NCBI GenBank assembly: GCA_021741155.1
Contig: JAIOYP010000006.1
Location: 62,001 to 126,000 of the forward strand
Source of the DNA: Flavobacteriales bacterium
GTDB taxonomy: Bacteria > Bacteroidota > Bacteroidia > UBA10329
Direction of reading: 5' to 3'
Length of the DNA stretch: 64,000 nucleotides
Shown here: piece by piece, positions 1-64,000 of the stretch
Layout: each line of letters starts with the position of its first letter
How positions within the stretch are numbered: the stretch's first letter is position 1
Notes under the pieces: model-generated
What the model saw: the letters and a program-made list of their open reading frames with translations, nothing else
Told to the model about the DNA's origin: nothing
Database searches by the model: none
Translations under genes and position numbers: made by a program

Positions 1-1640
1 GGATAATTCATGTTGTTGATGTTTCGATACAGATCACACTGCCCACTAATAGACAAATGCCAGCCAGTGCCTGGTTCAATTACCATGTTCAGGTCTATGC
101 GAGATTCTCCAAACGGAACGAGCATTGTTCTGTAATTAATCAATGCTCCCACACTGTTGTAAAGCTCAACGGTTCTAATTCCAGCACTTCCAGCATACAC
201 TTTTACCGAGCGGAGGTTCATTTGTTCGTGCACATCGAATAACAGACCTTGCCCACCTGCATGGTATTCACCTGATCCCGTATTGTTTGCGCGACCGCCA
301 AATGATATTGTTCCCGTATGCACATTCTCATCAGACACAAAAAACGATGTGCTAGAAAACAATGGAGGTGTGTTAAAAGCATTGCCAGTGGCCAGTATTT
401 CTCCCTGTGCATCATACCAAACGAGGTCTTGCCCGCTAGCTGATAAGGCTGCCTGTTCTCCTTGGCAGATACTATCTCCCATGGCTGACGGGGCGTTGGG
501 TTGCGCAAGTTCTGTAACCACAAACGGAGTGGAGGTGGCGATGCCGCAATAGGTGGTCACAGCAACGGTATAGCTTCCTGCTTTGGCCCAAATGGCATTT
601 GAAATCTTTCCGTTTGACCAAGAGTAACTAATGCCAGCGTTTGCACGCAGAAGAACTGAATCTCCTTCACAAATAAAGGATGATCCATCTGCCAAAATTC
701 GTGCTGTTGCAGAGCCAGAGGTCTGTTGCGTAAGCGTTATAGGAACAGCAGTATAGTTGTTGTCTTCATTTTCTTCTAAAACTATATCGAAGGGATCCAC
801 TTCATAAACAATCCAATAATCTCCATTGCACACCTCCTGCGGAACATCAATCCACATTCCGTCTAGGTATTCACTATAAATATCAGTGTAGCCAGAAGAG
901 ATTCCTTGTTCAACCATACTGCAACCGTAATTTCCGCCACCTAGCCCGTAGTTAGGGAAATTTGCAGCTGTAAGCGTGGTACCTTGTCCATAAACGGTAT
1001 TGTCGTCTTTACAATGATGCAAGACGGCAGCATCGGAGCAACTGTTGTAATCCATCAGGCAGAATCCGAGTTTGAATCCTGAATTGATGATGGGCCATTG
1101 CCGTGGGTCGCTAACTCCTACTTCTGGCAACCGTAAGCTATAAAGCCCCCACTGGTCGTAGTGCGTATGGCCATGATTAGGGTGATAAGTCATTCCCTGC
1201 GGCATTAACCGAGTATAAGAGGTCATTTGGCTGCCATTCTTGTGGTATATGCGCTGGAAAGTGAGTTGCTTGGCAGTGCCTCCGTTGGGACAAGAGAATG
1301 TTTGGCTACCAGATGGGTCGTTTACCGAGAAGGTATCGGTGCCACACACAAACCAACGATAACCGTCCATATCAACACCTCTAACGGTAAATGCACCATG
1401 CCCAATATTAGGGGTGGATCCGGTTACGTAAACACGATTGTTTTGCTGATTGGGGCCACTCAGGTAGTTTTCTATTCCATACCACGAAATGGTCATATCG
1501 GGAAGCAAATCGCAATCGTTCGAGCCATCTTCACAAAGACAACCCGTAGCGTTAGATGTGCTGCATTGCCCGAATAAATTAGCGGGAGCCACAATGAATA
1601 AGAAGGCAATGAAAAGTAGAGAAGTGGAAAATCGGTTCAT
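1..1640 (-). CDS. secreted lysyl-oxidase-like protein with Ig-like domain (C-terminus outside window)
   Basis: The minus frame is open from an ATG at 1640 to the window edge (546 codons, no stop), so the C-terminus is missing. Residues 1-25 form a signal peptide ending near LFGQ. Residues 153-160 carry an H-x2-H-x-H-x-H cluster followed by YDQWGLYSL, matching the copper-binding segment of lysyl oxidases. GFKLGFCLMD (Lys190) matches the segment holding the quinone-forming Lys, and GISSGYTDIY (Tyr251, Tyr255), WIDVP and the EENEDNNY segment match the rest of the catalytic domain. From about residue 320 there is a bacteroidete Ig-like module (ICEGDSVLL, YSWSNG), then a probable beta-sandwich. 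Family members oxidise peptidyl lysine or amines with Cu and a lysine tyrosylquinone cofactor. Export through T9SS is likely but its sorting domain would lie outside the window. Which Tyr forms the cofactor is inferred. Confidence 0.8.
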   Translation of the reverse strand, partial: MNRFSTSLLFIAFLFIVAPANLFGQCSTSNATGCLCEDGSNDCDLLPDMTISWYGIENYLSGPNQQNNRVYVTGSTPNIGHGAFTVRGVDMDGYRWFVCGTDTFSVNDPSGSQTFSCPNGGTAKQLTFQRIYHKNGSQMTSYTRLMPQGMTYHPNHGHTHYDQWGLYSLRLPEVGVSDPRQWPIINSGFKLGFCLMDYNSCSDAAVLHHCKDDNTVYGQGTTLTAANFPNYGLGGGNYGCSMVEQGISSGYTDIYSEYLDGMWIDVPQEVCNGDYWIVYEVDPFDIVLEENEDNNYTAVPITLTQQTSGSATARILADGSSFICEGDSVLLRANAGISYSWSNGKISNAIWAKAGSYTVAVTTYCGIATSTPFVVTELAQPNAPSAMGDSICQGEQAALSASGQDLVWYDAQGEILATGNAFNTPPLFSSTSFFVSDENVHTGTISFGGRANNTGSGEYHAGGQGLLFDVHEQMNLRSVKVYAGSAGIRTVELYNSVGALINYRTMLVPFGESRIDLNMVIEPGTGWHLSISGQCDLYRNINNMNY

Positions 1641-1808
1641 GAGTATCGTTTTAGATGCCCTCAAAGTAGATTGCTCTCAAGCTTAAAAAAATGATACAAA
1701 TCATAAAATGAATAAACAGATAGAAATAAATCCTGATGCTTTCCTTAAGATTAAGCACAGAAACTCAGTGTGAGAAGTACTAGCTACCTCAGTAAAATAC
1801 TGAAAGGT

Positions 1809-2252
1809 CTAGTTGTCTTCAGCAAACCATTCAGCATAGCTCGAAGGTGTTTCAACCAATTTTAACGAGTACAATTTTACCTCTTGTGGGAGCCCACTGC
1901 GGATTTTCTCCGCCATGTCTATCAACAGATTTTCGCACGTTGGTTGGTAGGGAACGTACTCCACCCGTTCAAACAAACTACTTGTTTCTGGGTCGAGTTT
2001 AGTTGACTGTTCAGATAGTAGCAAGGCATGATCCAATGTGGAGACAATTGCTTCATTCACCAACTTCTTCAGCACGCCAAAGTCCATCACCATTCCCAGT
2101 TTTGGACTGGATGTATCTGTAATCGGTTTGCCAATGGCTGTAACCGAAAGCTCGTAAGAATGGCCGTGAATTTGAGCGCATTTGCCATCATAGCCATGCA
2201 AGGCATGCGCCATTTCAAAATTGAAAATCTTGGTAATTCTGATGTTCGACAT
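1809..2252 (-). CDS. queD: 6-pyruvoyl-tetrahydropterin synthase / QueD family protein
   Basis: A 147-residue protein of normal length for the PTPS/QueD fold. FNFEMAHALHGYDGKCAQIHGHSYEL supplies the zinc-binding His of the AHAL segment, the catalytic-type Cys and the HGH pair; LDHALLL and PTCENLLID are the other conserved segments, the latter with the substrate-anchoring Glu. In bacteria this family usually makes 6-carboxytetrahydropterin from dihydroneopterin triphosphate for queuosine synthesis, in the cytoplasm. It starts 5 nt after the tryptophanase stop on the same strand, so the two are probably cotranscribed. No queC, queE or folE lies nearby, so QueD rather than another pterin role is inferred from family prevalence. 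Confidence 0.88.
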   Translation of the reverse strand: MSNIRITKIFNFEMAHALHGYDGKCAQIHGHSYELSVTAIGKPITDTSSPKLGMVMDFGVLKKLVNEAIVSTLDHALLLSEQSTKLDPETSSLFERVEYVPYQPTCENLLIDMAEKIRSGLPQEVKLYSLKLVETPSSYAEWFAEDN

Positions 2253-2257
2253 ACTAT

Positions 2258-3634
2258 TTATATCATTTCGAAATGAGCCGTAAAATGGCGTAAAAACTTC
2301 GGCTCCTTTACAATGCGATAGCCTTTTACATTCGGTCGTTCCTTCATGATTTCCGCGAAGGTTTCTATCACATATTCGATGTGGCTTTGTGTGTAAACCC
2401 TTCTTGGGATTGCCAATCGAACCAACTCCATAGGAGCGGGAATGAGTTTGCCAGCATCATCATATTTTCCAAACATAACTGAACCAATTTCTACCGAACG
2501 AATGCCGCCCAAACGGTACAATTCGCACACCAATGCTTGCCCCGGATATTCGTTTGATGGAATGTGGGAATAGAGTGCCTTGGCATCAATATAAACCGCG
2601 TGGCCTCCTGTTGGCCAAATAAGCGGAACGCCCATATCGCGCAGTTTCGAGCCTAAATACTCTGTGCTCTTGATGCGATACTGCAAATAATGCGGGTCGA
2701 AAACTTCTTCCAACCCAATGGCAATGGCTTCCATATCTCGGCCAGATAATCCTCCATAGGTGGTAAATCCTTCGGTAATGATAAGAAGGCTTTTACATGC
2801 ATCCGCCAGTACTTCATCCTTCAATACAAGAAAGCCGCCCATGTTTACCAGCGCATCCTTTTTGGCACTCATCACCGCGCCATCTGCCAAGGCAAACATC
2901 TGCTGCGCAATTTGCTTATAGGTACGGTTTTCAAACCCAGCTTCGCGATGCTTGATGAAGTAGCTGTTTTCGGCAATCCGACAGCAATCCAATATAAATA
3001 GCACACCATTTTTCTTGCAAATAGCAGCCGCTTGTTCGGCATTTTCCATACTTACGGGTTGTCCACCGCTGCTGTTGTTAGTAACGGTAAGAATAACTGC
3101 ACCAATGTTAGCAGCACCTTTCTCGGCAATAAGCGCCTCCAATTTGGCCACATTCATGTTTCCTTTAAAGGGATGAAAATCGGCCATGTCGTGTGCCGCA
3201 TCAATCGGAATATCGATGGCTTCGGCTCCCGAAAACTCAATATTGGCTCTGGTTGTATCGAAGTGGGTATTGCTGATAAAGGTTTTATCTGCACCGCCCA
3301 AATGTCCATAAATGATACGCTCCGCAGCACGACCTTGGTGTGTGGGCAGAATGAACTCAAAACCAGTGAGGTCCTTAATGACGCGCTCCATTTTTAACCA
3401 CGAATGCGAACCAGCGTATGCTTCGTCTCCTTCCAATATGCCAGCCCACTGAGCCGAACTCATGGCCGATGTTCCGCTGTCGGTAAGCAGGTCAATAATC
3501 ACTTGGTCTGATAGTAACAGAAACGGATTGTAATGCGCCTTTTTCAGGTTTGCAATCCGTTGTGTTTCGGTTGATAGTTGAATGGGTTCCACACTCTTGA
3601 TGCGAAACGGTTCGATGATGGTTTTGTGTTGCAT
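2258..3634 (-). CDS. tnaA: tryptophanase (beta-eliminating lyase)
   Basis: 458 residues, PLP-dependent fold type I, similar throughout to tryptophanase and tyrosine phenol-lyase: EPFRIK at the N-terminus, IDLLTDSGT, GDEAYAGS, THQGR, and MSAKKDALV with the PLP-binding Lys. Two positions separate the enzymes. The HFDTT segment has Asp where tyrosine phenol-lyases have Thr, and the C-terminus reads LRHFTA with His where phenol-lyases have Phe. Both favour tryptophanase, which cleaves tryptophan to indole, pyruvate and ammonia. No TnaC-like leader peptide or tryptophan permease gene is visible next to it. A CACCTTTG box lies upstream (3653-3660 region, minus strand) as a possible weak promoter. 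It is followed directly by the queD-like gene. Confidence 0.9.
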   Translation of the reverse strand: MQHKTIIEPFRIKSVEPIQLSTETQRIANLKKAHYNPFLLLSDQVIIDLLTDSGTSAMSSAQWAGILEGDEAYAGSHSWLKMERVIKDLTGFEFILPTHQGRAAERIIYGHLGGADKTFISNTHFDTTRANIEFSGAEAIDIPIDAAHDMADFHPFKGNMNVAKLEALIAEKGAANIGAVILTVTNNSSGGQPVSMENAEQAAAICKKNGVLFILDCCRIAENSYFIKHREAGFENRTYKQIAQQMFALADGAVMSAKKDALVNMGGFLVLKDEVLADACKSLLIITEGFTTYGGLSGRDMEAIAIGLEEVFDPHYLQYRIKSTEYLGSKLRDMGVPLIWPTGGHAVYIDAKALYSHIPSNEYPGQALVCELYRLGGIRSVEIGSVMFGKYDDAGKLIPAPMELVRLAIPRRVYTQSHIEYVIETFAEIMKERPNVKGYRIVKEPKFLRHFTAHFEMI

Positions 3635-4088
3635 TTAGTTTTTTATGAAAGCCCAAAGGTGTGGTTCTTCAATCCTTAAAAAAAGGACTTTGATCAGTGT
3701 TGCAATGATTAGGTGACTGCTGTAAGAATAGTCGAAAGAGAATTTGCAGAGGCGCCTGAGTTTAAATAAGCCGGAGGCAACTCATTTGTCACGCATACTA
3801 AAGAAACGTCTCATACAAAATCCGTGCTTCAAAGATTGAGACAAAGACCCATTCCTTCGGTAAAAACTTATGGTAAATTTTACTTCACTAATGAATGATT
3901 TCTCATGTGTTCTTTGGTAATCCATAATGACGTGTCTAACGAACTTCAAAGCCCCATTTGGACGATTCTTGGTTTTAATTGAAAGTGGTAAACACCCGAG
4001 AATCAGACTTAGATGGAAGAAATAGTAAGTTTAACGAAGGACTTTTAAGAAAAGGGCGTCAAAGTCTCAAATGATTATGTTTTAGAAA
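3635..4088. other. 454-bp intergenic region between divergent genes
   Basis: It separates the minus-strand tryptophanase from the plus-strand DUF1566 gene and must hold both promoters. No open reading frame, RNA gene, strong hairpin or repeat was recognised apart from the CACCTTTG box near the tryptophanase start. Confidence 0.5.
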
Positions 4089-5549
4089 ATGAAAAGTAAA
4101 AAAATCACTCTTTTGGTTAGTTGCCTGGTTTTATATTCAGTCGCAAAAGCACAAGTAACGTATCCAATTGTGGATACAGATGTATCTGATTTTTATAACA
4201 ACTCCTCAATTATTGCTTCCCCTAATGCGGGAAGTCCGTTTCATGGTCAAGATGCAACATATTCAGGCAATCAACCATCTTATACAGATAATGGGGATGG
4301 AACCGTCACAGACAGTGTCACTGGGCTAGTGTGGCAAAAAAATATGGGAAGCAAAATTTCATATACCGATGCTGTTACCAAAGCTGATACAATGACGCTT
4401 GGCGGGAACAATGATTGGAGAATTCCTAAGATAAAAGAGCTGTATTCATTAGCATTATTTACAGGTCGTTGTTTTGGAGATCAAGCGGTCAACATGTTTA
4501 TTGATACAACTTATTTTGACCAGCCTATCGGAAATGTTTCCCTTGGCGAAAGAGAGATTGATGCCCAAGTTTGGTCACAAACAAATTATGTTGATTTGAT
4601 AATGACGGGAGATGAGGCAATCTTTGGTTACAACTTTGTTGATGGACGATTAAAAGGTTATCCGAAGTATTCTCCAATGAATGGGACTCCAAACAAGTTT
4701 TATTTCAGAATGGTACGAGGAAATACCTCCTATGGAATCAACAATTTTTTCGATAATGGAGATGAAACAATAACCGATAGCGCAACAGGCTTGATGTGGC
4801 AACAGTCTGACAATGGAAATACCTACGACTGGGAAAACGGGCTGTCTTTTGCTGAAAACCTCTCGTTAGCTGGTTATACCGATTGGCGCATGCCCAATGC
4901 AAAAGAGCTGCAAAGTATTGTCGACTATACAAGAAGTCCTAACACCACTTCGTCTCCAGCTATTGATCCCATGTTCTCTTGTACACCAATAACAGACCCT
5001 AATGGAATTGGGGGCCAATATGGTTACTACTGGAGTAGTTCGCCACTTCAAGATGGCCCACAACCATATTCTGATGCGGTATATCTTAGTTTTGGAAAAG
5101 CACAAGGGCGAATGGAATCGCCACCAAATTCAGGTACTTTCCAACTATTGGATGTACATGGGGCAGGCGCGCAACGTAACGATCCTAAAACTGGAAACCC
5201 ATCTGACTTTCCAAGTTATTTTGGTCCGCAAGGCGATGTTCGCTATGGTTTCAATTTCGTTAGATGTGTAAGGAATGTTGATTCAATAACTTCTATCAAT
5301 GAATCTAATTTGGAAAATGAGATAAGAATATATCCTAATCCTTCCTCATCAATCATTATTGTGGAACATAGCTCACATATTAACATCTCAAAAATTGAGG
5401 TTAATAGTATTAGTGGTCAACGAATTAAGGAAATTGTTGATGTGGCAAATTCAATAACCATTGATATTTCTACACTGAATGCTGGCATCTACTTTTTAAG
5501 TGTTTACACAGAACTTGGACATATTTCAAAGAAAATCATCGTTGAATAA
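4089..5549 (+). CDS. secreted DUF1566 (Lcl C-terminal-like) protein with T9SS type A sorting domain
   Basis: 486 residues. Signal peptide MKSKKITLLVSCLVLYSVAKAQ. Two tandem DUF1566-type modules follow: NGDGTVTDSVTGLVWQKN with WRIPKIKEL in the first half, and NGDETITDSATGLMWQQ with WRMPNAKELQSIVDY and YWSSSP in the second. The last ~75 residues (IYPNPSSS, VNSISGQRI, LNAGIYFLSV, KKIIVE) form a T9SS type A C-terminal domain, so the protein should cross the outer membrane and be attached or released there. DUF1566 modules occur in surface and lectin-like or FGE-related proteins; the specific function is unknown. It is monocistronic or cotranscribed with the small gene 24 nt downstream. Confidence 0.85.
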   Translation: MKSKKITLLVSCLVLYSVAKAQVTYPIVDTDVSDFYNNSSIIASPNAGSPFHGQDATYSGNQPSYTDNGDGTVTDSVTGLVWQKNMGSKISYTDAVTKADTMTLGGNNDWRIPKIKELYSLALFTGRCFGDQAVNMFIDTTYFDQPIGNVSLGEREIDAQVWSQTNYVDLIMTGDEAIFGYNFVDGRLKGYPKYSPMNGTPNKFYFRMVRGNTSYGINNFFDNGDETITDSATGLMWQQSDNGNTYDWENGLSFAENLSLAGYTDWRMPNAKELQSIVDYTRSPNTTSSPAIDPMFSCTPITDPNGIGGQYGYYWSSSPLQDGPQPYSDAVYLSFGKAQGRMESPPNSGTFQLLDVHGAGAQRNDPKTGNPSDFPSYFGPQGDVRYGFNFVRCVRNVDSITSINESNLENEIRIYPNPSSSIIIVEHSSHINISKIEVNSISGQRIKEIVDVANSITIDISTLNAGIYFLSVYTELGHISKKIIVE

Positions 5550-5573
5550 GAACTACAGCCAGAGTCAGTCAAT

Positions 5574-5861
5574 ATGAAGTTGTCTAGTCCCGAAAAACAG
5601 CAAGAAGCCGAAAACGAACTACAACAAAAGAAGGAGCACATAGAACAGAAAGCGAATGTTCCGCTTGATACACATTGGAAGATTCTGTGCCTACTATTTC
5701 CTGGGCCTATGAACTTTTTCTTGGCGTTTATTTTCAAAAACCAAGGATACGAACGCAAATTCAAAGAAGCTTTTCGGTGGACGTTATATGGGTTTGGTTT
5801 CTACCTCATTCCGCTAGTTCTAATGATTGTTCTATACGCGGTGCTCCACGGACAACGATGA
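5574..5861 (+). CDS. small membrane protein of unknown function
   Basis: 95 residues. The first ~30 residues are strongly charged and Gln/Glu/Lys-rich (EKQQEAENELQQKKEHIEQK), likely helical, followed by two hydrophobic stretches (ILCLLFPGPMNFFLAFIF and LYGFGFYLIPLVLMIVLYAVL) separated by a basic loop. It therefore looks like a two-pass inner-membrane protein with a cytoplasmic N-terminal helix. The ATG at 5574 is the first in frame. The reading frame is longer and better structured than the competing frames at this site. I do not recognise the family. Confidence 0.65.
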   Translation: MKLSSPEKQQEAENELQQKKEHIEQKANVPLDTHWKILCLLFPGPMNFFLAFIFKNQGYERKFKEAFRWTLYGFGFYLIPLVLMIVLYAVLHGQR

Positions 5862-5913
5862 AAAGTAGTGGCTAACTAAACTCCCACTAACCATTAACCA
5901 CTACTTTTATTCG

Positions 5914-7182
5914 ATGCCCCATCTCTCGCGAAAGGAGTTTTTAAAACGCACACTGCTGGCTTCGGTAGCCGTGCCGTTTGCGCCCTTGCTTACGCAGGCC
6001 GCCCCTTTGCACATTCCGCTAAACCACCGCCTCATGACCGATGAAGCCTTTTGGGCAGAAGTGCGCAAACAGTATCTGCTTGATGATTGCGTGGTGAATC
6101 TCAACAATGGAGCAGTGAGTCCGCAGCCCATTGCCGTGCAGCAATCGCACATAAGCATGTACGAGCAAAGCAATAAAGCCCCATCCTATTTTATGTGGGG
6201 CGAGGTAGACGGTAAGCGCGAGCAATTGCGCACTGCGTTGGCAACGTTGATGAGCTGCAATGCCGAGGAAGTTGCCATCAATAGAAATACCACCGAAGGG
6301 CTGAATACAGTCATCTTAGGTCTCAACCTGAAAGCAGGAGATGAAGTGGTTGTGTCTGATTTCGATTATCCGTTCATGCTCAACGCATGGAAACAGCGCG
6401 CACAGCGCGATGGAATCGTGCTAAAAACAGTGAAACTTCCGCTTCCGTTAGAGGATGATGAGAAGGCGGTGGACGTGTACCGTCTGGCTATCACTTCTAA
6501 AACTAAAGTGGTGCATCTCACACATGTCCTTAATTGGACGGGGCAAATTATGCCCGTAAAAAAGGTAACGCAGATGGCGCAACAACTGGGCTGCGAGGTA
6601 ATGGTAGATGCCGCGCATGCGTTAGCGCATGTTCCGCTTTCATTCCAAGATATTGGCTGTGATTATATGGCCACATCGCTGCACAAATGGCTAGGTGCTC
6701 CTTTCGGAACGGGAGCGTTAATCATCAAAAAGGAGAAGATTGCCAGCGTTTGGCCGTTGCTATCCGCGCGGGAACCCAAAAGTGCCGACATCCGCAAGTT
6801 TGAGCTGCTCGGCACGCGTTCGTTCCCAGCCGAAATGGCCGTGCTAGATGCCATTGTCTTTCATCAGAAAATTGGTTTGGAGAAGGTGAATCAACGGCTG
6901 CATTACCTCAAAGCATACTGGTCAGAACGGGTATCACAACTACAGCACGTTACGTTTCATACTTCACTCAAACCCGAATTTAGTGGTGCCATGGCCACCT
7001 TTTCTATCGCAGGAATGACTTCAACCCAAATTGCAGATACTCTCTTTGAAACTTACGGACTGCATGTGGGCATCATCCAGTGGAATAGATTGGATGCCGT
7101 GCGCGTCAGTCCGCACATCTATACAACTTTAGCCGAGCTCGACCGCTTGGTAAATGCCGTTGCTCAACTCACCAAACCATGA
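5914..7182 (+). CDS. aminotransferase class V family protein (isopenicillin-N-epimerase-like), exported
   Basis: 422 residues. The N-terminus SRKEFLKRTLLASVAVPFAPLLTQAA resembles a Tat signal with RK in place of the twin arginine. The body is fold type I PLP enzyme: NLNNGAVSPQP, NRNTTEGLN, DFDYPFMLNAWKQ, VDAAHALAHVPLS, and TSLHKWLGAPFGTG carrying the PLP Lys. This pattern is that of the CefD/epimerase-like branch of class V, often found as predicted exported enzymes in Bacteroidota; substrate unknown. Its stop overlaps the start of the next gene (ATGA at 7179-7182), so the two are translationally coupled. Confidence 0.82.
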   Translation: MPHLSRKEFLKRTLLASVAVPFAPLLTQAAPLHIPLNHRLMTDEAFWAEVRKQYLLDDCVVNLNNGAVSPQPIAVQQSHISMYEQSNKAPSYFMWGEVDGKREQLRTALATLMSCNAEEVAINRNTTEGLNTVILGLNLKAGDEVVVSDFDYPFMLNAWKQRAQRDGIVLKTVKLPLPLEDDEKAVDVYRLAITSKTKVVHLTHVLNWTGQIMPVKKVTQMAQQLGCEVMVDAAHALAHVPLSFQDIGCDYMATSLHKWLGAPFGTGALIIKKEKIASVWPLLSAREPKSADIRKFELLGTRSFPAEMAVLDAIVFHQKIGLEKVNQRLHYLKAYWSERVSQLQHVTFHTSLKPEFSGAMATFSIAGMTSTQIADTLFETYGLHVGIIQWNRLDAVRVSPHIYTTLAELDRLVNAVAQLTKP

Positions 7183-8018
7183 TTCAGCGCGCTTTTCATT
7201 GGCTTGAAAAGCACCGAACGGTGAATTTGGTGATGGTCGTTGCCTACGCAATCTTTCTGCTCTTTGCGCACGATATGTTCGTGAGTCTTTCGGTAGGCGT
7301 GATGAACAGCTTGTCGTTGCCCATATTTCAGAAAGTGGTCGCGGTAATTGTGGTGCTGTTCGCTTTGGCGATGGCAGTCACTAGTTGGTTCGTCCTGCGA
7401 AAAGGAAGTGCTGACAAGCGCACCGCTAGTTATTTTGCCGCCTCGTTGCTGTTGTTGGTGGTGCACTTCTTTGTCTTTACGGAGATGAATGTTGAGTTCA
7501 TTCACGCCTTAATGTACGGTGGCTTGGCCGTTCTGCTTTTCCCGTTGATTGGTCGGTTGGGAGGCGCCATTGTGCTTTGCCTGCCACTCATGCTGGTGGA
7601 TGAATGGTACCAGCACGTGATTCTCTTTCCGCACTACACGTATTTCTTCGAGTTCAACGACATCGTTTTAGACCTGCTCGGTGCTGGACTTTTCGTGTCA
7701 ATGCTACGGTTGTTAGGCATGGGCTCAGAGCGTGCTTTCGCTCCACCACGCATGCGAAGTGAGGTTTGGTTGCTATTTGCAGTGGCGGTTATTCTTATAG
7801 CAGTTATGGCGACTTGCATCATCGTTCCTTATTCGGAAGATGCCTGCTCTAATACCTGGTTTGTGCTGAATAAATTGCCCGAAATGAGCGAGTTCTGGTA
7901 CGTACATCCCGTTATTGGTTCCACGTTTCACATTCTCAAACCCATAGAGGGAATTGTGCTGATGTTCCTGTTGTGCGTTGCTTACGTGGGAATGGATTCC
8001 GTCAAATCAGCAAAGTAA
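7179..8018 (+). CDS. polytopic membrane protein with a VanZ-like motif
   Basis: 279 residues with about eight hydrophobic segments (for example VMVVAYAIFLLFA, VVAVIVVLFALAMAV, SLLLLVVHFFVF, EVWLLFAVAVILIAV, IEGIVLMFLLCVAYV). The segment VDEWYQH followed by FEFNDIVLDLLGAGL resembles the DE-x2-Q plus D-x2-x-N/D-x-GA core of VanZ-like proteins, but the resemblance is short and the assignment is tentative. Translational coupling with the exported class V aminotransferase upstream suggests they act in one process at the membrane, possibly with the substrate of that enzyme. Confidence 0.7.
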   Translation: MIQRAFHWLEKHRTVNLVMVVAYAIFLLFAHDMFVSLSVGVMNSLSLPIFQKVVAVIVVLFALAMAVTSWFVLRKGSADKRTASYFAASLLLLVVHFFVFTEMNVEFIHALMYGGLAVLLFPLIGRLGGAIVLCLPLMLVDEWYQHVILFPHYTYFFEFNDIVLDLLGAGLFVSMLRLLGMGSERAFAPPRMRSEVWLLFAVAVILIAVMATCIIVPYSEDACSNTWFVLNKLPEMSEFWYVHPVIGSTFHILKPIEGIVLMFLLCVAYVGMDSVKSAK

Positions 8019-8097
8019 GAGGAAGCCTGTTTTTATTTGTAGCAATGCCAAGCGTTCATCCACCTATTTGCTATCGGTAGACTCTAAATTTTTGCAC

Positions 8098-8127
8098 AAA
8101 AAAAAGAGGTTCCGTAAAGAAACCTCT
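8098..8127 (-). terminator. intrinsic terminator after the DUF1761 gene
   Basis: On the minus strand a 7-bp stem AGAGGTT/AACCTCT (8127-8121 with 8111-8105) with a 9-nt loop is followed directly by an uninterrupted T-run (8105-8098). It lies 24 bp past the DUF1761 stop and also faces the plus-strand gene ending at 8018. Confidence 0.8.
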
Positions 8128-8151
8128 CCTTTTGTTAGTGGATAAATGCAA

Positions 8152-8649
8152 CTATGCAAACTGGCAGATAACGCCACCCATTAAGGCAAGTGTAATGACC
8201 CAATAGCCAACGTTTACTGCGATGTATTTTAATCCTTTGCGCTCAAAAAGGGCGTTGGTTCCCAACACTGGTAGCACGAAAAAGACACCTGAAAGGACAC
8301 CGTGCAATGCGCCATGCTTAAACGTGCGGAACTCCTGTCCATATTTTGCCATGAAATCGGCAAGGTAAAGCATGACTTCCGAACCCTCTTCGCCAAATCC
8401 AGGTTGGTTCATCAAGGCTGATTGAATATGGGCCTGATGAATGACAATGAAGTTAACCTGAACAGCCAGAAGCACACTCAGCAACAACGACACGCCAAAA
8501 ATAATAGCCATGTTGCCCGTTTTGGCCATGTCTTCGGTAACGCCAGAAGCGCTCATCCACGCCTTTCCAAAGCCGAATTTCGGGTTGTAGTAAAGAAATC
8601 CAACAATGGTTGGGATAAGGGCAGCGCCCAATAATACAGGTAAGTTCAT
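8152..8649 (-). CDS. DUF1761 family membrane protein
   Basis: 165 residues. It begins with the family's signature PTIVGFLYYNPKFGFGKAWMSASGV, then has hydrophobic segments at about 45-68 (MAIIFGVSLLLSVLLAVQV), 112-130 (ALHGVLSGVFFVLPVLGTNALF) and 140-162 (YIAVNVGYWVITLALMGGVI). These fit a four-helix membrane protein with the conserved G-x-YY-x-P and FGKAW elements of DUF1761. The biochemical role of the family is not known to me. The gene stands alone with its own terminator. Confidence 0.82.
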   Translation of the reverse strand: MNLPVLLGAALIPTIVGFLYYNPKFGFGKAWMSASGVTEDMAKTGNMAIIFGVSLLLSVLLAVQVNFIVIHQAHIQSALMNQPGFGEEGSEVMLYLADFMAKYGQEFRTFKHGALHGVLSGVFFVLPVLGTNALFERKGLKYIAVNVGYWVITLALMGGVICQFA

Positions 8650-8735
8650 GATGGTTTTTGTTTAGATGGTTTACAGAGGCAAGGTAGAACTTTCTATTCA
8701 TAACCAACACGGGGCAATAGTGCCAATTGCAGGGG

Positions 8736-10094
8736 TTAGTCTGCCAAGGCCTTAATGATGTCGTGCTTGGTCAGAATGCGATAAACGCCCGTTCCGTCTT
8801 TGTAAAGCACGGCAGGTGTGTTCTTGTCAAATGTTTCTGCCATTTCAGAAATGCTCATGCTGCCGCTCACTTCAGGGAAAGGGGCTTGCATAATATCACG
8901 CACCTTGCAGTTGCGGTCTTCTGGCTTGTTGAATAGGTGATGGAACAACTTCCCTTCGGTAATTGAACCAACTGGCTTTCCGTTTTCAAATACAGGCAAT
9001 TGTGAAATACCATGGTCGGTAATCATCTTTAGCACATCGTTTACAGGTGCATCCGCTTCAGCAAACATCAAGTCGCGCTGCTTAGAACCGTGCACTTCCA
9101 ACACGCTGATGCGGTCTTTGTCTAAGAATCCACGATCGCGCATCCAATCGTCATTGAAAATCTTTCCAACGTAGCGGCTACCGTGATCGTGAAAAATCAC
9201 CACTACCACATCTTCTGGCTTCAATTTGTCTTTCAATTGATTCAATCCAGCAATGGCGCAACCCGCGCTGTTTCCCACAAAAATGCCTTCTTTCTTGGCT
9301 ATTTCGCGGGTCATAATCATGCCGTCCTTGTCGGTTACCTTCTCAAATAGGTCGATAATCCCGAAATCAATACACTTCGGAATGATGTCTTCGCCAATGC
9401 CTTCCGTCACGTACGAATAAATTTCTTTCGGGTCAATTTTGCCCGTTTCGTGATACGCTTTCAAGGTAGAACCGTAGGTGTCAACACCCCAAATCTTGAT
9501 GTTTGGGTTCTGCTCCTTCAAATATCTTCCCGTTCCAGAAATGGTGCCGCCTGTGCCCACACCCACTACCAAGTGCGTAATCTTTCCTTCGGTTTGTTCC
9601 CAAATCTCAGGGCCCGTTTGCTCATAATGAGCCACTACATTGCTCGGATTGTCATACTGATTCGGGTAAAACGAATTCGGAATCTCACGATTCAATCGTG
9701 CCGAAACAGAATAGTAGGATCGCGGATCATCCGAATCGACATTCGTTGGGGTAACCACCACTTCGGCACCAACAGCGCGAAGCATATCCATTTTTTCCTT
9801 ACTCTGCTTGTCAGGCATCACGCAAATCAGGCGATAGCCTTTCACGATAGCCGCAAGCGCCAATCCCATTCCCGTGTTGCCCGAAGTGCCTTCAATAATC
9901 GTCCCTCCCGGCTTCAGTCGGCCATCCTTCTCGGCATCTTCCACCATCTTCACCGCCATCCTATCCTTGATAGAATTACCCGGATTAAACGTTTCCACCT
10001 TGGCCAAAACCGTGCATGGCAAGTCGCTGCAAACCTTATTCAGCTTCACCAAAGGCGTGTTGCCTATCGTCTCTAAAATATTGTTGTAATACAT
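8736..10094 (-). CDS. cystathionine beta-synthase (OASS-type domain plus CBS pair)
   Basis: 452 residues from the ATG at 10094. Residues 1-~325 are a fold type II PLP enzyme: LETIGNTPLVKLN, NPGNSIKDRM with the PLP Lys, EGTSGNTGMGLA, GVGTGGTISGTG. Residues ~335-452 are two CBS motifs (VNDVLKMITDHGISQLPVFENGKPVGSI and ISEMAETFDKNTPAVLYKDGTGVYRILTKHDII). No N-terminal heme-binding segment is present. The enzyme condenses serine (or O-acetylserine) with homocysteine or sulfide in transsulfuration. An open frame extends to 10235, but conserved sequence begins at 10094 and a TACCTTTG promoter box lies at 10106-10099, inside the putative extension, so the longer start is unlikely. Confidence 0.9.
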   Translation of the reverse strand: MYYNNILETIGNTPLVKLNKVCSDLPCTVLAKVETFNPGNSIKDRMAVKMVEDAEKDGRLKPGGTIIEGTSGNTGMGLALAAIVKGYRLICVMPDKQSKEKMDMLRAVGAEVVVTPTNVDSDDPRSYYSVSARLNREIPNSFYPNQYDNPSNVVAHYEQTGPEIWEQTEGKITHLVVGVGTGGTISGTGRYLKEQNPNIKIWGVDTYGSTLKAYHETGKIDPKEIYSYVTEGIGEDIIPKCIDFGIIDLFEKVTDKDGMIMTREIAKKEGIFVGNSAGCAIAGLNQLKDKLKPEDVVVVIFHDHGSRYVGKIFNDDWMRDRGFLDKDRISVLEVHGSKQRDLMFAEADAPVNDVLKMITDHGISQLPVFENGKPVGSITEGKLFHHLFNKPEDRNCKVRDIMQAPFPEVSGSMSISEMAETFDKNTPAVLYKDGTGVYRILTKHDIIKALAD

Positions 10095-10098
10095 GCCG

Positions 10099-10106
10099 CA
10101 AAGGTA
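10099..10106 (-). promoter_or_regulatory. -7 promoter box TACCTTTG, nearly leaderless
   Basis: TACCTTTG matches the Bacteroidetes -7 consensus TAnnTTTG and ends 4 nt before the cystathionine beta-synthase ATG, so transcription would begin at or beside the start codon. No well-spaced TTG -33 element was found. Confidence 0.55.
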
Positions 10107-10150
10107 GAAACCTCCTTTTCTTGGCATTGTCTTCAAACGACTTCTTTTTT

Positions 10151-10247
10151 GGGCGTGTCCGCGCAGCTGCGCAAGCGCGGTCGGGTCGTTCGCTATATCT
10201 TTTTTGTGAAAAACAAAAAAGGATGCCGCTTCCACCCCTCACGCGGC
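10151..10247 (+). repeat. structured intergenic repeat, copy 1
   Basis: This 97-bp element shares three conserved blocks with the copy at 17527-17655 (opposite strand): GGGCGTG at the start, GTCGGG followed by TCGCTATATCTTTT or its variant in the middle, and AAAAGGATGCCGCTTCC ... CCTCACGCGG at the end. Between the blocks sit two different self-complementary arms: here GCGC-AGCT-GCGC, and TTTTTTGT-GAAA-ACAAAAAA. The arms differ in sequence between copies yet both fold, which suggests selection on structure. It lies between the radical SAM gene and cystathionine beta-synthase. Confidence 0.75.
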
Positions 10248-10310
10248 ACTCCGATTCAGATTACAAGAAATCCGCGAAAACCCGCGCTTACCGCGTCATC
10301 CGCGTTCTAT

Positions 10311-12494
10311 TTACACAACCAAAAGCCCAATCTCTCGCAGTTCCTCCATCAACTCATCCTTCCAAAAAGATTCAAAATCCTCCAAATGGCTGTCATTGTA
10401 ATCTTCGATAAAAGATTTGAAAGTGAATTCCTCCGTGCTCATCGACTGCAACACGCTCTCAAGCCACTGACCTTCCGCAATCGGGCATTCTAAATAAATG
10501 GTTTCCTTTTTGTCGTAAATCGTCAGCGTGCATTCCGACATGTCGTACTCAACAGGGCCACCAAGCCAAACAACTTGAGCGGTTTGCTTCAGTTCTCGGT
10601 TTTCCGGTTCTGCCAAATAGCTTTCAATCAAATTAGCCGGAAGCGAAGTTTCTGGCATTTCATCCTCAAACCAATCTTGCAGTGGAAGCTCAAACCCAAC
10701 GCAATGCATGTAATTGAACAGCGATTTCTTCAAGCCTTCTCCAAATTGGTCGTGGTCTGCGCCTGTTGGATCTTCGTGTTGCAAGTCGTTATTGGCAAAT
10801 GGCCCAATGCTTTCTCCCACAATCTTCACGTTGAACTTCTCAGGGTTCTTCCCAACTGGACTGTGAGCCGTCATGGCAAACCGATGCCAGTAAGCAGATT
10901 GCATCACGTTCATTTCAAACATTTGCCGCACAACTTCCAACGAATCGATAGTTTCCTGTGCGGTTTGTGTCGGGAAACCGTACATCAAATACGCATGCAC
11001 CATAATGCCAGCACGATTGAAATTCTCGTTCACCTTCGACACTTGCTCTATCGAAACACCTTTGGAAATAAGTTTTAGTAAACGATCTGAGGCGACCTCC
11101 AATCCACCTGAGATAGCAATACAACCTGAAGCCGCCAGCAAGCGACACAAATCATAATTAAAACTCTTTTCAAAGCGAATATTCGCCCACCAAGTCACCA
11201 CCAATTTGCGTTTCAGAATCTCCAATGCAATGGCTTTCATCAACGCAGGCGGTGCGGCTTCATCCACAAAATGGAAGCCGCGTTCGCCTGTTTGCGCCAC
11301 CAGTTCTTCCATTCGGTCAACGGTCAGCATGGCTGATGAACCCTCATAGTTTTTGATGTAATCCAACGAAATATCGCAGAAGGTGCACTTGCCCCAGTAA
11401 CAGCCGTGGGCCATGGTTAGTTTATTCCAACGGCCATCGCTCCACAATCGGTGCATGGGGTTGGTAATCTGAATAACCGACAAGTATTTTTTAAGCGGTA
11501 ATCCAGAGTAATCAGGCGTCCCAACTTTCTCTTGTTTTATGTCTTCCGTTGTGCTTCCGTTACAATACTTAACTGCGCCATCAACAAGTGTAAATGTGCG
11601 TTTTAGATTTGCGGTTTCGGTCTTTCCATCAAGATGAGAAAGAAGGGTCATTAGAGGTGCTTCCCCATCATCCAAGGTGATGAAATCCACGAATTCAAAT
11701 ACGCGAGAATCCGATAACGAACGTAGTTCAGTATTCGGGAATCCGCCACCCATCGCAATTGTAATGTTCGGATGGTTTTTCTTCAGCCATTGCCCGCATT
11801 TGAAAGCGGCAAATAAGTTACCAGGAAACGGTACTGAAAGACAAACAAGCGTTGGTTTTTCAGCTTCAATTCTGTCTTTCAGAATCGAAAGCATCATCTT
11901 GGTTATTAGGCTCTGATCTTCGTACAGTTCTTTGTACAATTCATCAAACGAACGGGCTGATATTCCCAACCGTTCGGCATAACGACTAAACCCGAAATGC
12001 GGGTCAACCAGTTCAACAATAAAATCGCCAATGTCTTCTAAATAAAGCGTGGCTAAATGGCGCGCTTTATCGCGGATTCCCATCGAGCCAAAAGCCCATT
12101 CCAAGTCTTCCATCTGTTCAAACTTGGAGGCTTCTGGGAGGAAATTCCGTTCGCAGATAAAATGGCTTAGCGTTGGGTCGTCATCTTGTAAGAAGCCAAT
12201 CACCGCATCAATCGTGTGGATGTAGCGTTCGCGAAGCGCAAAAATGCGAAGCGAATTATCCGAGGCTTCATCCAAATTCTCGCTGGCTACCGCGAATAAT
12301 TCCTCCAGTCCTTTCTTCGAAAACAAACGTAAAATGGTCTCAATTCCTAGATCTAGTTGAGTGCTTTCAACGCCTTGTGTGTTCAGGAAACCTTTCAGGT
12401 AGGCCGTAGCTGGGTAGGGCGTATTCAGCTGGGTAAATGGTGGACAGACAAGGAGAATCTTTTGGTTCACGTTTTCGAGTTGGAAGGAGTTCAA
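10311..12494 (-). CDS. B12-binding domain radical SAM protein
   Basis: 727 residues. An N-terminal cobalamin-binding-like Rossmann region begins at KILLVCPPF (residue ~12) and continues with LVCLSVPFPGN and MGGGFPN near 217-253. The radical SAM core begins at MAHGCYWGKCTFC: Cys365, Cys370 and Cys373 give a CX4CX2C spacing rather than the usual CX3CX2C. GGLEVASDRLLKLISKGVS and MVHAYLMYGFPTQT are typical downstream barrel segments, followed by ~130 residues of C-terminal extension. Proteins of this class carry out methylations, ring rearrangements or other radical chemistry with SAM and often cobalamin; the substrate cannot be inferred here. The gene lies alone between two intergenic repeats. 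Confidence 0.82.
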   Translation of the reverse strand: MNSFQLENVNQKILLVCPPFTQLNTPYPATAYLKGFLNTQGVESTQLDLGIETILRLFSKKGLEELFAVASENLDEASDNSLRIFALRERYIHTIDAVIGFLQDDDPTLSHFICERNFLPEASKFEQMEDLEWAFGSMGIRDKARHLATLYLEDIGDFIVELVDPHFGFSRYAERLGISARSFDELYKELYEDQSLITKMMLSILKDRIEAEKPTLVCLSVPFPGNLFAAFKCGQWLKKNHPNITIAMGGGFPNTELRSLSDSRVFEFVDFITLDDGEAPLMTLLSHLDGKTETANLKRTFTLVDGAVKYCNGSTTEDIKQEKVGTPDYSGLPLKKYLSVIQITNPMHRLWSDGRWNKLTMAHGCYWGKCTFCDISLDYIKNYEGSSAMLTVDRMEELVAQTGERGFHFVDEAAPPALMKAIALEILKRKLVVTWWANIRFEKSFNYDLCRLLAASGCIAISGGLEVASDRLLKLISKGVSIEQVSKVNENFNRAGIMVHAYLMYGFPTQTAQETIDSLEVVRQMFEMNVMQSAYWHRFAMTAHSPVGKNPEKFNVKIVGESIGPFANNDLQHEDPTGADHDQFGEGLKKSLFNYMHCVGFELPLQDWFEDEMPETSLPANLIESYLAEPENRELKQTAQVVWLGGPVEYDMSECTLTIYDKKETIYLECPIAEGQWLESVLQSMSTEEFTFKSFIEDYNDSHLEDFESFWKDELMEELREIGLLVV

Positions 12495-12563
12495 AGTAAA
12501 CGTTTACTTCTTTGATTAAATGAATAGCGGCTTATGTGCCCAGCCTTATGAAGAAATTTGTTT

Positions 12564-12653
12564 AGCCACAGAAACACGGAACGCACAGAACGGACACAGA
12601 AAATGTTGTCCATGCTCTGTGAAAACCTCTGTGAATTCTGTGTCTCTGTGGCT
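12564..12653. repeat. CCACAG/CTGTGG imperfect palindrome, copy A
   Basis: A 90-bp imperfect inverted repeat whose ends are AGCCACAGAAACAC and GTGTCTCTGTGGCT, with internal CACAGA/TCTGTG pairings. It lies between the radical SAM gene start and the helicase stop. Four relatives occur at 21645-21740, 43406-43488, 47602-47675 and 48463-48542. Confidence 0.75.
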
Positions 12654-12689
12654 ATTCCATGTACTAAACATGATGACAATCATTTGCGA

Positions 12690-13832
12690 CTAAAAGCCCG
12701 AAAGATCCAAGTTTTCAGAATCAATCATGGTAACAACGGCCTTCATCTTCTTCTGAATGACTTTGAAATGATGCGCTCCTTCCTCGGTTACAAACGTGAT
12801 GGCTTCGCCTGGGTTTTCGGCTCGACCAGTTCTACCAATTCGATGCACGAAATCCTTGGGCGAACGGGGCAATTCGTAGTTAATGACATACGGCAGAAAC
12901 TCAATGTCAATGCCACGCGACAGCAAATCGGTTGCTACCAAAACGGTTATTTCTCCTTGTTTGAAATAATGCAAGGTTTCCGTTCTGTTTCCTTGACTTT
13001 TCTTGCTATGAATGGCTCTTGCCGAGATGCCGTTTTTCTGAAGCTTATCGGCCACCAGATCCGCTTGATAAACGGAAGAAGTAAAGACCAAAACCTGCTC
13101 CATTGCCTTTTCCTTAATCAAGTATCGGAGTAGCGGACCTTTCTTTTCGTCCTTCACGTAATAACCCATTTGATTAATGAGTTCCGTTCGTTCTTGCTCT
13201 GGCGCAATGGTGATGGTTACAGGGTTATTGAGCAATACCTGCTGCATGCTCTTAACATCAGGACTGAGCGTTGCGGAGAACAAAAGATTCTGACGTTTAC
13301 GCGGTAAAAGCGCGAAAACCGTGTCCATCTCAGCCTTAAATCCAAGGTTGAGCAACTTGTCTGCCTCATCGAGAATGAGCGTGCTAACCGAAGAAAAATG
13401 AAGCGCATTTGATTCGGATAATTCCAATAGTCTTCCGGGAGTTGCCACCAACACATTTACGTTGCTCATTGCTTTCATCTGCGGATTGATGGATACGCCA
13501 CCAAACACCGCCAAGGACTTAAAAGGAAAGGGAACATCAGCGCCAAACTGGCTAAAGACGTTCTCCACCTGAATGGCTAACTCGCGCGTTGGAACCATCA
13601 CCAAAACATTAATGTGTCTATTGCGAGTTGGTGCTTGTTTCTCCAACTGCATCAGAACAGGCAACACATAACTTGCTGTTTTGCCTGAACCTGTTTGTGC
13701 AAGACCAAGCACATCTTTCCCGTCTAGAATGGCCGGAATGGCTTGTTCTTGAATCGGATACGGCTTCTTAAACCCGTGTTTTTCGAGGCTATTCAGCAGG
13801 TGTGAAGACAATTTTAACGAAGCAAAAGACAT
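12690..13832 (-). CDS. DEAD-box RNA helicase (RhlE-like)
   Basis: 380 residues with the full set of helicase motifs: Q-motif region LEKHGFKKPYPIQEQAIP, Walker A AQTGSGKT, PTRELAIQ, TPGRLLE, DEAD within LILDEADKLL, SAT, ATDLLSRGIDI and HRIGRTGRAENPG. It ends soon after the second RecA domain (~SENLDLSGF), lacking the long basic tails of CsdA or RhlE, so it is a minimal helicase core acting on cytoplasmic RNA, for instance in ribosome assembly or mRNA turnover. The N-terminal MSFASLKLSSHLLNSL is the expected start. Confidence 0.93.
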   Translation of the reverse strand: MSFASLKLSSHLLNSLEKHGFKKPYPIQEQAIPAILDGKDVLGLAQTGSGKTASYVLPVLMQLEKQAPTRNRHINVLVMVPTRELAIQVENVFSQFGADVPFPFKSLAVFGGVSINPQMKAMSNVNVLVATPGRLLELSESNALHFSSVSTLILDEADKLLNLGFKAEMDTVFALLPRKRQNLLFSATLSPDVKSMQQVLLNNPVTITIAPEQERTELINQMGYYVKDEKKGPLLRYLIKEKAMEQVLVFTSSVYQADLVADKLQKNGISARAIHSKKSQGNRTETLHYFKQGEITVLVATDLLSRGIDIEFLPYVINYELPRSPKDFVHRIGRTGRAENPGEAITFVTEEGAHHFKVIQKKMKAVVTMIDSENLDLSGF

Positions 13833-14000
13833 ATAGTGTTCTGGATTTATTGAAGCCGCGAAGATAGGTAGGTCAATTGCAGTTGGACTGAAGGCTTTTG
13901 ACAGGTGAATATGTCAATGTATTCATGCTAATGTTCGCTGAAAACATGAATGCAATGACGTTTATTATTAATAAAAATATCAATGCATTGATGCTTTGAG

Positions 14001-14008
14001 TACCTTTG
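14001..14008 (+). promoter_or_regulatory. -7 promoter box TACCTTTG with upstream dyad
   Basis: TACCTTTG lies 7 nt before the ATPase ATG at 14016, implying a very short or absent leader. Upstream are an inverted repeat ATTCATG/CATGAAT (13921-13927 with 13945-13951) and the palindrome TCAATGCATTGA (13980-13991), which could be operators. Confidence 0.5.
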
Positions 14009-14015
14009 TAGTCAA

Positions 14016-15203
14016 ATGGAAGAGCTAGAACAAAAATTTTATCAGAAATACGCACGCACTAACGAGGATGCTATTCGCAATTTTGCCAGTGTTATTGATT
14101 GGTCTGACCGGTTGATTGGTATAAAAGGAGGAAGAGGCGTTGGCAAGACAACCATGATTCTGCAGCACATCAAAAAGAACTACAAGCCTGACGGCAAGGT
14201 GCTGTACATCAGTTTGGACAACCTTTATTTTTCTGAGAATTCTTTTTACCGACTGGCAGACGAATTTCATCGGAAAGGAGGTGTTTTTCTGGCCGTAGAT
14301 GAAGTGCACAGGTATCCTAATTGGGCAACGGAAATGAAGAATATCTATGACGATATGCCCGATTTGAAGATCGTTTTCACGGGCTCTTCGCTATTGCACT
14401 TGCACAAGGCTAAGGCCGACCTTAGCAGACGGGCGGTGATGTACAGCATGCCAGGTCTTTCTTTTCGAGAATTTTTAGGTTTCGAAACAGGACAAATGTT
14501 CGAGAAATGTACGCTGGACGACCTCATTGGCAATCATACCGAACTAGCCATTAACGTGGCCTCTAAAATAAAGCCGTTGGCCTATTTCGATGCGTATCTG
14601 AACCACGGATACTATCCTTTCTATTTAGAGAATAAGACATCCTTTCATCAGAAATTGTCCGAAACGGTGTTGGCTGTTTTGGAGGTAGATATTACGCAGT
14701 TTGCATCGGTTCAGGTCTCCAATATCATCTACCTGAAAAAGCTGTTGCAGATCATCAGCAATTCGGTGCCATTCAAACCAAATATGAATGCGCTGAGTCA
14801 ACGCACTGGCATAAGTTTGAACACCATGAAAATCTATCTTGGTTTGTTGAGCGATGCAGAACTTCTGCAACTCCTGCATGTAAAAGGAAAGGGCATGAAT
14901 AGTCTGAATCGGCCAGAGAAAATCTATCTCGGAAATACCAATCTCATCTACAATTTGGGCGATGGGAATCTCGGAAATGTGAGAGAAACCTTCTTCCTGC
15001 AACAGACCCGTATATCAAACATGATAGCCGCATCGCCTTCGGCTGATTTTCTGGTGAATGACAAATACACGTTTGAGGTTGGTGGCAAGGGAAAAACCAG
15101 TAAACAAATTTCAGGAGTCAAACATTCTTACCTCGTAAAGGACGACATCGAAATCGGGTCTGGGAATACCATTCCGCTGTGGATGTTTGGGATGCTTTAT
15201 TGA
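14016..15203 (+). CDS. AAA_14 / DUF4143 ATP-binding protein
   Basis: 395 residues. An N-terminal AAA+ domain has Walker A GGRGVGKT (residues ~38-46), Walker B VFLAVDEVHRYPNW and sensor-like IVFTGSSLL; then a winged-helix-like part (LSQRTGISLNTMKIYLGLLSDAELL) and a C-terminal DUF4143 region that ends with a PD-(D/E)XK-like FEVGGKGKTSKQISG. Such ATPases are common solitary accessory genes in Bacteroidota and archaea and their role is not settled; they are often suggested to act in defence or DNA handling. It has no partner gene here. A second, differently built ATPase lies at 37549-38688. Confidence 0.88.
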   Translation: MEELEQKFYQKYARTNEDAIRNFASVIDWSDRLIGIKGGRGVGKTTMILQHIKKNYKPDGKVLYISLDNLYFSENSFYRLADEFHRKGGVFLAVDEVHRYPNWATEMKNIYDDMPDLKIVFTGSSLLHLHKAKADLSRRAVMYSMPGLSFREFLGFETGQMFEKCTLDDLIGNHTELAINVASKIKPLAYFDAYLNHGYYPFYLENKTSFHQKLSETVLAVLEVDITQFASVQVSNIIYLKKLLQIISNSVPFKPNMNALSQRTGISLNTMKIYLGLLSDAELLQLLHVKGKGMNSLNRPEKIYLGNTNLIYNLGDGNLGNVRETFFLQQTRISNMIAASPSADFLVNDKYTFEVGGKGKTSKQISGVKHSYLVKDDIEIGSGNTIPLWMFGMLY

Positions 15204-15235
15204 AGCCTCCAAGACAAACAGGGAATAGGCTCAAT

Positions 15236-15649
15236 CTATTTCCAAAGACCAGAGAGAATGCCTTTTTTATACATGGTTTCCATGTGCGCCAAGCCTACTA
15301 CGATTGCAGGATTGTTCAACTTCGAAATGTCAACAAAAATCTGTTCATACCCATTAAGTAGGATAGGAACTCCCTTTTTAACAGCTTCATCGATTTCAGT
15401 TTCACTAATTGTTTGAAGGAGGGCGAATTGAGATTGAGCTTTCTGACAATAGTCAAGTCCTTTCTCAGCTAGATTAAACTTCATTTTCGAATCGGATTCC
15501 TCGATTATCGTATACGTCATTGTTTGACAAGACAGCAAGTATTCGGTGAGTTTGAGTTTGATTGTGGCGGTATCAGCTACCTTTTCTTGCGCGAAGCTAA
15601 ATTGGAATGATAACCCGAAAGCAAGCAATAGTAGAGATAGATGTTTCAT
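15236..15649 (-). CDS. small secreted protein of unknown function
   Basis: 137 residues from the ATG at 15649, chosen because MKHLSLLLLAFGLSFQFSFAQ is a clean signal peptide; the open frame upstream to 15700 overlaps the next gene. The mature part (EKVADTATIKLKLTEYLLSCQTM...) is mostly helical-looking with two Cys (LLSCQ and LDYCQ) and no recognisable domain. It ends converging on the DUF4143 gene. Its start overlaps by 4 bp the 3' end of the upstream minus-strand gene, suggesting coupled translation, but the pair does not suggest a function. Confidence 0.6.
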   Translation of the reverse strand: MKHLSLLLLAFGLSFQFSFAQEKVADTATIKLKLTEYLLSCQTMTYTIIEESDSKMKFNLAEKGLDYCQKAQSQFALLQTISETEIDEAVKKGVPILLNGYEQIFVDISKLNNPAIVVGLAHMETMYKKGILSGLWK

Positions 15650-16164
15650 GAGAGAATTTGATAGAGATTGAGGTTGCAATATACCTGTTTCTGATACCAA
15701 TTATTCCATGTGGGAAAGGAAGAATGACCCATGTTGAGTATCGTTTGTTTGAATTCAAGTTCAAGGCCTACCAGCCGAGTGTCGTTTTCTTGTGTAAAGC
15801 TATCAAGGAGAACAATGAAGTATTTAAGATGGTTTGCAGGCAGTTTCCTTAGTTTGAGTATGTCCGACCTGTATGCCTCAATATTGTTTCGCAGTTTGAC
15901 CTCAAATACAACCTTTGTGTGGTCTAATTCAAAGACAACGTCATGAAGTCCAGTTTCGACAATCTTAGTTTCTCGTAACCAATTGACCCTGTTACTTTCG
16001 AAAATAGATTCTCGATTTCTTATCAATTCTTGACCAATCCGAAAGGATATGAAAAGTTCTGGTGCAAAGAAAATGCCTTTATCGCAGGAGTTGGATAGGT
16101 CGAGGTCGATTGCCTTAATCGTTCTTTGGATTGTTTCAAATAGAAAAGCGTTATCAATCATCAT
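15646..16164 (-). CDS. PD-(D/E)XK-like nuclease or restriction-endonuclease-like protein
   Basis: About 172 residues from the ATG at 16164 (or 16161). A longer frame reaches 16338 but overlaps the CoA-transferase and its promoter. The sequence ETGLHDVVFE followed by KVVFEVKLRNN matches the D ... (E)VK core of PD-(D/E)XK folds, often seen in small uncharacterised restriction-like proteins of ~170-200 residues. No methyltransferase or other restriction component is adjacent. The function is inferred from the motif alone. Confidence 0.6.
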   Translation of the reverse strand: MMIDNAFLFETIQRTIKAIDLDLSNSCDKGIFFAPELFISFRIGQELIRNRESIFESNRVNWLRETKIVETGLHDVVFELDHTKVVFEVKLRNNIEAYRSDILKLRKLPANHLKYFIVLLDSFTQENDTRLVGLELEFKQTILNMGHSSFPTWNNWYQKQVYCNLNLYQILS

Positions 16165-16205
16165 CGATAATCTCACAAATATTCGCAAGTTTCTAAAGTA
16201 TGTAA

Positions 16206-16213
16206 TTACTTTG
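16206..16213 (+). promoter_or_regulatory. near-consensus -7 box TTACTTTG
   Basis: TTACTTTG (one mismatch to TAnnTTTG) ends 5 nt before the GTG at 16219, supporting that GTG as the start of the CoA-transferase gene and a nearly leaderless transcript. Confidence 0.35.
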
Positions 16214-16218
16214 AGCCT

Positions 16219-17253
16219 GTGAACCAACCACTCCAAGGCTACCGCATTCTCGATTTTACCAAGTTGCTTCCTGGCCCGTTGGCAACGCTTTGGATGGCGC
16301 AGCAAGGCGCGGAGGTGATTAAGGTGGAAAGTCCGCAATCGCCTGATCCCGTTCGGTTCTATCCGCCTATGAAAGACGGTGTTTCGGTGTATTACACCAC
16401 CTTAAATGCAGGAAAAAAAAGTCTTTCGGTTGATTATCGTTCGGAAGAAGGAAAAGAAGTGATTCTGAAGCTGGTTGAAACCGCTGATGTGGTCATTGAG
16501 CAATTCCGTCCTGGCGTGATGGAGGCTTTTGGACTGGGTTTTGAAATGCTCAAAGCAAGAAATCCGAAAATCATTCTGGTGTCGATTACTGGCTACGGAC
16601 AAACGGGAGAAATGGCTGCCACACCAGGTCATGACATTAACTATTTGAGTTATTCGGGCATGTTGGATGCGCAGCGCGATACCAACGGAAACCCGATTCT
16701 TTCCGCTGCACAATTAGCTGATATCGCTGGTGGAAGCATGATGGCGCTGAATGCCACTACTTCGGCTTTGCTTCACTGCGAACGAACTGGCAAAGGCCAA
16801 CACGCGGATGTTTCGATGACGCACAACGTTTCTGTCTTGGAAACCATGCGGATTGCAGAAGAACTGGAAACAGGCACTAGCAACGGTTATCTCTCTGGTA
16901 GATTGGCTTCTTACAATATCTACAAATGTGCCGATGGAAGGCACGTGGCGTTGGGTGCTCTCGAACCAAAATTTTGGCAAAAATTCTGTAACCTGATGGG
17001 ACATCCCGAATGGGGAGGAAGGTTGATGGAAAAGGAATTGATTGCTGAAGTTGCAACTCAATTCGCCAAGCAACCAATGAGCTATTGGACAGATAAATTG
17101 GAAAAAGAAGACGTGTGTCTTTCGCCAATTCTTACGGTTCAGGAAGCTGCGAAACACTCGCTTTTTAAGAATGGATTCCCACAGCCTTTTGGTTCATCGG
17201 AATTGGGTGATGCACCAAAATTGGGTGCCAATAATGAGGAATTGTTGTCGTGA
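16219..17253 (+). CDS. CaiB/BaiF family CoA-transferase
   Basis: 344 residues from a GTG start. Family features in order: GYRILDFTKLLPGPLATLWMAQQGAEVIKVE at the N-terminus, then DYRSEEGKE, EQFRPGVMEAFGL and SITGYGQTG, and QLADIAGGSMMALNA, whose Asp is the expected acyl-anhydride nucleophile of class III CoA-transferases. The small size (most members are 360-400 residues) fits the shorter alpha-methylacyl-CoA racemase/carnitine-type branch. It could transfer CoA between organic acids or racemise 2-methylacyl-CoA; the substrate is not visible. The start is GTG, preceded closely by a TTACTTTG box. Confidence 0.88.
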   Translation: MNQPLQGYRILDFTKLLPGPLATLWMAQQGAEVIKVESPQSPDPVRFYPPMKDGVSVYYTTLNAGKKSLSVDYRSEEGKEVILKLVETADVVIEQFRPGVMEAFGLGFEMLKARNPKIILVSITGYGQTGEMAATPGHDINYLSYSGMLDAQRDTNGNPILSAAQLADIAGGSMMALNATTSALLHCERTGKGQHADVSMTHNVSVLETMRIAEELETGTSNGYLSGRLASYNIYKCADGRHVALGALEPKFWQKFCNLMGHPEWGGRLMEKELIAEVATQFAKQPMSYWTDKLEKEDVCLSPILTVQEAAKHSLFKNGFPQPFGSSELGDAPKLGANNEELLS

Positions 17254-17283
17254 AACGGTTATTGGAACAACTATCTTTCCGCC

Positions 17284-17499
17284 ATGCTAACTGCGCCTGA
17301 CCCGAATATTCTGCAAGAGATTACTACGTTCAAAATGCCGTATGGTAAATACAAGGGAACGGCAATTATCCGAATTCCCGTTCACTATTTGGAGTGGATG
17401 GCTTCGCAGGGATTCCCTGCGGGAAAGTTGGGAATGCTGCTATCGACTGCTCATGTCATTAAAACGAACGGTTTAGAGCATTTGGTGCCTCGGGGTTGA
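17284..17499 (+). CDS. DUF3820 family protein
   Basis: 71 residues. The core FKMPYGKYKGTAIIRIPVHYLEWMASQGFPAGKLGMLL is the typical DUF3820 signature (MPFGK-x2-G, P-x2-YL-x-W, GFP-x-GKLG). The family consists of small cytoplasmic proteins of unknown or putative nucleic-acid-related function. It follows the CoA-transferase by 30 nt on the same strand and is probably cotranscribed. Confidence 0.8.
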   Translation: MLTAPDPNILQEITTFKMPYGKYKGTAIIRIPVHYLEWMASQGFPAGKLGMLLSTAHVIKTNGLEHLVPRG

Positions 17500-17526
17500 G
17501 GTGTGCAGTGATGCTTGTAGGTTGCA

Positions 17527-17655
17527 CCGCGTGAGGGACGGAAGCGGCATCCTTTTCTTTCCCTCTGCAATGCTTTCGACTTCGCTCAGGCAAGAGCAGG
17601 GAAAGAAAAGATACAGCGGACGGCCCGACCCCGATTTTTCTTCGGGGGCACGCCC
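17527..17655 (-). repeat. structured intergenic repeat, copy 2
   Basis: Read on the minus strand, this 129-bp element has the same conserved blocks as 10151-10247: GGGCGTGCCC, then GTCGGGCCGTCCGCTGTATC, then AAAAGGATGCCGCTTCC and CCTCACGCGG. Its arms are different: CCCGA-AGAAAAA-TCGGG, and a long one built on CTTTTCTTTCCCT/AGGGAAAGAAAAG that encloses a TTCGACTTCGCTCAGG-type insert. It lies between the DUF3820 gene and the pyrophosphatase promoter. Confidence 0.78.
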
Positions 17656-17703
17656 TAATCATTATTCATCTTATCCTCTCAAATACAGTCAATTACAAAT
17701 GGC

Positions 17704-17733
17704 TTGCATGAATTGATGTCTTTAATACCTTTG
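17704..17733 (+). promoter_or_regulatory. consensus Bacteroidetes promoter for the pyrophosphatase
   Basis: TTG (17704-17706), a 19-bp spacer and TACCTTTG (17726-17733) match the TTG/TAnnTTTG promoter. The predicted leader is about 22-24 nt. Confidence 0.75.
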
Positions 17734-17760
17734 CGCGCCTAAAAAATAAACTTATATAGC

Positions 17761-20157
17761 ATGGAAAAAATCATTTACGCAGTTCCCGCCTTCGGTGTTT
17801 TGGCGCTGCTTTACACTCTTTGGAAATCTGCTTGGGTGACCAAGCAAGATGCCGGAACGGACAAAATGAAGAAAATTGCCGGTCACATTGCCGATGGAGC
17901 CATGGCGTTTCTCCGTGCTGAATATCGGGTATTGGCCATTTTCGTTTTGGTAGTAGCCGTTCTACTTGCAGTTACTGCTGATGGCGAGGCTTCATCTCCT
18001 TTGGTTGGTGTGAGTTTCATCTTCGGTGCATTGTCTTCTGCATTGGCCGGATTTATTGGAATGAAAGTGGCTACCAAAGCCAACGTAAGAACTGCCAACG
18101 CGGCTCGAACCAGTTTGGGCAAGGCTTTGGAAGTTGCTTTTGCTGGTGGTTCTGTAATGGGAATGGGTGTTGTTGGTCTGGGAGTTCTTGGATTGAGCAC
18201 GCTTTTCATCATTTACAGCAACATGTTCGGAACGGACACTCAAGCTAACTTGAACCAAGTAATCACAATCATCACTGGATTCTCTTTTGGAGCATCTTCA
18301 ATTGCGCTTTTCGCTCGTGTTGGTGGTGGTATTTACACTAAGGCTGCTGACGTTGGGGCTGACCTTGTAGGTAAAGTTGAAGCAGGAATTCCAGAAGATC
18401 ATCCTTTGAACCCTGCTACCATTGCTGATAACGTTGGTGACAACGTGGGCGATGTGGCTGGTATGGGTGCCGACCTTTTCGAATCGTACGTAGGTTCTAT
18501 TGTTGGAACAATGGTTCTTGGTGCTGCTTTTATGGTGCCAGAGTTCGTAGCTGCGGATAAATTCAACGGTCTTTCGGCTGTATTGCTTCCATTGGTTTTG
18601 GCTGCTTGCGGAATTGTAATGTCAATCATCGGAACCTTTATGGTTCGTGTAAAAGAAGGTGGAGACCCACAAAAAGCCTTGAACATGGGTGAATTCGGTT
18701 CATCTATCTTGATGATTATAGCTTCTTGGTTCATTATCAAAGGAATGCTTCCAGAAACGTGGACATACGTTGATGCTCTATATGGAGGAGTTGCACGTGA
18801 AATGTCGTCTACAGGTATTTTCATTGCTACAATCATTGGTCTTGTTTCAGGATTGTTGGTTGGTTTGGTTACTGAGTATTACACTGGAACTGGAAAAGGT
18901 CCAGTAAACTCAATTGTTCGTCAGTCGGCCACGGGTGCTGCAACCAACATCATTGCTGGTCTTGGTGTTGGAATGATGTCAACTGCTATTCCTATCCTCA
19001 TCATTGCTGCGGCCATCATGGGAGCTTTTCACTTTGGAGGTCTTTATGGTATTGCTGTTGCTGCGGTAGGTATGCTTTCAAACCTTGGAATCCAGTTGGC
19101 AGTTGATGCTTACGGACCAATTTCTGATAATGCTGGTGGTATTGCTGAAATGGCTGAATTGCCTAAAGAAGTAAGAAAACGAACAGACAAATTGGATGCA
19201 GTTGGAAACACAACTGCTGCCATTGGTAAAGGTTTTGCCATCGCTTCTGCTGCGCTTACCGCACTTGCATTGTTCGGAGCTTTTATGACTGCTGCTCACA
19301 TCGGATCTATCGATATTTCGAAAGCGAACGTTATGGCCGGTTTGTTCATTGGAGCTATGCTTCCGTTCGTATTCTCAGCTTTGGCAATGAATGCTGTTGG
19401 ACGTGCTGCAAATGCAATGATTCAAGAAGTGAGACGTCAGTTTGCTGATATTCCGCAATTGAAAGCAGCTCTTGCCGTAATGCGTAAGAACGATGGCGTT
19501 GAAAGAGAATCTTGGTCTGCAGAAGACGAAAAGACCTTCAACGAGGCTGATGGTGTTGCCGAATACGCTAAGTGTGTTGACATCTCAACCAAAGCTGCTA
19601 TTAAGGAAATGGTATTGCCAGGAGTATTGGCAGTTGCTGTTCCAGTTGCAATTGGATTTACTCCTATTTTTGGAGCCGAAGGTCTAGGTGGTCTTTTGGC
19701 TGGCGTGACTGTTTCTGGTGTGTTGATGGCCATTTTCCAGTCAAACGCTGGAGGTGCTTGGGATAATGCTAAGAAGATGTTTGAAGAAGGTGTTGAGATC
19801 AACGGACAGAAATTCTACAAAGGTTCTGAGCCACACAAGGCTGCTGTTGTTGGCGATACTGTTGGTGATCCATTCAAGGATACTTCAGGCCCATCATTGA
19901 ACATCCTTTTGAAATTGATGTCTGTAGTTGCGTTGGTAATTGCTCCATCTATTGCAATGGAACTTCCAGCTATTGATGATTCAGCGCTTTTGAATGGTAC
20001 TACCATTGAAATGACTGTTGATGCTGAAACTGCTGCTGATGGAACAGTAACTGAAACAACGGTATCTACTGAAACTACTACAAACGCTGCTGGTGAAGTG
20101 GTGACTGAAAAGGTTGTGGAGGCAGTTCAAACGGTTAAGACCGAAGTGAGTAAATAA
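17761..20157 (+). CDS. hppA: membrane-bound, K+-dependent-type ion-translocating pyrophosphatase
   Basis: 798 residues with about 16 transmembrane helices. Signature segments are [41 protein letters not shown] (substrate and Mg binding) and [28 protein letters not shown] has Ala rather than Lys at the position separating K+-dependent from K+-independent enzymes, so the K+-dependent class is indicated; whether it pumps Na+, H+ or both is not decided here. The final ~50 residues after the last helix ([21 protein letters not shown]... onward) are a Thr/Glu/Val-rich hydrophilic tail, which makes the protein longer than the usual 660-770 residues. The enzyme couples PPi hydrolysis to cation export at the inner membrane. 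Confidence 0.95.
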
Positions 20158-20167
20158 CGAGAGATAC

Positions 20168-20198
20168 GTAGTGGAGACGTAGCATGCTACGTCTATAC
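20168..20198. repeat. REP-like palindrome, copy 1
   Basis: A perfect 20-bp palindrome AGACGTAGCATGCTACGTCT (20175-20194) is flanked by GTAGTGG on the left and ATAC on the right. It resembles the GTAG ... CTAC palindromes at 30310-30337 and 32537-32564. Confidence 0.65.
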
Positions 20199-20199
20199 G

Positions 20200-20236
20200 A
20201 AGCCCTGATTGCGAAAGCAATTGGGGCTTTTCTTTT
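20200..20236 (+). terminator. intrinsic terminator of the pyrophosphatase gene
   Basis: A 13-bp stem (two G-U pairs) AAGCCCTGATTGC/GCAATTGGGGCTT with a GAAA tetraloop is followed by TTTCTTTT, 43 bp after the stop. Confidence 0.85.
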
Positions 20237-20276
20237 GGGCCTATCGCTCTGGAGAGTGGCCTTCGCACGACAATGA

Positions 20277-20486
20277 GTAGCCATTTCTGATGTGGAAATA
20301 GTCATTTCTACGATGGAATTTGCCATTGCGAGGTGGTAACTGGTCTTAGATTAACAGGAAGTGGTCTTAGGGTAACCAGAAGATGCTATTTCGGAGGCGG
20401 AAGTAGTCGTGGCTTGGTAATGCGCGGCCTTAGCTTAGGCGGAAGCAGCCCGTTCGAAGGAGGAACGGCTATATAATAAAATGGAA
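20277..20486. repeat. degenerate 21-bp tandem array, array 1 (10 units)
   Basis: Ten consecutive 21-bp units, no gaps, each ending in GGAA or a close variant (GGTAA, AGAA). Two unit types alternate irregularly. Type A (units 4, 5, 8) begins CTGGTCTTAG, GTGGTCTTAG or GCGGCCTTAG. Type B (units 1, 2, 3, 6, 9) begins like GTAGCCATTTC or ATAGTCATTTC, with ATTTC or a variant in the middle. Unit 7 is intermediate and unit 10 is AT-rich. It ends 120 bp before a truncated member of the FN3-like gene family (20607) and parallels the array at 29407-29637 before the intact member. Confidence 0.8.
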
Positions 20487-20606
20487 GTAGAGTCTGTTCA
20501 ATAATTAAAACATACTTGGCAAATACATGCATATTTTCGGTATAAAAGCTGGCATGATTACCAATAATACAGACATTCTCACCACCACCCAGCAACAACT
20601 AAGAAC

Positions 20607-20744
20607 ATGCTGAAGTATCTTCAAACAGTTATAGACCAGCTTTCTGGATTGAAGACAGCAATTGCAACCAATACAGCGGCATGGGCCAGACAAACCGATA
20701 CACCTTTAACGGTGCAAGCCGAAATTGAGGGTCAGCGCATTTAG
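20607..20744 (+). pseudogene. truncated paralogue of the FN3-like protein gene at 29681
   Basis: An ATG at 20607 opens a 45-codon frame ending TAG at 20742-20744. Its product, MLKYLQTVIDQLSGLKTAIA then TNTAAWARQTDTP and VQAEI, aligns without gaps to the first ~41 residues of the intact 210-residue protein (MLKYLQKAKDKLTGLKAGIS, TNSAAWAGQPDTP, VQTEI) with about 60% identity. After codon 41 the similarity stops abruptly. Like the intact copy it is preceded by a 21-bp array. It is most likely a deletion remnant, though a functional short peptide cannot be excluded. Confidence 0.75.
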
Positions 20745-20772
20745 TAGAGCACTAAGCGAAGAGTTAAGTCTC

Positions 20773-21606
20773 CTAGTAAGTACGGTGACCCGTGGTTTTG
20801 ATAGAATTTGGATTGGCCCGTCTTGCACAAACCTCCTCAAACGTCTCGTCATACTTGGCGTGGTTGGTGCCCATTAAGCGGTCCCAAATATTGAAGTAGA
20901 GGCTGTAATTGCAGCTGAAATACTTGTGGTGCATATTATGATGCGTGCCCGTGTTGTGCCAAAAGGTGAACTTGCTCTTGGTAAATCCCTTTGGCAGAAC
21001 CTCATAACCCAAATGACCCAATACGTTTAGCGTAAACTGATAGAGCACCCACGTAAGCAATGCAATCGGATGAACAGGAAGTAAAAGCGCAATGATTGGA
21101 AAGAAAGCCCCTTGCACAATCGCTTCTAAGGGATGAAAAGCAAACGCAGCCCAAGGCGTTGGGTCGGTGCTTTTGTGATGCACGAGATGCACGTATTTGA
21201 AAATCGGTTTCCAGTGCATGGCGCGGTGCGTCCAATAGAAATAGGCATCATGCAATAGGATGAGTAGCGGAATACTGAGAGCGAAATACAGCGTTCCGTA
21301 TGCGCTTATATCACCGTAGATTTTAGAATAGCCACCTTTTATCAGCGCAAATAAGCCCATGCTGATAAGCGAGAAAACAGCCACAGACGAGATGGAATAC
21401 AGCACCTCGCGTCTAATATCTTTCAGCTTTGGCGCTTTCTGCTGAATCTTCATTCTAAAGGTGCGCGATTGAAAAAGCACGTAGAAAAGGACGTACGGAA
21501 TGCCTGCAAACAAGAAGTAGCGAATCAGGTTTTTGCTCCCCGAAGCCATGAACTTATCAATGTAAATCTGCCATTCCATAAGGGTAAAGTTACTAGTTGA
21601 GGCCAA
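20773..21606 (-). CDS. sterol desaturase / fatty acid hydroxylase superfamily protein
   Basis: 277 residues, integral membrane. Hydrophobic segments near 30-45, 68-90 and 105-120 precede the di-iron His motifs: HDAYFYWTHRAMH, HLVHHKSTDPTPWAAFAFHP, and HNTGTHHNMHHKYFSCNYSLYFNIWDRLMGT. This is the eight-histidine pattern of the superfamily, whose members hydroxylate or desaturate lipids and carotenoids using O2. The substrate is not evident. Translation may start at 21606 or at an internal ATG (MEWQIY). It is monocistronic. Confidence 0.88.
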   Translation of the reverse strand: MASTSNFTLMEWQIYIDKFMASGSKNLIRYFLFAGIPYVLFYVLFQSRTFRMKIQQKAPKLKDIRREVLYSISSVAVFSLISMGLFALIKGGYSKIYGDISAYGTLYFALSIPLLILLHDAYFYWTHRAMHWKPIFKYVHLVHHKSTDPTPWAAFAFHPLEAIVQGAFFPIIALLLPVHPIALLTWVLYQFTLNVLGHLGYEVLPKGFTKSKFTFWHNTGTHHNMHHKYFSCNYSLYFNIWDRLMGTNHAKYDETFEEVCARRANPNSIKTTGHRTY

Positions 21607-21644
21607 TGATAGGAATAGGGAAGTAGAATAGCGTATTCAAACCC

Positions 21645-21740
21645 TTCTCTGTGTGACTCTTTTTTTCTCCTTTAACTCTGTGAAATAATTACAAGACTAT
21701 TACACAGCGTTTCACAGAGGATATGGAGATGCGCAGAGAA
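21645..21740. repeat. CCACAG/CTGTGG-type imperfect palindrome, copy E
   Basis: The outer arms are TTCTCTGTG and CGCAGAGAA; the inner arms CTCTGTGAAA and TTTCACAGAG pair perfectly. It lies upstream of the hydroxylase gene and downstream of the PID-CTERM-like gene. Confidence 0.65.
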
Positions 21741-21841
21741 ATAACGCCTTGGTGTTGCTTCATCATATCTTTAAATACAAAACCTCCATGCACAATTAGC
21801 GCATGGAGGTTCGGCAATCTAATTCTTAACAGCGGCTCAAA

Positions 21842-22027
21842 TCAATTCTTATTCCTTTTGAGTTTAATTCCTCCATAAGCGATACCAGCTACGATAAGCA
21901 GGGATGCAAACCCATCCAACGGAGCACCATCGGATGGAGCAGGCGGAAACGGCTGCGCCATTGCCACATTGGCAACCACCATCAAAAAGAGGCAAAGCGT
22001 GAGGGTACGTGTTGTCTTTCTATTCAT
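21842..22027 (-). CDS. short PID-CTERM-like secreted protein
   Basis: 61 residues. Signal peptide MNRKTTRTLTLCLFLMVVANVAMAQ, a short Pro-rich spacer PFPPAPSDG, then APLDGFASLLIVAGIAYGGIKLKRNKN: a P-x-D-G motif, a hydrophobic stretch and a basic end. This is the tripartite layout of the short PID-CTERM proteins I know from Bacteroidota, here with PLD instead of PID. Such tails are predicted to be processed by exosortase-family enzymes, none of which is in this window. It starts 12 nt after the stop of the 2221-residue T9SS protein, so it belongs to the same transcription unit. Confidence 0.7.
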   Translation of the reverse strand: MNRKTTRTLTLCLFLMVVANVAMAQPFPPAPSDGAPLDGFASLLIVAGIAYGGIKLKRNKN

Positions 22028-22039
22028 CCTTTGTTTCTT

Positions 22040-25000
22040 CTATTGACCCAAGGTCACTTTTTGAGCAATACTCTGGTTTCCATTCATTGATACAAAACTT
22101 ACAGCGTAGATGCCGTTGGCAAGGTTTGCAGTTTGCAAGCGTCCTATTCCGTTTGTAATGGTAAGGTCGTTGGTTAGTACCATGCGGCCAGCCATATCGG
22201 TAATCTGAACGGTGCCTTTTGTGCTTTCGCCTGATGTGTTTTCTACCACAACCATATCGTTGGTTGCGTAAATGCGGAGGTCGTTTGCTACTTCATCTAC
22301 ACCTGTAATGGTGAGTGGGCTAAACCACAGTTGGAAGCGGTTAAACTCATCAGCACTTGTCATGTTAAAGCTGTACGAATCGCCTTGCTCTAGCGGATAA
22401 AGCGAACCGTTGCTCAAATCTTCTAAATACACGGTATGGTTTTCAAAACCTTCCATGCTATCGGCAACAAAGGTGTACGTGCCAGCCGTTTGCACATAGG
22501 TCATAAGCGGAACAATCTTTCCCGATTGCGGAATGGTTTCGTAGGTAGCAATTACATACGTTTCGCCATCTTGCTGTGCACCAATGCTGATGTCCTGGTT
22601 GCCACGGAACTTGTAGGCATCCACACCCCAATCTTTTTGGTCGGTAGCAAACTCATCAAACCCTACTAGTGTTTGGTTAAAGAGATTAAGGTTCGTGTTG
22701 TTGATGCTAATCCACATGCGTTGGTAGTCTGGCGCGGCCATTCTGAAGAACTGGCTGTTGTTTCCACCACGCTGCCCATTGTTGAAGTTAAGCGCTATGG
22801 GAGTATCGTTTCCAGTCCTACAGTTCACAAAGAAGCCTTGGCAAGAAGGGATGCTGCCATTAGGTTCTTCGAGCGGACTTCCAGCTGCAGGAACCCCACC
22901 AGCGGTGGTGTATGTTGCATAATCAGTCGAAGTGAATGTATTGTCCTGATCATTCCAGAAATAAAGGGCACCATCTAGCGGAGTCGAATTTTGGCTGATA
23001 AACAAGTTTGCATTGATAGCAGATGGATAAGGGTTTCCTACAAGATTGAAGAACGATGGAGCCGTCTGAGAACTTAAACCCTGATTACTACCTGTTACTG
23101 TTGGCGCATAGTTTCCGTTGTTTGGCACTCCCGTAAAGGTTGCCAATCCACCATTTGTAGAGAAGTATCCTACTCCTGCCGTCATAGCACCTGAATGAGG
23201 TGCCCAACCCCAATCTGGTACCAAAACGTTATCATCCAAATTGCTGTTGGTTCCAGAGAGTGAGTTGTACAAATACCCGTTACTGCCAGGAAGCGCACCA
23301 CCTACAACGGGTGTTGCCCAAGCGTTGAAGAGGGTAGTGCTGTTGCCCTGACGTTTTACAACGATGTTTCCTGTAACCGAACCGCCACCGTTTGGTGTTC
23401 CTACACCATGCAGCAATTGTGCGCCATTAAGCAATACCAAGTTGCCATTAGAGGCCAATACACCTCCCACTTCGGAGCGGGCAATATCGCTAATGGTTAC
23501 TGTTCCGTTGAGGGTTACGTTGGTGCTTACATGGTAGTTGGCTACTGTTACGTTTCCGGTGAGGGTAAGCGTACCTGTACCTTCCATGGTAAGCGTTCCT
23601 GCGCCAAATGCCGCTGCTCCGTTGTTGAGCACATTGCCCCAAACGTTTAAGAAACGTGTGGCGTTAATGGTAAGGTCTGCGCCTGCATTAACGGTTAGGT
23701 CTTTACATGTGGCTGGTGTGGCGTTCATAACAATCGGCTGTGTAGCCACGTTAGGAATAATTACGTTTTGCAAGTTGGTTGGCACGCCCGGGCATGGTCC
23801 CCAGTTGCCTGCCACGTTCCAATCGGCACTTATAGAACCGTTCCATTCTTTGGCTGAGGTAGTAGCGCTTGATGCATTCGGGATATTCACGTTATCAAAC
23901 GTGGCAATTTCGCCACAACTGTTCTGGTGATTCCAAATCATTCCGAAGTACTTCAGGTCAAGTGAAGTATGAGGGGTTGCATCTGTCCCAGTGAAAACGG
24001 TACCCAAACTGCCCACATTTGGGGCAGCAAATGCAGCACTACCATCGTCTCTTGCAGATAGCGTCCAAGCGCCATCACAAGGATTGTAGGTCACTTTTAT
24101 GCTGAAATAATTGTCGGCATCCACATCGAGTGTTTGTACAATAACAGTAGTGTTTGAGTTGGCCGTCAAGCCATTTGTAAATCGTACCAAACGAATCTGA
24201 TCTTCATTTGAATTACCCAAAATAACGGCATAACCATCTGCTCCAGCAGCATCTACGTTCAGTTGGTCAGAACCTAAAATTACTCCAGAAGCATAATTTC
24301 CACCATCAAAACCAGAAGGATTTGGTCGGCTTTGCTTCATATTGAACAACCATACCATACTGGAGCCTGCATTGTCATAAACAGTCTCATGACGGTTTTC
24401 CACGTTAAACATCACTTGCTCCATGTATTCGTTTCCACCACTACTATTGCTGTTGCAATTGCCAATCCATAGTTCATTGCTTACAATTCTAGTTTTAGTA
24501 CCATCTCCAGATTCATCTTCTGTATATGAAGTAACGGTCTCGCTACTCGGTACACCTACCGAATTACTATTTACGCGGTTGAAATCATCAAAAAGCTGAA
24601 ACGGGTTGTTGGTCGAATTAATGGTTGCGTAAATAGCACCAAAACCTCCACCTGTAGCCTGTACCTGAAATGAGCCTAAAGCATCGTAACTAAGACCAGT
24701 AAAGGTGAAGGTTCCGTTTACAAGGTTTTGTGTAGCTCCCCCAGAGAGAGTACCGCTGCCAGAGAATTGACTTAGCGTAATTGCCGAAGTATTGTTAACA
24801 TCAATATTACCGTTTGCATCAACTGCGCTTACGGTAATGGAGAAATTACTTCCCAACGTTACGCTAGCTGGCGCATTAATAAACTGAAGCGTGGCCAAAA
24901 TGTCAATTTCATTTTTGGTATTATCACTAACCGCTGTAAAAGTTCCCAATTGCGAACTCGTAGTACTGGTTTCTACCGTAACATCGGTTTGAACCAGTTT

Positions 25001-28000
25001 AAAAGCAAATTTTTGCCCATCAGATCCAGAAGGCAGTGGATTTGCAAGGGTTATGCGCATATACACATCCACAAACCCACCATCTGCAACCGTTAGGTAT
25101 GGTGATGATATAGCGAACGGGATATTTGCCGCATTTGTAAGTCCACCACCTGAAATAATTGAATTGTCAGACGCTAAAAAGAATTTGCGGTCAGCAATGG
25201 CCGCACCCCAGTCAGGAACTGTGTTTCCAGCTCCTTGCGTAATAGTCCAGCTTTTGTAAATAGTAGGTAAGCCATCAGCATCGTTTGATACACCATTTCC
25301 ATCATACAATCTAAAACGCCACACTTGAACTCCATTGGCATTGCTAACAATGGTTCCATTTACCAATGATGAAATGGTGGTTGCTTCTCCGTTCTGAGTT
25401 TGAATGACACTGGCTGTTGATGCCGCAACACTTGTTGCCTGCGAATTGGGGTTTTGCGTAGCCGTATTGGCATTGAATTTTGTATTGCCACCCGTGCAAT
25501 TGTATTCGTAAACGCGGTAATAATAGGTAGTTCCGGCAGCAAGGTTTGATACAGATGAACTGCTTCCGTTTCCGTTATAAATGAGCTGTTGCCCAGCACT
25601 TGCCCACGTTGTATTTGCAGCAGGCAAAACGGCTCCATCTGTTGGCGCGGTAAAGCTGTTGGTGCTATTTACGTACACAACACGGTTTGTTCCGTCTCCA
25701 CTTGTCCAACTTACATTCATGCTAGTTTGCCCAATGGTGTTAAAAGCAATGGTATTGGCCTGTGTGGTTGGCGCAGTGCACGAAACCGTAATCAGTGCAA
25801 CCGAGAAATTATCAATACCCACCCCGTTGCTGTTGCTGCTGCCGTCCAATATCCAACGGAAATAAATAGTTGTTCCGTTAGGTACAGGAGATACAGGAGC
25901 AAACTGTAAGGAAGCAATGCTTTCAGAGGCAATAAGCGTTGTGAAGTCGTAGGCGTTAGCGCCATCTACCATATTACCAAAATCCCCACCAGTAACATCT
26001 ACCCAGCCAGATGCAAGTAAAGTGGAGTATTGTAGTTTAAAAGTTTGTGTAGAGCTGTTTCTTCTAAACTGCTCATAATCAAAACTTATCTCAAATAATG
26101 TACCTGACGAGCCTGTGTTGTTCTTTACTGCGGCAAGTACACTGTAGCCATTGTAGCCTCCACTGAACATCAATCCCAACCCACGGTCTGTTGCCCCATT
26201 TTGGCCCCAATTATAGGAGCCCCCAGAGGTTGGAGTGCCCGAACTAGCTTGCTGCGTTACTGCCCCTGCAAGCGTTGATAAACTCTCGTTATGAATAGCA
26301 AATCCTGTTGGTGTTGCTGCTGTGCCGCTGGCGGCCATGCCGTCAAAATTCTCGGTAGCGGGCGTGTTTAAAGCGTTAAGTACAATTACAGTGAGCGGAT
26401 TGTCTGTAATTGCAAGGTTGCGGGTTAAAGGGCTTCCGTTTGAAATACCACCCGAAGTGGAATTCATGGTAAAGGTTGCCGTTTCGGCACCTTCGGCAGC
26501 ATTATCGTCTGCTATATTAAAGCTAAGCGTTCTAGAAGATGTTCCACCAAGTATGGTGATGGTTGCAGGAAATGTAACACCTGTAAAATCTCCGTTGGTT
26601 AAACCTGTACCCGACAAGGCAATGCTCACCGTTTGGTCGCCAATAACTGCGCTCGATGCTGTTGCCGTCAGCACAATTGCCGTGGTGGCTGCTTCTGTTC
26701 CTGTTGTGGTATTAATAATAAGACTTACAGTCGGATTTGCAGGTGTTCCGGTGGCAGTTACGCCAGCACTCCAATCGTTGTTTTTTCTTGAGAAGATTTT
26801 AAAAGTATAGGCAGTACCGTTGGTAAGGTTGGTAATTACCTGTGCAGAAGTGGAGCCTTTGTAAACCACCTTTCCCCCGTCAAAGGTTGAATTAACGCCA
26901 TCCGTAAAACTATTGCTGTTGTGTACATACGCATTACCAGAAGGAACAGCAGCGGTAAAGGCGGTTGCTTTAGCCACAATCATAATATCGTCATAACAAG
27001 TGGTTGGGTTAGTCCAGCTCACGCTGGACACCGTATTTCCTCCGCTGGTGGCTGCTTGTGCCGTTACGTTTGCAGGCCCCAAATTGATGGTAAATGCCGA
27101 ACTGTTTGTGCCTGTTGTTGTAGGAGCGTCCGCTACTACCCGTATCAAATACCCTGCGCCTGTAGCCGTATTTGCAGCAATGGTGATGTTGATGGTGCCA
27201 GAGTTGGCATTGCTAACCAACGTGCCGATTGCTGTGGGTGAAGCAAATGAGCCTACCGAATTTGAAAGTTGAGCAGTGTACGTGTTTCCTGAAAATGTAC
27301 CAGTCGAAGTAAACGCCACAGTTCCAGTTGTTGTGCTTGTGGCGGAAACGCAGAAGGGGGCAGTAGAAACCGCTCCAGTGGTAATGGTGGTGCTAGATGG
27401 CGTTCCGGTGGCTGTTACCCCAGCACTCCAATCATCGTTTTTTCGTGAAAATATTTTGAAATTATAAGTGGTGCCGTTGGTCAAGCTTGTAATAACTTGA
27501 GGAGAAGCTGAACCTTTATACACGACAACTCCACCATCAAAAATTGAATTAAGGCCATTGGTAAAGCTGTTGCTGCTGTGCACGTATGCATTGCCCGATG
27601 GCACGGCTGCGGTAAAGGCGGTTGCTTTAGCCACAATCATAATATCATCAAAACAAGTGGCCGGATTAGTCCAGCTTACGCTAGATTGCGCATTGGCGCC
27701 ACTGGTTGCTGCTTGCCCCGTGGCATTTGCAGGGCCAAGGTTAATAGTAAAGGCAGAACTACTACTGCCTGTTGTAGAAGGACCATCGGCTACTACCCGT
27801 ATCAAGTACCCAGCGCCAGTTGCTGTATTGGCAGGAATGGTAATGTTTACAGTACCCGAGTTTGCATTGCTTGCCAAAGTTCCAATTGCGGTTGGCGAAG
27901 CAAAAGAACCTGCTGCGCTCGAAAGCTGTGCTGTATAGGTATTACCCGTAAATGTTCCGGTTGATGTAAAAGCAACCGTACCTGTTGTAGTTCCCGTTGC

Positions 28001-28705
28001 AGAAACGCAGAATGGAGAAGTTGATACTGCTCCTGTTGTGATTGCTTCTGAAACTGCAGCAATCGCGGAAATCGAAAAATTATCAATACTTACCGCATTA
28101 TCAGCACCCGTAAGGTCGGTCGTTAACCAACTCAAGCCAAAAGTTGCACCATTGGCAATGGATAAACCCGTTAATGTAAATGAGGCAACTGATGTTACCG
28201 CACCCGCAGTCCCAGTTCCAGCTCCGGTAAAGTCTTTTCCATCTACAGTAGCATTGCCTGCCAGACCTCCAGTCCCTGAGCAATTAAAACCAGAGGTGTT
28301 TCCTTGGAATTTCCATTGTTCATAGTCCCAAGCTAAAGTTAAAGAGGTGATTGTTGAACCTGAGTTGTTTGTAAATGAAACCGCGTACGTAATATTTCCA
28401 GGACTACCTGATCTGAATGCACCAAGTGAAAAATCTGGATTAGTTCCAAACCCATAATACCCACCCGCTGTACCAGGTGAATTCGTTCGTCCTTGATAAG
28501 CAGCTGTGCCTGACGATGCCGCGCTCCATCCAGCTGGAATTGTTGAATTTAAAGTTGTAAGCGATGTAGGGTTATAGCCATTAAAATCTGTGGTCGGTGG
28601 ATTATATGGTAATGCCGTAATAGAAATCTGCCCCACCGACCACATCGGACATACAAGAACAACAAGAAGCGCAGCGAAGAGCGAGAGAAGTAGATTTTTT
28701 TTCAT
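22040..28705 (-). CDS. giant secreted multidomain protein with T9SS type A sorting domain
   Basis: 2221 residues. Signal peptide at 1-25 (ends SVGQ). Residues ~217-655 hold two near-identical ~219-residue modules (beginning TTGAVSTSPFCVSAT and TTGAVSTAPFCVSAT), each ending in an FN3-like YNFKIFSRKNDDWSAGVTATGT; at DNA level they are a 657-bp tandem repeat (about 26745-27401 and 27402-28058). Next come a Calx-beta-like segment (ADDNAAEGAETATF), a beta-sandwich domain with NFDG, an FN3 module (NVSWTSGDGTNRVVYV, AAGTTYYYRVYEYNC), an invasin/Ig-like module, a lectin-like region, and a DUF-type segment starting EWNGSISADWNVAGNWG. The C-terminal ~80 residues (IYATNDMVVVENTSG ... VTLGQ) are a T9SS type A domain. 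It is a surface or extracellular protein, probably adhesive; no catalytic motif was seen. Confidence 0.85.
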   Translation of the reverse strand: MKKNLLLSLFAALLVVLVCPMWSVGQISITALPYNPPTTDFNGYNPTSLTTLNSTIPAGWSAASSGTAAYQGRTNSPGTAGGYYGFGTNPDFSLGAFRSGSPGNITYAVSFTNNSGSTITSLTLAWDYEQWKFQGNTSGFNCSGTGGLAGNATVDGKDFTGAGTGTAGAVTSVASFTLTGLSIANGATFGLSWLTTDLTGADNAVSIDNFSISAIAAVSEAITTGAVSTSPFCVSATGTTTGTVAFTSTGTFTGNTYTAQLSSAAGSFASPTAIGTLASNANSGTVNITIPANTATGAGYLIRVVADGPSTTGSSSSAFTINLGPANATGQAATSGANAQSSVSWTNPATCFDDIMIVAKATAFTAAVPSGNAYVHSSNSFTNGLNSIFDGGVVVYKGSASPQVITSLTNGTTYNFKIFSRKNDDWSAGVTATGTPSSTTITTGAVSTAPFCVSATSTTTGTVAFTSTGTFSGNTYTAQLSNSVGSFASPTAIGTLVSNANSGTINITIAANTATGAGYLIRVVADAPTTTGTNSSAFTINLGPANVTAQAATSGGNTVSSVSWTNPTTCYDDIMIVAKATAFTAAVPSGNAYVHNSNSFTDGVNSTFDGGKVVYKGSTSAQVITNLTNGTAYTFKIFSRKNNDWSAGVTATGTPANPTVSLIINTTTGTEAATTAIVLTATASSAVIGDQTVSIALSGTGLTNGDFTGVTFPATITILGGTSSRTLSFNIADDNAAEGAETATFTMNSTSGGISNGSPLTRNLAITDNPLTVIVLNALNTPATENFDGMAASGTAATPTGFAIHNESLSTLAGAVTQQASSGTPTSGGSYNWGQNGATDRGLGLMFSGGYNGYSVLAAVKNNTGSSGTLFEISFDYEQFRRNSSTQTFKLQYSTLLASGWVDVTGGDFGNMVDGANAYDFTTLIASESIASLQFAPVSPVPNGTTIYFRWILDGSSNSNGVGIDNFSVALITVSCTAPTTQANTIAFNTIGQTSMNVSWTSGDGTNRVVYVNSTNSFTAPTDGAVLPAANTTWASAGQQLIYNGNGSSSSVSNLAAGTTYYYRVYEYNCTGGNTKFNANTATQNPNSQATSVAASTASVIQTQNGEATTISSLVNGTIVSNANGVQVWRFRLYDGNGVSNDADGLPTIYKSWTITQGAGNTVPDWGAAIADRKFFLASDNSIISGGGLTNAANIPFAISSPYLTVADGGFVDVYMRITLANPLPSGSDGQKFAFKLVQTDVTVETSTTSSQLGTFTAVSDNTKNEIDILATLQFINAPASVTLGSNFSITVSAVDANGNIDVNNTSAITLSQFSGSGTLSGGATQNLVNGTFTFTGLSYDALGSFQVQATGGGFGAIYATINSTNNPFQLFDDFNRVNSNSVGVPSSETVTSYTEDESGDGTKTRIVSNELWIGNCNSNSSGGNEYMEQVMFNVENRHETVYDNAGSSMVWLFNMKQSRPNPSGFDGGNYASGVILGSDQLNVDAAGADGYAVILGNSNEDQIRLVRFTNGLTANSNTTVIVQTLDVDADNYFSIKVTYNPCDGAWTLSARDDGSAAFAAPNVGSLGTVFTGTDATPHTSLDLKYFGMIWNHQNSCGEIATFDNVNIPNASSATTSAKEWNGSISADWNVAGNWGPCPGVPTNLQNVIIPNVATQPIVMNATPATCKDLTVNAGADLTINATRFLNVWGNVLNNGAAAFGAGTLTMEGTGTLTLTGNVTVANYHVSTNVTLNGTVTISDIARSEVGGVLASNGNLVLLNGAQLLHGVGTPNGGGSVTGNIVVKRQGNSTTLFNAWATPVVGGALPGSNGYLYNSLSGTNSNLDDNVLVPDWGWAPHSGAMTAGVGYFSTNGGLATFTGVPNNGNYAPTVTGSNQGLSSQTAPSFFNLVGNPYPSAINANLFISQNSTPLDGALYFWNDQDNTFTSTDYATYTTAGGVPAAGSPLEEPNGSIPSCQGFFVNCRTGNDTPIALNFNNGQRGGNNSQFFRMAAPDYQRMWISINNTNLNLFNQTLVGFDEFATDQKDWGVDAYKFRGNQDISIGAQQDGETYVIATYETIPQSGKIVPLMTYVQTAGTYTFVADSMEGFENHTVYLEDLSNGSLYPLEQGDSYSFNMTSADEFNRFQLWFSPLTITGVDEVANDLRIYATNDMVVVENTSGESTKGTVQITDMAGRMVLTNDLTITNGIGRLQTANLANGIYAVSFVSMNGNQSIAQKVTLGQ

Positions 28706-29027
28706 TGTAAGAGCATTAATCAGGCTGTAAACGTAGTGGCTAACAAGAGCGAGGCTGTTAAGCCAGCTTTATTAAAAATTAAAGACCGTAAAAGTACATA
28801 CTGGAAGAAGGAAATACGGGAAACACGCAGCCTTTTATGGTATTATTTTAAGTTCTCGACAAATGAAGCGATGAACGACAATGGTGCGTTGGCAAATTTT
28901 AGAAAATTGACCACGCTGCTGCTCACGGAAACAGAATAATCTGCTCCGATGATGAACCCGCTTGCTGTTGAGTTAGGCTGCGGCCACTTCCAATGCACCT
29001 GTGCGTGCCTGCGGTTGGGGTCTATTC
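28706..29027. other. intergenic region upstream of the giant T9SS gene
   Basis: It contains the untranslated leader of the giant gene. An open plus-strand frame (28736-28939) has no recognisable protein character. No repeat or RNA gene was seen. Confidence 0.4.
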
Positions 29028-29317
29028 TAACCGTTTGATGAACCAGGCCTTAAAATCGCCTGTATTTGAGAATTGGAACCGCAATCGTTCCAGCGTCCTG
29101 TTTTGTAAAATCTTGTATACCATCTTCCATTACGTAGAACAGAGTAGTTGGTATGAACGACCACTGAACATTGGTCATGGCCATGATTAATTGCTCTTGG
29201 GTATGCTTAGTGAATCCTCCACTCCGAAGTCTCATCCAACGGAAACGGTGCCCAGTTCTGTGCAGATGCAGCGCCCATTGAAGCCAAAAGGAGAAGAAGG
29301 GTGGTTAGTCGTTTCAT
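29028..29317 (-). pseudogene. decayed gene for a T9SS-type secreted protein
   Basis: From the ATG at 29317 the frame encodes a clean signal peptide and mature start, MKRLTTLLLLLASMGAASAQ then NWAPFPLDETSEWRIH, which is the usual beginning of many Bacteroidota T9SS proteins, and then stops. Farther along in another frame comes FYKTGRWNDCGSNSQIQAIL, which resembles the continuation seen in that family, ending at a stop at 29028-29030. At least one frameshift and large deletions are needed to explain this. The rest of the gene, including any sorting domain, is absent. Confidence 0.55.
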
Positions 29318-29406
29318 GGTGTTAAGATAGGTGGTTCTTTCACAATCCGCACGTGAGGACAGGCTTTTAGCAGGCTGAGGCGTTCGTCCATAATCAAACA
29401 AACATA

Positions 29407-29637
29407 GATATACCACTATTTATCATTGAAATAGTACTATTTCTGCCAATCTTTTTACTTTTTTTATCAAATATTTAGTTATTTCTAATTTATATTGCAC
29501 TATATCCATTAACATAATCTCTATTTTTATCAGTAATACTCATATAATTGGTGTCACTTTTAATTTATCTATCATAGATAATACTATTTCTGTGATAAAT
29601 ACTCATATTTTTACTAAGTATTTTACAGTTCTTCACG
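29407..29637. repeat. degenerate 21-bp tandem array, array 2 (11 units)
   Basis: Eleven consecutive 21-bp AT-rich units. Stacked at 21 bp, the columns align around a core close to TACTATTTCT followed by A/G and CA; for instance the second, ninth and tenth units contain TAGTACTATTTCTG, TAATACTATTTCTG and AATACTCATATTTT. In-frame stops occur in the register tested, so it is not coding. It ends 43 bp before the ATG of the intact FN3-like gene. The GAAATAGT...ATTTCT core also appears in units 1-2 of array 1. Confidence 0.75.
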
Positions 29638-29680
29638 TATTTCAAAGCCAAATCCAGTTAAACCGTCATAAAACCCCATC

Positions 29681-30313
29681 ATGTTAAAGTATCTTCAAAA
29701 AGCAAAAGACAAGCTTACCGGTCTGAAGGCAGGAATCTCTACCAACTCAGCTGCTTGGGCTGGGCAACCCGATACGCCTGCTTCGGTGCAAACAGAAATT
29801 GACACCTTAGACACGATGGGTGCCGAGATTGAACTACTGAAAAATCAATTGAAGCAAAAACTGGCTGCGGCACGCATCCTTGCCACTGCTAAAACGGATG
29901 CTGCGAAGATTATTGAGAAACGTGCCGTTGCCATTCATGCTACCAATGCGAACAAGCTGGTAGAATACAATATTCGCATATCGGGCGTAGCAGGTACTGC
30001 CCGCGAACTGCCTACGAAGGCCATCATCAAACGTGTGAAACATGATGCTGATGGTATCGGATTTAAACTATCCATAAAGGGTCAGGGAACTGCGGTTGAC
30101 TTCTGGGAAATTGAGCGCGGTATGATGGAGCTAACCACAGAGAACCGAGCGGCTACCGTACTACAGGTGCCCTACCCATTTTTGGCAAGCAGCAAAAAAT
30201 TGACGTATGTGGATGATGATGTGCTTGCAGGTGTGCGCTATTTCTACCGTGTGCGCGGAGTAAACGCCAAAGGTGGCGGAGCTTGGAGCGAGCCAGTGAG
30301 TGCGGTGCAGTAG
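29681..30313 (+). CDS. FN3-like protein of unknown function, associated with a 21-bp array
   Basis: 210 residues, no signal peptide. Residues 1-~115 are helical and Ala/Lys/Asp-rich (MLKYLQKAKDKLTGLKAGIS ... LKNQLKQKLAAARILATAKTDAAK). Residues ~118-210 form a fibronectin type III-like domain: FKLSIKGQGTAVDFWEIERG, AATVLQVPYPFLASSKKLTYVDDD, then RYFYRVRGVNAKGGGAWSEPVSAV, the classic FG-strand signature. It is probably cytoplasmic or exported by an unknown route. A truncated paralogue lies at 20607. Both are preceded by 21-bp arrays and the stop codon here is embedded in a perfect hairpin. Function is not known to me. Confidence 0.75.
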   Translation: MLKYLQKAKDKLTGLKAGISTNSAAWAGQPDTPASVQTEIDTLDTMGAEIELLKNQLKQKLAAARILATAKTDAAKIIEKRAVAIHATNANKLVEYNIRISGVAGTARELPTKAIIKRVKHDADGIGFKLSIKGQGTAVDFWEIERGMMELTTENRAATVLQVPYPFLASSKKLTYVDDDVLAGVRYFYRVRGVNAKGGGAWSEPVSAVQ

Positions 30314-30337
30314 TGGCGTATTTCCATACGCCACTAC
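30310..30337. repeat. perfect hairpin / REP-like palindrome spanning the FN3-like stop codon, copy 2
   Basis: GTAGTGGCGTAT and ATACGCCACTAC (12-bp perfect arms, loop TTCC) begin 1 base before the TAG stop at 30311-30313. There is no T-run after it, so it is a strong hairpin rather than a canonical terminator. Its GTAG/CTAC ends link it to the palindromes at 20168 and 32537. It ends 1 bp before the PhoD stop codon. Confidence 0.75.
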
Positions 30338-30338
30338 A

Positions 30339-31889
30339 TTACGGATTCCGCTTCTCCAACCCTCGCCCGTTGTGCGGAAACGCCAACGAATGCAACGGTC
30401 TAATCTTAAGAGATGGTTTGAGGATGGATTTCATGAAAACCCATGTACACTTGGCTTCTTTCTCCGTCAATTCTAGTAGCATATAGCCATGATCCTTGGC
30501 ATTAAGAAAGTACAGATGCGGATTTCGTTTGCGTGCTTTGATGTACGGAACGGCCAGCTTGGCTGTTAATTTTCCGCGCATTTCATCCAAATTGGGAGAT
30601 GATATGCTTGAGGTTACAAACTCAGCTCCCAGCACTCCGTTTCCTTTCCTTCGATTATAGCTCGTTTTGTCCATCGGATTGCGGGTTACATCAATGCCCC
30701 AAGCGGTATGAATATCGCCCGTTACCACCACCAAATTGCGCATGCTGTCGTTTTCTATGATGTCGAGAATGCGGCTGCGGTCTCCTTCGTAGCCATCCCA
30801 CGCATCCATATTATAGCGCCTGGCACCAGCCATTTTACCCAAATCCATAGGCGCAAACATTACATCGTTAACCAACACGCGCCAATGCGCCTTTGAGTTG
30901 GAGAGCCCTTGCTTCAGCCACATGCGTTGGGTTGCGCCAAGCATGGTTCGTGCGGTATCGTAGCGCAAAACGTCATTAAAATCCTCTACAGGAATACTGC
31001 GCCCTTCTACCCTACCATCAATCATAAACAATTCGGCCATGCTGCCATAGTTCAGGCTTCGGTAAAGCTTGCTCGATTCGGCCTGTCGCCTTACCGGAAT
31101 CCATTCGTAAAACGCCTGCCGTGCATGGCCCTTGCGCTTTTCCCAATCGTCCTCATCATCCTGATGATTATCTGCCCCATCCACATAGGTATTATTGGCA
31201 AACTCGTGGTCGTCCCAAATGGTGATGAAGGGATGCAGTCGGTGCGCTTCCATCAAATCAGCATCGAGCCGATACTGCGCATAGCGGCTGCGGTAATCTT
31301 CTAACGTTAGTATTTCCGTTGCCGGAATGTGCAGCCGCACGAGGTCTTCCCTTGTGCCATATTCGTAGATATAATCGCCCAGAAAAAGAATGGCGTTGAT
31401 GTCGTTTCGCTTGGCCATGTGGCCATAAGCGTTAAAATATCCTGTCTGATAATTGGCACAGCTGGCAACGGCAAAACGCAGGTCTTCTCCGTTTTGGCTT
31501 GCCGTTCGTGTACGTCCAATGGCTGAAGAATCTGTAGCCGTAAAAAAGCAATAGAAGTACGTGGTAGATGGTTCGAGTCCTTGTTGTTCTATCTGAACGG
31601 TGAAAGCCGAAGCTGAATTGGTCGTTAGTTTACCGCCACCAACCACATCTTTGAGCGTGGTATCGGTAGCCACCACCCAGTTCACCTCCACGGTATCGGT
31701 CAAAGATGGAGGCAGCACTTTGGTCCAAAGCAGAACATTCTTCGGTTCTGGATCGCCCGAAGCCACCCCAAACGGAAACTCAGAACCCGTGGCTCGCGCC
31801 ATCTGCATAATCTCGGGATGAAAAATAGATTGCGCCTGTGCCGATGCCAATAGGCCTAGCAGCGGTAGGAGCGTAAATAAGAATCGCAT
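30339..31889 (-). CDS. PhoD-family alkaline phosphatase/phosphodiesterase, secreted
   Basis: 516 residues. Signal peptide MRFLFTLLPLLGLLASAQAQ. PhoD-like layout: N-terminal FGVASGDPEPKNVLLWTKV and FN3-like strands (residues ~40-130), then the metallophosphatase core with RFAVASCANYQTGYFNAYGH, ILFLGDYIYEYGT, ITIWDDHEFANNTYVDGAD and VVTGDIHTAWGID. These supply the expected Asp, Asn and His metal ligands. The enzyme hydrolyses phosphomono- or diesters extracellularly, typically Fe/Ca-dependent, and would provide phosphate. No Pho box was recognised in front. It converges on the FN3-like gene. Confidence 0.92.
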   Translation of the reverse strand: MRFLFTLLPLLGLLASAQAQSIFHPEIMQMARATGSEFPFGVASGDPEPKNVLLWTKVLPPSLTDTVEVNWVVATDTTLKDVVGGGKLTTNSASAFTVQIEQQGLEPSTTYFYCFFTATDSSAIGRTRTASQNGEDLRFAVASCANYQTGYFNAYGHMAKRNDINAILFLGDYIYEYGTREDLVRLHIPATEILTLEDYRSRYAQYRLDADLMEAHRLHPFITIWDDHEFANNTYVDGADNHQDDEDDWEKRKGHARQAFYEWIPVRRQAESSKLYRSLNYGSMAELFMIDGRVEGRSIPVEDFNDVLRYDTARTMLGATQRMWLKQGLSNSKAHWRVLVNDVMFAPMDLGKMAGARRYNMDAWDGYEGDRSRILDIIENDSMRNLVVVTGDIHTAWGIDVTRNPMDKTSYNRRKGNGVLGAEFVTSSISSPNLDEMRGKLTAKLAVPYIKARKRNPHLYFLNAKDHGYMLLELTEKEAKCTWVFMKSILKPSLKIRPLHSLAFPHNGRGLEKRNP

Positions 31890-31977
31890 TAAATGGCGCT
31901 TTGAACTTGAATAATTGCGAAAGTAACGGCAATCTCAGGAAAAGTGAGTTTGAGATTGGGTTTAGTTAGTCAAATCA

Positions 31978-32277
31978 CTATTTATTACGTTTCCATATTT
32001 CCGGGTGAAGCGAAGTGTGGAATACCGCATTTATCACCACTTGCTTCTTCTCTTCATCAACCGTAAAATGAACCATAAATGGGAATTTCTTTAGAGGGAG
32101 ACAGCGAACTACGTCATATCGGTTTTGGAAGAAGGGGTTTGTGCCCAATGTGCTTAGGAATTCATTCAATTCCGATTCAAACCTTTCTCCAAGTCCAATG
32201 GATTGTTCATCATAATAATCAACTGCATCCTGCACATCTTGCAGAGCGGTTGGAAGTATAATGACCTCGAAACTCAC
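31978..32277 (-). CDS. RelE/ParE-family toxin
   Basis: 99 residues. The pattern VIILPTALQDVQDAVDYYDEQSIGLGERFESELNEFLSTL then RYDVVRCLPLKKFPFMVHFTVDEEKKQVVINAVFHTSLHPEIW is the compact RelE/ParE fold. Typical members inhibit gyrase (ParE) or cleave ribosome-bound mRNA (RelE); ParE-like is favoured by the P-x-x-A-x-x-D-V-x-x-A N-terminal helix. It follows its antitoxin by 2 nt. An 8-bp inverted repeat CAATCTCA/TGAGATTG (31930-31937, 31951-31958) lies downstream. Confidence 0.82.
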   Translation of the reverse strand: MSFEVIILPTALQDVQDAVDYYDEQSIGLGERFESELNEFLSTLGTNPFFQNRYDVVRCLPLKKFPFMVHFTVDEEKKQVVINAVFHTSLHPEIWKRNK

Positions 32278-32279
32278 GT

Positions 32280-32504
32280 CTACTTCCCTTTGAATTTGAT
32301 TTGCTTACGTGCCTCTTTCCAAGGAATGGCGATGTCCGGGTTCTTTTGGTACTCGGCCATGCGTTCTCGCACCATATTCTTCTGCCATTCTGGAATCTCG
32401 ATTTCCCTCTCCACCTCCAGACCAAGGTTTTCGATAAGCTCCATCACGAAATCATATCTGTCTTCAGGAATTTTCAGGATTACTTCTCTCATGGCGTTGG
32501 GCAT
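32280..32504 (-). CDS. antitoxin of the RelE/ParE pair
   Basis: 74 residues, N-terminal MREVILKIPEDRYDFVMELIENLGLEVEREIEIPEWQ followed by a charged helical C-terminus (MVRERMAEYQKNPDIAIPWKEARKQIKFKGK). This is the usual pattern of antitoxins paired with Bacteroidota ParE-like toxins: an N-terminal DNA-binding or dimerisation part and a C-terminal toxin-binding helix. It starts the two-gene unit. Two ATGs are possible (32504 or 32492). Confidence 0.8.
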   Translation of the reverse strand: MPNAMREVILKIPEDRYDFVMELIENLGLEVEREIEIPEWQKNMVRERMAEYQKNPDIAIPWKEARKQIKFKGK

Positions 32505-32536
32505 TTGGATAAATCAAAGTTAAAGAATCCATCTAG

Positions 32537-32564
32537 GTAGAGACGCGATTAATCGCGTCTCTAC
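32537..32564. repeat. REP-like palindrome, copy 3
   Basis: A perfect 28-bp palindrome with arms GTAGAGACGCGATT and its reverse complement, 5 bp beyond the LolC/E-like stop on the minus strand. It is a possible transcription-end hairpin. Confidence 0.8.
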
Positions 32565-32568
32565 GCAA

Positions 32569-33801
32569 TCATTCCCCCACAATCCTCACCGTTTCCGCAG
32601 GGCGGATAATCTTACGAACGGGAAGCCAAGCAGCCAGCAGACCAATGGTGGCCACCACAAGGAAGACCGAAAGCACATCCATTGGCTGCACTTCTACAGG
32701 ATAGGACTGCACGATATAGTTTCCGCCTGAGTTGAGTTTGATAACCTCAAATTGGATTTGCGCCCAGCATACGAGTAGTCCGAGAATCAATCCACTCACT
32801 GCTCCAATCATGGAAATAAAAATTCCTTCTAGCACAAAAATGCGCTGAATGAGTTGTTCGCTAGCGCCCATGCTGCGCAAGATGTTGATATCCTTTTTCT
32901 TTTCGATGATGAGCATGGTGAGCGAACCAATCACATTGAAAATGGAGATCATGAGAATGAACGACAGAATCATGAATACCGCCCATTTCTCGCTCTTCAT
33001 AATCTTGTAGAGAAGTTCGTTTTGCTGAAAACGATCTTTTACTAGGTAATCTGCTCCGAGCTTTTCTTGAATCTCTTCACGGACGGATTCCATGTTCGCT
33101 TTGGGAGCCAGCGCCAACTCTAAGGAAGATACGCGGCCTTCGTGGTCGAGCAATTCGCGTGCAAAGTTGATGGGCGTGATGACGTATTTCAAATCGAAAT
33201 CTGCCTGTACCGAAAACACGCCCGTAGCATAAATCTGTTTGATATTGAACGCCTTTGATGGATCGATGGAACTTGAACCTCGCTTCGGCACATAAATCTG
33301 AAGTGGATTGATTGGGTCGTTCACATTGGCCGAAAGATGGTACGCCACACCCGAACCAAGCAAGGCCGCTGGCGCTCCATTCACATGCATAAAGGCATCG
33401 CCATCAACCACCATGCTATCCATATCGGAGAGTTCAAGAAAATTGTCAGAAACACCTTTAATCCGTGCGAAATACTGCTTATCGCGGTAGCGAATGAGGC
33501 AGCTTTCTTCCAGCACTTCCACGTAACCAATCACCCCTTCCGTTTCAAGAATCTTGTCAATTGGAATGGTGCTCAATTCCAGTGTTTTTCCTTCTGCTGG
33601 AGAAACAACAATGGGAGCTTCAAACACATTGTAAAGCGAAATAACCAAGCCCTCAAATCCGTTGAAAACGGAAAGCACAATGACCATAGCGGCAGTTACA
33701 ACCGCCACTCCAGCCACAGAAATTCCCGAAACGATGTTGATTGCGTTGTGCGACTTCTTAGAAAAGAGGTAGCGTTTGGCTATGTGAACGGGGAGGTTCA
33801 A
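32569..33801 (-). CDS. LolC/LolE-family ABC transporter permease
   Basis: 410 residues with the MacB/LolC-E layout: an N-terminal helix in AKRYLFSKKSHNAINIVSGISVAGVAVVTAAMVIVLSVFNGFE, a ~220-residue periplasmic domain, then three C-terminal helices (MILSFILMISIFNVIGSLTMLIIEKKKDINILRSMGAS, LILGLLVCWAQI, VFLVVATIGLLAAWLPV). The KKKDI-x-ILRSMGAS segment is the FtsX-fold coupling region. It probably works with a LolD-like ATPase (not in the window) to extract lipoproteins toward the outer membrane. It is 8 nt downstream of rbfA on the same strand. Confidence 0.87.
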   Translation of the reverse strand: MNLPVHIAKRYLFSKKSHNAINIVSGISVAGVAVVTAAMVIVLSVFNGFEGLVISLYNVFEAPIVVSPAEGKTLELSTIPIDKILETEGVIGYVEVLEESCLIRYRDKQYFARIKGVSDNFLELSDMDSMVVDGDAFMHVNGAPAALLGSGVAYHLSANVNDPINPLQIYVPKRGSSSIDPSKAFNIKQIYATGVFSVQADFDLKYVITPINFARELLDHEGRVSSLELALAPKANMESVREEIQEKLGADYLVKDRFQQNELLYKIMKSEKWAVFMILSFILMISIFNVIGSLTMLIIEKKKDINILRSMGASEQLIQRIFVLEGIFISMIGAVSGLILGLLVCWAQIQFEVIKLNSGGNYIVQSYPVEVQPMDVLSVFLVVATIGLLAAWLPVRKIIRPAETVRIVGE

Positions 33802-33809
33802 AAATCGGT

Positions 33810-34148
33810 TTAGCCGCCTTTCAGAAGTTTGTCGATGTGTTCTATTTGATCGAGGGCATCGTCAATAAAGAAATGGAGGTCTGGCGCAATGCGAAGTTCG
33901 TTGCGTTCTGCCGCCAAGTATTTACGCACTTCCCATGTTCGATCTTTGATTTCTTTCAGCACCCCTTCCTTGTCCGGAACAGCAAAAATGCTGAGATAAA
34001 CTTTCGCAATTCCTAAATCGGGACTAACCCGAACCGTAGTCACGGTAATCATTCCTCCTTTGGCGTAACTGGTCGCATTGCGTTGGAAATAAATTCCAAG
34101 CTCGCGCAAAATAACCCTCGAAACTTTCTTCTGACGTGTTGTTTCCAT
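33810..34148 (-). CDS. rbfA: ribosome-binding factor A
   Basis: 112 residues from METTRQKKVSRVILRELGIYFQRNA, start chosen at 34148 because conserved sequence begins there and a TATCTTTG box lies just upstream, inside the longer open frame that reaches 34184. The KH-like core MITVTTVRVSPDLGIAKVYLSIF and RKYLAAERNELRIAPDLHFFIDDALDQIEHIDKLL are family hallmarks. The protein binds the 30S subunit and helps mature 16S rRNA. The divergent MsbA-like exporter shares its upstream region. Confidence 0.92.
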   Translation of the reverse strand: METTRQKKVSRVILRELGIYFQRNATSYAKGGMITVTTVRVSPDLGIAKVYLSIFAVPDKEGVLKEIKDRTWEVRKYLAAERNELRIAPDLHFFIDDALDQIEHIDKLLKGG

Positions 34149-34153
34149 TAGCG

Positions 34154-34161
34154 CAAAGATA
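34154..34161 (-). promoter_or_regulatory. -7 box TATCTTTG for rbfA
   Basis: TATCTTTG matches TAnnTTTG and ends 5 nt before the rbfA ATG, implying a leaderless mRNA. Confidence 0.5.
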
Positions 34162-34220
34162 GACTGTTCAAATCCGAAACGCACTTGCAGCTCGCAACTT
34201 AAAGCTAGTGGCTATAAAAG

Positions 34221-34228
34221 TATATTTG
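34221..34228 (+). promoter_or_regulatory. -7 box TATATTTG for the MsbA-like gene
   Basis: TATATTTG ends 4 nt before the ATG at 34233, implying a leaderless mRNA. It is divergent from the rbfA box 60 bp away. Confidence 0.5.
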
Positions 34229-34232
34229 CGGC

Positions 34233-36074
34233 ATGCAGAATTATTGGGGCATCATTGGACTTCTCAGAAATTACAAGGGTCAGGTACTGACCGTAGTCCT
34301 GCTCAATATTCTTTCCGTCATCTTTTCGCTGTTTTCGCTCACAATGGTTGTGCCGCTGTTGGGCGTTCTGTTCGGCATTCAGCCCATTGTAGCGGTAAAA
34401 CCTGCATTCTCTTTCAACCCCAACTCTCTTATTGACCGTTTCTATTACGAAGTGAGTCAACTTATTTTGGATGATGCTGGACAGATAACAGTTGATGGGC
34501 AAATGCATGCCTTGATTTTCATCTGTGCGTTCGTAATTCTCACGTTTTTTCTAAAAAATCTGTTCCGATACTTGGCATTGCATGCAAGTGCGCCATTAAA
34601 AAATGGTGTGGTTCGTGATATTCGAAATCGGCTCTATCAGAAGGTAGTTAACCTGCCCATTGCCTACTTCTCAGAAGAGAAAAAGGGAGACATCATTGCC
34701 AAAATGACCAGCGATGTGCAAGAGGTAGAAAGTTCCATTATGAGTTCGGTAGAAGTCGTTTTCAAGGAACCTTTTGCCATTATTTTCTTCCTTGGAACCT
34801 TGGTTGTTTGGAGCCCTGATCTGACCATGTTCGTACTTATTCTCTTGCCGGTTACAGGTCTCGTTATAGGACGAATTGGTAAGAGTTTGAAGAAATCATC
34901 CAAGAAGGTTCAGAACCAAATGGGCATATTGGTTTCGGCCATGATTGAGACGCTTTCTGGTCTGCGAATCATAAAAGCATTTAACGGAATTGATTCTTCC
35001 ATTCAGAAATTCCAGCATCAGAATCAGCATTACATGGACCTGAAGGTTCGCATGACCCGTAAGCAATATTTGGCCAGTCCGCTCAGCGAGGTTTTGGGTA
35101 CCGTTGTGATGGTAATGGTGATTTACCGTGGCGGTTCGCTCGTCCTCAATGGCGAAGGACTCACGGCCGATCTCTTCATCGGATATATCGTGGTTTTTTC
35201 GCAGTTGATTCAGCCCTCAAAAGCCCTTACTTCTGCCATTTACATGATTCAGAAAGGAATGGCTGCAGTGGAACGTATTGACACCGTTTTAGAGGCAAAA
35301 GAGACCATTCAAGAAAAACCAAATGCCGTTGGTCTGCCCGCATTTGAAAAGGAAATTGAATTCCGTGATGTAAGCTTTTCTTATGAGAACGGTGTGAATG
35401 TGCTCAAGAACATCAATCTTATTGTAAAACGAGGTCGTACCATTGCCATTGTTGGACCTTCTGGTGCAGGAAAAACAACATTGGTGGATTTGCTTCCACG
35501 GTTCTATGATCCAACGGGCGGTGCTGTTTACATTGATGGCATCGATATTCAGGATGTAAAAGCGTGGGATCTTCGTGCCAAGTTGGGAATCGTTACTCAG
35601 GAAGCCATTCTCTTTAACGATACGGTTTACAACAACATCGCTTTCGGACTGGAAGGAATTACGGAAGAAGAAGTGATTACAGCTGCCAAAGTGGCCAATG
35701 CGCATGATTTCATTGCGCAAATGGACAAAGGCTACCACACCAATATTGGCGAAGATGGCGGCAAGCTTTCGGGCGGTCAGCGTCAGCGAATAAGTATTGC
35801 ACGAGCCATTCTGCACAATCCGCCCATTCTCATTTTGGATGAGGCTACATCCGCGCTTGATGCTGAGTCAGAAAAACTAGTTCAGGATGCGCTTTTCAAG
35901 CTGATGGAAAACCGTACTTCCTTGGTGATTGCGCATCGCTTGTCAACCATTCAGTTTGCCGATGAGATTATCGTTATTGACGGAGGGCAGATTATCGAGC
36001 GGGGAAATCACACGGGACTGATTGCTCACAACGGTGTGTACAAGAAATTGTACCAGATGCAGGCGTTTGTGTAG
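34233..36074 (+). CDS. MsbA-like ABC exporter (fused permease and ATPase)
   Basis: 613 residues. Residues ~1-330 hold six transmembrane helices (for example VVLLNILSVIFSLFSLTMVVPLLGVL and ALIFICAFVILTFFLKNLFRYLAL) and the intracellular loop GDIIAKMTSDVQEVE. Residues ~355-613 are the ATPase with Walker A VGPSGAGKTT, Q-loop GIVTQEAIL, signature LSGGQRQRISIARAI, Walker B ILILDEATSALD and H-loop IAHRLST. Homologues export lipid A, lipids or drugs; lipid flippase is the most likely role but no neighbour confirms it. It is divergent from rbfA. Confidence 0.9.
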   Translation: MQNYWGIIGLLRNYKGQVLTVVLLNILSVIFSLFSLTMVVPLLGVLFGIQPIVAVKPAFSFNPNSLIDRFYYEVSQLILDDAGQITVDGQMHALIFICAFVILTFFLKNLFRYLALHASAPLKNGVVRDIRNRLYQKVVNLPIAYFSEEKKGDIIAKMTSDVQEVESSIMSSVEVVFKEPFAIIFFLGTLVVWSPDLTMFVLILLPVTGLVIGRIGKSLKKSSKKVQNQMGILVSAMIETLSGLRIIKAFNGIDSSIQKFQHQNQHYMDLKVRMTRKQYLASPLSEVLGTVVMVMVIYRGGSLVLNGEGLTADLFIGYIVVFSQLIQPSKALTSAIYMIQKGMAAVERIDTVLEAKETIQEKPNAVGLPAFEKEIEFRDVSFSYENGVNVLKNINLIVKRGRTIAIVGPSGAGKTTLVDLLPRFYDPTGGAVYIDGIDIQDVKAWDLRAKLGIVTQEAILFNDTVYNNIAFGLEGITEEEVITAAKVANAHDFIAQMDKGYHTNIGEDGGKLSGGQRQRISIARAILHNPPILILDEATSALDAESEKLVQDALFKLMENRTSLVIAHRLSTIQFADEIIVIDGGQIIERGNHTGLIAHNGVYKKLYQMQAFV

Positions 36075-36094
36075 GGGTTTGCCGTGGCAAACCC
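36075..36094. repeat. short inverted repeat after the exporter
   Basis: GGGTTTGCC-GT-GGCAAACCC, perfect 9-bp arms, starts directly after the exporter stop. There is no T-run. Confidence 0.6.
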
Positions 36095-36123
36095 TTAGTC
36101 AACATAACCTGAATTGAAATCCA

Positions 36124-36131
36124 TAACTTTG
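36124..36131 (+). promoter_or_regulatory. -7 box TAACTTTG for the antitoxin gene
   Basis: TAACTTTG ends 4 nt before the ATG at 36136, suggesting a leaderless mRNA. Confidence 0.45.
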
Positions 36132-36135
36132 ATAT

Positions 36136-36357
36136 ATGGCTTTGAACGTCCAGAATACCAAAATTGAGTTAATCCAATGGCTTACTACCGTTGATGATAT
36201 TGATGTGCTGAAGAAGTTGCTTGATTTCCGTAATTCTTCGACATATGAACTGAGCGAGGCTGAACGTAAGTCCATTGAGGAAGGGTTAGAAGATCTCAAG
36301 AACGGAGAGGTTATTCCACATTCTGAGGCAAAAAAGACCTATGAAAAGTGGTTATGA
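36136..36357 (+). CDS. RelB-like antitoxin
   Basis: 73 residues. The C-terminal part RNSSTYELSEAERKSIEEGLEDLKNGEVIPHSEAKKTYEKWL is characteristic of the antitoxin family paired with ParE/RelE toxins in Bacteroidota (SEAE... IEEGL-x-D-x-x-NG ... S/E-x-x-E/K-x-x-x-E-KW). Residues 1-~30 would make dimer and DNA contacts. The next gene, its toxin, is out of frame, so this antitoxin may now be an orphan. Confidence 0.78.
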   Translation: MALNVQNTKIELIQWLTTVDDIDVLKKLLDFRNSSTYELSEAERKSIEEGLEDLKNGEVIPHSEAKKTYEKWL

Positions 36358-36645
36358 GATAATTTGGTCAAAAGAGCCGACCGAAGCCTTCAGAAAACCT
36401 TTCAATATCTCGTTGAAAACTGGACCGAAAAAGAATTGAGATTACTATCTCAAGAAATTGAAAGGACAATTGTCTTAATCGGGAAAAACCCACAACTCTT
36501 TCAGAAAACCAACAAACCCAAGGTGAGAAGAGTGGTTGTGAGAAAATTGAATTCCATTTTCTTTCATATTGATGAAAGTAAAAAGCAAGTTACCATCGTT
36601 TCATTTTTTGATAACCGTCAAGACCCGACTAAACTCCGATTGTAA
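36341..36645 (+). pseudogene. RelE/ParE-family toxin gene with a frameshift
   Basis: An ATG at 36341, overlapping the last 17 bases of the antitoxin gene, encodes MKSGYEIIWSK, the usual ParE-like N-terminus. The frame then runs into a stop after 32 codons, but the adjacent frame continues RADRSLQKTFQYLVENWTEKELRLLSQEIERTI ... VRRVVVRKLNSIFFHIDESKKQVTIVSFFDNRQDP, an otherwise complete toxin. One missing A in the AAAA run at 36370-36373 explains the shift. A TTG at 36364 could start the second part, but that would remove the first strand. Alternatively the shift is a sequencing error. Confidence 0.7.
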
Positions 36646-36676
36646 GGGTTTGGTATAGCGATATGCCGCTAAATCT

Positions 36677-36907
36677 TCAGTATTGATTCGGAACAAACAA
36701 CTCAATCAGGCTCATCTCAAAACCTTTAGCAATTTTCATGAAAGTCTCTATTCGTGGATTTGCCTGACCTTTTTCGATAAGATGAAGTTGTGTTCGACTC
36801 AATTCGCAGTCAAATGCAAACTATTTTTGGTTAATGCCCCGTTGCTCACGCAATTGCCTGATGCGCTCACCTAATTCCCACAATATTTTCCTTTCGGCAG
36901 AATCCAC
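36677..36907 (-). pseudogene. XRE-family HTH regulator interrupted by a stop codon
   Basis: From a GTG at 36907 the minus frame reads LGERIRQLREQRGINQK, then TAG (36823-36821), then FAFDCELSRTQLHLIEKGQA, NPRIETFMKIAKGFEMSLIELFVPNQY and a stop. Together these are a complete ~76-residue XRE helix-turn-helix with the turn NQK-x-FA-x-DCELSRTQL. The amber codon falls right after the first helix. It could be a dead gene or, less likely, one read through or expressed in two parts. An operator-like dyad lies 34 bp upstream. Confidence 0.7.
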
Positions 36908-36940
36908 ATTCCGAAGGAGTGGACTTTAGAAAAAAGACTT

Positions 36941-36956
36941 GTTCGTTATGGCGAAC
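36941..36956. promoter_or_regulatory. operator-like dyad upstream of the XRE gene
   Basis: GTTCGTTATGGCGAAC has 5-bp arms GTTCG/CGAAC, and a third half-site ATTCGTTAT follows at 36957-36965. Placed between the divergent XRE pseudogene and the lipoprotein gene, it resembles autoregulatory sites of XRE repressors. Confidence 0.45.
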
Positions 36957-37006
36957 ATTCGTTATTGTTGCTACTCAACAATAAATGAAAACCAAATATC
37001 TCAACC

Positions 37007-37423
37007 ATGAAAAAAGCAATGATGATGCTCGGTATTGCGAGTGTAATGCTGACGACTACAACTGGATGTAAAAAGACCTGTGATGACTGGAACGAACTGG
37101 AGGACAAAGACTGCGTGGAAATGCGTGAAAAGTTCTACGGCTATTACGTTGGAGTTTATACACAAAACGGACAAACATCCAACGGTGCTGTCGAACTGAG
37201 TGAATATTCAGGTAATGTAAAACGTATTCGACTGACGGGTAGCGGAAACTACTTTGAGCTTACTGGCTCGTCTTCGTTCGAAATGCCACTTCAACAGGTG
37301 ATTGATGTTCAGACCTACAACATGGAAGGCTCTGGTTCACTTAACGGAAATCAACTCACCTTCAATGCAACGCAGACTTATAATGGACAAACGACTATCT
37401 TAAACTTCACGGGAACCAAATAA
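37007..37423 (+). CDS. small lipoprotein of unknown function
   Basis: 138 residues. A lipoprotein signal MKKAMMMLGIASVMLTTTTGCKKTC has a lipobox ending at Cys21. The mature part has two more Cys (CDDWNELEDKDC) and then a beta-rich body, KFYGYYVGVYTQNGQTSNGAVELSEY ... GSGNYFELTGSSSFEMPLQQ ... GSLNGNQLTFNATQTYNGQTTILNFTGTK, a lipocalin- or calycin-like alternation found in many short Bacteroidota lipoproteins. A strong terminator follows. No partner is visible. Confidence 0.75.
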   Translation: MKKAMMMLGIASVMLTTTTGCKKTCDDWNELEDKDCVEMREKFYGYYVGVYTQNGQTSNGAVELSEYSGNVKRIRLTGSGNYFELTGSSSFEMPLQQVIDVQTYNMEGSGSLNGNQLTFNATQTYNGQTTILNFTGTK

Positions 37424-37440
37424 TTCCAAGCAAATCATGA

Positions 37441-37475
37441 AAAACAAAGCCTCGCATTGGCGAGGCTTTGTTTTT
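37441..37475. terminator. strong bidirectional intrinsic terminator
   Basis: The arms AAAACAAAGCCTCGC/GCGAGGCTTTGTTTT (15 bp, perfect) with the loop ATTG are followed by T on the plus strand and preceded by A on the minus strand. It ends both the lipoprotein gene and the opposing ATPase/DUF2480 remnant. Confidence 0.9.
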
Positions 37476-37482
37476 GGGGTGA

Positions 37483-37548
37483 TCACTTCATAAAAGCGGC
37501 ACCGTACATAACGGCTTTAGCAATTTCATTCCCAAGAAGCTGAAAATT
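37483..37548 (-). pseudogene. remnant of a DUF2480 gene 3' end
   Basis: Immediately after the ATPase stop (37549-37551), in the same frame, the sequence reads NFQLLGNEIAKAVMYGAAFMK and a stop. IAKAVMYGAA matches ISKAVMYGEA at the end of the DUF2480 protein at 38790-39299, and the upstream LL fits too. At DNA level the match is diverged (roughly two thirds identity beyond an 8-bp CCGTACAT). It looks like a leftover end from a second DUF2480 copy or from an insertion. Confidence 0.5.
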
Positions 37549-38688
37549 TTACCGCATCTCCAACCATCTTCGCAGGAATACATCATTGACTCTGTATTCC
37601 GGTTTTTCGTCAGAAAGTTCTTCATCTACCAAACCTTTGCTTACCAATGCTTGTAAGCTTTTACGCACAGTTGCAGCACCAGAAAGTTCATGCTTTCTCA
37701 GAAATTTCTGAGCCGTTGGCTCGGTAAGCACGTTCTCTTTGGCTACAGCAGCAAGTACCTGAAGCTGATGTTTTGATAACAGCTTGGTAAGCGTATGAAA
37801 ATAACCCTCCTTTTCTGTGAGTATTTCAAACAGGAGCTTTTTAACCCTACCGAGTGCTATTTCTTCTTCCTGCAAGGCGTACAACGTATTACAAACGTAT
37901 TGTGTGTAGAATGTATGGATGTCTGTCCAATTTAAAATGTAATCCAGCACTATTTCTGGTACGTTTTTGTTTCCTTCGTTCAGGTGCTTCTGAATAAAAC
38001 TTTTGTATGTATCGAACTCCAGTTTTTTTAGATGGATGTGCTGCGTGCTTTGATAAAACGGTCGTTTTGCATCGCTGAACATCGGTAGCAACAAATGCTT
38101 TTCGCTACCAGAAAAAATGTAGTTCACGTTCTGCTGCTGCTGAATATACTTCCTCAAAAGTGCTTCAACATTTTTTTCGGGATAGTTGCTTATCTGTTGA
38201 AATTCGTCAATGGCCACCACAACTGGTGTTGTGGAATTTTCCAAATGATTCATTATTGCGGCTAGAGAATGTTCTTTTTCGGGAGTGGTACCAAGACCCA
38301 ACTGCACTTCGGGCATTCCTGTGTATTCATTTAGCAGAAAACTAGCTTTCATTCCTGAGAAAAGTTCCGTCATGCGCTTGATAAAACCGTCTGCTTTTGT
38401 TTCTGTAGCATTTAAAACTGCTGAGGAAATCAAATTAATGAACCCTTCCAAATCAACAGTATCAAGTATATCCACGTAGATGGTTATAACCTTAGAATCT
38501 GTTTTTTGCGTTTCGGAAAAAAAGTGCTGGATCAGTCCTGTTTTCCCTAATCTTCGGGGAGAGTAGAGTGTCACATTTCGGTTGTTTCTATACGCTTCGG
38601 TCAGGTTCTCGACCTCCTTTTCCCGGTTACAGAAATATTCCGGACCTGCGTAACCCATTAAAAGAAAGGGATTTTTTGGCGTTTTCAT
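37549..38688 (-). CDS. AAA+ ATPase of the archaeal-ATPase-like family
   Basis: 379 residues. N-terminal FCNREKEVENLTEAYRNNRNVTLYSPRRLGKTGLIQHF is the R-E-x-E-x-x-L plus degenerate Walker A SPRRLGKT of this family; Walker B is VVVAIDEFQQI, sensor YIFSGSEKHLL. The C-terminal ~100 residues include a winged helix (LLSKHQLQVLAAVAKENVLTEPTAQKFLRKHELSGAATVRKSLQALVSKGLVD). Such ATPases are frequent, scattered accessory genes of uncertain role, possibly in DNA mobility. It sits between a DUF2480 remnant and the intact DUF2480 gene, as if inserted at that site. Confidence 0.85.
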   Translation of the reverse strand: MKTPKNPFLLMGYAGPEYFCNREKEVENLTEAYRNNRNVTLYSPRRLGKTGLIQHFFSETQKTDSKVITIYVDILDTVDLEGFINLISSAVLNATETKADGFIKRMTELFSGMKASFLLNEYTGMPEVQLGLGTTPEKEHSLAAIMNHLENSTTPVVVAIDEFQQISNYPEKNVEALLRKYIQQQQNVNYIFSGSEKHLLLPMFSDAKRPFYQSTQHIHLKKLEFDTYKSFIQKHLNEGNKNVPEIVLDYILNWTDIHTFYTQYVCNTLYALQEEEIALGRVKKLLFEILTEKEGYFHTLTKLLSKHQLQVLAAVAKENVLTEPTAQKFLRKHELSGAATVRKSLQALVSKGLVDEELSDEKPEYRVNDVFLRRWLEMR

Positions 38689-38728
38689 CCACCAAAAATA
38701 AAAAGAAATTTTGAATGGTACTTTTAGT

Positions 38729-38761
38729 GTAATACCAAAGGTAAAACACTAATGGTATTAC
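38729..38761 (-). promoter_or_regulatory. promoter and dyad of the ATPase gene
   Basis: TACCTTTG (38743-38736, minus) is centred inside an inverted repeat with 9-bp arms GTAATACCA (38729-38737) and TGGTATTAC (38753-38761), separated by 15 bp. A protein binding this dyad would cover the -7 box. Confidence 0.55.
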
Positions 38762-38789
38762 GGATGGTTGCCAACTTTGTAATTATGAA

Positions 38790-39299
38790 TTACCTCTTAA
38801 AAAGCGGTACCGTACTACACGCCTCACCGTACATCACCGCCTTGGAAATCGGCAACAGTCGAGAAACGAATTCCACGTAAGCTGAAGTAGGAACGGGATA
38901 CTTGCTACAGCCTTTCACAATCACGCGTTCATCTCGGAATTGTTCTAATTCTATGCCAGCTAAAGCCTCTTGATATAGAACGGTTTCCAACGTTTCCAAA
39001 TTCCCCATAACAACTCTTTTAGCAACGGGCTGTAGATAGGTAGCGGCCAACATGAACGCCCACTGAGGAACGATGGCATCTGCACTGCATTGAATATTCA
39101 CAAAAGCATCTCGATAAACGGTCCAGTCGAAATCTTTAAGTGCTTGGCGGTAGTCTTTTTCTCGAAGGATGAGGCCTTCAAAAAGGAAGTCTTTCAGGTC
39201 GAAGGATTTCCGTTCTCCAACTTGGTAAAGGTCTTCTAAGTTGAATGTGATGAGGGTACTTTCGGCAACCTTGTTTCTTATTTCGTTTGCTTCTGCCAT
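38790..39299 (-). CDS. DUF2480 family protein
   Basis: 169 residues, matching DUF2480 throughout: FDLKDFLFEGLILREKDYRQALKDFDWTVYRDAFVNIQCSADAIVPQWAFMLAATYLQPVAKRVVMG, KGCSKYPVPTSAYVEFVSRLLPISKAVMYGEACSTVPLF. The family is restricted mainly to Bacteroidota and commonly sits at the end of suf operons, as here, so a role in iron-sulfur cluster assembly is likely although not shown. Cys residues in IQCSAD, KGCSKYP and EACST could be involved. It follows the MIP18-like gene across a repeat hairpin. Confidence 0.88.
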   Translation of the reverse strand: MAEANEIRNKVAESTLITFNLEDLYQVGERKSFDLKDFLFEGLILREKDYRQALKDFDWTVYRDAFVNIQCSADAIVPQWAFMLAATYLQPVAKRVVMGNLETLETVLYQEALAGIELEQFRDERVIVKGCSKYPVPTSAYVEFVSRLLPISKAVMYGEACSTVPLFKR

Positions 39300-39338
39300 T
39301 ATTCCAAGTAAATAAATCCTCCGCCTCGTTCCTCGGCA

Positions 39339-39386
39339 CCTCCTTTAAAAGGAGGATCTGCCTCCCCTTTGGGGAGGTTGGAGGGG
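39339..39386. repeat. double CCTCC hairpin repeat
   Basis: Two adjacent perfect hairpins, CCTCCTTT-A-AAAGGAGG (39339-39355) and CCTCCCC-TTT-GGGGAGG (39361-39377), followed by TTGGAGGGG. It separates the MIP18-like gene from DUF2480 within the suf operon. Confidence 0.75.
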
Positions 39387-39390
39387 CTGT

Positions 39391-39717
39391 TTACATAAAC
39401 CCAAGCTCAAGCAAAGCTGCTTCGCTCATCATGTCTTTGTCCCAAGGTGGGTCGAAAGTGAGTTCTACCTTTCCAGTTTCAACGCCCATAACTCCTCTAA
39501 CCTTCTCTTCTACTTCCAAAGGCAAACTTTCTGCCACTGGACAACTTGGCGAAGTGAGTGTCATGAGTACATGCGCATTGGCCTCCTCGTCTACTTTCAC
39601 TTCATAGATCAATCCCAATTCATAAACATCAACGGGGATTTCAGGGTCATAGACGGTTCTGATTACGTCTATGATGCGCTCTTCGATATCTTTTCTTTCT
39701 TCGTGTGATAGTGCCAT
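39391..39717 (-). CDS. MIP18 family (DUF59) Fe-S assembly protein, SufT-like
   Basis: 108 residues from the ATG at 39717. The core DVIRTVYDPEIPVDVYELGLIYEV and LTSPSCPVAESLPLEVEEKV is the MIP18/DUF59 signature with its conserved Cys; the tail FDPPWDKDMMSEAALLELGFM is typical of the suf-associated members. These proteins support maturation of Fe-S proteins. It starts 2 nt after the sufE stop, in the suf operon. A TTG at 39723 in the same frame could add two residues but is less likely. Confidence 0.88.
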   Translation of the reverse strand: MALSHEERKDIEERIIDVIRTVYDPEIPVDVYELGLIYEVKVDEEANAHVLMTLTSPSCPVAESLPLEVEEKVRGVMGVETGKVELTFDPPWDKDMMSEAALLELGFM

Positions 39718-39719
39718 AA

Positions 39720-40160
39720 TCAAGCGTTTTGCTGTGTTCTGAACGCCAAAGCGTACAATTTCATTTGTTTCACCATACTAACCAGTCCGTTGGATCGCGT
39801 TGGCGATAAATGTTCTTTCAATCCGATATTCTCAATGAAAGTGAGATCCGTGTTGATAATGTCTGTGGGTGTTTGATTCGAAAGGACTCTAATCAACAAG
39901 CTGATAATCCCTTTAGTGATGATGGCATCGCTATCTGCCGTGAAGATCACTTTTCCTTTCTCCAATTTTGCATGAAGCCATACTTTGCTTTGGCAACCTT
40001 TGATTAACAAATCATCCGTTTTAAGACTTTCCTCAATCAATGGCAACTCCTTCCCAAGCGAAATGATGTGCTCGTATTTGTCCATCCAATCCTCAAAGAG
40101 CGAAAACTCTTCGATGATTTCCAATTCTTTCTCTTCAATATTCGTCACTGTTCCTACCAT
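39720..40160 (-). CDS. sufE: SufE cysteine desulfuration protein
   Basis: 146 residues, normal SufE length. The catalytic Cys56 lies in LLIKGCQSKVWL; the family segments FSLFEDWMDKYEHIISLGKELP and GLVSMVKQMKLYAL are present. SufE accepts persulfide sulfur from the SufS active-site Cys and passes it to the SufBCD scaffold. Its ATG overlaps the last base of the sufS stop (TAATG), indicating coupled translation. Confidence 0.94.
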   Translation of the reverse strand: MVGTVTNIEEKELEIIEEFSLFEDWMDKYEHIISLGKELPLIEESLKTDDLLIKGCQSKVWLHAKLEKGKVIFTADSDAIITKGIISLLIRVLSNQTPTDIINTDLTFIENIGLKEHLSPTRSNGLVSMVKQMKLYALAFRTQQNA

Positions 40161-41386
40161 TAAAACATTCTTTTAACTCTATCTATTCCTTCAACCAACT
40201 TCACCACTTCTTGTTTTGTGTTGTAAACCGCAAAAGATGCGCGCACGGTTCCTGGTACTTCAAAAAAGTTCATTACAGGCTGCGTGCAATGATGCCCAGT
40301 ACGCACAGCAATTCCCAATTTATCGAGGATTACTCCTGTATCGTAAGGATGAATGCCATCCAACACGAACGACACCAACCCAGCGCGTTCTTTAGCTGTT
40401 CCAATGAAACGCAAACCTTTTATATCGCGGAGCTGACTAACAGCAAAACGTGACAATTCGGCTTCATGCGCCTGAATGAAATCGAAACCGATACTGTTGA
40501 TAAAATCGATGCCCGCGCCCAAACCTATTCCTCCCGCAATGTTGGGCGTTCCAGCTTCAAATTTGTGCGGAAGCTCGTTGTAAGTGGTCTTTTCGAAGGT
40601 TACACTCTTAATCATGTCGCCACCACCTTGGTAGGGCGGCATATCGTTCAGCAATTCTTCTTTTCCGTACAGCACGCCAACTCCTGTTGGGCCGTACATT
40701 TTATGCGCTGAAAAGACGTAGAAATCGGCATCCAACTCCTGCACATCTACGGGCGTATGATGAATGGCCTGTGCGCCATCAATCATAACTGGGATGTTCT
40801 GCGCGTGCGCAATCGCAATCATTTCTTTGATTGGATTAATAGTACCCAACGAATTGGAAACATGCACCAGCGAAATCAACTCCGTTTTCGGGCCAATCAG
40901 CTTTTTGTACTCTTCAATGTCTATCTCTCCTTCCTTCGAAATGGGAAGAACTTTTAGTTGCGCACCTCTTCGTTCGCAAAGCATTTGCCACGGCACAATA
41001 TTGCTGTGGTGCTCCATGGCGGTAATCAATATCTCATCACCTCTACGCACCAAACTCGCCCCGAACGAGCTCGCCACTAGATTGATTCCGCCTGTTGTTC
41101 CAGAAGTGAAAATAATTTCGTGGTCGTGCTTCGCGTTGATGAATTTCTGCACCTTCTTGCGCACATCTTCATAGGCCGCAGTGGCTTCTTGACTCAACGT
41201 ATGAACACCACGATGAATGTTGCTGTTTTCGTATTCGTAGTAATGCTTAACGGCATCAATAACCGATTGTGGTTTCTGCGAAGTGGCGCCATTGTCCAAA
41301 TAGACGAGCGGCTTTCCGTTCACCTCACGTGTGAGGATTGGAAATTGGGCGCGGATGGCCTCAATATCGGTCAGTAGTTCGCTCAT
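40160..41386 (-). CDS. sufS: cysteine desulfurase SufS
   Basis: 408 residues, group II cysteine desulfurase. It has VYLDNGATSQKP, FTSGTTGGINLVA, MEHHSNIVPWQ, FSAHKMYGPTGVGVLYGK with the PLP Lys, PHKFEAGTPNIAGG, and TGHHCTQPVM with the active-site Cys. It removes sulfur from cysteine to form a persulfide that SufE accepts. Its ATGA start overlaps the sufD stop, within the suf operon. Confidence 0.96.
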   Translation of the reverse strand: MSELLTDIEAIRAQFPILTREVNGKPLVYLDNGATSQKPQSVIDAVKHYYEYENSNIHRGVHTLSQEATAAYEDVRKKVQKFINAKHDHEIIFTSGTTGGINLVASSFGASLVRRGDEILITAMEHHSNIVPWQMLCERRGAQLKVLPISKEGEIDIEEYKKLIGPKTELISLVHVSNSLGTINPIKEMIAIAHAQNIPVMIDGAQAIHHTPVDVQELDADFYVFSAHKMYGPTGVGVLYGKEELLNDMPPYQGGGDMIKSVTFEKTTYNELPHKFEAGTPNIAGGIGLGAGIDFINSIGFDFIQAHEAELSRFAVSQLRDIKGLRFIGTAKERAGLVSFVLDGIHPYDTGVILDKLGIAVRTGHHCTQPVMNFFEVPGTVRASFAVYNTKQEVVKLVEGIDRVKRMF

Positions 41387-42633
41387 GCCCGCATGCTATT
41401 TAGCTTGTCCTGTATTTTTTGTTCGAGTGTGGCCCGAAGTGTTTCATTGGAGACCGCTTTTAACACATCGCCAGCAAAGGCTGTTAACAACAAGGCTGTT
41501 GCCCCAAATTCGTCTAAACCACGGGCCCTCAGATAGAAAACCGCTTCCTCATCCAATTGACCTGTAGTGCTTCCGTGCGAACATTTCACATCATCCGCAT
41601 AAATTTCCAACTCAGGTTTTGAGTTCATTGTAGCCTCATCCGACAACAAAATATTGTTGTTCGATTGATAACCATTCGTTTTCTGTGCATCGGGATGAAC
41701 GAAAACTTTCCCGTTGAAAACACCCGTACTTCTTCCAGCCAAAATGCCCCGATAAGTCTCGTTGCTGGTGCAATTCGGTTCGAAGTGGTCCACATGTGTG
41801 TGATTGTCGAACAACTCCGTGCTATTGAGCATGTAAAAACCGTTCAAATGCGTTTCAATATTTTCTCCTTTCAGTCGGATATTGAGGTTGTTTCTGAGCA
41901 GCTTTCCGTTCAGCTGAATACAATTTGTCGTGAAATTTGAATCCCGTTGACATTCAACTTCTGTTGTTGTCATCAGATTTCCTTCGCCAATTTCTTGGAT
42001 GTAATTGAGTTCCAATCGGGCGTTCTGTCCAACAAAAACCTCCGTAACGTGGTTCAGTAGCGAGCTATCACTATTCTCCGTTCCATGGAAATGATGCAAG
42101 AATGTAGCCGTTGCACCATCTTCCACAATAATCAACACACGTGAATTAGCGAATGCATTATCCTTCAATTCAACCTTTTGATCTAGCAAAATAGTTGACG
42201 ACAGATTGGTTCCTTTTTTCACTCGAATGACGAGGGCATTTTGGAACAAAGCCGTATTCAGCGCAGCTAATTCTTCCTTCTGATGTATGCCTGTTGAACC
42301 AAGCAATTCGGTCTTGTCATCTGCCATAAAAACCTCCACACCATCAATGCTCGGAAGCTGATTTGTAACGGCATCATTGGTCAAACCAATGCTGATGGTA
42401 TTCGTCAGTTTGAGCACAGAAGTTTGCTCCGAAAACGCTGATTTAACAACTGTCAAACCATTATCAAACAAGCGCTTGATATTGGTGTATTTCCAGTTTT
42501 CGTGGCGTTTGCTCGGAATGCCCGTTTCAGCCAAAAACGCTTCGGATTCTTGACTCAACTTGCAACTTGCAACTTGGCCTTCAACGCCCGAAACAAGTTC
42601 AGTCAAAATGGATTTTGTTGCGATTTCGCTCAT
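41383..42633 (-). CDS. sufD: Fe-S cluster scaffold protein SufD
   Basis: 416 residues with the SufB/D beta-helix fold: PSKRHENWKYTNIKRLF near the N-terminus, FLHHFHGTENSDSSLLNHVTEVFVGQNARLELNYIQEIGEGNLMTTTEVECQRDS, THVDHFEPNCTSNETYRGILAGRSTGVFNGKVFVHPDAQKTNGYQSNNNILLSDEATMNSKPELEIYADDVKCSHGSTTGQLDEEAVFYLRARG. It forms the SufBCD scaffold with SufB and SufC. Overlaps of 4 bp with both neighbours (ATGA) show tight coupling. Confidence 0.95.
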   Translation of the reverse strand: MSEIATKSILTELVSGVEGQVASCKLSQESEAFLAETGIPSKRHENWKYTNIKRLFDNGLTVVKSAFSEQTSVLKLTNTISIGLTNDAVTNQLPSIDGVEVFMADDKTELLGSTGIHQKEELAALNTALFQNALVIRVKKGTNLSSTILLDQKVELKDNAFANSRVLIIVEDGATATFLHHFHGTENSDSSLLNHVTEVFVGQNARLELNYIQEIGEGNLMTTTEVECQRDSNFTTNCIQLNGKLLRNNLNIRLKGENIETHLNGFYMLNSTELFDNHTHVDHFEPNCTSNETYRGILAGRSTGVFNGKVFVHPDAQKTNGYQSNNNILLSDEATMNSKPELEIYADDVKCSHGSTTGQLDEEAVFYLRARGLDEFGATALLLTAFAGDVLKAVSNETLRATLEQKIQDKLNSMRA

Positions 42634-43391
42634 GCCTCTGCCAATTCTTCTTTAATCCAATCGTAGCCTTTTTCCTCCAGTTCCAACGCCAATTCTTTGG
42701 TGCCCGAACGTACAATCTTTCCGTTGTACAGAACATGAACAAAGTCAGGAACGATATAATCGAGTAGTCTTTGATAATGCGTGATGATGATAAAGGCGTT
42801 GTCCTTTGACCGGAGTTTGTTTACTCCACTCGCTACAATTCGCAGCGCATCAATGTCAAGCCCACTGTCTGTCTCATCCAAAATGGCCAATTTAGGATTC
42901 AACATTGCCATTTGGAAAATCTCGTTACGCTTCTTCTCTCCTCCCGAAAAACCCTCATTCACCGCACGTCCGGCCAAGCTTCCACTCAACTCCACCAACT
43001 CCTTTTTTTCCTTCATGAATGCCAGAAACTCCTTAGCATCAAACGGTTCCAATCCTCTGTGTTTTCTTACCTCAGCCACAGCCGATTTCATAAAATTTAC
43101 GTTGCTGACTCCCGGTATCTCTATTGGATATTGAAACGCCAAGAAAAGGCCTTCCCGTGCCCTTTCCTCGGGAGCCATTTCCAAGAGGTCTTTTCCATCA
43201 AAATCAACCTCTCCATCCGTCACTTCATAGTTCGGATTCCCGGCAAGGACGGATGCCAGGGTGCTCTTTCCAGAGCCATTGGGCCCCATAATGGCGTGTA
43301 CTTCGCCTGGATTTACTGTAAGGTTAAATCCCTTGAGGATGTCTTTTTCCTCCACGCGGGCTTTCAGGTTTTTTATCGTTAATAAGCTCAT
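42630..43391 (-). CDS. sufC: SufC ATPase
   Basis: 253 residues, ABC-type ATPase with Walker A GPNGSGKSTLA, the SufC signature SGGEKKRNEI, Walker B LAILDETDSGLDIDAL and ITHYQRLLDYIVPDFVHVL. It drives conformational changes of the SufBCD scaffold. It is separated from sufB by 108 bp that contain a CCACAG-type palindrome, and overlaps sufD by 4 bp. Confidence 0.96.
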   Translation of the reverse strand: MSLLTIKNLKARVEEKDILKGFNLTVNPGEVHAIMGPNGSGKSTLASVLAGNPNYEVTDGEVDFDGKDLLEMAPEERAREGLFLAFQYPIEIPGVSNVNFMKSAVAEVRKHRGLEPFDAKEFLAFMKEKKELVELSGSLAGRAVNEGFSGGEKKRNEIFQMAMLNPKLAILDETDSGLDIDALRIVASGVNKLRSKDNAFIIITHYQRLLDYIVPDFVHVLYNGKIVRSGTKELALELEEKGYDWIKEELAEA

Positions 43392-43405
43392 TTTTTCTTC
43401 TTTTT

Positions 43406-43488
43406 ACCACAGAGAGCGCAGAGAATTTCCACAGAGTTCACAGAAATTTCTCCGTGTTCTTTGTGCATTCTTCGTGTCCTCTGTGGTT
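43406..43488. repeat. CCACAG/CTGTGG imperfect palindrome, copy B
   Basis: Ends ACCACAGAG and CTCTGTGGT with several internal CACAGA/TCTGTG-type pairings. It is inserted between sufB and sufC in the suf operon, so it will be in the operon mRNA as a long imperfect hairpin. Confidence 0.75.
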
Positions 43489-43499
43489 AATTTTCATTT

Positions 43500-44960
43500 C
43501 TATCCAACACTTCCTTCCAAACTCACCGCCAATAGCTTCTGAGCTTCCACAGCAAACTCCATCGGCAGCTTATTCAATACTTCTTTACAATATCCATTCA
43601 CAATAAGGCCGATGGCCTGTTCGGTGTCCAATCCACGCTGATTGCAGTAAAAAATTTGATCTTCTCCAACCTTGCTTGTGGTGGCTTCGTGCTCCACTTT
43701 CGCGGTCTTATTTCCGCACTCGATGTACGGAAATGTGTGCGCACCGCTTGTACTGCTCAACAGCAGCGAATCGCATTGCGAGAAGTTCCGAGCATTGGTC
43801 GCATTCTTGCCAATTTTCACCAATCCACGGTACGAATTGTTGCTATGCCCAGCTGAAATTCCTTTGCTGATGATGGTGCTCTTGGTGTTCTTTCCAAGGT
43901 GAATCATCTTGGTTCCAGTATCGGCTTGCTGATAATTGTTGGTCACCGCAACCGAATAGAATTCTCCGATTGAATTATCTCCTTTCAGGATGCAGGATGG
44001 ATATTTCCATGTGACTGCACTTCCTGTTTCAACTTGTGTCCACGATATTTTGGAGTAGGCTCCAGCACAAATTCCGCGCTTGGTAACGAAATTGTAAATA
44101 CCGCCTTTTCCGTTCTTATCGCCTGGATACCAGTTCTGAACAGTTGAATATTTTATCTCTGCTCCTTTCATCGAAACAAGCTCAACAACTGCCGCGTGCA
44201 ACTGATTTTCATCGCGTTGCGGAGCGGTACAACCTTCTAAATAACTGCAATAACTGTCCTCATCGGCAACCACAAGCGTCCGCTCAAACTGACCCGTGTT
44301 CATCGCATTTATGCGGAAATAGGTTGAAAGTTCCATTGGGCAACGAACGCCTTTGGGGATGAAGCAGAACGAGCCATCAGAAAAAACGGCAGAGTTCAGT
44401 GCCGAATAATAATTATCGGTGTACGGAACCACGCTACCGAGGTATTTCTTGATTAGTTCGGGATGGCTCTGAACTGCTTCGCTGAACGAGCAAAAGATGA
44501 TGCCTTTATCACGAAGTGTTTCCTGAAAAGTGGTTTTGACCGAAACGCTGTCGAAAACGGCATCTACCGCCACATTCGAACCTGCCACGTTCATCAATCG
44601 TTTCTGTTCTTCTAGAGAAATGCCCAGCTTTTTGAAGGTCTCAAGCATATCGGCATCAACCTCATCCAAACTACCTAATTCAACTTTTTTCTTGGGAGCC
44701 GAATAGTAAATAATGTCCTGAAAATCGATTTTTGGATACTTGACGTGCGCCCATTCTGGCTCCACCAACGTAAGCCAATAGCGGAAGGCTTTCAATCGCC
44801 ATTCCAACAACCATTCTGGCTCGTTCTTCTTAAACGAAATAGCGCGAACGGTTTCTTCCGAAAGTCCTTTTGGGAGCTGATCAGTTTCGATATCGATGCT
44901 CCAACCGTACTCGTATTCCTTTTCGGTAAACTCCTTTAATGCCTGATTCTCCTCTGCCAT
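43500..44960 (-). CDS. sufB: Fe-S cluster scaffold protein SufB
   Basis: 486 residues, full-length SufB. It contains [172 protein letters not shown]. The conserved Cys and Glu residues (C in SQCDSLL, E in VEHEATTS) are present. It follows sufA by 103 bp. Confidence 0.97.
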
Positions 44961-45063
44961 TTTTCGAGTGATTAGTGAAAAGCGACCAGCGAATAGTTGG
45001 CTTGCTCGTTCAGTATTCTCGTTTCAATCAACTTTGTCAACTCTTTAAACTTTATCAACTGAA

Positions 45064-45393
45064 TTAGACCGCAAAACTTTCGCCACAACCGCAAGTACGG
45101 TTCGCGTTTGGGTTCTTAAAAATGAATCCTTTCCCGTTCAATCCGCCTGAATAATCGAGCTCGGTTCCAATCAAATAGAGGAAGCTTTTCTTATCAACCA
45201 CCACCTTCATTCCGTTATCTTCAAAAACCTTGTCGTCCTCTTTCATCTCGGTATCAAAACTCAAATCGTAAGAAAGACCAGAGCATCCTCCACCTTTCAC
45301 GCCAACGCGAATAAATGCCTCGGCTACACTTTTGCCTTCTTCCTCCATCAGAGTTCTGGCCTTCTTAACTGCACTTTCTGAAACTTTTATCAT
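45064..45393 (-). CDS. sufA: A-type Fe-S carrier protein (SufA/IscA family)
   Basis: 109 residues. The three Cys ligands of A-type carriers are present: GGGCSGLSY and RTCGCGESF. It is first in the suf operon and is probably the carrier that accepts and transfers clusters. Its own promoter (45453-45483) and two palindromic sites lie upstream, shared with the divergent T9SS gene at 45610. Confidence 0.94.
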   Translation of the reverse strand: MIKVSESAVKKARTLMEEEGKSVAEAFIRVGVKGGGCSGLSYDLSFDTEMKEDDKVFEDNGMKVVVDKKSFLYLIGTELDYSGGLNGKGFIFKNPNANRTCGCGESFAV

Positions 45394-45416
45394 CTCAACT
45401 TCCTTAACATCTACTA

Positions 45417-45433
45417 TTTGGAATGGTTCTAAA
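45417..45433. promoter_or_regulatory. operator-like palindrome, site 1 (suf region)
   Basis: TTTGGAATGGTTCTAAA, an imperfect version of site 2, lies in the predicted sufA leader about 24 bp upstream of the sufA ATG. Confidence 0.5.
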
Positions 45434-45452
45434 TAGAAGCTAAATTATTGGG

Positions 45453-45483
45453 CAAAAATACCTCAATCGAGGTAGTTGAGCAA
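45453..45483 (-). promoter_or_regulatory. suf operon promoter
   Basis: TTG (45483-45481, minus), a 20-bp spacer and TATTTTTG (45460-45453) fit the Bacteroidetes consensus. It lies between two similar palindromes. The spacer includes the dyad CCTC-GATT-GAGG. Confidence 0.65.
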
Positions 45484-45499
45484 GCTTTTGGTCGATTTG

Positions 45500-45516
45500 T
45501 TTAGAATAATTCTAAA
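45500..45516. promoter_or_regulatory. operator-like palindrome, site 2 (suf region)
   Basis: TTTAGAATAATTCTAAA is a perfect palindrome upstream of the suf -33 element. Its centre is 83 bp from site 1, and both sites share TTCTAAATAG at the right end. A Fur-like or other redox/iron regulator is plausible but not established. Confidence 0.5.
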
Positions 45517-45609
45517 TAGTCAGTGAGGAGCGAAAACGAATCTATTTCGATTTTTCGAATGCATGCATTGAAGTTCTCTTAACTTTAGTGCCTCTTCAAC
45601 CTTCGTAAC

Positions 45610-47589
45610 ATGACTAGAATCCTTACCATCAAACTTTCATTACTACTTCTGCTATGTGCTACGAACGTATCGCAGGCGCAAGATTTTGAATCCCGAAGAC
45701 AGCAATACATTGATAGCTCGTTCACCAATCCAAATGAGCACAGCATTGTAATTCAAGCTTATGAAGGAATAGCGGTTGACCAGCAGATTTTGGATGATAT
45801 TTATGCTGAAATAACTACGAGAAGCACAATTGATTTTGCAATTGTACAGTTAGTAAGAGTGATGATGCTAAGCAACGGAGCATTTGATGCAGAGATGATT
45901 CCCGTGCTCAATTCTGTTCCTTACTGGATTAACAATTATGACACAATACGCGGCTATTGGACAGAAAACCACATGATTATGTGGATGAGTTCTGATTGGA
46001 TAATGCACGAATACACTGGCCGAGCGATTGATGCTTCATTGGAGCAACGTCTTAAGCACTACTTAAACCTGAAAATAAATTATGGTTTTTATGAATATTT
46101 CTCATCGACTTACTCTCCATATTGCCTGAGCGGACTGCTCAATTTGGCCGATTTTGCGCAAGATCAAGAAATCAAAACATTAGCGATTGCTGCAAGCAAG
46201 CGACTGATGAAAGACCTGTTGATGATGACAAACGACCAAGGTGTTTTCTACCCGGCTGCAGGAAGAAACTATCCAGGTAAATATGAATCAGCGCATGGTC
46301 AAAATCATTCGAGTATCATCTGGCTTTTGACAGGCCTAGGACCTGCACCTTCTGATGCGACTCACTGTGGTGGCTTTTTAGCCAGCACATCGGTTGATTT
46401 CAGCGAAGCTGCAGACTCTTGGGTTTCTGAATTAGATACGGTTTACCACATCGGCCATTCGCTGGAAGAAGGATTTGTCATCAATCAAAACCTCACACCT
46501 TTGGATAGAACCATTTTCCAATGGAGTTCTGGCGGTTATTTCAATCCTGAAGTAATAATGGAGACCGTTTCGCTACTGGTAGATTCGAATATGTGGAATC
46601 ATGTTGATTTCGAACTGATACGGCCACTTGCGGGTTTTGCAATAGAGGCTTATCCAGGACTCGCTGAAGGCTTGAGCGTTGCATCTAAAAGCTCACTGAA
46701 CTCAGAGGCAAACATCGCTATCTTCAAAAACCAATCTGTAACGCTCTGTTCAAGCCAAGATTTATGGAAAGGGAAGTTGGGTTTCCAGCAATGGCCTGTT
46801 GCCGCCAATAGCGGAACCTCTGCTGTTTACACTGGTTCGGGAAGGGTTGAAGCTGATTGGCAGAACAGAAACCCTGAGAATTCTAATTACCATCTGCCGT
46901 ATGTAGAACAATCGCACAATGTGGCATTGACAATGTATCGGCCTGAACCAATGACGCCTATTTTGCCATTCGGAAATAACCAGCAGGTCGCGCTTTATTG
47001 GGTTGACGCTGATTACGATGAAATTGTGGAAGACGGTTTATGGTTGATTGGCCGAGAAGCTGAAGGTTATGTAGCAGTGAGAAGAAGTTGTACCGATTAT
47101 ATTGATGGTGTTAGAGCATGCGAAACAGATGCAGGTCAAACGTGGGTTTTTGTAGTAGGAAACGAGTCGATGTACGGCAGTTTCAGTAATTTCCAGAATC
47201 TAGTTTCTCAATCACAGTTTGAGGAAACTTGGAGCATCAATACCAATGGCGATTCTGTTTACTACGCCAGTATTCAGTTTGACACGACAGCACTCGATTA
47301 TGAATGGGGGCCACTGGTAAATACAGGAATTGAAGAGGCAAGTGAAAACGGTTCGTTCCGAATGTGGCCAAATCCAGCTACCGAAACGGTTACAATTGAT
47401 CTTGGTGAATTCGAGAAATCTGTGGTCATTTCTGTTGTCAACAACCTCGGACAAGTAGTCTATTCCAAGAACGTTTCGACTGCTCAAAATCAGTTCTCAC
47501 TTCCAATTTCAAATTGGAGCGAAGGGATTTATTCGGTGACGATTAGGGATAAGAATAAAGTTGCCACGCAACGGTTGGTGAAGCAGTAA
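45610..47589 (+). CDS. secreted T9SS protein, possible (alpha/alpha)-toroid enzyme or binding protein
   Basis: 659 residues. Signal peptide MTRILTIKLSLLLLLCATNVSQAQ. The central ~200-400 region has repeated helical pairs with GYWTENHMIMWMSSDWIMHEYTG and SAHGQNHSSIIWLLTGLG, reminiscent of alpha/alpha-toroid polysaccharide-active proteins, followed by beta-rich sequence. The last ~80 residues (RMWPNPATETVTID ... VTIRDKNKVATQRLVKQ) are a T9SS type A domain. The enzyme class is not identified; FGE-like and GH105 genes nearby make a polysaccharide role possible. It is divergent from sufA. Confidence 0.75.
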   Translation: MTRILTIKLSLLLLLCATNVSQAQDFESRRQQYIDSSFTNPNEHSIVIQAYEGIAVDQQILDDIYAEITTRSTIDFAIVQLVRVMMLSNGAFDAEMIPVLNSVPYWINNYDTIRGYWTENHMIMWMSSDWIMHEYTGRAIDASLEQRLKHYLNLKINYGFYEYFSSTYSPYCLSGLLNLADFAQDQEIKTLAIAASKRLMKDLLMMTNDQGVFYPAAGRNYPGKYESAHGQNHSSIIWLLTGLGPAPSDATHCGGFLASTSVDFSEAADSWVSELDTVYHIGHSLEEGFVINQNLTPLDRTIFQWSSGGYFNPEVIMETVSLLVDSNMWNHVDFELIRPLAGFAIEAYPGLAEGLSVASKSSLNSEANIAIFKNQSVTLCSSQDLWKGKLGFQQWPVAANSGTSAVYTGSGRVEADWQNRNPENSNYHLPYVEQSHNVALTMYRPEPMTPILPFGNNQQVALYWVDADYDEIVEDGLWLIGREAEGYVAVRRSCTDYIDGVRACETDAGQTWVFVVGNESMYGSFSNFQNLVSQSQFEETWSINTNGDSVYYASIQFDTTALDYEWGPLVNTGIEEASENGSFRMWPNPATETVTIDLGEFEKSVVISVVNNLGQVVYSKNVSTAQNQFSLPISNWSEGIYSVTIRDKNKVATQRLVKQ

Positions 47590-47601
47590 CCTTTGTTCTT
47601 A

Positions 47602-47675
47602 AACCACAGAGAACACTGAGGCTTTCACGGAGGACACGAAGAAATCTCTGCGCATTCTTGGTGGCTCCTGTGGTA
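47602..47675. repeat. CCACAG/CTGTGG imperfect palindrome, copy C
   Basis: Ends AACCACAGAG and CTCCTGTGGT; it lies between convergent genes (T9SS protein and FGE-like protein). On the minus strand it shares a CTTCGTGTCCTC-type segment with copy B. Confidence 0.7.
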
Positions 47676-47682
47676 AGAAAAT

Positions 47683-48423
47683 CTATGGCTCCATCACCAA
47701 TCGGAAACCACCGTTGCCGCGTTTGTGGTGCCAATGGTCTATGTTTCTGTACCAGCGTAGACAGTAATCCGCTCCGCTCATCCATGAAGCTCCGCGCGAT
47801 ACGCGGTATTTTGCTTCTTCAGTATTTACTGGATTGTCTTTTGGGCTTCGCTGATAGAACTTCTTGTCGTACCAATCTTCGCACAACTCCCAAGCATTTC
47901 CGTTCATGTCGTAAAGACCAAGTTCGTTTGGTTTTAAGAGACCAACTTCATGCTGATGGTCACTTCCATTGTCTTTGAGCCAAGCCACTTCTCCAATGTT
48001 GTTGCTTCCGCTGTAGAGATAGCCTTTTGTTTGTTTTCCCCCTTGGGCTGAATATTCCCATTCTGATTCGGTTGGTAGTCGGAAGGTTTTTCCAGTACGT
48101 TCATTCAGTTTCGTGATTAACTCCATTAATTGCTCCCAACTAAAGTCATTTACGGGGCATTTCATGCACGGGATTTCACTTGAATTGGTACCGAGAACTG
48201 CAATCCATTGTTCTTGGGTGAATTCGAATTTCCCGATATAAAAATCGTTTAGGTTGACTTCGTGAGCTGGTTGAGCATCTTTCTTTCCATCATCGCTGCC
48301 CATCGTGAAGGTTCCACCTTCTACAAATACCATTTCGAGCAGAACGGAATCGTTGAGTGGAATGGTTTCGGTTTGCGCGTTTGCAGTAAAAAAGAAAAAT
48401 GAGAAAAGGAAAAAGGTAGTCAC
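47683..48423 (-). CDS. FGE/sulfatase-modifying-factor-like secreted protein lacking one active-site Cys
   Basis: About 246 residues if the GTG at 48423 is used. That start gives TTFFLFSFFFFTANAQ as a short export signal. The open frame reaches an ATG at 48516, but that extension is entirely encoded by a repeat element (48463-48542) and adjacent sequence. The FGE-sulfatase domain shows FVEGGTFTMGS, FEFTQEQWIAVLG, RLPTESEWEYSAQGG, GLYDMNGNAWELCEDWY and RVSRGASWMSGADYCLRWYRN. In catalytic FGEs the last segment has two Cys; here the first is Ser. It is therefore probably a non-formylglycine-forming member such as a gliding or surface-associated FGE-like protein. Confidence 0.72.
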   Translation of the reverse strand: MTTFFLFSFFFFTANAQTETIPLNDSVLLEMVFVEGGTFTMGSDDGKKDAQPAHEVNLNDFYIGKFEFTQEQWIAVLGTNSSEIPCMKCPVNDFSWEQLMELITKLNERTGKTFRLPTESEWEYSAQGGKQTKGYLYSGSNNIGEVAWLKDNGSDHQHEVGLLKPNELGLYDMNGNAWELCEDWYDKKFYQRSPKDNPVNTEEAKYRVSRGASWMSGADYCLRWYRNIDHWHHKRGNGGFRLVMEP

Positions 48424-48462
48424 GCAAAGTCGCCAAGATGCGAAGGATATTAAACATGAAAT

Positions 48463-48542
48463 AGCCACAGATGCACGGATTTTCTCAGATGAAAAAAGAT
48501 GAAAAATCTGTGTCAAATCAGTGGAAATCTGTGCATCTGTGG
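48463..48542. repeat. CCACAG/CTGTGG imperfect palindrome, copy D
   Basis: Ends AGCCACAGATGCAC and GTGCATCTGTGGC, perfect over 13 bp, with internal ATCTG/CAGAT pairings. It lies between the GH105 stop and the FGE-like gene and supplies the first codons of a long open frame there. Confidence 0.75.
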
Positions 48543-48562
48543 CGAAAAATGTCTTTGGTCTT

Positions 48563-49723
48563 TCATCTCAGACCGTATTCAATTTCGTACAGCATCCCGA
48601 ATTGGACGAACATGCCGAGGCCGAATGGACGGCCTTTTTGCACCTCCCGTTTGAGGTAATAACCCTTATCGCCAATGCAGGTTCCCGTACAAATATTGGT
48701 GCAGGTTAGGCCGTTATCGGCAGGTTCGGTAGAATGCTTGTATAGTCCATGGTAGGCTTTCTCTACACTCAAAACATACTTTCTATCATCCACTATTCCT
48801 TGTTTAAGTGCAGATAGCATTCCGTAGGCGAACATGGCGGTGCAAGAACTTTCAATCCAGTTTTCGGGGTCGTCTTTTCTAACTGGAAGCTGAAACCAGT
48901 GGCCCGTTTTTTCATCCTGCAATTCTGGAAGATTAACCACCATTTCTTGTAGATAACCAGCAAACTCATCCCACATCGGGTTGTCTCTAGGAATCACATC
49001 TAAGCCATCTGCCAAAGTCATATATAACCAGCCATTTCCACGTCCCCAAATCTCACCACTAACACGGGTTGAGTCATCTGGCCAGCCCATTTGTCCGCAG
49101 AAATAAGGGACAGAATTTGTTTCGTTGGCATCCCAGCCATGGTACCAAAGACCTGTTTTTTCATCGCGCAGCTTTTCTCTGTGTAGCCTGAACTGATTGG
49201 CAAGTTCATGCAGATATTTCTCATCGCCAGTGGCGCGATACATGGCAATCATAAACTCACCAATCATGAAAACGGTATCGTCCCATAATTCGAGCGTAAG
49301 CGGAAGGTGGGAAATTGCTCCCTCAGGCGTTCTCTTAACCTTGAGATATTCCTTGAAAATCTTATCGCATTTGGCTTTGTAAAATTCGTCTCCTGTTTTC
49401 TCGTACAGGAACGCCATTCCAAGGCCAGAAGCTACTCTATTCGGAAATTTCCCGCTAGCAGCACCTTTGGTCCGCTGCATCGCCTTCTCAATGTAATCGA
49501 AGTATTTCTGCTTATCCAGTGAATCGGCTTGCTCGTACCGCTTTACCATGGTACTCAAGAATGACGCATGCTGCCACGACCACACGTATTTGGAAGCTGG
49601 CAAATACGATTGCATGGCGTAGGTTTCTACACTATCGACCCATGTTTGGGCTTTTCCCAAATGGGTTAAAAGGAGAAACGGAAAAAGGAAAAAGGTGCGG
49701 TTAAGCAAATGTTTTAATCCCAT
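48563..49723 (-). CDS. GH105/GH88-like unsaturated glycuronyl hydrolase, secreted
   Basis: 386 residues. Signal peptide MGLKHLLNRTFFLFPFLLLTHLGKAQ. (alpha/alpha)6-barrel features of GH105 follow: LELWDDTVFMIGEFMIAMYRATGDEKYLHEL with the catalytic Asp of the DD pair, GLWYHGWDANETN, GEIWGRGNGWLYMTLADGLD and WIESSCTAMFAYGML. Homologues such as YteR remove the unsaturated uronic acid left by polysaccharide lyases. No lyase, TonB receptor or regulator is adjacent, so this is not a full polysaccharide-utilisation locus. Its start overlaps a small antitoxin-like frame by 10 bp. Confidence 0.88.
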   Translation of the reverse strand: MGLKHLLNRTFFLFPFLLLTHLGKAQTWVDSVETYAMQSYLPASKYVWSWQHASFLSTMVKRYEQADSLDKQKYFDYIEKAMQRTKGAASGKFPNRVASGLGMAFLYEKTGDEFYKAKCDKIFKEYLKVKRTPEGAISHLPLTLELWDDTVFMIGEFMIAMYRATGDEKYLHELANQFRLHREKLRDEKTGLWYHGWDANETNSVPYFCGQMGWPDDSTRVSGEIWGRGNGWLYMTLADGLDVIPRDNPMWDEFAGYLQEMVVNLPELQDEKTGHWFQLPVRKDDPENWIESSCTAMFAYGMLSALKQGIVDDRKYVLSVEKAYHGLYKHSTEPADNGLTCTNICTGTCIGDKGYYLKREVQKGRPFGLGMFVQFGMLYEIEYGLR

Positions 49724-49896
49724 TGGCTGCTTCTATTCTCAAAATCGTCTATTGAATCAAAGTCCCCATTATCAATTTCGTATTCAGCCATTTTGATGCT
49801 TTCGACAAATTCTTCTACGGTCATTGGTTCCATACTATCCTTTATTTCGATGCTGAGTTTTGAGAAGGCGTTGTTCTGAAAAGTTACGTGATTCAA
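49714..49896 (-). CDS. small antitoxin-like protein, orphan
   Basis: 60 residues. The segment MTVEEFVESIKMAEYEIDNGDFDSIDDFENRSSQWD is like the C-terminal half of RelB-like antitoxins (T-x-EE-x-x-E-x-x-x-x-A-E-x-x-x-x-NG ... E-x-x-x-x-W). It lies 16 nt after the VapC-like gene and overlaps the GH105 start, and no toxin follows. It could be a remnant or a short regulator. Evidence is weak. Confidence 0.4.
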   Translation of the reverse strand: MNHVTFQNNAFSKLSIEIKDSMEPMTVEEFVESIKMAEYEIDNGDFDSIDDFENRSSQWD

Positions 49897-49912
49897 AGAT
49901 GGTCACTATCGG

Positions 49913-50290
49913 TTAGACTTCATGCGGATTGACAGTTTTCAATCCTTTGATCTTCAGAAAATCCTTCGCGTTTCGGGTAATGAGCGTGAGATTGTGAACC
50001 ATGGCCGTTGCGGCTATGATGGCATCAGGAAGTTTAATCCTCTGTTTCTGCCTCAAAAGAATTGTCTGCCGAACAACGGCCTGGTCTAATTGCAGGACGG
50101 TGGTTCTTTTAACGAATTCGGCAATGACCACATCGACCGCAGGGAATCCGAGAAGCTCTATCTCAACAATGACAGAAATGGTGGGCTGACCATCAAGCAC
50201 TTCGGCCATGAATTGCTGTCCCTTAATAGGAAGCGACCGCATGGTAAAGTCTATAACTGCATTCGTGTCTATCAGAAATCCCTTTCCCAT
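49913..50290 (-). CDS. VapC-like PIN-domain toxin
   Basis: 125 residues. The PIN-domain acidic residues are visible: FLIDTNAVIDF (first Asp), ISVIVEIELLGF (Glu), LPDAIIAATAM (Asp) and LITRNAKDF (last Asp). VapC toxins are Mg-dependent ribonucleases that cut tRNA or rRNA. It overlaps its antitoxin by 19 bp and is the second gene of the pair. Confidence 0.88.
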   Translation of the reverse strand: MGKGFLIDTNAVIDFTMRSLPIKGQQFMAEVLDGQPTISVIVEIELLGFPAVDVVIAEFVKRTTVLQLDQAVVRQTILLRQKQRIKLPDAIIAATAMVHNLTLITRNAKDFLKIKGLKTVNPHEV

Positions 50291-50496
50291 TCATCGCGCA
50301 TTTTCCTGACATCCTCCTGCATCCTTTCTCCTTCTTCCTTGCTAATACTTCCAAGAAGGAGCTCCGAAAGTTTCTTTTTCCCTGTTTTATCGGAAGAATC
50401 CTTTCTAATACGAATCAGTTTAAGTTCGGCCAACTCTTCCAGCACACGCAAAGCATGGCTGTTCTCGGTTTCAATGGTAAGGGTTCGCGTGGTCAT
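50272..50496 (-). CDS. antitoxin of the VapC-like pair
   Basis: 74 residues: MTTRTLTIETENSHALRVLEELAELKLIRIRKD then a lysine-rich linker and LLLGSISKEEGERMQEDVRKMRDEWERDF. The layout, N-terminal beta-strand plus helix and a C-terminal charged helix, fits antitoxins found with PIN toxins in Bacteroidota. It overlaps the toxin start. Confidence 0.78.
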   Translation of the reverse strand: MTTRTLTIETENSHALRVLEELAELKLIRIRKDSSDKTGKKKLSELLLGSISKEEGERMQEDVRKMRDEWERDF

Positions 50497-50546
50497 AATT
50501 GATGTTGTCTCAATGTACTCAAAGATACTAAAAGTCCGTTCGGTCT

Positions 50547-51419
50547 TTACAGCACGTTCAGTACTTGCTCTTTAATCTTCTCCAATTCGTCCTTCATTTG
50601 AACTACGATTTTCTGGATTTCGGCATGATTTGCCTTGGAGCCGAGCGTGTTGATTTCCCGTCCCATTTCCTGAGAAATGAAACCTAGTTTGCGACCAGCA
50701 GCCTCCTCCGAATTCATGGTTTCCTCAAAGTATTTGAGATGAGCCGTGAGACGAACTTTCTCTTCCGTTACATCATATTTCTCGATGTAATACACAAGTT
50801 CCTGCTCCAATCGACCTTCATCCATTGTCACTTTCTCCTTGAGTTCCTCAAAGCGATCCATCATTCGTTGACGAACGGTTACAATTCGTTCACCTTCATA
50901 TTTCTCGACCTCGATCATCAAATTGCGAATGATGTTCAATCTTTCCGTCAAATCAATTCTCAACTGGTCGCCTTCTGCGGACCGGAATTCTTGGAAATTT
51001 TTGACAGCATCAAACAAAAGTGCGATGGCTAAATCAATCTCTTCCTGCGTTTTCTCTTTGCGTTCTGATTGAAGAACTTCTGGCAATTTGAGCACGTTGG
51101 CTAGCAAACTACTCTGATCCAACCCTTGTTTGTCGGATGCTTCTTTCAACATCTCGGTGTAATGGTCGAAAAGCGATTGATTGAGCGAGAGCATCTTATC
51201 ATCGCTCACGCCTTCGGCATAAACGGCAATATCCACTTTACCGCGAATGAGTTCGGAGGCGAGGTTTTTCCTCAACTCCATTTCTTGATCGCGCAAAGCG
51301 GAATTCAACCTTAAATTCAAGTCTAATTGTTTGCTGTTTACAGAACGAACTTCGGCCGTATAAGTAGTATGCTTATAATTGCCCTGCGCTTTTCCAAAGC
51401 CTGTCATTGATAGGATCAT
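50547..51419 (-). CDS. YicC/YloC family endoribonuclease
   Basis: 290 residues, a full-length member: MTGFGKAQGNYKHTTYTAEVRSVNSKQLDLNLRLNSALRDQEMELRKNLASELIRGKVDIAVYAE at the N-terminus and RLTAHLKYFEETMNSEEAAGRKLGFISQEMGREINTLGSKANHAEIQKIVVQMKDELEKIKEQVLNV at the C-terminus (DUF1732). The family cuts RNA and takes part in RNA turnover. It is divergent from the RNase HI gene, 16 bp between the starts; TAAATTCG just before its ATG is a possible -7 box. Confidence 0.9.
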   Translation of the reverse strand: MILSMTGFGKAQGNYKHTTYTAEVRSVNSKQLDLNLRLNSALRDQEMELRKNLASELIRGKVDIAVYAEGVSDDKMLSLNQSLFDHYTEMLKEASDKQGLDQSSLLANVLKLPEVLQSERKEKTQEEIDLAIALLFDAVKNFQEFRSAEGDQLRIDLTERLNIIRNLMIEVEKYEGERIVTVRQRMMDRFEELKEKVTMDEGRLEQELVYYIEKYDVTEEKVRLTAHLKYFEETMNSEEAAGRKLGFISQEMGREINTLGSKANHAEIQKIVVQMKDELEKIKEQVLNVL

Positions 51420-51435
51420 GGCGCGAATTTAGCAA

Positions 51436-51924
51436 ATGGCAGACGCTCAACCGATTGTGATTTACACCGATGGCTCGGCTCTCGGAAACCCAGGGCCCGG
51501 TGGTTTTGGAATTGTGCTCTCTTTCAAGAACCAATACAAGGAGGTTTCGCAAGGCTATAGGTACACCACCAACAACCGCATGGAGCTGTTGGCTATAATC
51601 GTTGCGTTAGAAATGCTGAAGGTTTCGGATACGGAGGTTATCATCTATTCCGACAGCAAATACGTGATTGATAGCGTAACCAAAGGTTGGGTTTTTGGCT
51701 GGGTGAAGAAGGGTTTTGCTGGTAAGAAGAATGCCGATCTGTGGAAACGTTTCCTGAAGATCTATCCAAAGAACAAGGTTAAGTTTCAATGGGTAAAAGG
51801 CCACGCCAACATTCCGGGAAACGAAAAATGTGACCAATTAGCCGTGGCTGCTGCCAACAAAAAAACAACCCATTTGGTGGATGAAGGCTACGAAACCGAG
51901 AACAAACCCAAAGGCCTTTTTTGA
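51436..51924 (+). CDS. rnhA: ribonuclease HI
   Basis: 162 residues. Catalytic acids: Asp12 in YTDGSALGNPGPGG, Glu50 in NNRMELLAI, Asp73 in YSDSKYVID and Asp133 in EKCDQLA, with His123 in KGHANIPGN. It degrades RNA in RNA-DNA hybrids. Its stop directly abuts the stop of the convergent fhs gene (51924/51925), leaving no room for a terminator between them. Confidence 0.95.
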   Translation: MADAQPIVIYTDGSALGNPGPGGFGIVLSFKNQYKEVSQGYRYTTNNRMELLAIIVALEMLKVSDTEVIIYSDSKYVIDSVTKGWVFGWVKKGFAGKKNADLWKRFLKIYPKNKVKFQWVKGHANIPGNEKCDQLAVAAANKKTTHLVDEGYETENKPKGLF

Positions 51925-53610
51925 TTAGGACAGCCCCGTAATCTTACCGTCATTATCGATATCCATTCTTTCGGAAGAAGGAACAGACGGGAGACCTGGC
52001 ATCCGCATCATCTTTCCCGCAATCGGAATAATAAATCCTGCGCCCGCGGCCACTTCAAATTCCCTTATGGTGAGCACGAATTCGGTTGGTCGTCCAATAC
52101 GTTTCTCATCATCGGTAAACGATTTCTGCGTTTTGGCGATGCAAATAGGAAGTTTTCCCAATCCGATTCGCTCAATGGCATTGAGGTCTCTTTTGGCCTT
52201 GAAACTGTACTCCACTTCCGCAGCACCGTAAATCTCACGCGCTATCGTTTCTATTTTGGATTTGACGGAATCATTCCAATCGTAAAGCGGTTTAAAGTCG
52301 TTCTTTCCTTCTTGAACGGAATCAACAACCGCTTGTGCTAAATCGATGGAGCCGTTTCCTCCGTTTGCCCAACATTTGGTTACGGCAGAACGCACGCCCA
52401 ATGATTCGCATTTCGATTTCAACCAATCAATTTCTTCTTCCGAATCTGAGTTAAAGTGGTTGATGGCTACAACCGGATTCAAACCGAATTTTCGGAGATT
52501 TTCGATGTGTTTCTCCAAGTTTGGAAATCCTTCTTGTACCAGACTCAAATTTGGAATGCCGATGTCTTCTTTTGCAGCTCCTCCGTGATGGCGTAATGCG
52601 CGTATGGTGGCGATGAGCACCACCGCTTTTGGCTTCAGATTTCCGTATCCGCATTTAATATCAAGGAATTTCTCTCCTCCAAGATCAGCCCCAAAACCAG
52701 CCTCCGTAACCACATAATCGCACAACGACATGCCCATTTTTGTGGCAAGAATCGTATTGGTTCCCTGCGCGATATTGGCAAATGGACCGCCATGAATTAT
52801 GGCAGGATTTCCTTCCAACGTCTGCACCAAATTGGGCTTAATGGCATCTTTAAGAAGAACGGCCATGGCGCCTTGAGCATTTAAATCTCTGGCATAAATT
52901 GGTTCATTATCGTAGGTGAAACCGATGAAAATGTTGCCGAGTTTTTCTTTGAGGTCGTCAATACTGGTACACATGCACAGAATGGCCATTACTTCTGAAG
53001 CTGCCGTGATATTGAAACCGCTTTCGCGAGGCACGCCATCTGCCGTTCCGCCCAAGCCTACGACAATGAAACGGAGTGAACGGTCGTTCATGTCCATCAC
53101 ACGTTTCCAGCTCACCGTTCGCGGGTCAATCCTCAGATTATGTGTTCGGCTTTGGATGTTATTGTCGATGAGAGCAGCCAAAAGATTATTGGCTTTTTCA
53201 ATAGCAGCAAAATCTCCCGTAAAATGTAGGTTGATGTCTTCCATCGGAACTACCTGAGACCAGCCTCCGCCAGCCGCACCTCCTTTTATTCCGAAAACGG
53301 GACCTAACGAAGGTTCGCGGAGCACGGCTACAGATTTTTTACCCAATTTATTCAAGGCTTCATTCAACCCAATGGAAACCGTGGTTTTACCCTCGCCAGC
53401 AGGCGTTGGCGTCATGGCAGTTACCAGAATAAGGTTTGATTTATCCACCTTCTCCTGATCAATCAATTTCAACGGGAGTTTGGCCTTGTACTTTCCATAC
53501 AACTCAAGGTCGTCAGTGTCTATGCCAAGTTTGGCAGCAACTTGCAGAATGGGTTTCATGCTAACGCTTTGGGCAATATCTAGGTCGGTTTTCAGCTCTT
53601 TTCGTTCCAT
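51925..53610 (-). CDS. fhs: formate-tetrahydrofolate ligase
   Basis: 561 residues, the normal length. ATP-binding P-loop TPTPAGEGKTT, LREPSLGPVFGIKGGAAGGGWSQVVPMEDINLHFTGD, HNLRIDPRTVSWKRVMDMNDR, and TEAGFGADLGGEKFLDIKC are the hallmark segments. It makes 10-formyl-THF from formate, THF and ATP, feeding purine and one-carbon metabolism. Confidence 0.97.
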   Translation of the reverse strand: MERKELKTDLDIAQSVSMKPILQVAAKLGIDTDDLELYGKYKAKLPLKLIDQEKVDKSNLILVTAMTPTPAGEGKTTVSIGLNEALNKLGKKSVAVLREPSLGPVFGIKGGAAGGGWSQVVPMEDINLHFTGDFAAIEKANNLLAALIDNNIQSRTHNLRIDPRTVSWKRVMDMNDRSLRFIVVGLGGTADGVPRESGFNITAASEVMAILCMCTSIDDLKEKLGNIFIGFTYDNEPIYARDLNAQGAMAVLLKDAIKPNLVQTLEGNPAIIHGGPFANIAQGTNTILATKMGMSLCDYVVTEAGFGADLGGEKFLDIKCGYGNLKPKAVVLIATIRALRHHGGAAKEDIGIPNLSLVQEGFPNLEKHIENLRKFGLNPVVAINHFNSDSEEEIDWLKSKCESLGVRSAVTKCWANGGNGSIDLAQAVVDSVQEGKNDFKPLYDWNDSVKSKIETIAREIYGAAEVEYSFKAKRDLNAIERIGLGKLPICIAKTQKSFTDDEKRIGRPTEFVLTIREFEVAAGAGFIIPIAGKMMRMPGLPSVPSSERMDIDNDGKITGLS

Positions 53611-53635
53611 GTTGTTTCGATATAAGGTGCAATAA

Positions 53636-53667
53636 CGAAAAAGGTCGTGACTCGCGCCACGACCTTT
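53636..53667 (-). terminator. intrinsic terminator after the giant adhesin gene
   Basis: On the minus strand the arms AAAGGTCGTG/CACGACCTTT (10-bp stem, 8-nt loop) are followed by TTCGTT. It starts 22 bp after the adhesin stop and separates it from fhs. Confidence 0.75.
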
Positions 53668-53689
53668 GTCACTCTTGTTCCAATTCAGT

Positions 53690-56600
53690 TTAGTAAAGAA
53701 CCATTACAGTTCCCGAGTTTCCGTGCTTGCCATTTGTAAAATCTTGTCCATCCCAAATTTCGCCATCAACGAATGTTGCATTGATTTTCCAGACGTAAGA
53801 ACCCATTGGGACAACGGCTCCTTTGTAAACGCCATCCCAACCTTCGGCCGGACTACCGTTATTAAGCGCTGTTGATTCCCAAAGTAAATTGCCCCATTTG
53901 TCAAAAATCCAAAGATGATAATCGGCAATTCCAGTTCCTTTTGGAAGGAAGATAGACGCTTCTCCCACCTCGCCAATTCCCATTGCATTCGGCACATAAA
54001 GGGTGGTTTGCAGTTCTACGCTGATGTAATGAACAGCAGTATCGGCACAACCGAATTCGTTGATGGCCGTGAGCGTTACGAAGTACCCTCCATACGATGG
54101 GAATTCATAGGTTGGTTGGAATTCATCTGACTGATCATCGTTTCCGAAATCCCAGTTGTAAAGGTCTGCATCCACCGAGTTGTTTACGAATTCGTATTCA
54201 TTACCCGGATCAGGGAACGAAGTATTGTTGGCCGTAAAATCTGCAATTGGAGACGGATAAGCCGAAACTGCAGCTCCCAACGAAAGCGTGTCCGAACATC
54301 CACCCAGACTAGAAACAATCAACGTTACTTCGTATTCTCCTGGAATGTCATACACATGAATTGGGTGGGAAATTGTTGATGTTGTTCCATCGCCAAAGTC
54401 CCATAAATAATCTAATCCAGTGGTGCTATTGTTTCCGAAATTGACCACCAGCGGTGCACAACCTTGCGCATTATTCAATGTGAAAGCAGCCGTTGGAATG
54501 TTATCAATGATAACCGTCCCTGTAGTTGTATCAGCACAACCAGCGCCAGAAATTGCAATGAGCGTTACTGTGTACGTTCCAGCATTGGCGTAAGTGGCTG
54601 TAGGATTTACATCGCTAGATTGTGTTCCGTTACCCAATATCCACTGGTAACCAGTTGCACCTGAACTCATGTTTGTGAACTGAATATCAGAAGGCAACAC
54701 GCATGGAGCGCTTGCAGACGAACTGAATGCGGCAACTGGAGTTGAAGCCATGTTTACCGTTACGCTGTCGAGACTGGCAGCACAACCATTTTCATCCACT
54801 ACAAGCACCGTGTAAGTTGTAGCAACAGTTGGGCTTACGAAATGCGATGCGCCTAAGCCAAGGCCATTATTCCAAGTGTATGAGAAGTTACCTGCACCAC
54901 CAATTGCTGATGCCGAAATTGTTACTCCGCTTCCAGGACAAACTGCTGTATCTGAAGTTGTGCTTACAACAATCGCATCAGGTTGCGTAATCTGAACGAT
55001 GTCCGAATAAGTACATCCGCTCGCATCAGTAACAACAAACGTGTAAGTTCCCGCTTCAAGAGTGGTGGCCGTGTTTCCTGTTTGACCAATGCTTGGCCAG
55101 TTGTAGGTCAATGGTGCTGTTCCGCCTTCGGCTATAATGGTGGCTTCGCCATTATTACCGCCTTTACAAAGCACATTTACGGTTGAAATGCTGTGCACTG
55201 AAATAGCCTCTGGTTCGGTAAATGTGGCAGACAAACTATCGGTACAGCCGTGTCCATCGGTTACATAAACGGTGTAGGTTCCTGCGGCTAAATTGTAAGC
55301 TGCAAATCCAGCATCGCCATTACTCCATGTGGCAGTGTATGGAGTTGTTCCGCCAGTCACATCCACTTCAATCTGACCGTTGGCAGCGCCATTACATGTC
55401 ACGTTGAAGAGTGTATCAAGAGCGATTGTCAATAGAGCTGGTTCATCAATCAGGAAGGTCAACGTTGTATCGCAGCCGCCAGCATCGGTAACGGTTACGG
55501 TGTGAACGCCCGCTCCGAAACCTGTTGCGAGAGAATCAGTGTCAGAATTTGACCAGAGATATGTGTATGGCGTTGTTCCGCCTGAAACAGTTACAACCGC
55601 AGAACCATCAGCCAATCCATTACAACTAACGCTTGATTGAACTTGAACCTGCACTTGAATGGAAGTTGGCTGACCGACCGCCACATTCATTGACCACGAA
55701 CAATTGTTCGCATCAACCACATGAACCTCGTAAACACCAGCATTGAGACCGCTAGCCGTTGGGCCAGAGATGTTGAGGTTTGGCCATGTGTAGGTGTAAG
55801 GTGCCGTTCCGCCAGTTGCTTCAACCGTGATTTCGCCATTCATCGCACCACTACATGTTGAGTTGATGACCGTGTCAACACTCATAATAAGTTCGGTCGG
55901 TTCCGAAATCGTGGCTGAAAGCGTATCGGTACAACCATTTGCATCAGTAACCTCAAGCAAGTAGGTTCCTGCCGCAACGCCATTCAAATCTTGCAGCGTG
56001 TCATTGTTTGACCAGTTGTAAGAATATGGAGTAGTTCCACCAATCACATTCACATCAATAATTCCGTTGCTTTCTCCGAAGCAAATGACATCATAGATTT
56101 GAACCAAACTGGCATCCAAAACATCTGGCTCGGTCATTTCCAATTGCAACGAATCCTGACATCCATTCTGATCAAGCACGGTGACCGTGTAGAATCCTAG
56201 GCCAATTTCTTCTGCTGTCGGTCCCATTTGACCATCAGACCAAGAGAATGTGTAAGTAGGAATACCACCATTTGCCTGCACAAAGAATGAACCATCCATG
56301 GCGCCATTACAGCTTACCAAATTGGTATCAACTGAGAATACAATCAACGAATCTGGCTGCGTCAAAGTCACACTATCGATGAGCGTACAACCATTGGCAT
56401 CTGTAATGTTCACGAAGTAGATTCCAGCTTCAAGGTTTGCCAAGTCTTCTGTGGTTTCTCCGTTATTCCAAGAATACGAGTACGGCTGCGTTCCTTCGTT
56501 AACCGTTAGGTCGATGGATCCATCGGCCAAACCATTACAAGAGATTTGGAATCCGTTGTAATCTGAAGTAGTGATGAAAGATGAAAGTCCATCAGGCTCG

Positions 56601-59600
56601 GTCAATGTAATTGAACCACTGATTTCGCATCCGTTGGCATCTGTTACCGTGTAGGTGTAAATGCCCGCCATCAGACTGTCGATGTCTTCGGTTGTATCGC
56701 CATTGCTCCAGCTTACGCTGTATGGAGCGGCTCCGCCTGAAATTGTGAGTCCGATAGAACCATCAGCCGCACCACCGCACGAAATGTTCACTCCGTTGTA
56801 ATCGCTTACAAGCGAATCCACATCAAAAGGAGCTGGCTCAGTAAGCGTGATGCTGTCGGTGTAAGAACATCCGCTGGCATCAGACACAACCACGATGTAG
56901 GTTCCGGCTTCAAGACCAGAAATATCTTCAGTGGTTGAAGTGAATCCGTTCGGGCCAGTCCAAGCGTAATTGTAAGTCACGCACTCTTCTCCACCTAACA
57001 CATTAATGCTGATGGCACCATCAAATTCTCCAATACATGAGATGTTTGCTCCACCGGCAAATTCTGGTGAGGTGATGCTGTCTGTAGTCAACGGATCTGG
57101 CTCGGTAAGAATGATTGTTTGAACTGCTGATGTTCCGTTTGCATCTGTAACCGTTACACCATGAAGTCCCGCTCCAAGACCCGTTGCAGTCTGCGTTGTT
57201 TGTCCGTTCGTCCAAACATATGTGTATGGCAGACATCCACCTGAAGGATTGGCTGTTGCTTCCCCATTTGGAACCGCACCGCAGCTCAAGTTGTAGCCAC
57301 ATGGTCCTTCTGGCGAAGTGATTTCAACCAATACTGGCGATGGCTCAATGGTTACATCAAACGAGCAAGAAACGCTGTTGTTCGACTCATCGGTAGCCGT
57401 ATAAGTAACGGTTGTTGTTCCAACTGGGAAGTTATCTCCAGGAACAAAATTGCTTGTCAAGGTTGGCGTACAGTTGTCTGCAGCTGTTGGCTCAGTCCAG
57501 AAAACCTGTGGTGAACAATCTGAGCTATCAGGAACAATTACTGTGTCCATTGGGCAGGCAATAATTACAGGAGAAATCGTGTCTAGAACAGTTAGTTCAC
57601 TTGAGCAGTTGGCGCTGTTTCCGTTCACATCAACCACCGTTACGGTGATGATGTTTGAACCAAGATCCGCACACGAGAAATCAATTTGCGAAGCGAAAAT
57701 GGTGTCGATGGCACAGTTGTCGGTTGAGTTATCGTTTAACTCATTAGCCAAAATGCTCACCATTCCGTTTCCGTCAAGTATCACGGTCAAATCCGTGCAG
57801 TTTGCAATTGGATTGATGTTGTCTTCAATCGTAACGGTAGCGGTACATGTTGAAGTGTTTCCATTGTTGTCTTCAACCGTTAACACAACGGTGTTTGCTC
57901 CCACATTCGAGCAATCGAAGTTGCTTAGATCAACCACAAATCCTGTGATACCACAAGCATCGCTTGAACCATTATCAACCTCCTCAGCATCGATGGTAGT
58001 TTCTCCATCGGCATTTACTTGAACAACGATGTCTTGGCAAATAGCAACTGGAGAAATCGTGTCAACTACTGTTACCGATGCGTTGCAACTGCTCACGTTT
58101 CCGTTCACATCAATAACGGTTAGAACTACAGGATTAACGCCAACTCCCGAACAAGAGAAGTCGTTTGGAGTAACATACATCGTATCGATGGCGCAATTGT
58201 CGGTGCTTCCGGCATCCACATCGGAAGCTAGAATTGTGGCATCTCCAAGAACATCCAAATACACCGTCATGTTTTGGCACAACGCAACTGGCGGAACGTT
58301 CTCCTCAACAATAATTACCGCATCGCACGTAGAGCTGTTTCCAGAGGCATCAATTACAGTCAAGGTAACTGAGTTTGTTCCGATTTCAGAGCAATCGAAC
58401 GTGTATTGCGATAGCAACATGGTATCGATGGCGCAGTTGTCTGATGAGTTCAGATCAACTTCGTCAGCAGTAATAGTTGCCACTCCGTTGGCATCCATTT
58501 GAACCACAACTGGTGTACACGTAGCATGTGGAGAAACGTTGTCTTGAACTGTGACTTGTGAAGTACAAGTGGATACGTTTCCGTTGATGTCTGTTACGGT
58601 GAGCACCACTTGGTTAACGCCAGCATCAGAGCAATCAAATGTTCTATCATCCAACACAAGGGATAGAATTCCACAGTTATCAAATGATCCATTATTTACT
58701 TGCAAAACAGTAATACTAGCTTCACCAGCAGCATTTAGCTGAGTGATCAAATCCTGACAAATGGCGGTTGGCGAAATCGTGTCTAGAACCTCCACGCTAG
58801 AAGTACAAGTACTTTGATTTCCGTTCACATCCACAACCGTAAGCGTGACGATATTATTTCCAACATTCGAGCAATCGAAGTTCATTTGACTCACGAAAAC
58901 CGTGTCAATACCACAGTTTGCATCGCTTCCTGCGTTGATGTCTGAAGCGCTGATACTTGCATTTCCAGCAGCATCCAACTGAATCGTGATGTCTTGGCAA
59001 TTGGCGTTCGGATTTACGTTATCCTCAACGGTAACGATGGCCTCACATGTACTCTCGTTTCCGTTCACATCAATAACGGTAAGAACAACCGTGTTGTCGC
59101 CAACTTGACTACAATCGAAGATGGTTTGATCTACGCTGATGGCATCAATTCCGCAATTGTCTGTGCTTCCACCATCCACATCAGCAGCCACAATGCTTGC
59201 TGTTCCTGTAGCATCCAGTTGAATGGTGATGTCTTGACAAACCGTTACTGGTGGAATCGTATCAAACACACGCACAACCGCCTGACAGATGTCGAAGTTT
59301 CCATAGTTATCTGTTACGGTCAATGTGACTGGATTCACACCAATATCCGTACAATCGAATGTGTAAACGCTTAGCGTCATGGTATCAATTCCGCAAGCAT
59401 CCGTAGAGCCATTGTCGATGTCGTCAGCAGTGATAGTTACTTGACCGTTTGCTTCCAAATAGACTGAAAGGTTTTGGCAGATTACGTTCGGGTCAACTTC
59501 ATCAACCACATTCGCATTGGCAGTACAGGTAGAAGTATTTCCGTTCACATCAGTTACGGTCAATTCAACTGTATTTCCTCCTATCTCGCTACAATCAAAC

Positions 59601-62600
59601 GAGTTCACATCAATTGCAAGCGACTGGATTCCACAGTTATCAAACGAACCATCATCAATATCGCCAGCGGCAATAATTGCTGTTCCGTTTGAAGTCAATT
59701 GAACGGTGATGTCTGTACAAACCGCTGTTGGAGGAACGGTGTCTTGAGCTGTAACCGTAGCAATACAAGTGCTGATGTTTCCGTTCACATCCGTAACCGT
59801 TAGAATGATAGAATTGGCTCCAACGTTGTTGCAATTCAGCATCTGAGGAAGAACGGACATCGTGGCAATTCCGCAGTTATCAGAAGAACCATTGTCAACC
59901 AAAACTGGTGTGATGACAGCTTCGCCATTAGCATCTAACTGAACCGTCACAGAAGCACATGCAGCGGTTGGGTTCGTGTTGTCTTCCACAGTAATGGTTG
60001 CATCGCAGGTTGAGACGTTTCCATTAACATCGGTAACGGTTACCGTGATGATGTTGTCACCTACGGTTGAGCAATCCAACGTTGTGTTTAACTGACCACT
60101 GTCAACCGTTACTGTGGCAATTCCGCAGTTGTCGGCAGAACCACCGTCCAAATCGGCAGCAACAATGATGATGTCACCGTTTACATCAAGATCAACCGTG
60201 ATGTCGTTACAAACTGCGGTAGGAGAAATCGTATCAAGAACAGCAACAGTAGCCGTACAAGTTGATACGTTTCCTGTGTTGTCCGTAGCGGTCAAGGTCA
60301 CCGTATTTGCTCCAACATTTGAGCAATCGAATGCGTTTGGAGAAACGGACAACGAGGCCAATCCGCAACTTGCATTCGAACCTCCGTTCACATCGCCTGC
60401 CGCGATAGAAACGTTACCTGTAGCATTCAGATAAACAGTGATGTCTTGACAAGAAACTGTTGGAACTTCGTTGTTTTCAATTGTCAGCTGCGCATCACAA
60501 GTAGAAACGTTACCGTTCGCATCGGTAGCTGTAAGTGTTATGGTTTGAGTTCCAACATCGGCACATGTCCATTGCGTGTCAGCAGCATCTATTGAAAGCG
60601 TAACAGAACCACAGTTATCGGTCGTTCCACCGTCCAATTCAACGGCAGTAAGGACAACGGTTCCTGAAGGGTCCAATTCAATCGTAATGTCTTGACAAAT
60701 GATTGTTGGGCTAATCGTGTCTTCAACGGTTACAATCGCATCGCACGTAGAAACGTTTCCATTCACGTCAGTTACTGTGAGCGTAACCGTGTTTGCTCCT
60801 ACATTCGAGCAATCGAACGCCTGAGTTGTGTTTCCACCATCAATTTCGAGGGAGGCGATTCCACAGTTATCGAAAGAACCGTTGTCAATATCTGCAGAAG
60901 TGATTGTCAAATCTCCGTTTGCGTCTAACAGAACCGTGATGTTCTGACAAACTGCGTTTGGATCAACGTTGTCTTCAACAGTTACCGTTGCATCGCAAGT
61001 AGAAACGTTTCCATTTACGTCTGTAACCGTCAACGTAACCGTGTTTGTCCCTACTTGAGAACAATCGAAATCTTGAGTGGTATTTCCGTTGTCGATTTCA
61101 AGAGAAGCGATTCCGCAATTGTCGTTGCTTCCACCATTGATGTCAGCAGATGTGATAGTCAATTCGCCATTCGCATCAAGCTGTACTGTGATGTTTTGGC
61201 AAACTGCTGTCGGAGAAATCGTGTCTTCTACTGTTACAATCGCATCACAAGTTGAAGCGTTTCCGTTCACATCCGTTACCGTCAGTGTAACCGTGTTAGT
61301 TCCTACAGTTGAGCAATCGAAAGCTTGATTGGCATTTCCACCATCAATTGTGAGGGAAGCGATTCCGCAAGCATCTGTAGATCCGTTATCAATATCAGCT
61401 GACATGATGGTCAAATCGCCATTCGCATCCAACTGAACGGTGATGTTTTGGCAAACTGCCGTTGGGTCGATATTGTCTTCGACAGTAACCGTTGCATCGC
61501 ACGTAGAAACGTTTCCGTTCACATCTGTTACCGTAAGCGTAACGGTGTTCGCTCCAACGTTGGAGCATTCGAAATCTTGAGTGGTATTTCCGCCATCAAT
61601 CTCAAGCGAAGCAACTCCGCAATTATCAGCAGAACCGCCATCAATATCAGCTGATGCTATGGTCAATTCGCCATTCGCATCAAGCTGAACTGTGATGTTC
61701 TGGCAAACCGCAGTTGGAGAGATTGTGTCCAGAACAGTAACAATCGCGTCACAAGTTGAAGTGTTTCCGCTGTTGTCAATTGCTGTGAGCGTGACCGTGT
61801 TCGGGCCAACATTTGAGCAATCGAAAGCATCCTGAGAAACGGTCAATGAAGCTAATCCGCAACTTGCATTTGAACCTCCGTTCACGTCATCAGCGATAAT
61901 TGAAATGTTGCCAGTCGCATCCAAATAAACGGTGATGTCTTGGCAGAATACGTTTGGCGCAACGTTGTTTTCAATCGTAACCGTTGCATCACACGTTGAA
62001 ACGTTGCCGTTCACATCCGTTATAGTTAAGGTGATTGTATTCGTGCCTTCATCAGCACAATCGAAATCGAATGTTGTGTTGCCGCCATCAACAGTATAAG
62101 AAGCAATTCCGCAATTATCAGTGCTTCCACCGTCAATATCAATTGAATTAATGGTTGCGTTTCCGTTGGCATCCAGCTGAACTGTGATGTTTTGACAAAC
62201 GGCTGTTGGATCAACGTTATCTTCAACCGTTACGGTCGCATCACAGGTAGAAACGTTTCCGTTCACATCTGTTACCGTTAGCGTAACTGTGTTTGCGCCA
62301 ACATTCGAGCAATCAAATGCTTGAGTCGTATTTCCACCATCTATCTCCAGCGAAGCGATTCCGCAATTATCAGAAGAACCTCCATCGATATCAGCTGAAG
62401 CAATGGTCAAATCTCCATTGGCATCCAACTGAACTGTGATATTCTGGCAAACTGCCGTTGGGTCGATATTGTCTTCAACAGTTACCGTTGCATCGCAGGT
62501 TGAAACGTTTCCGTTCACGTCAGTTACAGTCAATGTAACCGTGTTTGCTCCAACATTTGAGCAATCGAACTCTTGAGTGGTATTTCCGCCATCAATTTCC

Positions 62601-64000
62601 AAAGAAGCGATACCGCAGTTGTCCGTTGAACCTCCATCAATGTCGGCTGAGGTGATGGTCAAATCTCCGTTTGCATCCAACTGAACCGTAATGTTTTGGC
62701 AAACTGCCGTTGGGTCAACGTTGTCCTCAACTGTTACTGTTGCATCGCAGGTTGAAACGTTTCCGCTCACATCTGTTACTGTCAGCGTAACCGTGTTCGC
62801 ACCAACATTTGAGCAATCAAAATCTTGGGTAGCGTTTCCGCCATCAATGGTGAGCGAAGCAATTCCGCAAGCATCAGTAGAACCACCATCGATATCAGCA
62901 GAAGTAATAGTCAAATCGCCATTGGCGTCTAATTGAACCGTGATGTTTTGACAAACTGCCGTTGGGTTAATGTTGTCTTCAACTGTTACCGTTGCATCGC
63001 AGGTTGAAACGTTTCCGTTCACGTCCGTTACAGTCAATGTGACCGTGTTTGCTCCAACATTTGAGCAATCGAAAGCTTGATTCGTGTTTCCACCATCAAT
63101 GGTGAGTGAAGCGATTCCGCAATTATCAGAAGAACCTCCATCGATATTAGCAGAAGTGATGGTCAGATCTCCGTTCGCATCCAACTGAACGGTGATGTTT
63201 TGGCAAACGGCAGTTGGGTCGATATTATCCTGAACTGTTACCGTAGCCGTACAATTGTCCGTGTTTCCGTTAACATCAGTAACGGTCAGCGTGACAGTGT
63301 TCGCTCCAACATTTGAGCAATCGAAAGCGTCTGTAGATACCGCAAGCGAAGCAATTGCGCAATTATCAGTGCTGTTATTATTAATCTGAGAAGCAACAAT
63401 TGAAGCGTCTCCGTTTGCATCCAACTGAACCGTTACTCCTTGGCAAAGAGCGTTCGGGTCAACGTTGTCCTCAACCGTAACATTAGAAGTACAAGTTGAG
63501 GTGTTTCCGTTGTCATCAGCCACAGTAAGTGTAACGGTATTAGCACCAACTACCGAGCAGTTAAATGTGCTTACATCCACCACTAAAGAAGTGATTCCAC
63601 AAGCATCATTCGAACCGTTGTTTACTTGAGATGGAACGATGGAGGCGTTTCCAGAAGCATCAACCTGCACAACGATATCTTGACAGATGGCATTCGGGCT
63701 GATGGTGTCCAAAACGGTTACGGTTGAAGCACAAGAAGCCACATTTCCGTTCACATCGGTTACCGTAAGGGTTACAGGATTCGGACCAACTCCAGAACAG
63801 GTAAATGAGTTTGGAGTAACAATCATGTTGGCGATTCCGCAGTTGTCGGAAGAACCATTATCCACATCAGCAGGAACGATTCCCACGTTTCCAGTCGCAT
63901 CCAAATAAATGGTGATGTTCTGGCATAAAGCGATTGGCGCTTCGTTGTCTTCCACCGTTACATCAGCAGTACACGAAGAGCTGTTTCCGTTCTCGTCCGT
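53690..64000 (-). CDS. giant repeat adhesin: HYR-like repeats, SprB repeats, PKD, gliding-type C-terminal domain (N-terminus outside window)
   Basis: The frame is open from the right edge (64000) to the stop at 53690, more than 3430 residues; the start is outside the window. From the edge to about 57590 lie 26 complete HYR-like repeats of ~80-84 residues, each with the pattern DN-x-x-PTAVCQNITVQLDA ... SDNCGIASL ... FDCSNVG ... TCDATVTVE and four conserved Cys. Next is one HYR domain (~57350-57585), ten SprB-type repeats (~54980-57340; consensus CNGAADGSI...GGTAPYSYSWSNG...AGTYTVTVTDANGC), an Ig-like module, three PKD domains and a C-terminal domain LYVPNAMG ... DKWGNLLW ... GWDG ... GTVMVLY of the gliding-motility/T9SS type B class. 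A cell-surface adhesin or gliding component is likely. Confidence 0.88.
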   Translation of the reverse strand, partial: TDENGNSSSCTADVTVEDNEAPIALCQNITIYLDATGNVGIVPADVDNGSSDNCGIANMIVTPNSFTCSGVGPNPVTLTVTDVNGNVASCASTVTVLDTISPNAICQDIVVQVDASGNASIVPSQVNNGSNDACGITSLVVDVSTFNCSVVGANTVTLTVADDNGNTSTCTSNVTVEDNVDPNALCQGVTVQLDANGDASIVASQINNNSTDNCAIASLAVSTDAFDCSNVGANTVTLTVTDVNGNTDNCTATVTVQDNIDPTAVCQNITVQLDANGDLTITSANIDGGSSDNCGIASLTIDGGNTNQAFDCSNVGANTVTLTVTDVNGNVSTCDATVTVEDNINPTAVCQNITVQLDANGDLTITSADIDGGSTDACGIASLTIDGGNATQDFDCSNVGANTVTLTVTDVSGNVSTCDATVTVEDNVDPTAVCQNITVQLDANGDLTITSADIDGGSTDNCGIASLEIDGGNTTQEFDCSNVGANTVTLTVTDVNGNVSTCDATVTVEDNIDPTAVCQNITVQLDANGDLTIASADIDGGSSDNCGIASLEIDGGNTTQAFDCSNVGANTVTLTVTDVNGNVSTCDATVTVEDNVDPTAVCQNITVQLDANGNATINSIDIDGGSTDNCGIASYTVDGGNTTFDFDCADEGTNTITLTITDVNGNVSTCDATVTIENNVAPNVFCQDITVYLDATGNISIIADDVNGGSNASCGLASLTVSQDAFDCSNVGPNTVTLTAIDNSGNTSTCDAIVTVLDTISPTAVCQNITVQLDANGELTIASADIDGGSADNCGVASLEIDGGNTTQDFECSNVGANTVTLTVTDVNGNVSTCDATVTVEDNIDPTAVCQNITVQLDANGDLTIMSADIDNGSTDACGIASLTIDGGNANQAFDCSTVGTNTVTLTVTDVNGNASTCDAIVTVEDTISPTAVCQNITVQLDANGELTITSADINGGSNDNCGIASLEIDNGNTTQDFDCSQVGTNTVTLTVTDVNGNVSTCDATVTVEDNVDPNAVCQNITVLLDANGDLTITSADIDNGSFDNCGIASLEIDGGNTTQAFDCSNVGANTVTLTVTDVNGNVSTCDAIVTVEDTISPTIICQDITIELDPSGTVVLTAVELDGGTTDNCGSVTLSIDAADTQWTCADVGTQTITLTATDANGNVSTCDAQLTIENNEVPTVSCQDITVYLNATGNVSIAAGDVNGGSNASCGLASLSVSPNAFDCSNVGANTVTLTATDNTGNVSTCTATVAVLDTISPTAVCNDITVDLDVNGDIIIVAADLDGGSADNCGIATVTVDSGQLNTTLDCSTVGDNIITVTVTDVNGNVSTCDATITVEDNTNPTAACASVTVQLDANGEAVITPVLVDNGSSDNCGIATMSVLPQMLNCNNVGANSIILTVTDVNGNISTCIATVTAQDTVPPTAVCTDITVQLTSNGTAIIAAGDIDDGSFDNCGIQSLAIDVNSFDCSEIGGNTVELTVTDVNGNTSTCTANANVVDEVDPNVICQNLSVYLEANGQVTITADDIDNGSTDACGIDTMTLSVYTFDCTDIGVNPVTLTVTDNYGNFDICQAVVRVFDTIPPVTVCQDITIQLDATGTASIVAADVDGGSTDNCGIDAISVDQTIFDCSQVGDNTVVLTVIDVNGNESTCEAIVTVEDNVNPNANCQDITIQLDAAGNASISASDINAGSDANCGIDTVFVSQMNFDCSNVGNNIVTLTVVDVNGNQSTCTSSVEVLDTISPTAICQDLITQLNAAGEASITVLQVNNGSFDNCGILSLVLDDRTFDCSDAGVNQVVLTVTDINGNVSTCTSQVTVQDNVSPHATCTPVVVQMDANGVATITADEVDLNSSDNCAIDTMLLSQYTFDCSEIGTNSVTLTVIDASGNSSTCDAVIIVEENVPPVALCQNMTVYLDVLGDATILASDVDAGSTDNCAIDTMYVTPNDFSCSGVGVNPVVLTVIDVNGNVSSCNASVTVVDTISPVAICQDIVVQVNADGETTIDAEEVDNGSSDACGITGFVVDLSNFDCSNVGANTVVLTVEDNNGNTSTCTATVTIEDNINPIANCTDLTVILDGNGMVSILANELNDNSTDNCAIDTIFASQIDFSCADLGSNIITVTVVDVNGNSANCSSELTVLDTISPVIIACPMDTVIVPDSSDCSPQVFWTEPTAADNCTPTLTSNFVPGDNFPVGTTTVTYTATDESNNSVSCSFDVTIEPSPVLVEITSPEGPCGYNLSCGAVPNGEATANPSGGCLPYTYVWTNGQTTQTATGLGAGLHGVTVTDANGTSAVQTIILTEPDPLTTDSITSPEFAGGANISCIGEFDGAISINVLGGEECVTYNYAWTGPNGFTSTTEDISGLEAGTYIVVVSDASGCSYTDSITLTEPAPFDVDSLVSDYNGVNISCGGAADGSIGLTISGGAAPYSVSWSNGDTTEDIDSLMAGIYTYTVTDANGCEISGSITLTEPDGLSSFITTSDYNGFQISCNGLADGSIDLTVNEGTQPYSYSWNNGETTEDLANLEAGIYFVNITDANGCTLIDSVTLTQPDSLIVFSVDTNLVSCNGAMDGSFFVQANGGIPTYTFSWSDGQMGPTAEEIGLGFYTVTVLDQNGCQDSLQLEMTEPDVLDASLVQIYDVICFGESNGIIDVNVIGGTTPYSYNWSNNDTLQDLNGVAAGTYLLEVTDANGCTDTLSATISEPTELIMSVDTVINSTCSGAMNGEITVEATGGTAPYTYTWPNLNISGPTASGLNAGVYEVHVVDANNCSWSMNVAVGQPTSIQVQVQVQSSVSCNGLADGSAVVTVSGGTTPYTYLWSNSDTDSLATGFGAGVHTVTVTDAGGCDTTLTFLIDEPALLTIALDTLFNVTCNGAANGQIEVDVTGGTTPYTATWSNGDAGFAAYNLAAGTYTVYVTDGHGCTDSLSATFTEPEAISVHSISTVNVLCKGGNNGEATIIAEGGTAPLTYNWPSIGQTGNTATTLEAGTYTFVVTDASGCTYSDIVQITQPDAIVVSTTSDTAVCPGSGVTISASAIGGAGNFSYTWNNGLGLGASHFVSPTVATTYTVLVVDENGCAASLDSVTVNMASTPVAAFSSSASAPCVLPSDIQFTNMSSGATGYQWILGNGTQSSDVNPTATYANAGTYTVTLIAISGAGCADTTTGTVIIDNIPTAAFTLNNAQGCAPLVVNFGNNSTTGLDYLWDFGDGTTSTISHPIHVYDIPGEYEVTLIVSSLGGCSDTLSLGAAVSAYPSPIADFTANNTSFPDPGNEYEFVNNSVDADLYNWDFGNDDQSDEFQPTYEFPSYGGYFVTLTAINEFGCADTAVHYISVELQTTLYVPNAMGIGEVGEASIFLPKGTGIADYHLWIFDKWGNLLWESTALNNGSPAEGWDGVYKGAVVPMGSYVWKINATFVDGEIWDGQDFTNGKHGNSGTVMVLY
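57590..64000 (-). repeat. tandem HYR-like coding repeat array (~252-bp units)
   Basis: The repeats are strongly conserved at DNA level in the interval ~61.4-63.2 kb. For example CATCGCAGGTTGAAACGTTT recurs at 62491, 62743 and 62995, exactly 252 bp apart, with CATCACAGG at 62239 in the same register. Repeats nearer the SprB region are more divergent. Confidence 0.85.

Follow-up and report, generated by a model that had tools for sequence, protein, structure and literature searches.

Gapless tandem arrays with a 20–22 bp unit accompany a helical-hairpin/FN3 gene family in Bacteroidota

Two arrays of short tandem repeats, each in front of a copy of the same small gene, raise the question of whether array and gene belong together and what such an array might do. 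They lie in a stretch of 64,000 nucleotides from a Flavobacteriales bacterium, which is called the window below. For the first array, the initial annotation had reported ten gapless 21 bp units of two intermixed types, and our periodicity scan recovered both the ten units (20277..20486, + strand; array 1) and the two types. Its description of the unit ends as GGAA or a variant was right for the seven units ending in GGAA and the two with a one-base variant (GTAA, AGAA), but not for the tenth, which ends in ATGC. The second array claimed ahead of the intact paralogue was likewise present, as an AT-rich stretch with a 21 bp period at ~29401..29612 (+), 5' of the intact gene (array 2), and its periodicity was detectable up to ~29637. 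When lag-21 autocorrelation was compared with shuffled sequence, as had been proposed, both arrays exceeded all 1000 shuffles. Array 1 gave 94 lag-21 matches versus 48.9 ± 5.8 after dinucleotide shuffling (z 7.7, 0/1000 reaching 94), and array 2, when scored over 29400–29640, gave a z of 4.7 (0/1000 shuffles as high), with lag 63 (3 × 21) being stronger than lag 21. A scan of the window (lags 5–60, 200-base windows) ranked the two arrays as its top two periodic signals, each at lag 21. Tandem Repeats Finder reported two fragments of array 1 and none of array 2; it misses most of both because identity between their units is only about one half. The two arrays have no common unit, and their pair falls outside the best 30 array pairs listed (z at least 2.2). 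Array 1 begins ~46 bases downstream of an intrinsic-terminator-like hairpin (20199..20230, +; 14 pairs and a T tail) that follows the H+-pyrophosphatase gene; this hairpin is a consensus match only, with 0.7 such hairpins expected in shuffles.

The truncated FN3-like copy annotated after array 1 was verified at 20607..20744 (+), where codons 1–41 of the intact gene are matched at 63% identity and a stop follows at 20744. The intact gene (29681..30313, +) encodes 210 aa and was modelled with AlphaFold and compared with Foldseek. A third copy of the window-type gene was not found in the window's genome (3.76 Mb, 69 contigs). The AlphaFold model (mean pLDDT 85, pTM 0.45) predicts helices at residues 3–21, 33–85, and 90–96, followed by a C-terminal beta domain, which Foldseek assigns to FN3 (best E 2.2e-05, probability 1.00). 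The Pfam fn3 model scored under its cut-off in the window protein and was found in 5/7 members of the alignment of a more distant type, named after locus L005 (alignment A5; best E 7.2e-08). Homology between the window and L005 types extends along almost the whole protein (hhalign probability 98.6%, E 1e-15).

We scored the flanks of related genes for tandem similarity at each lag. Window-type homologues were patchy, occurring in 4/59 genomes and, across the phylum, in 6/395 genomes, the window's own being included both times; two of the six (G107 and G216) match only through the FN3 stretch of a 1348-aa frame. A named genome collection yielded 7 loci, 4 of which were contigs already found, and L009, L010, L012, and L013 were dropped as duplicates of the contigs of L003, L004, L006, and L007. 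A C-terminal fragment (L104) and the FN3 part of longer frames (L018, L019, L137), all lacking a 21 bp array, were left uncounted. The resulting 27 first-round loci comprised the window type, the distant L005 type, the cupin-type P0001, and an additional protein, P0002. In 27/27 loci, lag 21 outscored all others between 10 and 40, and the tandem score reached at least 20 in 23/27, or in 19/23 after removal of L072 and L080, which had been found through their arrays, and of the two window loci, which are the finding itself. The same score was reached by 5 of 664 control ORFs (at least 150 aa, from 57 background stretches), of which two are flanks of the P0001 array itself, two have in common the orphan array at L037, and the fifth, at L040, owes its score to a coding repeat. 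Weak signals came from L004 (period 43, that is, 2 × 21.5), L005, L099, and L100, and L099 did not score above its own shuffle maximum (8.6). At L103, the best array segment lies 440 bp away from the gene. Neighbouring genes differ between loci. Relatives of P0002, which was found via its array, were absent from the 11 genomes searched. The neighbouring hydroxylase gene has relatives in 8/8 congeners, at 11 loci of which just four reach 74–84% identity, and no array was seen beside any of these 11. Because the pyrophosphatase gene never adjoins the hydroxylase gene in the congeners, they offer no clean empty site.

A second sample was drawn by searching 394 genomes of one bacterial family with the L005-type profile (alignment A5). 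The gene was detected in 51 of them, many with several copies and some with at least 7. The sample of 67 loci consisted of 27 new loci and 40 of more than 100 further rows that had no locus, in listing order, seven rows whose match started late in the profile being skipped; at least 150 bp of 5' flank was present in 66/67, L190 having no 5' flank. A 5' tandem array (score at least 18) accompanied the gene in 57 of the 66 loci, and its unit measured 20–22 bp in 57/57 under a rule by which 15 of the 60 tested lags count as in range. Forty-five units were 21.0 bp long, five were 20, three were 22, and one each was 20.5, 20.67, 21.33, and 21.5. Periods of 41, 43, 62, and 64 bp can be read as mixtures of 20, 21, and 22 bp units with a mean of about two helical turns. 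A range of 20–22 bp favours spacing by two helical turns over a constraint from codons or heptads. Under the same rule, the 5' flanks of control ORFs gave 7/653 positives, six of which are three arrays or repeats counted twice. The 3' flanks of all 67 loci scored at least 18 in four cases, two of them in the 20–22 class. The arrays contain ~6 to 17 units and stand 9–756 bp from the gene start (median 218, 57 loci). The proposed search of homologues for upstream 21 bp periodicity was thus positive at most loci, but nine of the 66 stayed under the threshold, with best lags of 60, 41, 22, 41, 67, 10, 63, 63, and 43. Array and gene are linked, and they recur together across loci, as the suggestion of one duplicated unit would have it; a simple duplication of the pair is not supported, as paralogues can carry unrelated units.

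Which part of the protein does the array follow? Eight ORFs with the FN3 domain and without the helical part (L134, L136, L139–L144; frames of 93–130 residues, four each from two genomes of one genus) had no clear array, lag 63 peaking weakly in one of them (L139, z 5.0). An array does accompany L135, another L005-type protein of full length, and we therefore assign the link to the helical part. The AlphaFold model of P0001 (pLDDT 87, pTM 0.57) has the helix order of the window type twice and then a separate domain, for which the weak matches include many cupins (best E 2.2e-3). Sequence homology between the FN3 groups and the cupin group was not significant (hhalign E 0.017 and 0.28) and the proposal was dropped; the groups agree only in predicted helix order. 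In the P0001 group, the array directly follows the stop codon in 4/4 loci with that side seen (L072, the discovery locus of the group, L073, L075, and L076), L077–L079 ending inside the gene with the 3' side outside the contig. The array of a distant P0001 relative (L074) is 5', and that of L005 lies on the 3' side. In two congeneric genomes, contigs (L075, L077, L078, L079) start or break off within a P0001-type gene, whose true copy number is therefore probably higher than the assemblies suggest.

The unit sequence changes between paralogues. L195 and L197, from one genome, are 81% identical in the gene and 84% in the 148 bp spacer between array and gene, and their units are unrelated (z 0.0). 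Related units are retained in L160/L193 (z 8.2), and of the nine pairs whose genes reach 70% identity or more, two had arrays above z 3. Genome G307 has three copies with three different units. When 276 array pairs were compared in either orientation, 22 had a unit in common at more than z 3, several of these centring on CTATTTC/GAAATAG, and the number of units varies between arrays. The earlier idea of a varying recombination substrate is therefore borne out for the unit sequence, which turns over, but not for the spacing, which stays.

The phased binding platform, one of the functions that had been suggested, is the best-favoured reading, and the evidence for it lies in the 20–22 bp range, the absence of phase shifts inside arrays, and the frequent dyads. 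Only six phase shifts were counted in 25 arrays, all within ~25 bases of an array edge, against 1735 substitutions from the consensus (28%); the array bounds were chosen from the lag signal, so this count is biased downward, and one of the 25 arrays (L004) does not fit the 21 bp model. Mean match excess was equally high for lags 63 and 21 (0.30 and 0.31, 24 arrays). The unit was dyad-symmetric at p ≤ 0.05 versus column shuffles in 15/25 arrays (14/24 without L004, period 43), including array 2 (p < 0.002); the other 10 showed no significant dyad, array 1 (p 0.62) among them.

We hold it to be an even call that the array is a noncoding DNA platform in cis, made of helically phased binding sites, for a family with an N-terminal helical hairpin. 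It would offer a row of ~6 to 17 sites, often dyad-symmetric and two helical turns (20–22 bp) apart, a spacing that would place all bound molecules on one face of the DNA. A locus-specific protein might bind cooperatively along the array, most likely the product of the adjacent gene or a complex containing it. That most loci have private units, and that the link is to one part of the protein, speaks for the gene's own product; against it stand the mostly acidic isoelectric points (below 7 in 17/27 proteins or fragments, the window's own protein being at 9.6) and family scans that gave no convincing DNA-binding domain, the sole match being a weak bZIP_2 in 1/7 members (E 0.0044). Against the platform itself stand the variable distance from array to gene start, the 3' arrays of the cupin group and L005, and the arrays without a gene. 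With 53–54 residues in both models, the long helix would measure ~80 angstroms, or nearly one unit length, a coincidence whose meaning is purely speculative.

By analogy, the array could serve the binder in autoregulation or in nucleating a filament, as iterons serve Rep and parC serves ParR. The iteron arrays of plasmid origins are tandem sites spaced by ~two turns next to the gene for a small Rep protein, and they are replicon-specific. The arrays described here are similar in having phased tandem sites with a locus-specific sequence beside a small-protein gene. They differ from iterons in lying on chromosome-sized contigs, in several copies per genome, with ~6–17 units, and the L005, P0001, and L102 types had no match in 72,556 plasmid records; family scans of the array-linked proteins returned no Rep-like family. 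parC-type centromere arrays are rows of short repeats that are bound by ParR and nucleate a protein filament. The likeness is again a row of short repeats beside a small gene, whereas here the family scans gave no ribbon-helix-helix match and the array can be 5' or 3'. The layout is not that of a CRISPR either, in which unique spacers separate the repeats; our units are gapless and 20–22 bp long. As the initial annotation had supposed, no named system fits, and we found no description of an association between a helix-FN3 gene and a 20–22 bp array in the open-access papers searched. A more tentative and on balance doubtful extension is that Bacteroidota possess a recurrent, often multi-copy new class of cis platform with cognate protein, in which each gene copy has a private array, the spacing is selected, and the sites turn over, yielding orthogonal paralogues.

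The strongest rival, which we nevertheless consider unlikely, is a neutral, mutation-driven minisatellite that arose once beside the gene, kept its period through the copying of units, and has no function. The locus-specific units would fit, as they can change with the flanks kept (L195/L197), and so would the variable unit number and the existence of arrays without the gene. Intergenic 21 or 42 bp arrays with no recognised family member were seen at L037:9921-10610, L041:16763-17098, L029:14626-14960, L060:7442-7640, L063:148-460, and L023:12456-12680, in background stretches of G307 and of G000 (400 kb from each) and beside loci already known. In 340 kb from genomes without a match, there was one candidate (L087:17647-17815), and the signal at L083:9677 peaks at lag 21 and about equally at 12, 42, and 57. 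Such arrays may be remnants, parts of further families, or a sign of wider array use. The minisatellite reading is opposed by the confinement of all 57 second-sample units to 20–22 bp, with composite periods that average about two turns, by phase shifts restricted to array edges despite heavy substitution (subject to the bias given above), and by a linkage that tracks the helical part rather than FN3 (judged by the eight FN3-only ORFs of two congeneric genomes). BrickBuilt of Porphyromonas gingivalis, in the passages cited, is a 23-nt minisatellite within a MITE, with one repeating sequence at 19 places (PMC4596501). It resembles our arrays in being a gapless, intergenic minisatellite of short units in the same phylum; BrickBuilt has MITE ends and a single sequence, whereas here the units differ by locus and the gene is constant. 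Intergenic tandem repeats of lake Planctomycetota are tied to deletions, and the cited passages, unlike the present case, name no gene family or period (PMC9426551).

An RNA transcribed from the repeats and bound or processed by the neighbouring protein, on the model of type III toxin–antitoxin systems, is in our judgement quite improbable. In ToxIN, as described in the passages cited, ToxI is an RNA of ~3–6 repeats with a terminator before the toxin, and a tandem array standing immediately 5' of a small gene, with a cluster-specific sequence, is a shared feature (PMC8860590). Our arrays have more and shorter units and lack a general RNA signature, and the two arrays of the window are not separated from their genes by a terminator-like site. 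The sense strand folds at z < -2 versus shuffles in 13/25 arrays (mean z -3.1), but the antisense strand does so alike (14/25, mean -2.5), and there is no consistent strand preference. Within-unit covariation over 64 arrays averaged z 0.16, with eight above 2 and three below -2, and stems had no G-U excess (178 G-T versus 202 A-C mismatches). Array 1 had the highest covariation of the 64 (z 3.62), yet its unit is hardly palindromic (0.35); covariation noticed by eye in L195 was not upheld (z 1.68). The structured RNA put forward by the initial annotation is accordingly weakened overall, array 1 itself deviating from the trend. The cupin-group arrays lie 3' of the gene, and PADLOC gave no defence-family match for the array-linked protein. 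The predicted fold is a helical hairpin plus FN3, and no ToxN is among the 50 listed of 1574 Foldseek matches.

Less probable still is that the array serves as a site at which a mobile gene cassette inserts or is exchanged. The patchy distribution (4/59 and 6/395 genomes) and the differing neighbours would agree with it, but the unit sequence is mostly not common between loci, and no relatives were met in mobile elements: none of the window type in the viral contigs searched, none of the L102 type in the phages searched, and none in the plasmid records mentioned above. The FN3 part weakly matches tail proteins in PHROG (best E 4.2e-4), and an origin from phages or plasmids was rejected. The array is non-coding, and a heptapeptide-repeat product (21 bp being seven codons) is close to refuted even though arrays such as L007 and L073 have several open frames, since 0/24 arrays showed a codon rhythm in unit variability at p < 0.05, both window arrays contain stops in 6/6 frames, and 20 and 22 bp units are not codon multiples.

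Two other candidates for the function or content of the arrays were set aside. DNA curvature through phased A-tracts was rejected, as the GC-rich arrays L007 and L073 have none by eye, and a conserved small ORF between array and gene was shared only by four pairs of close paralogues. The Bacteroidota-type promoter motif TAnnTTTG, as a sign of a promoter between array and gene, occurs within 450 bp upstream of only 3/20 genes. Near the distal end of two arrays, there are small ORFs that look HTH-like by eye (L006:2523-2810, -; L004:2795-3049, +).

The near-constant DNA partner gives an unnamed protein family a first handle on its function. Dozens of natural array–protein pairs are now at hand from which to learn how a DNA site changes fully while its spacing stays, and 20–22 bp intergenic minisatellites in these bacteria are not to be discarded as noise.

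A dispersed repeat occurs at 13 places in G000 (L145–L157), with the end AGTCTGTTCAATAA at no more than one mismatch (13 matches versus 1 in a reversed control), and ACTGTGTC comes after this end in several copies. The end looks like that of a MITE. The repeat adjoins array 1 and the 42 bp array of L060, and a 14-base flank motif common to two arrays of the genome proved to be a dispersed repeat end. The window also contains two matches to Flavo-1 RNA (RF01705) above the gathering score, at 17515-17634 (+) and 10175-10252 (-), and a tandem repeat of 252 bp in ~10 copies at 60718-63328, within a reading frame of 3421 aa.
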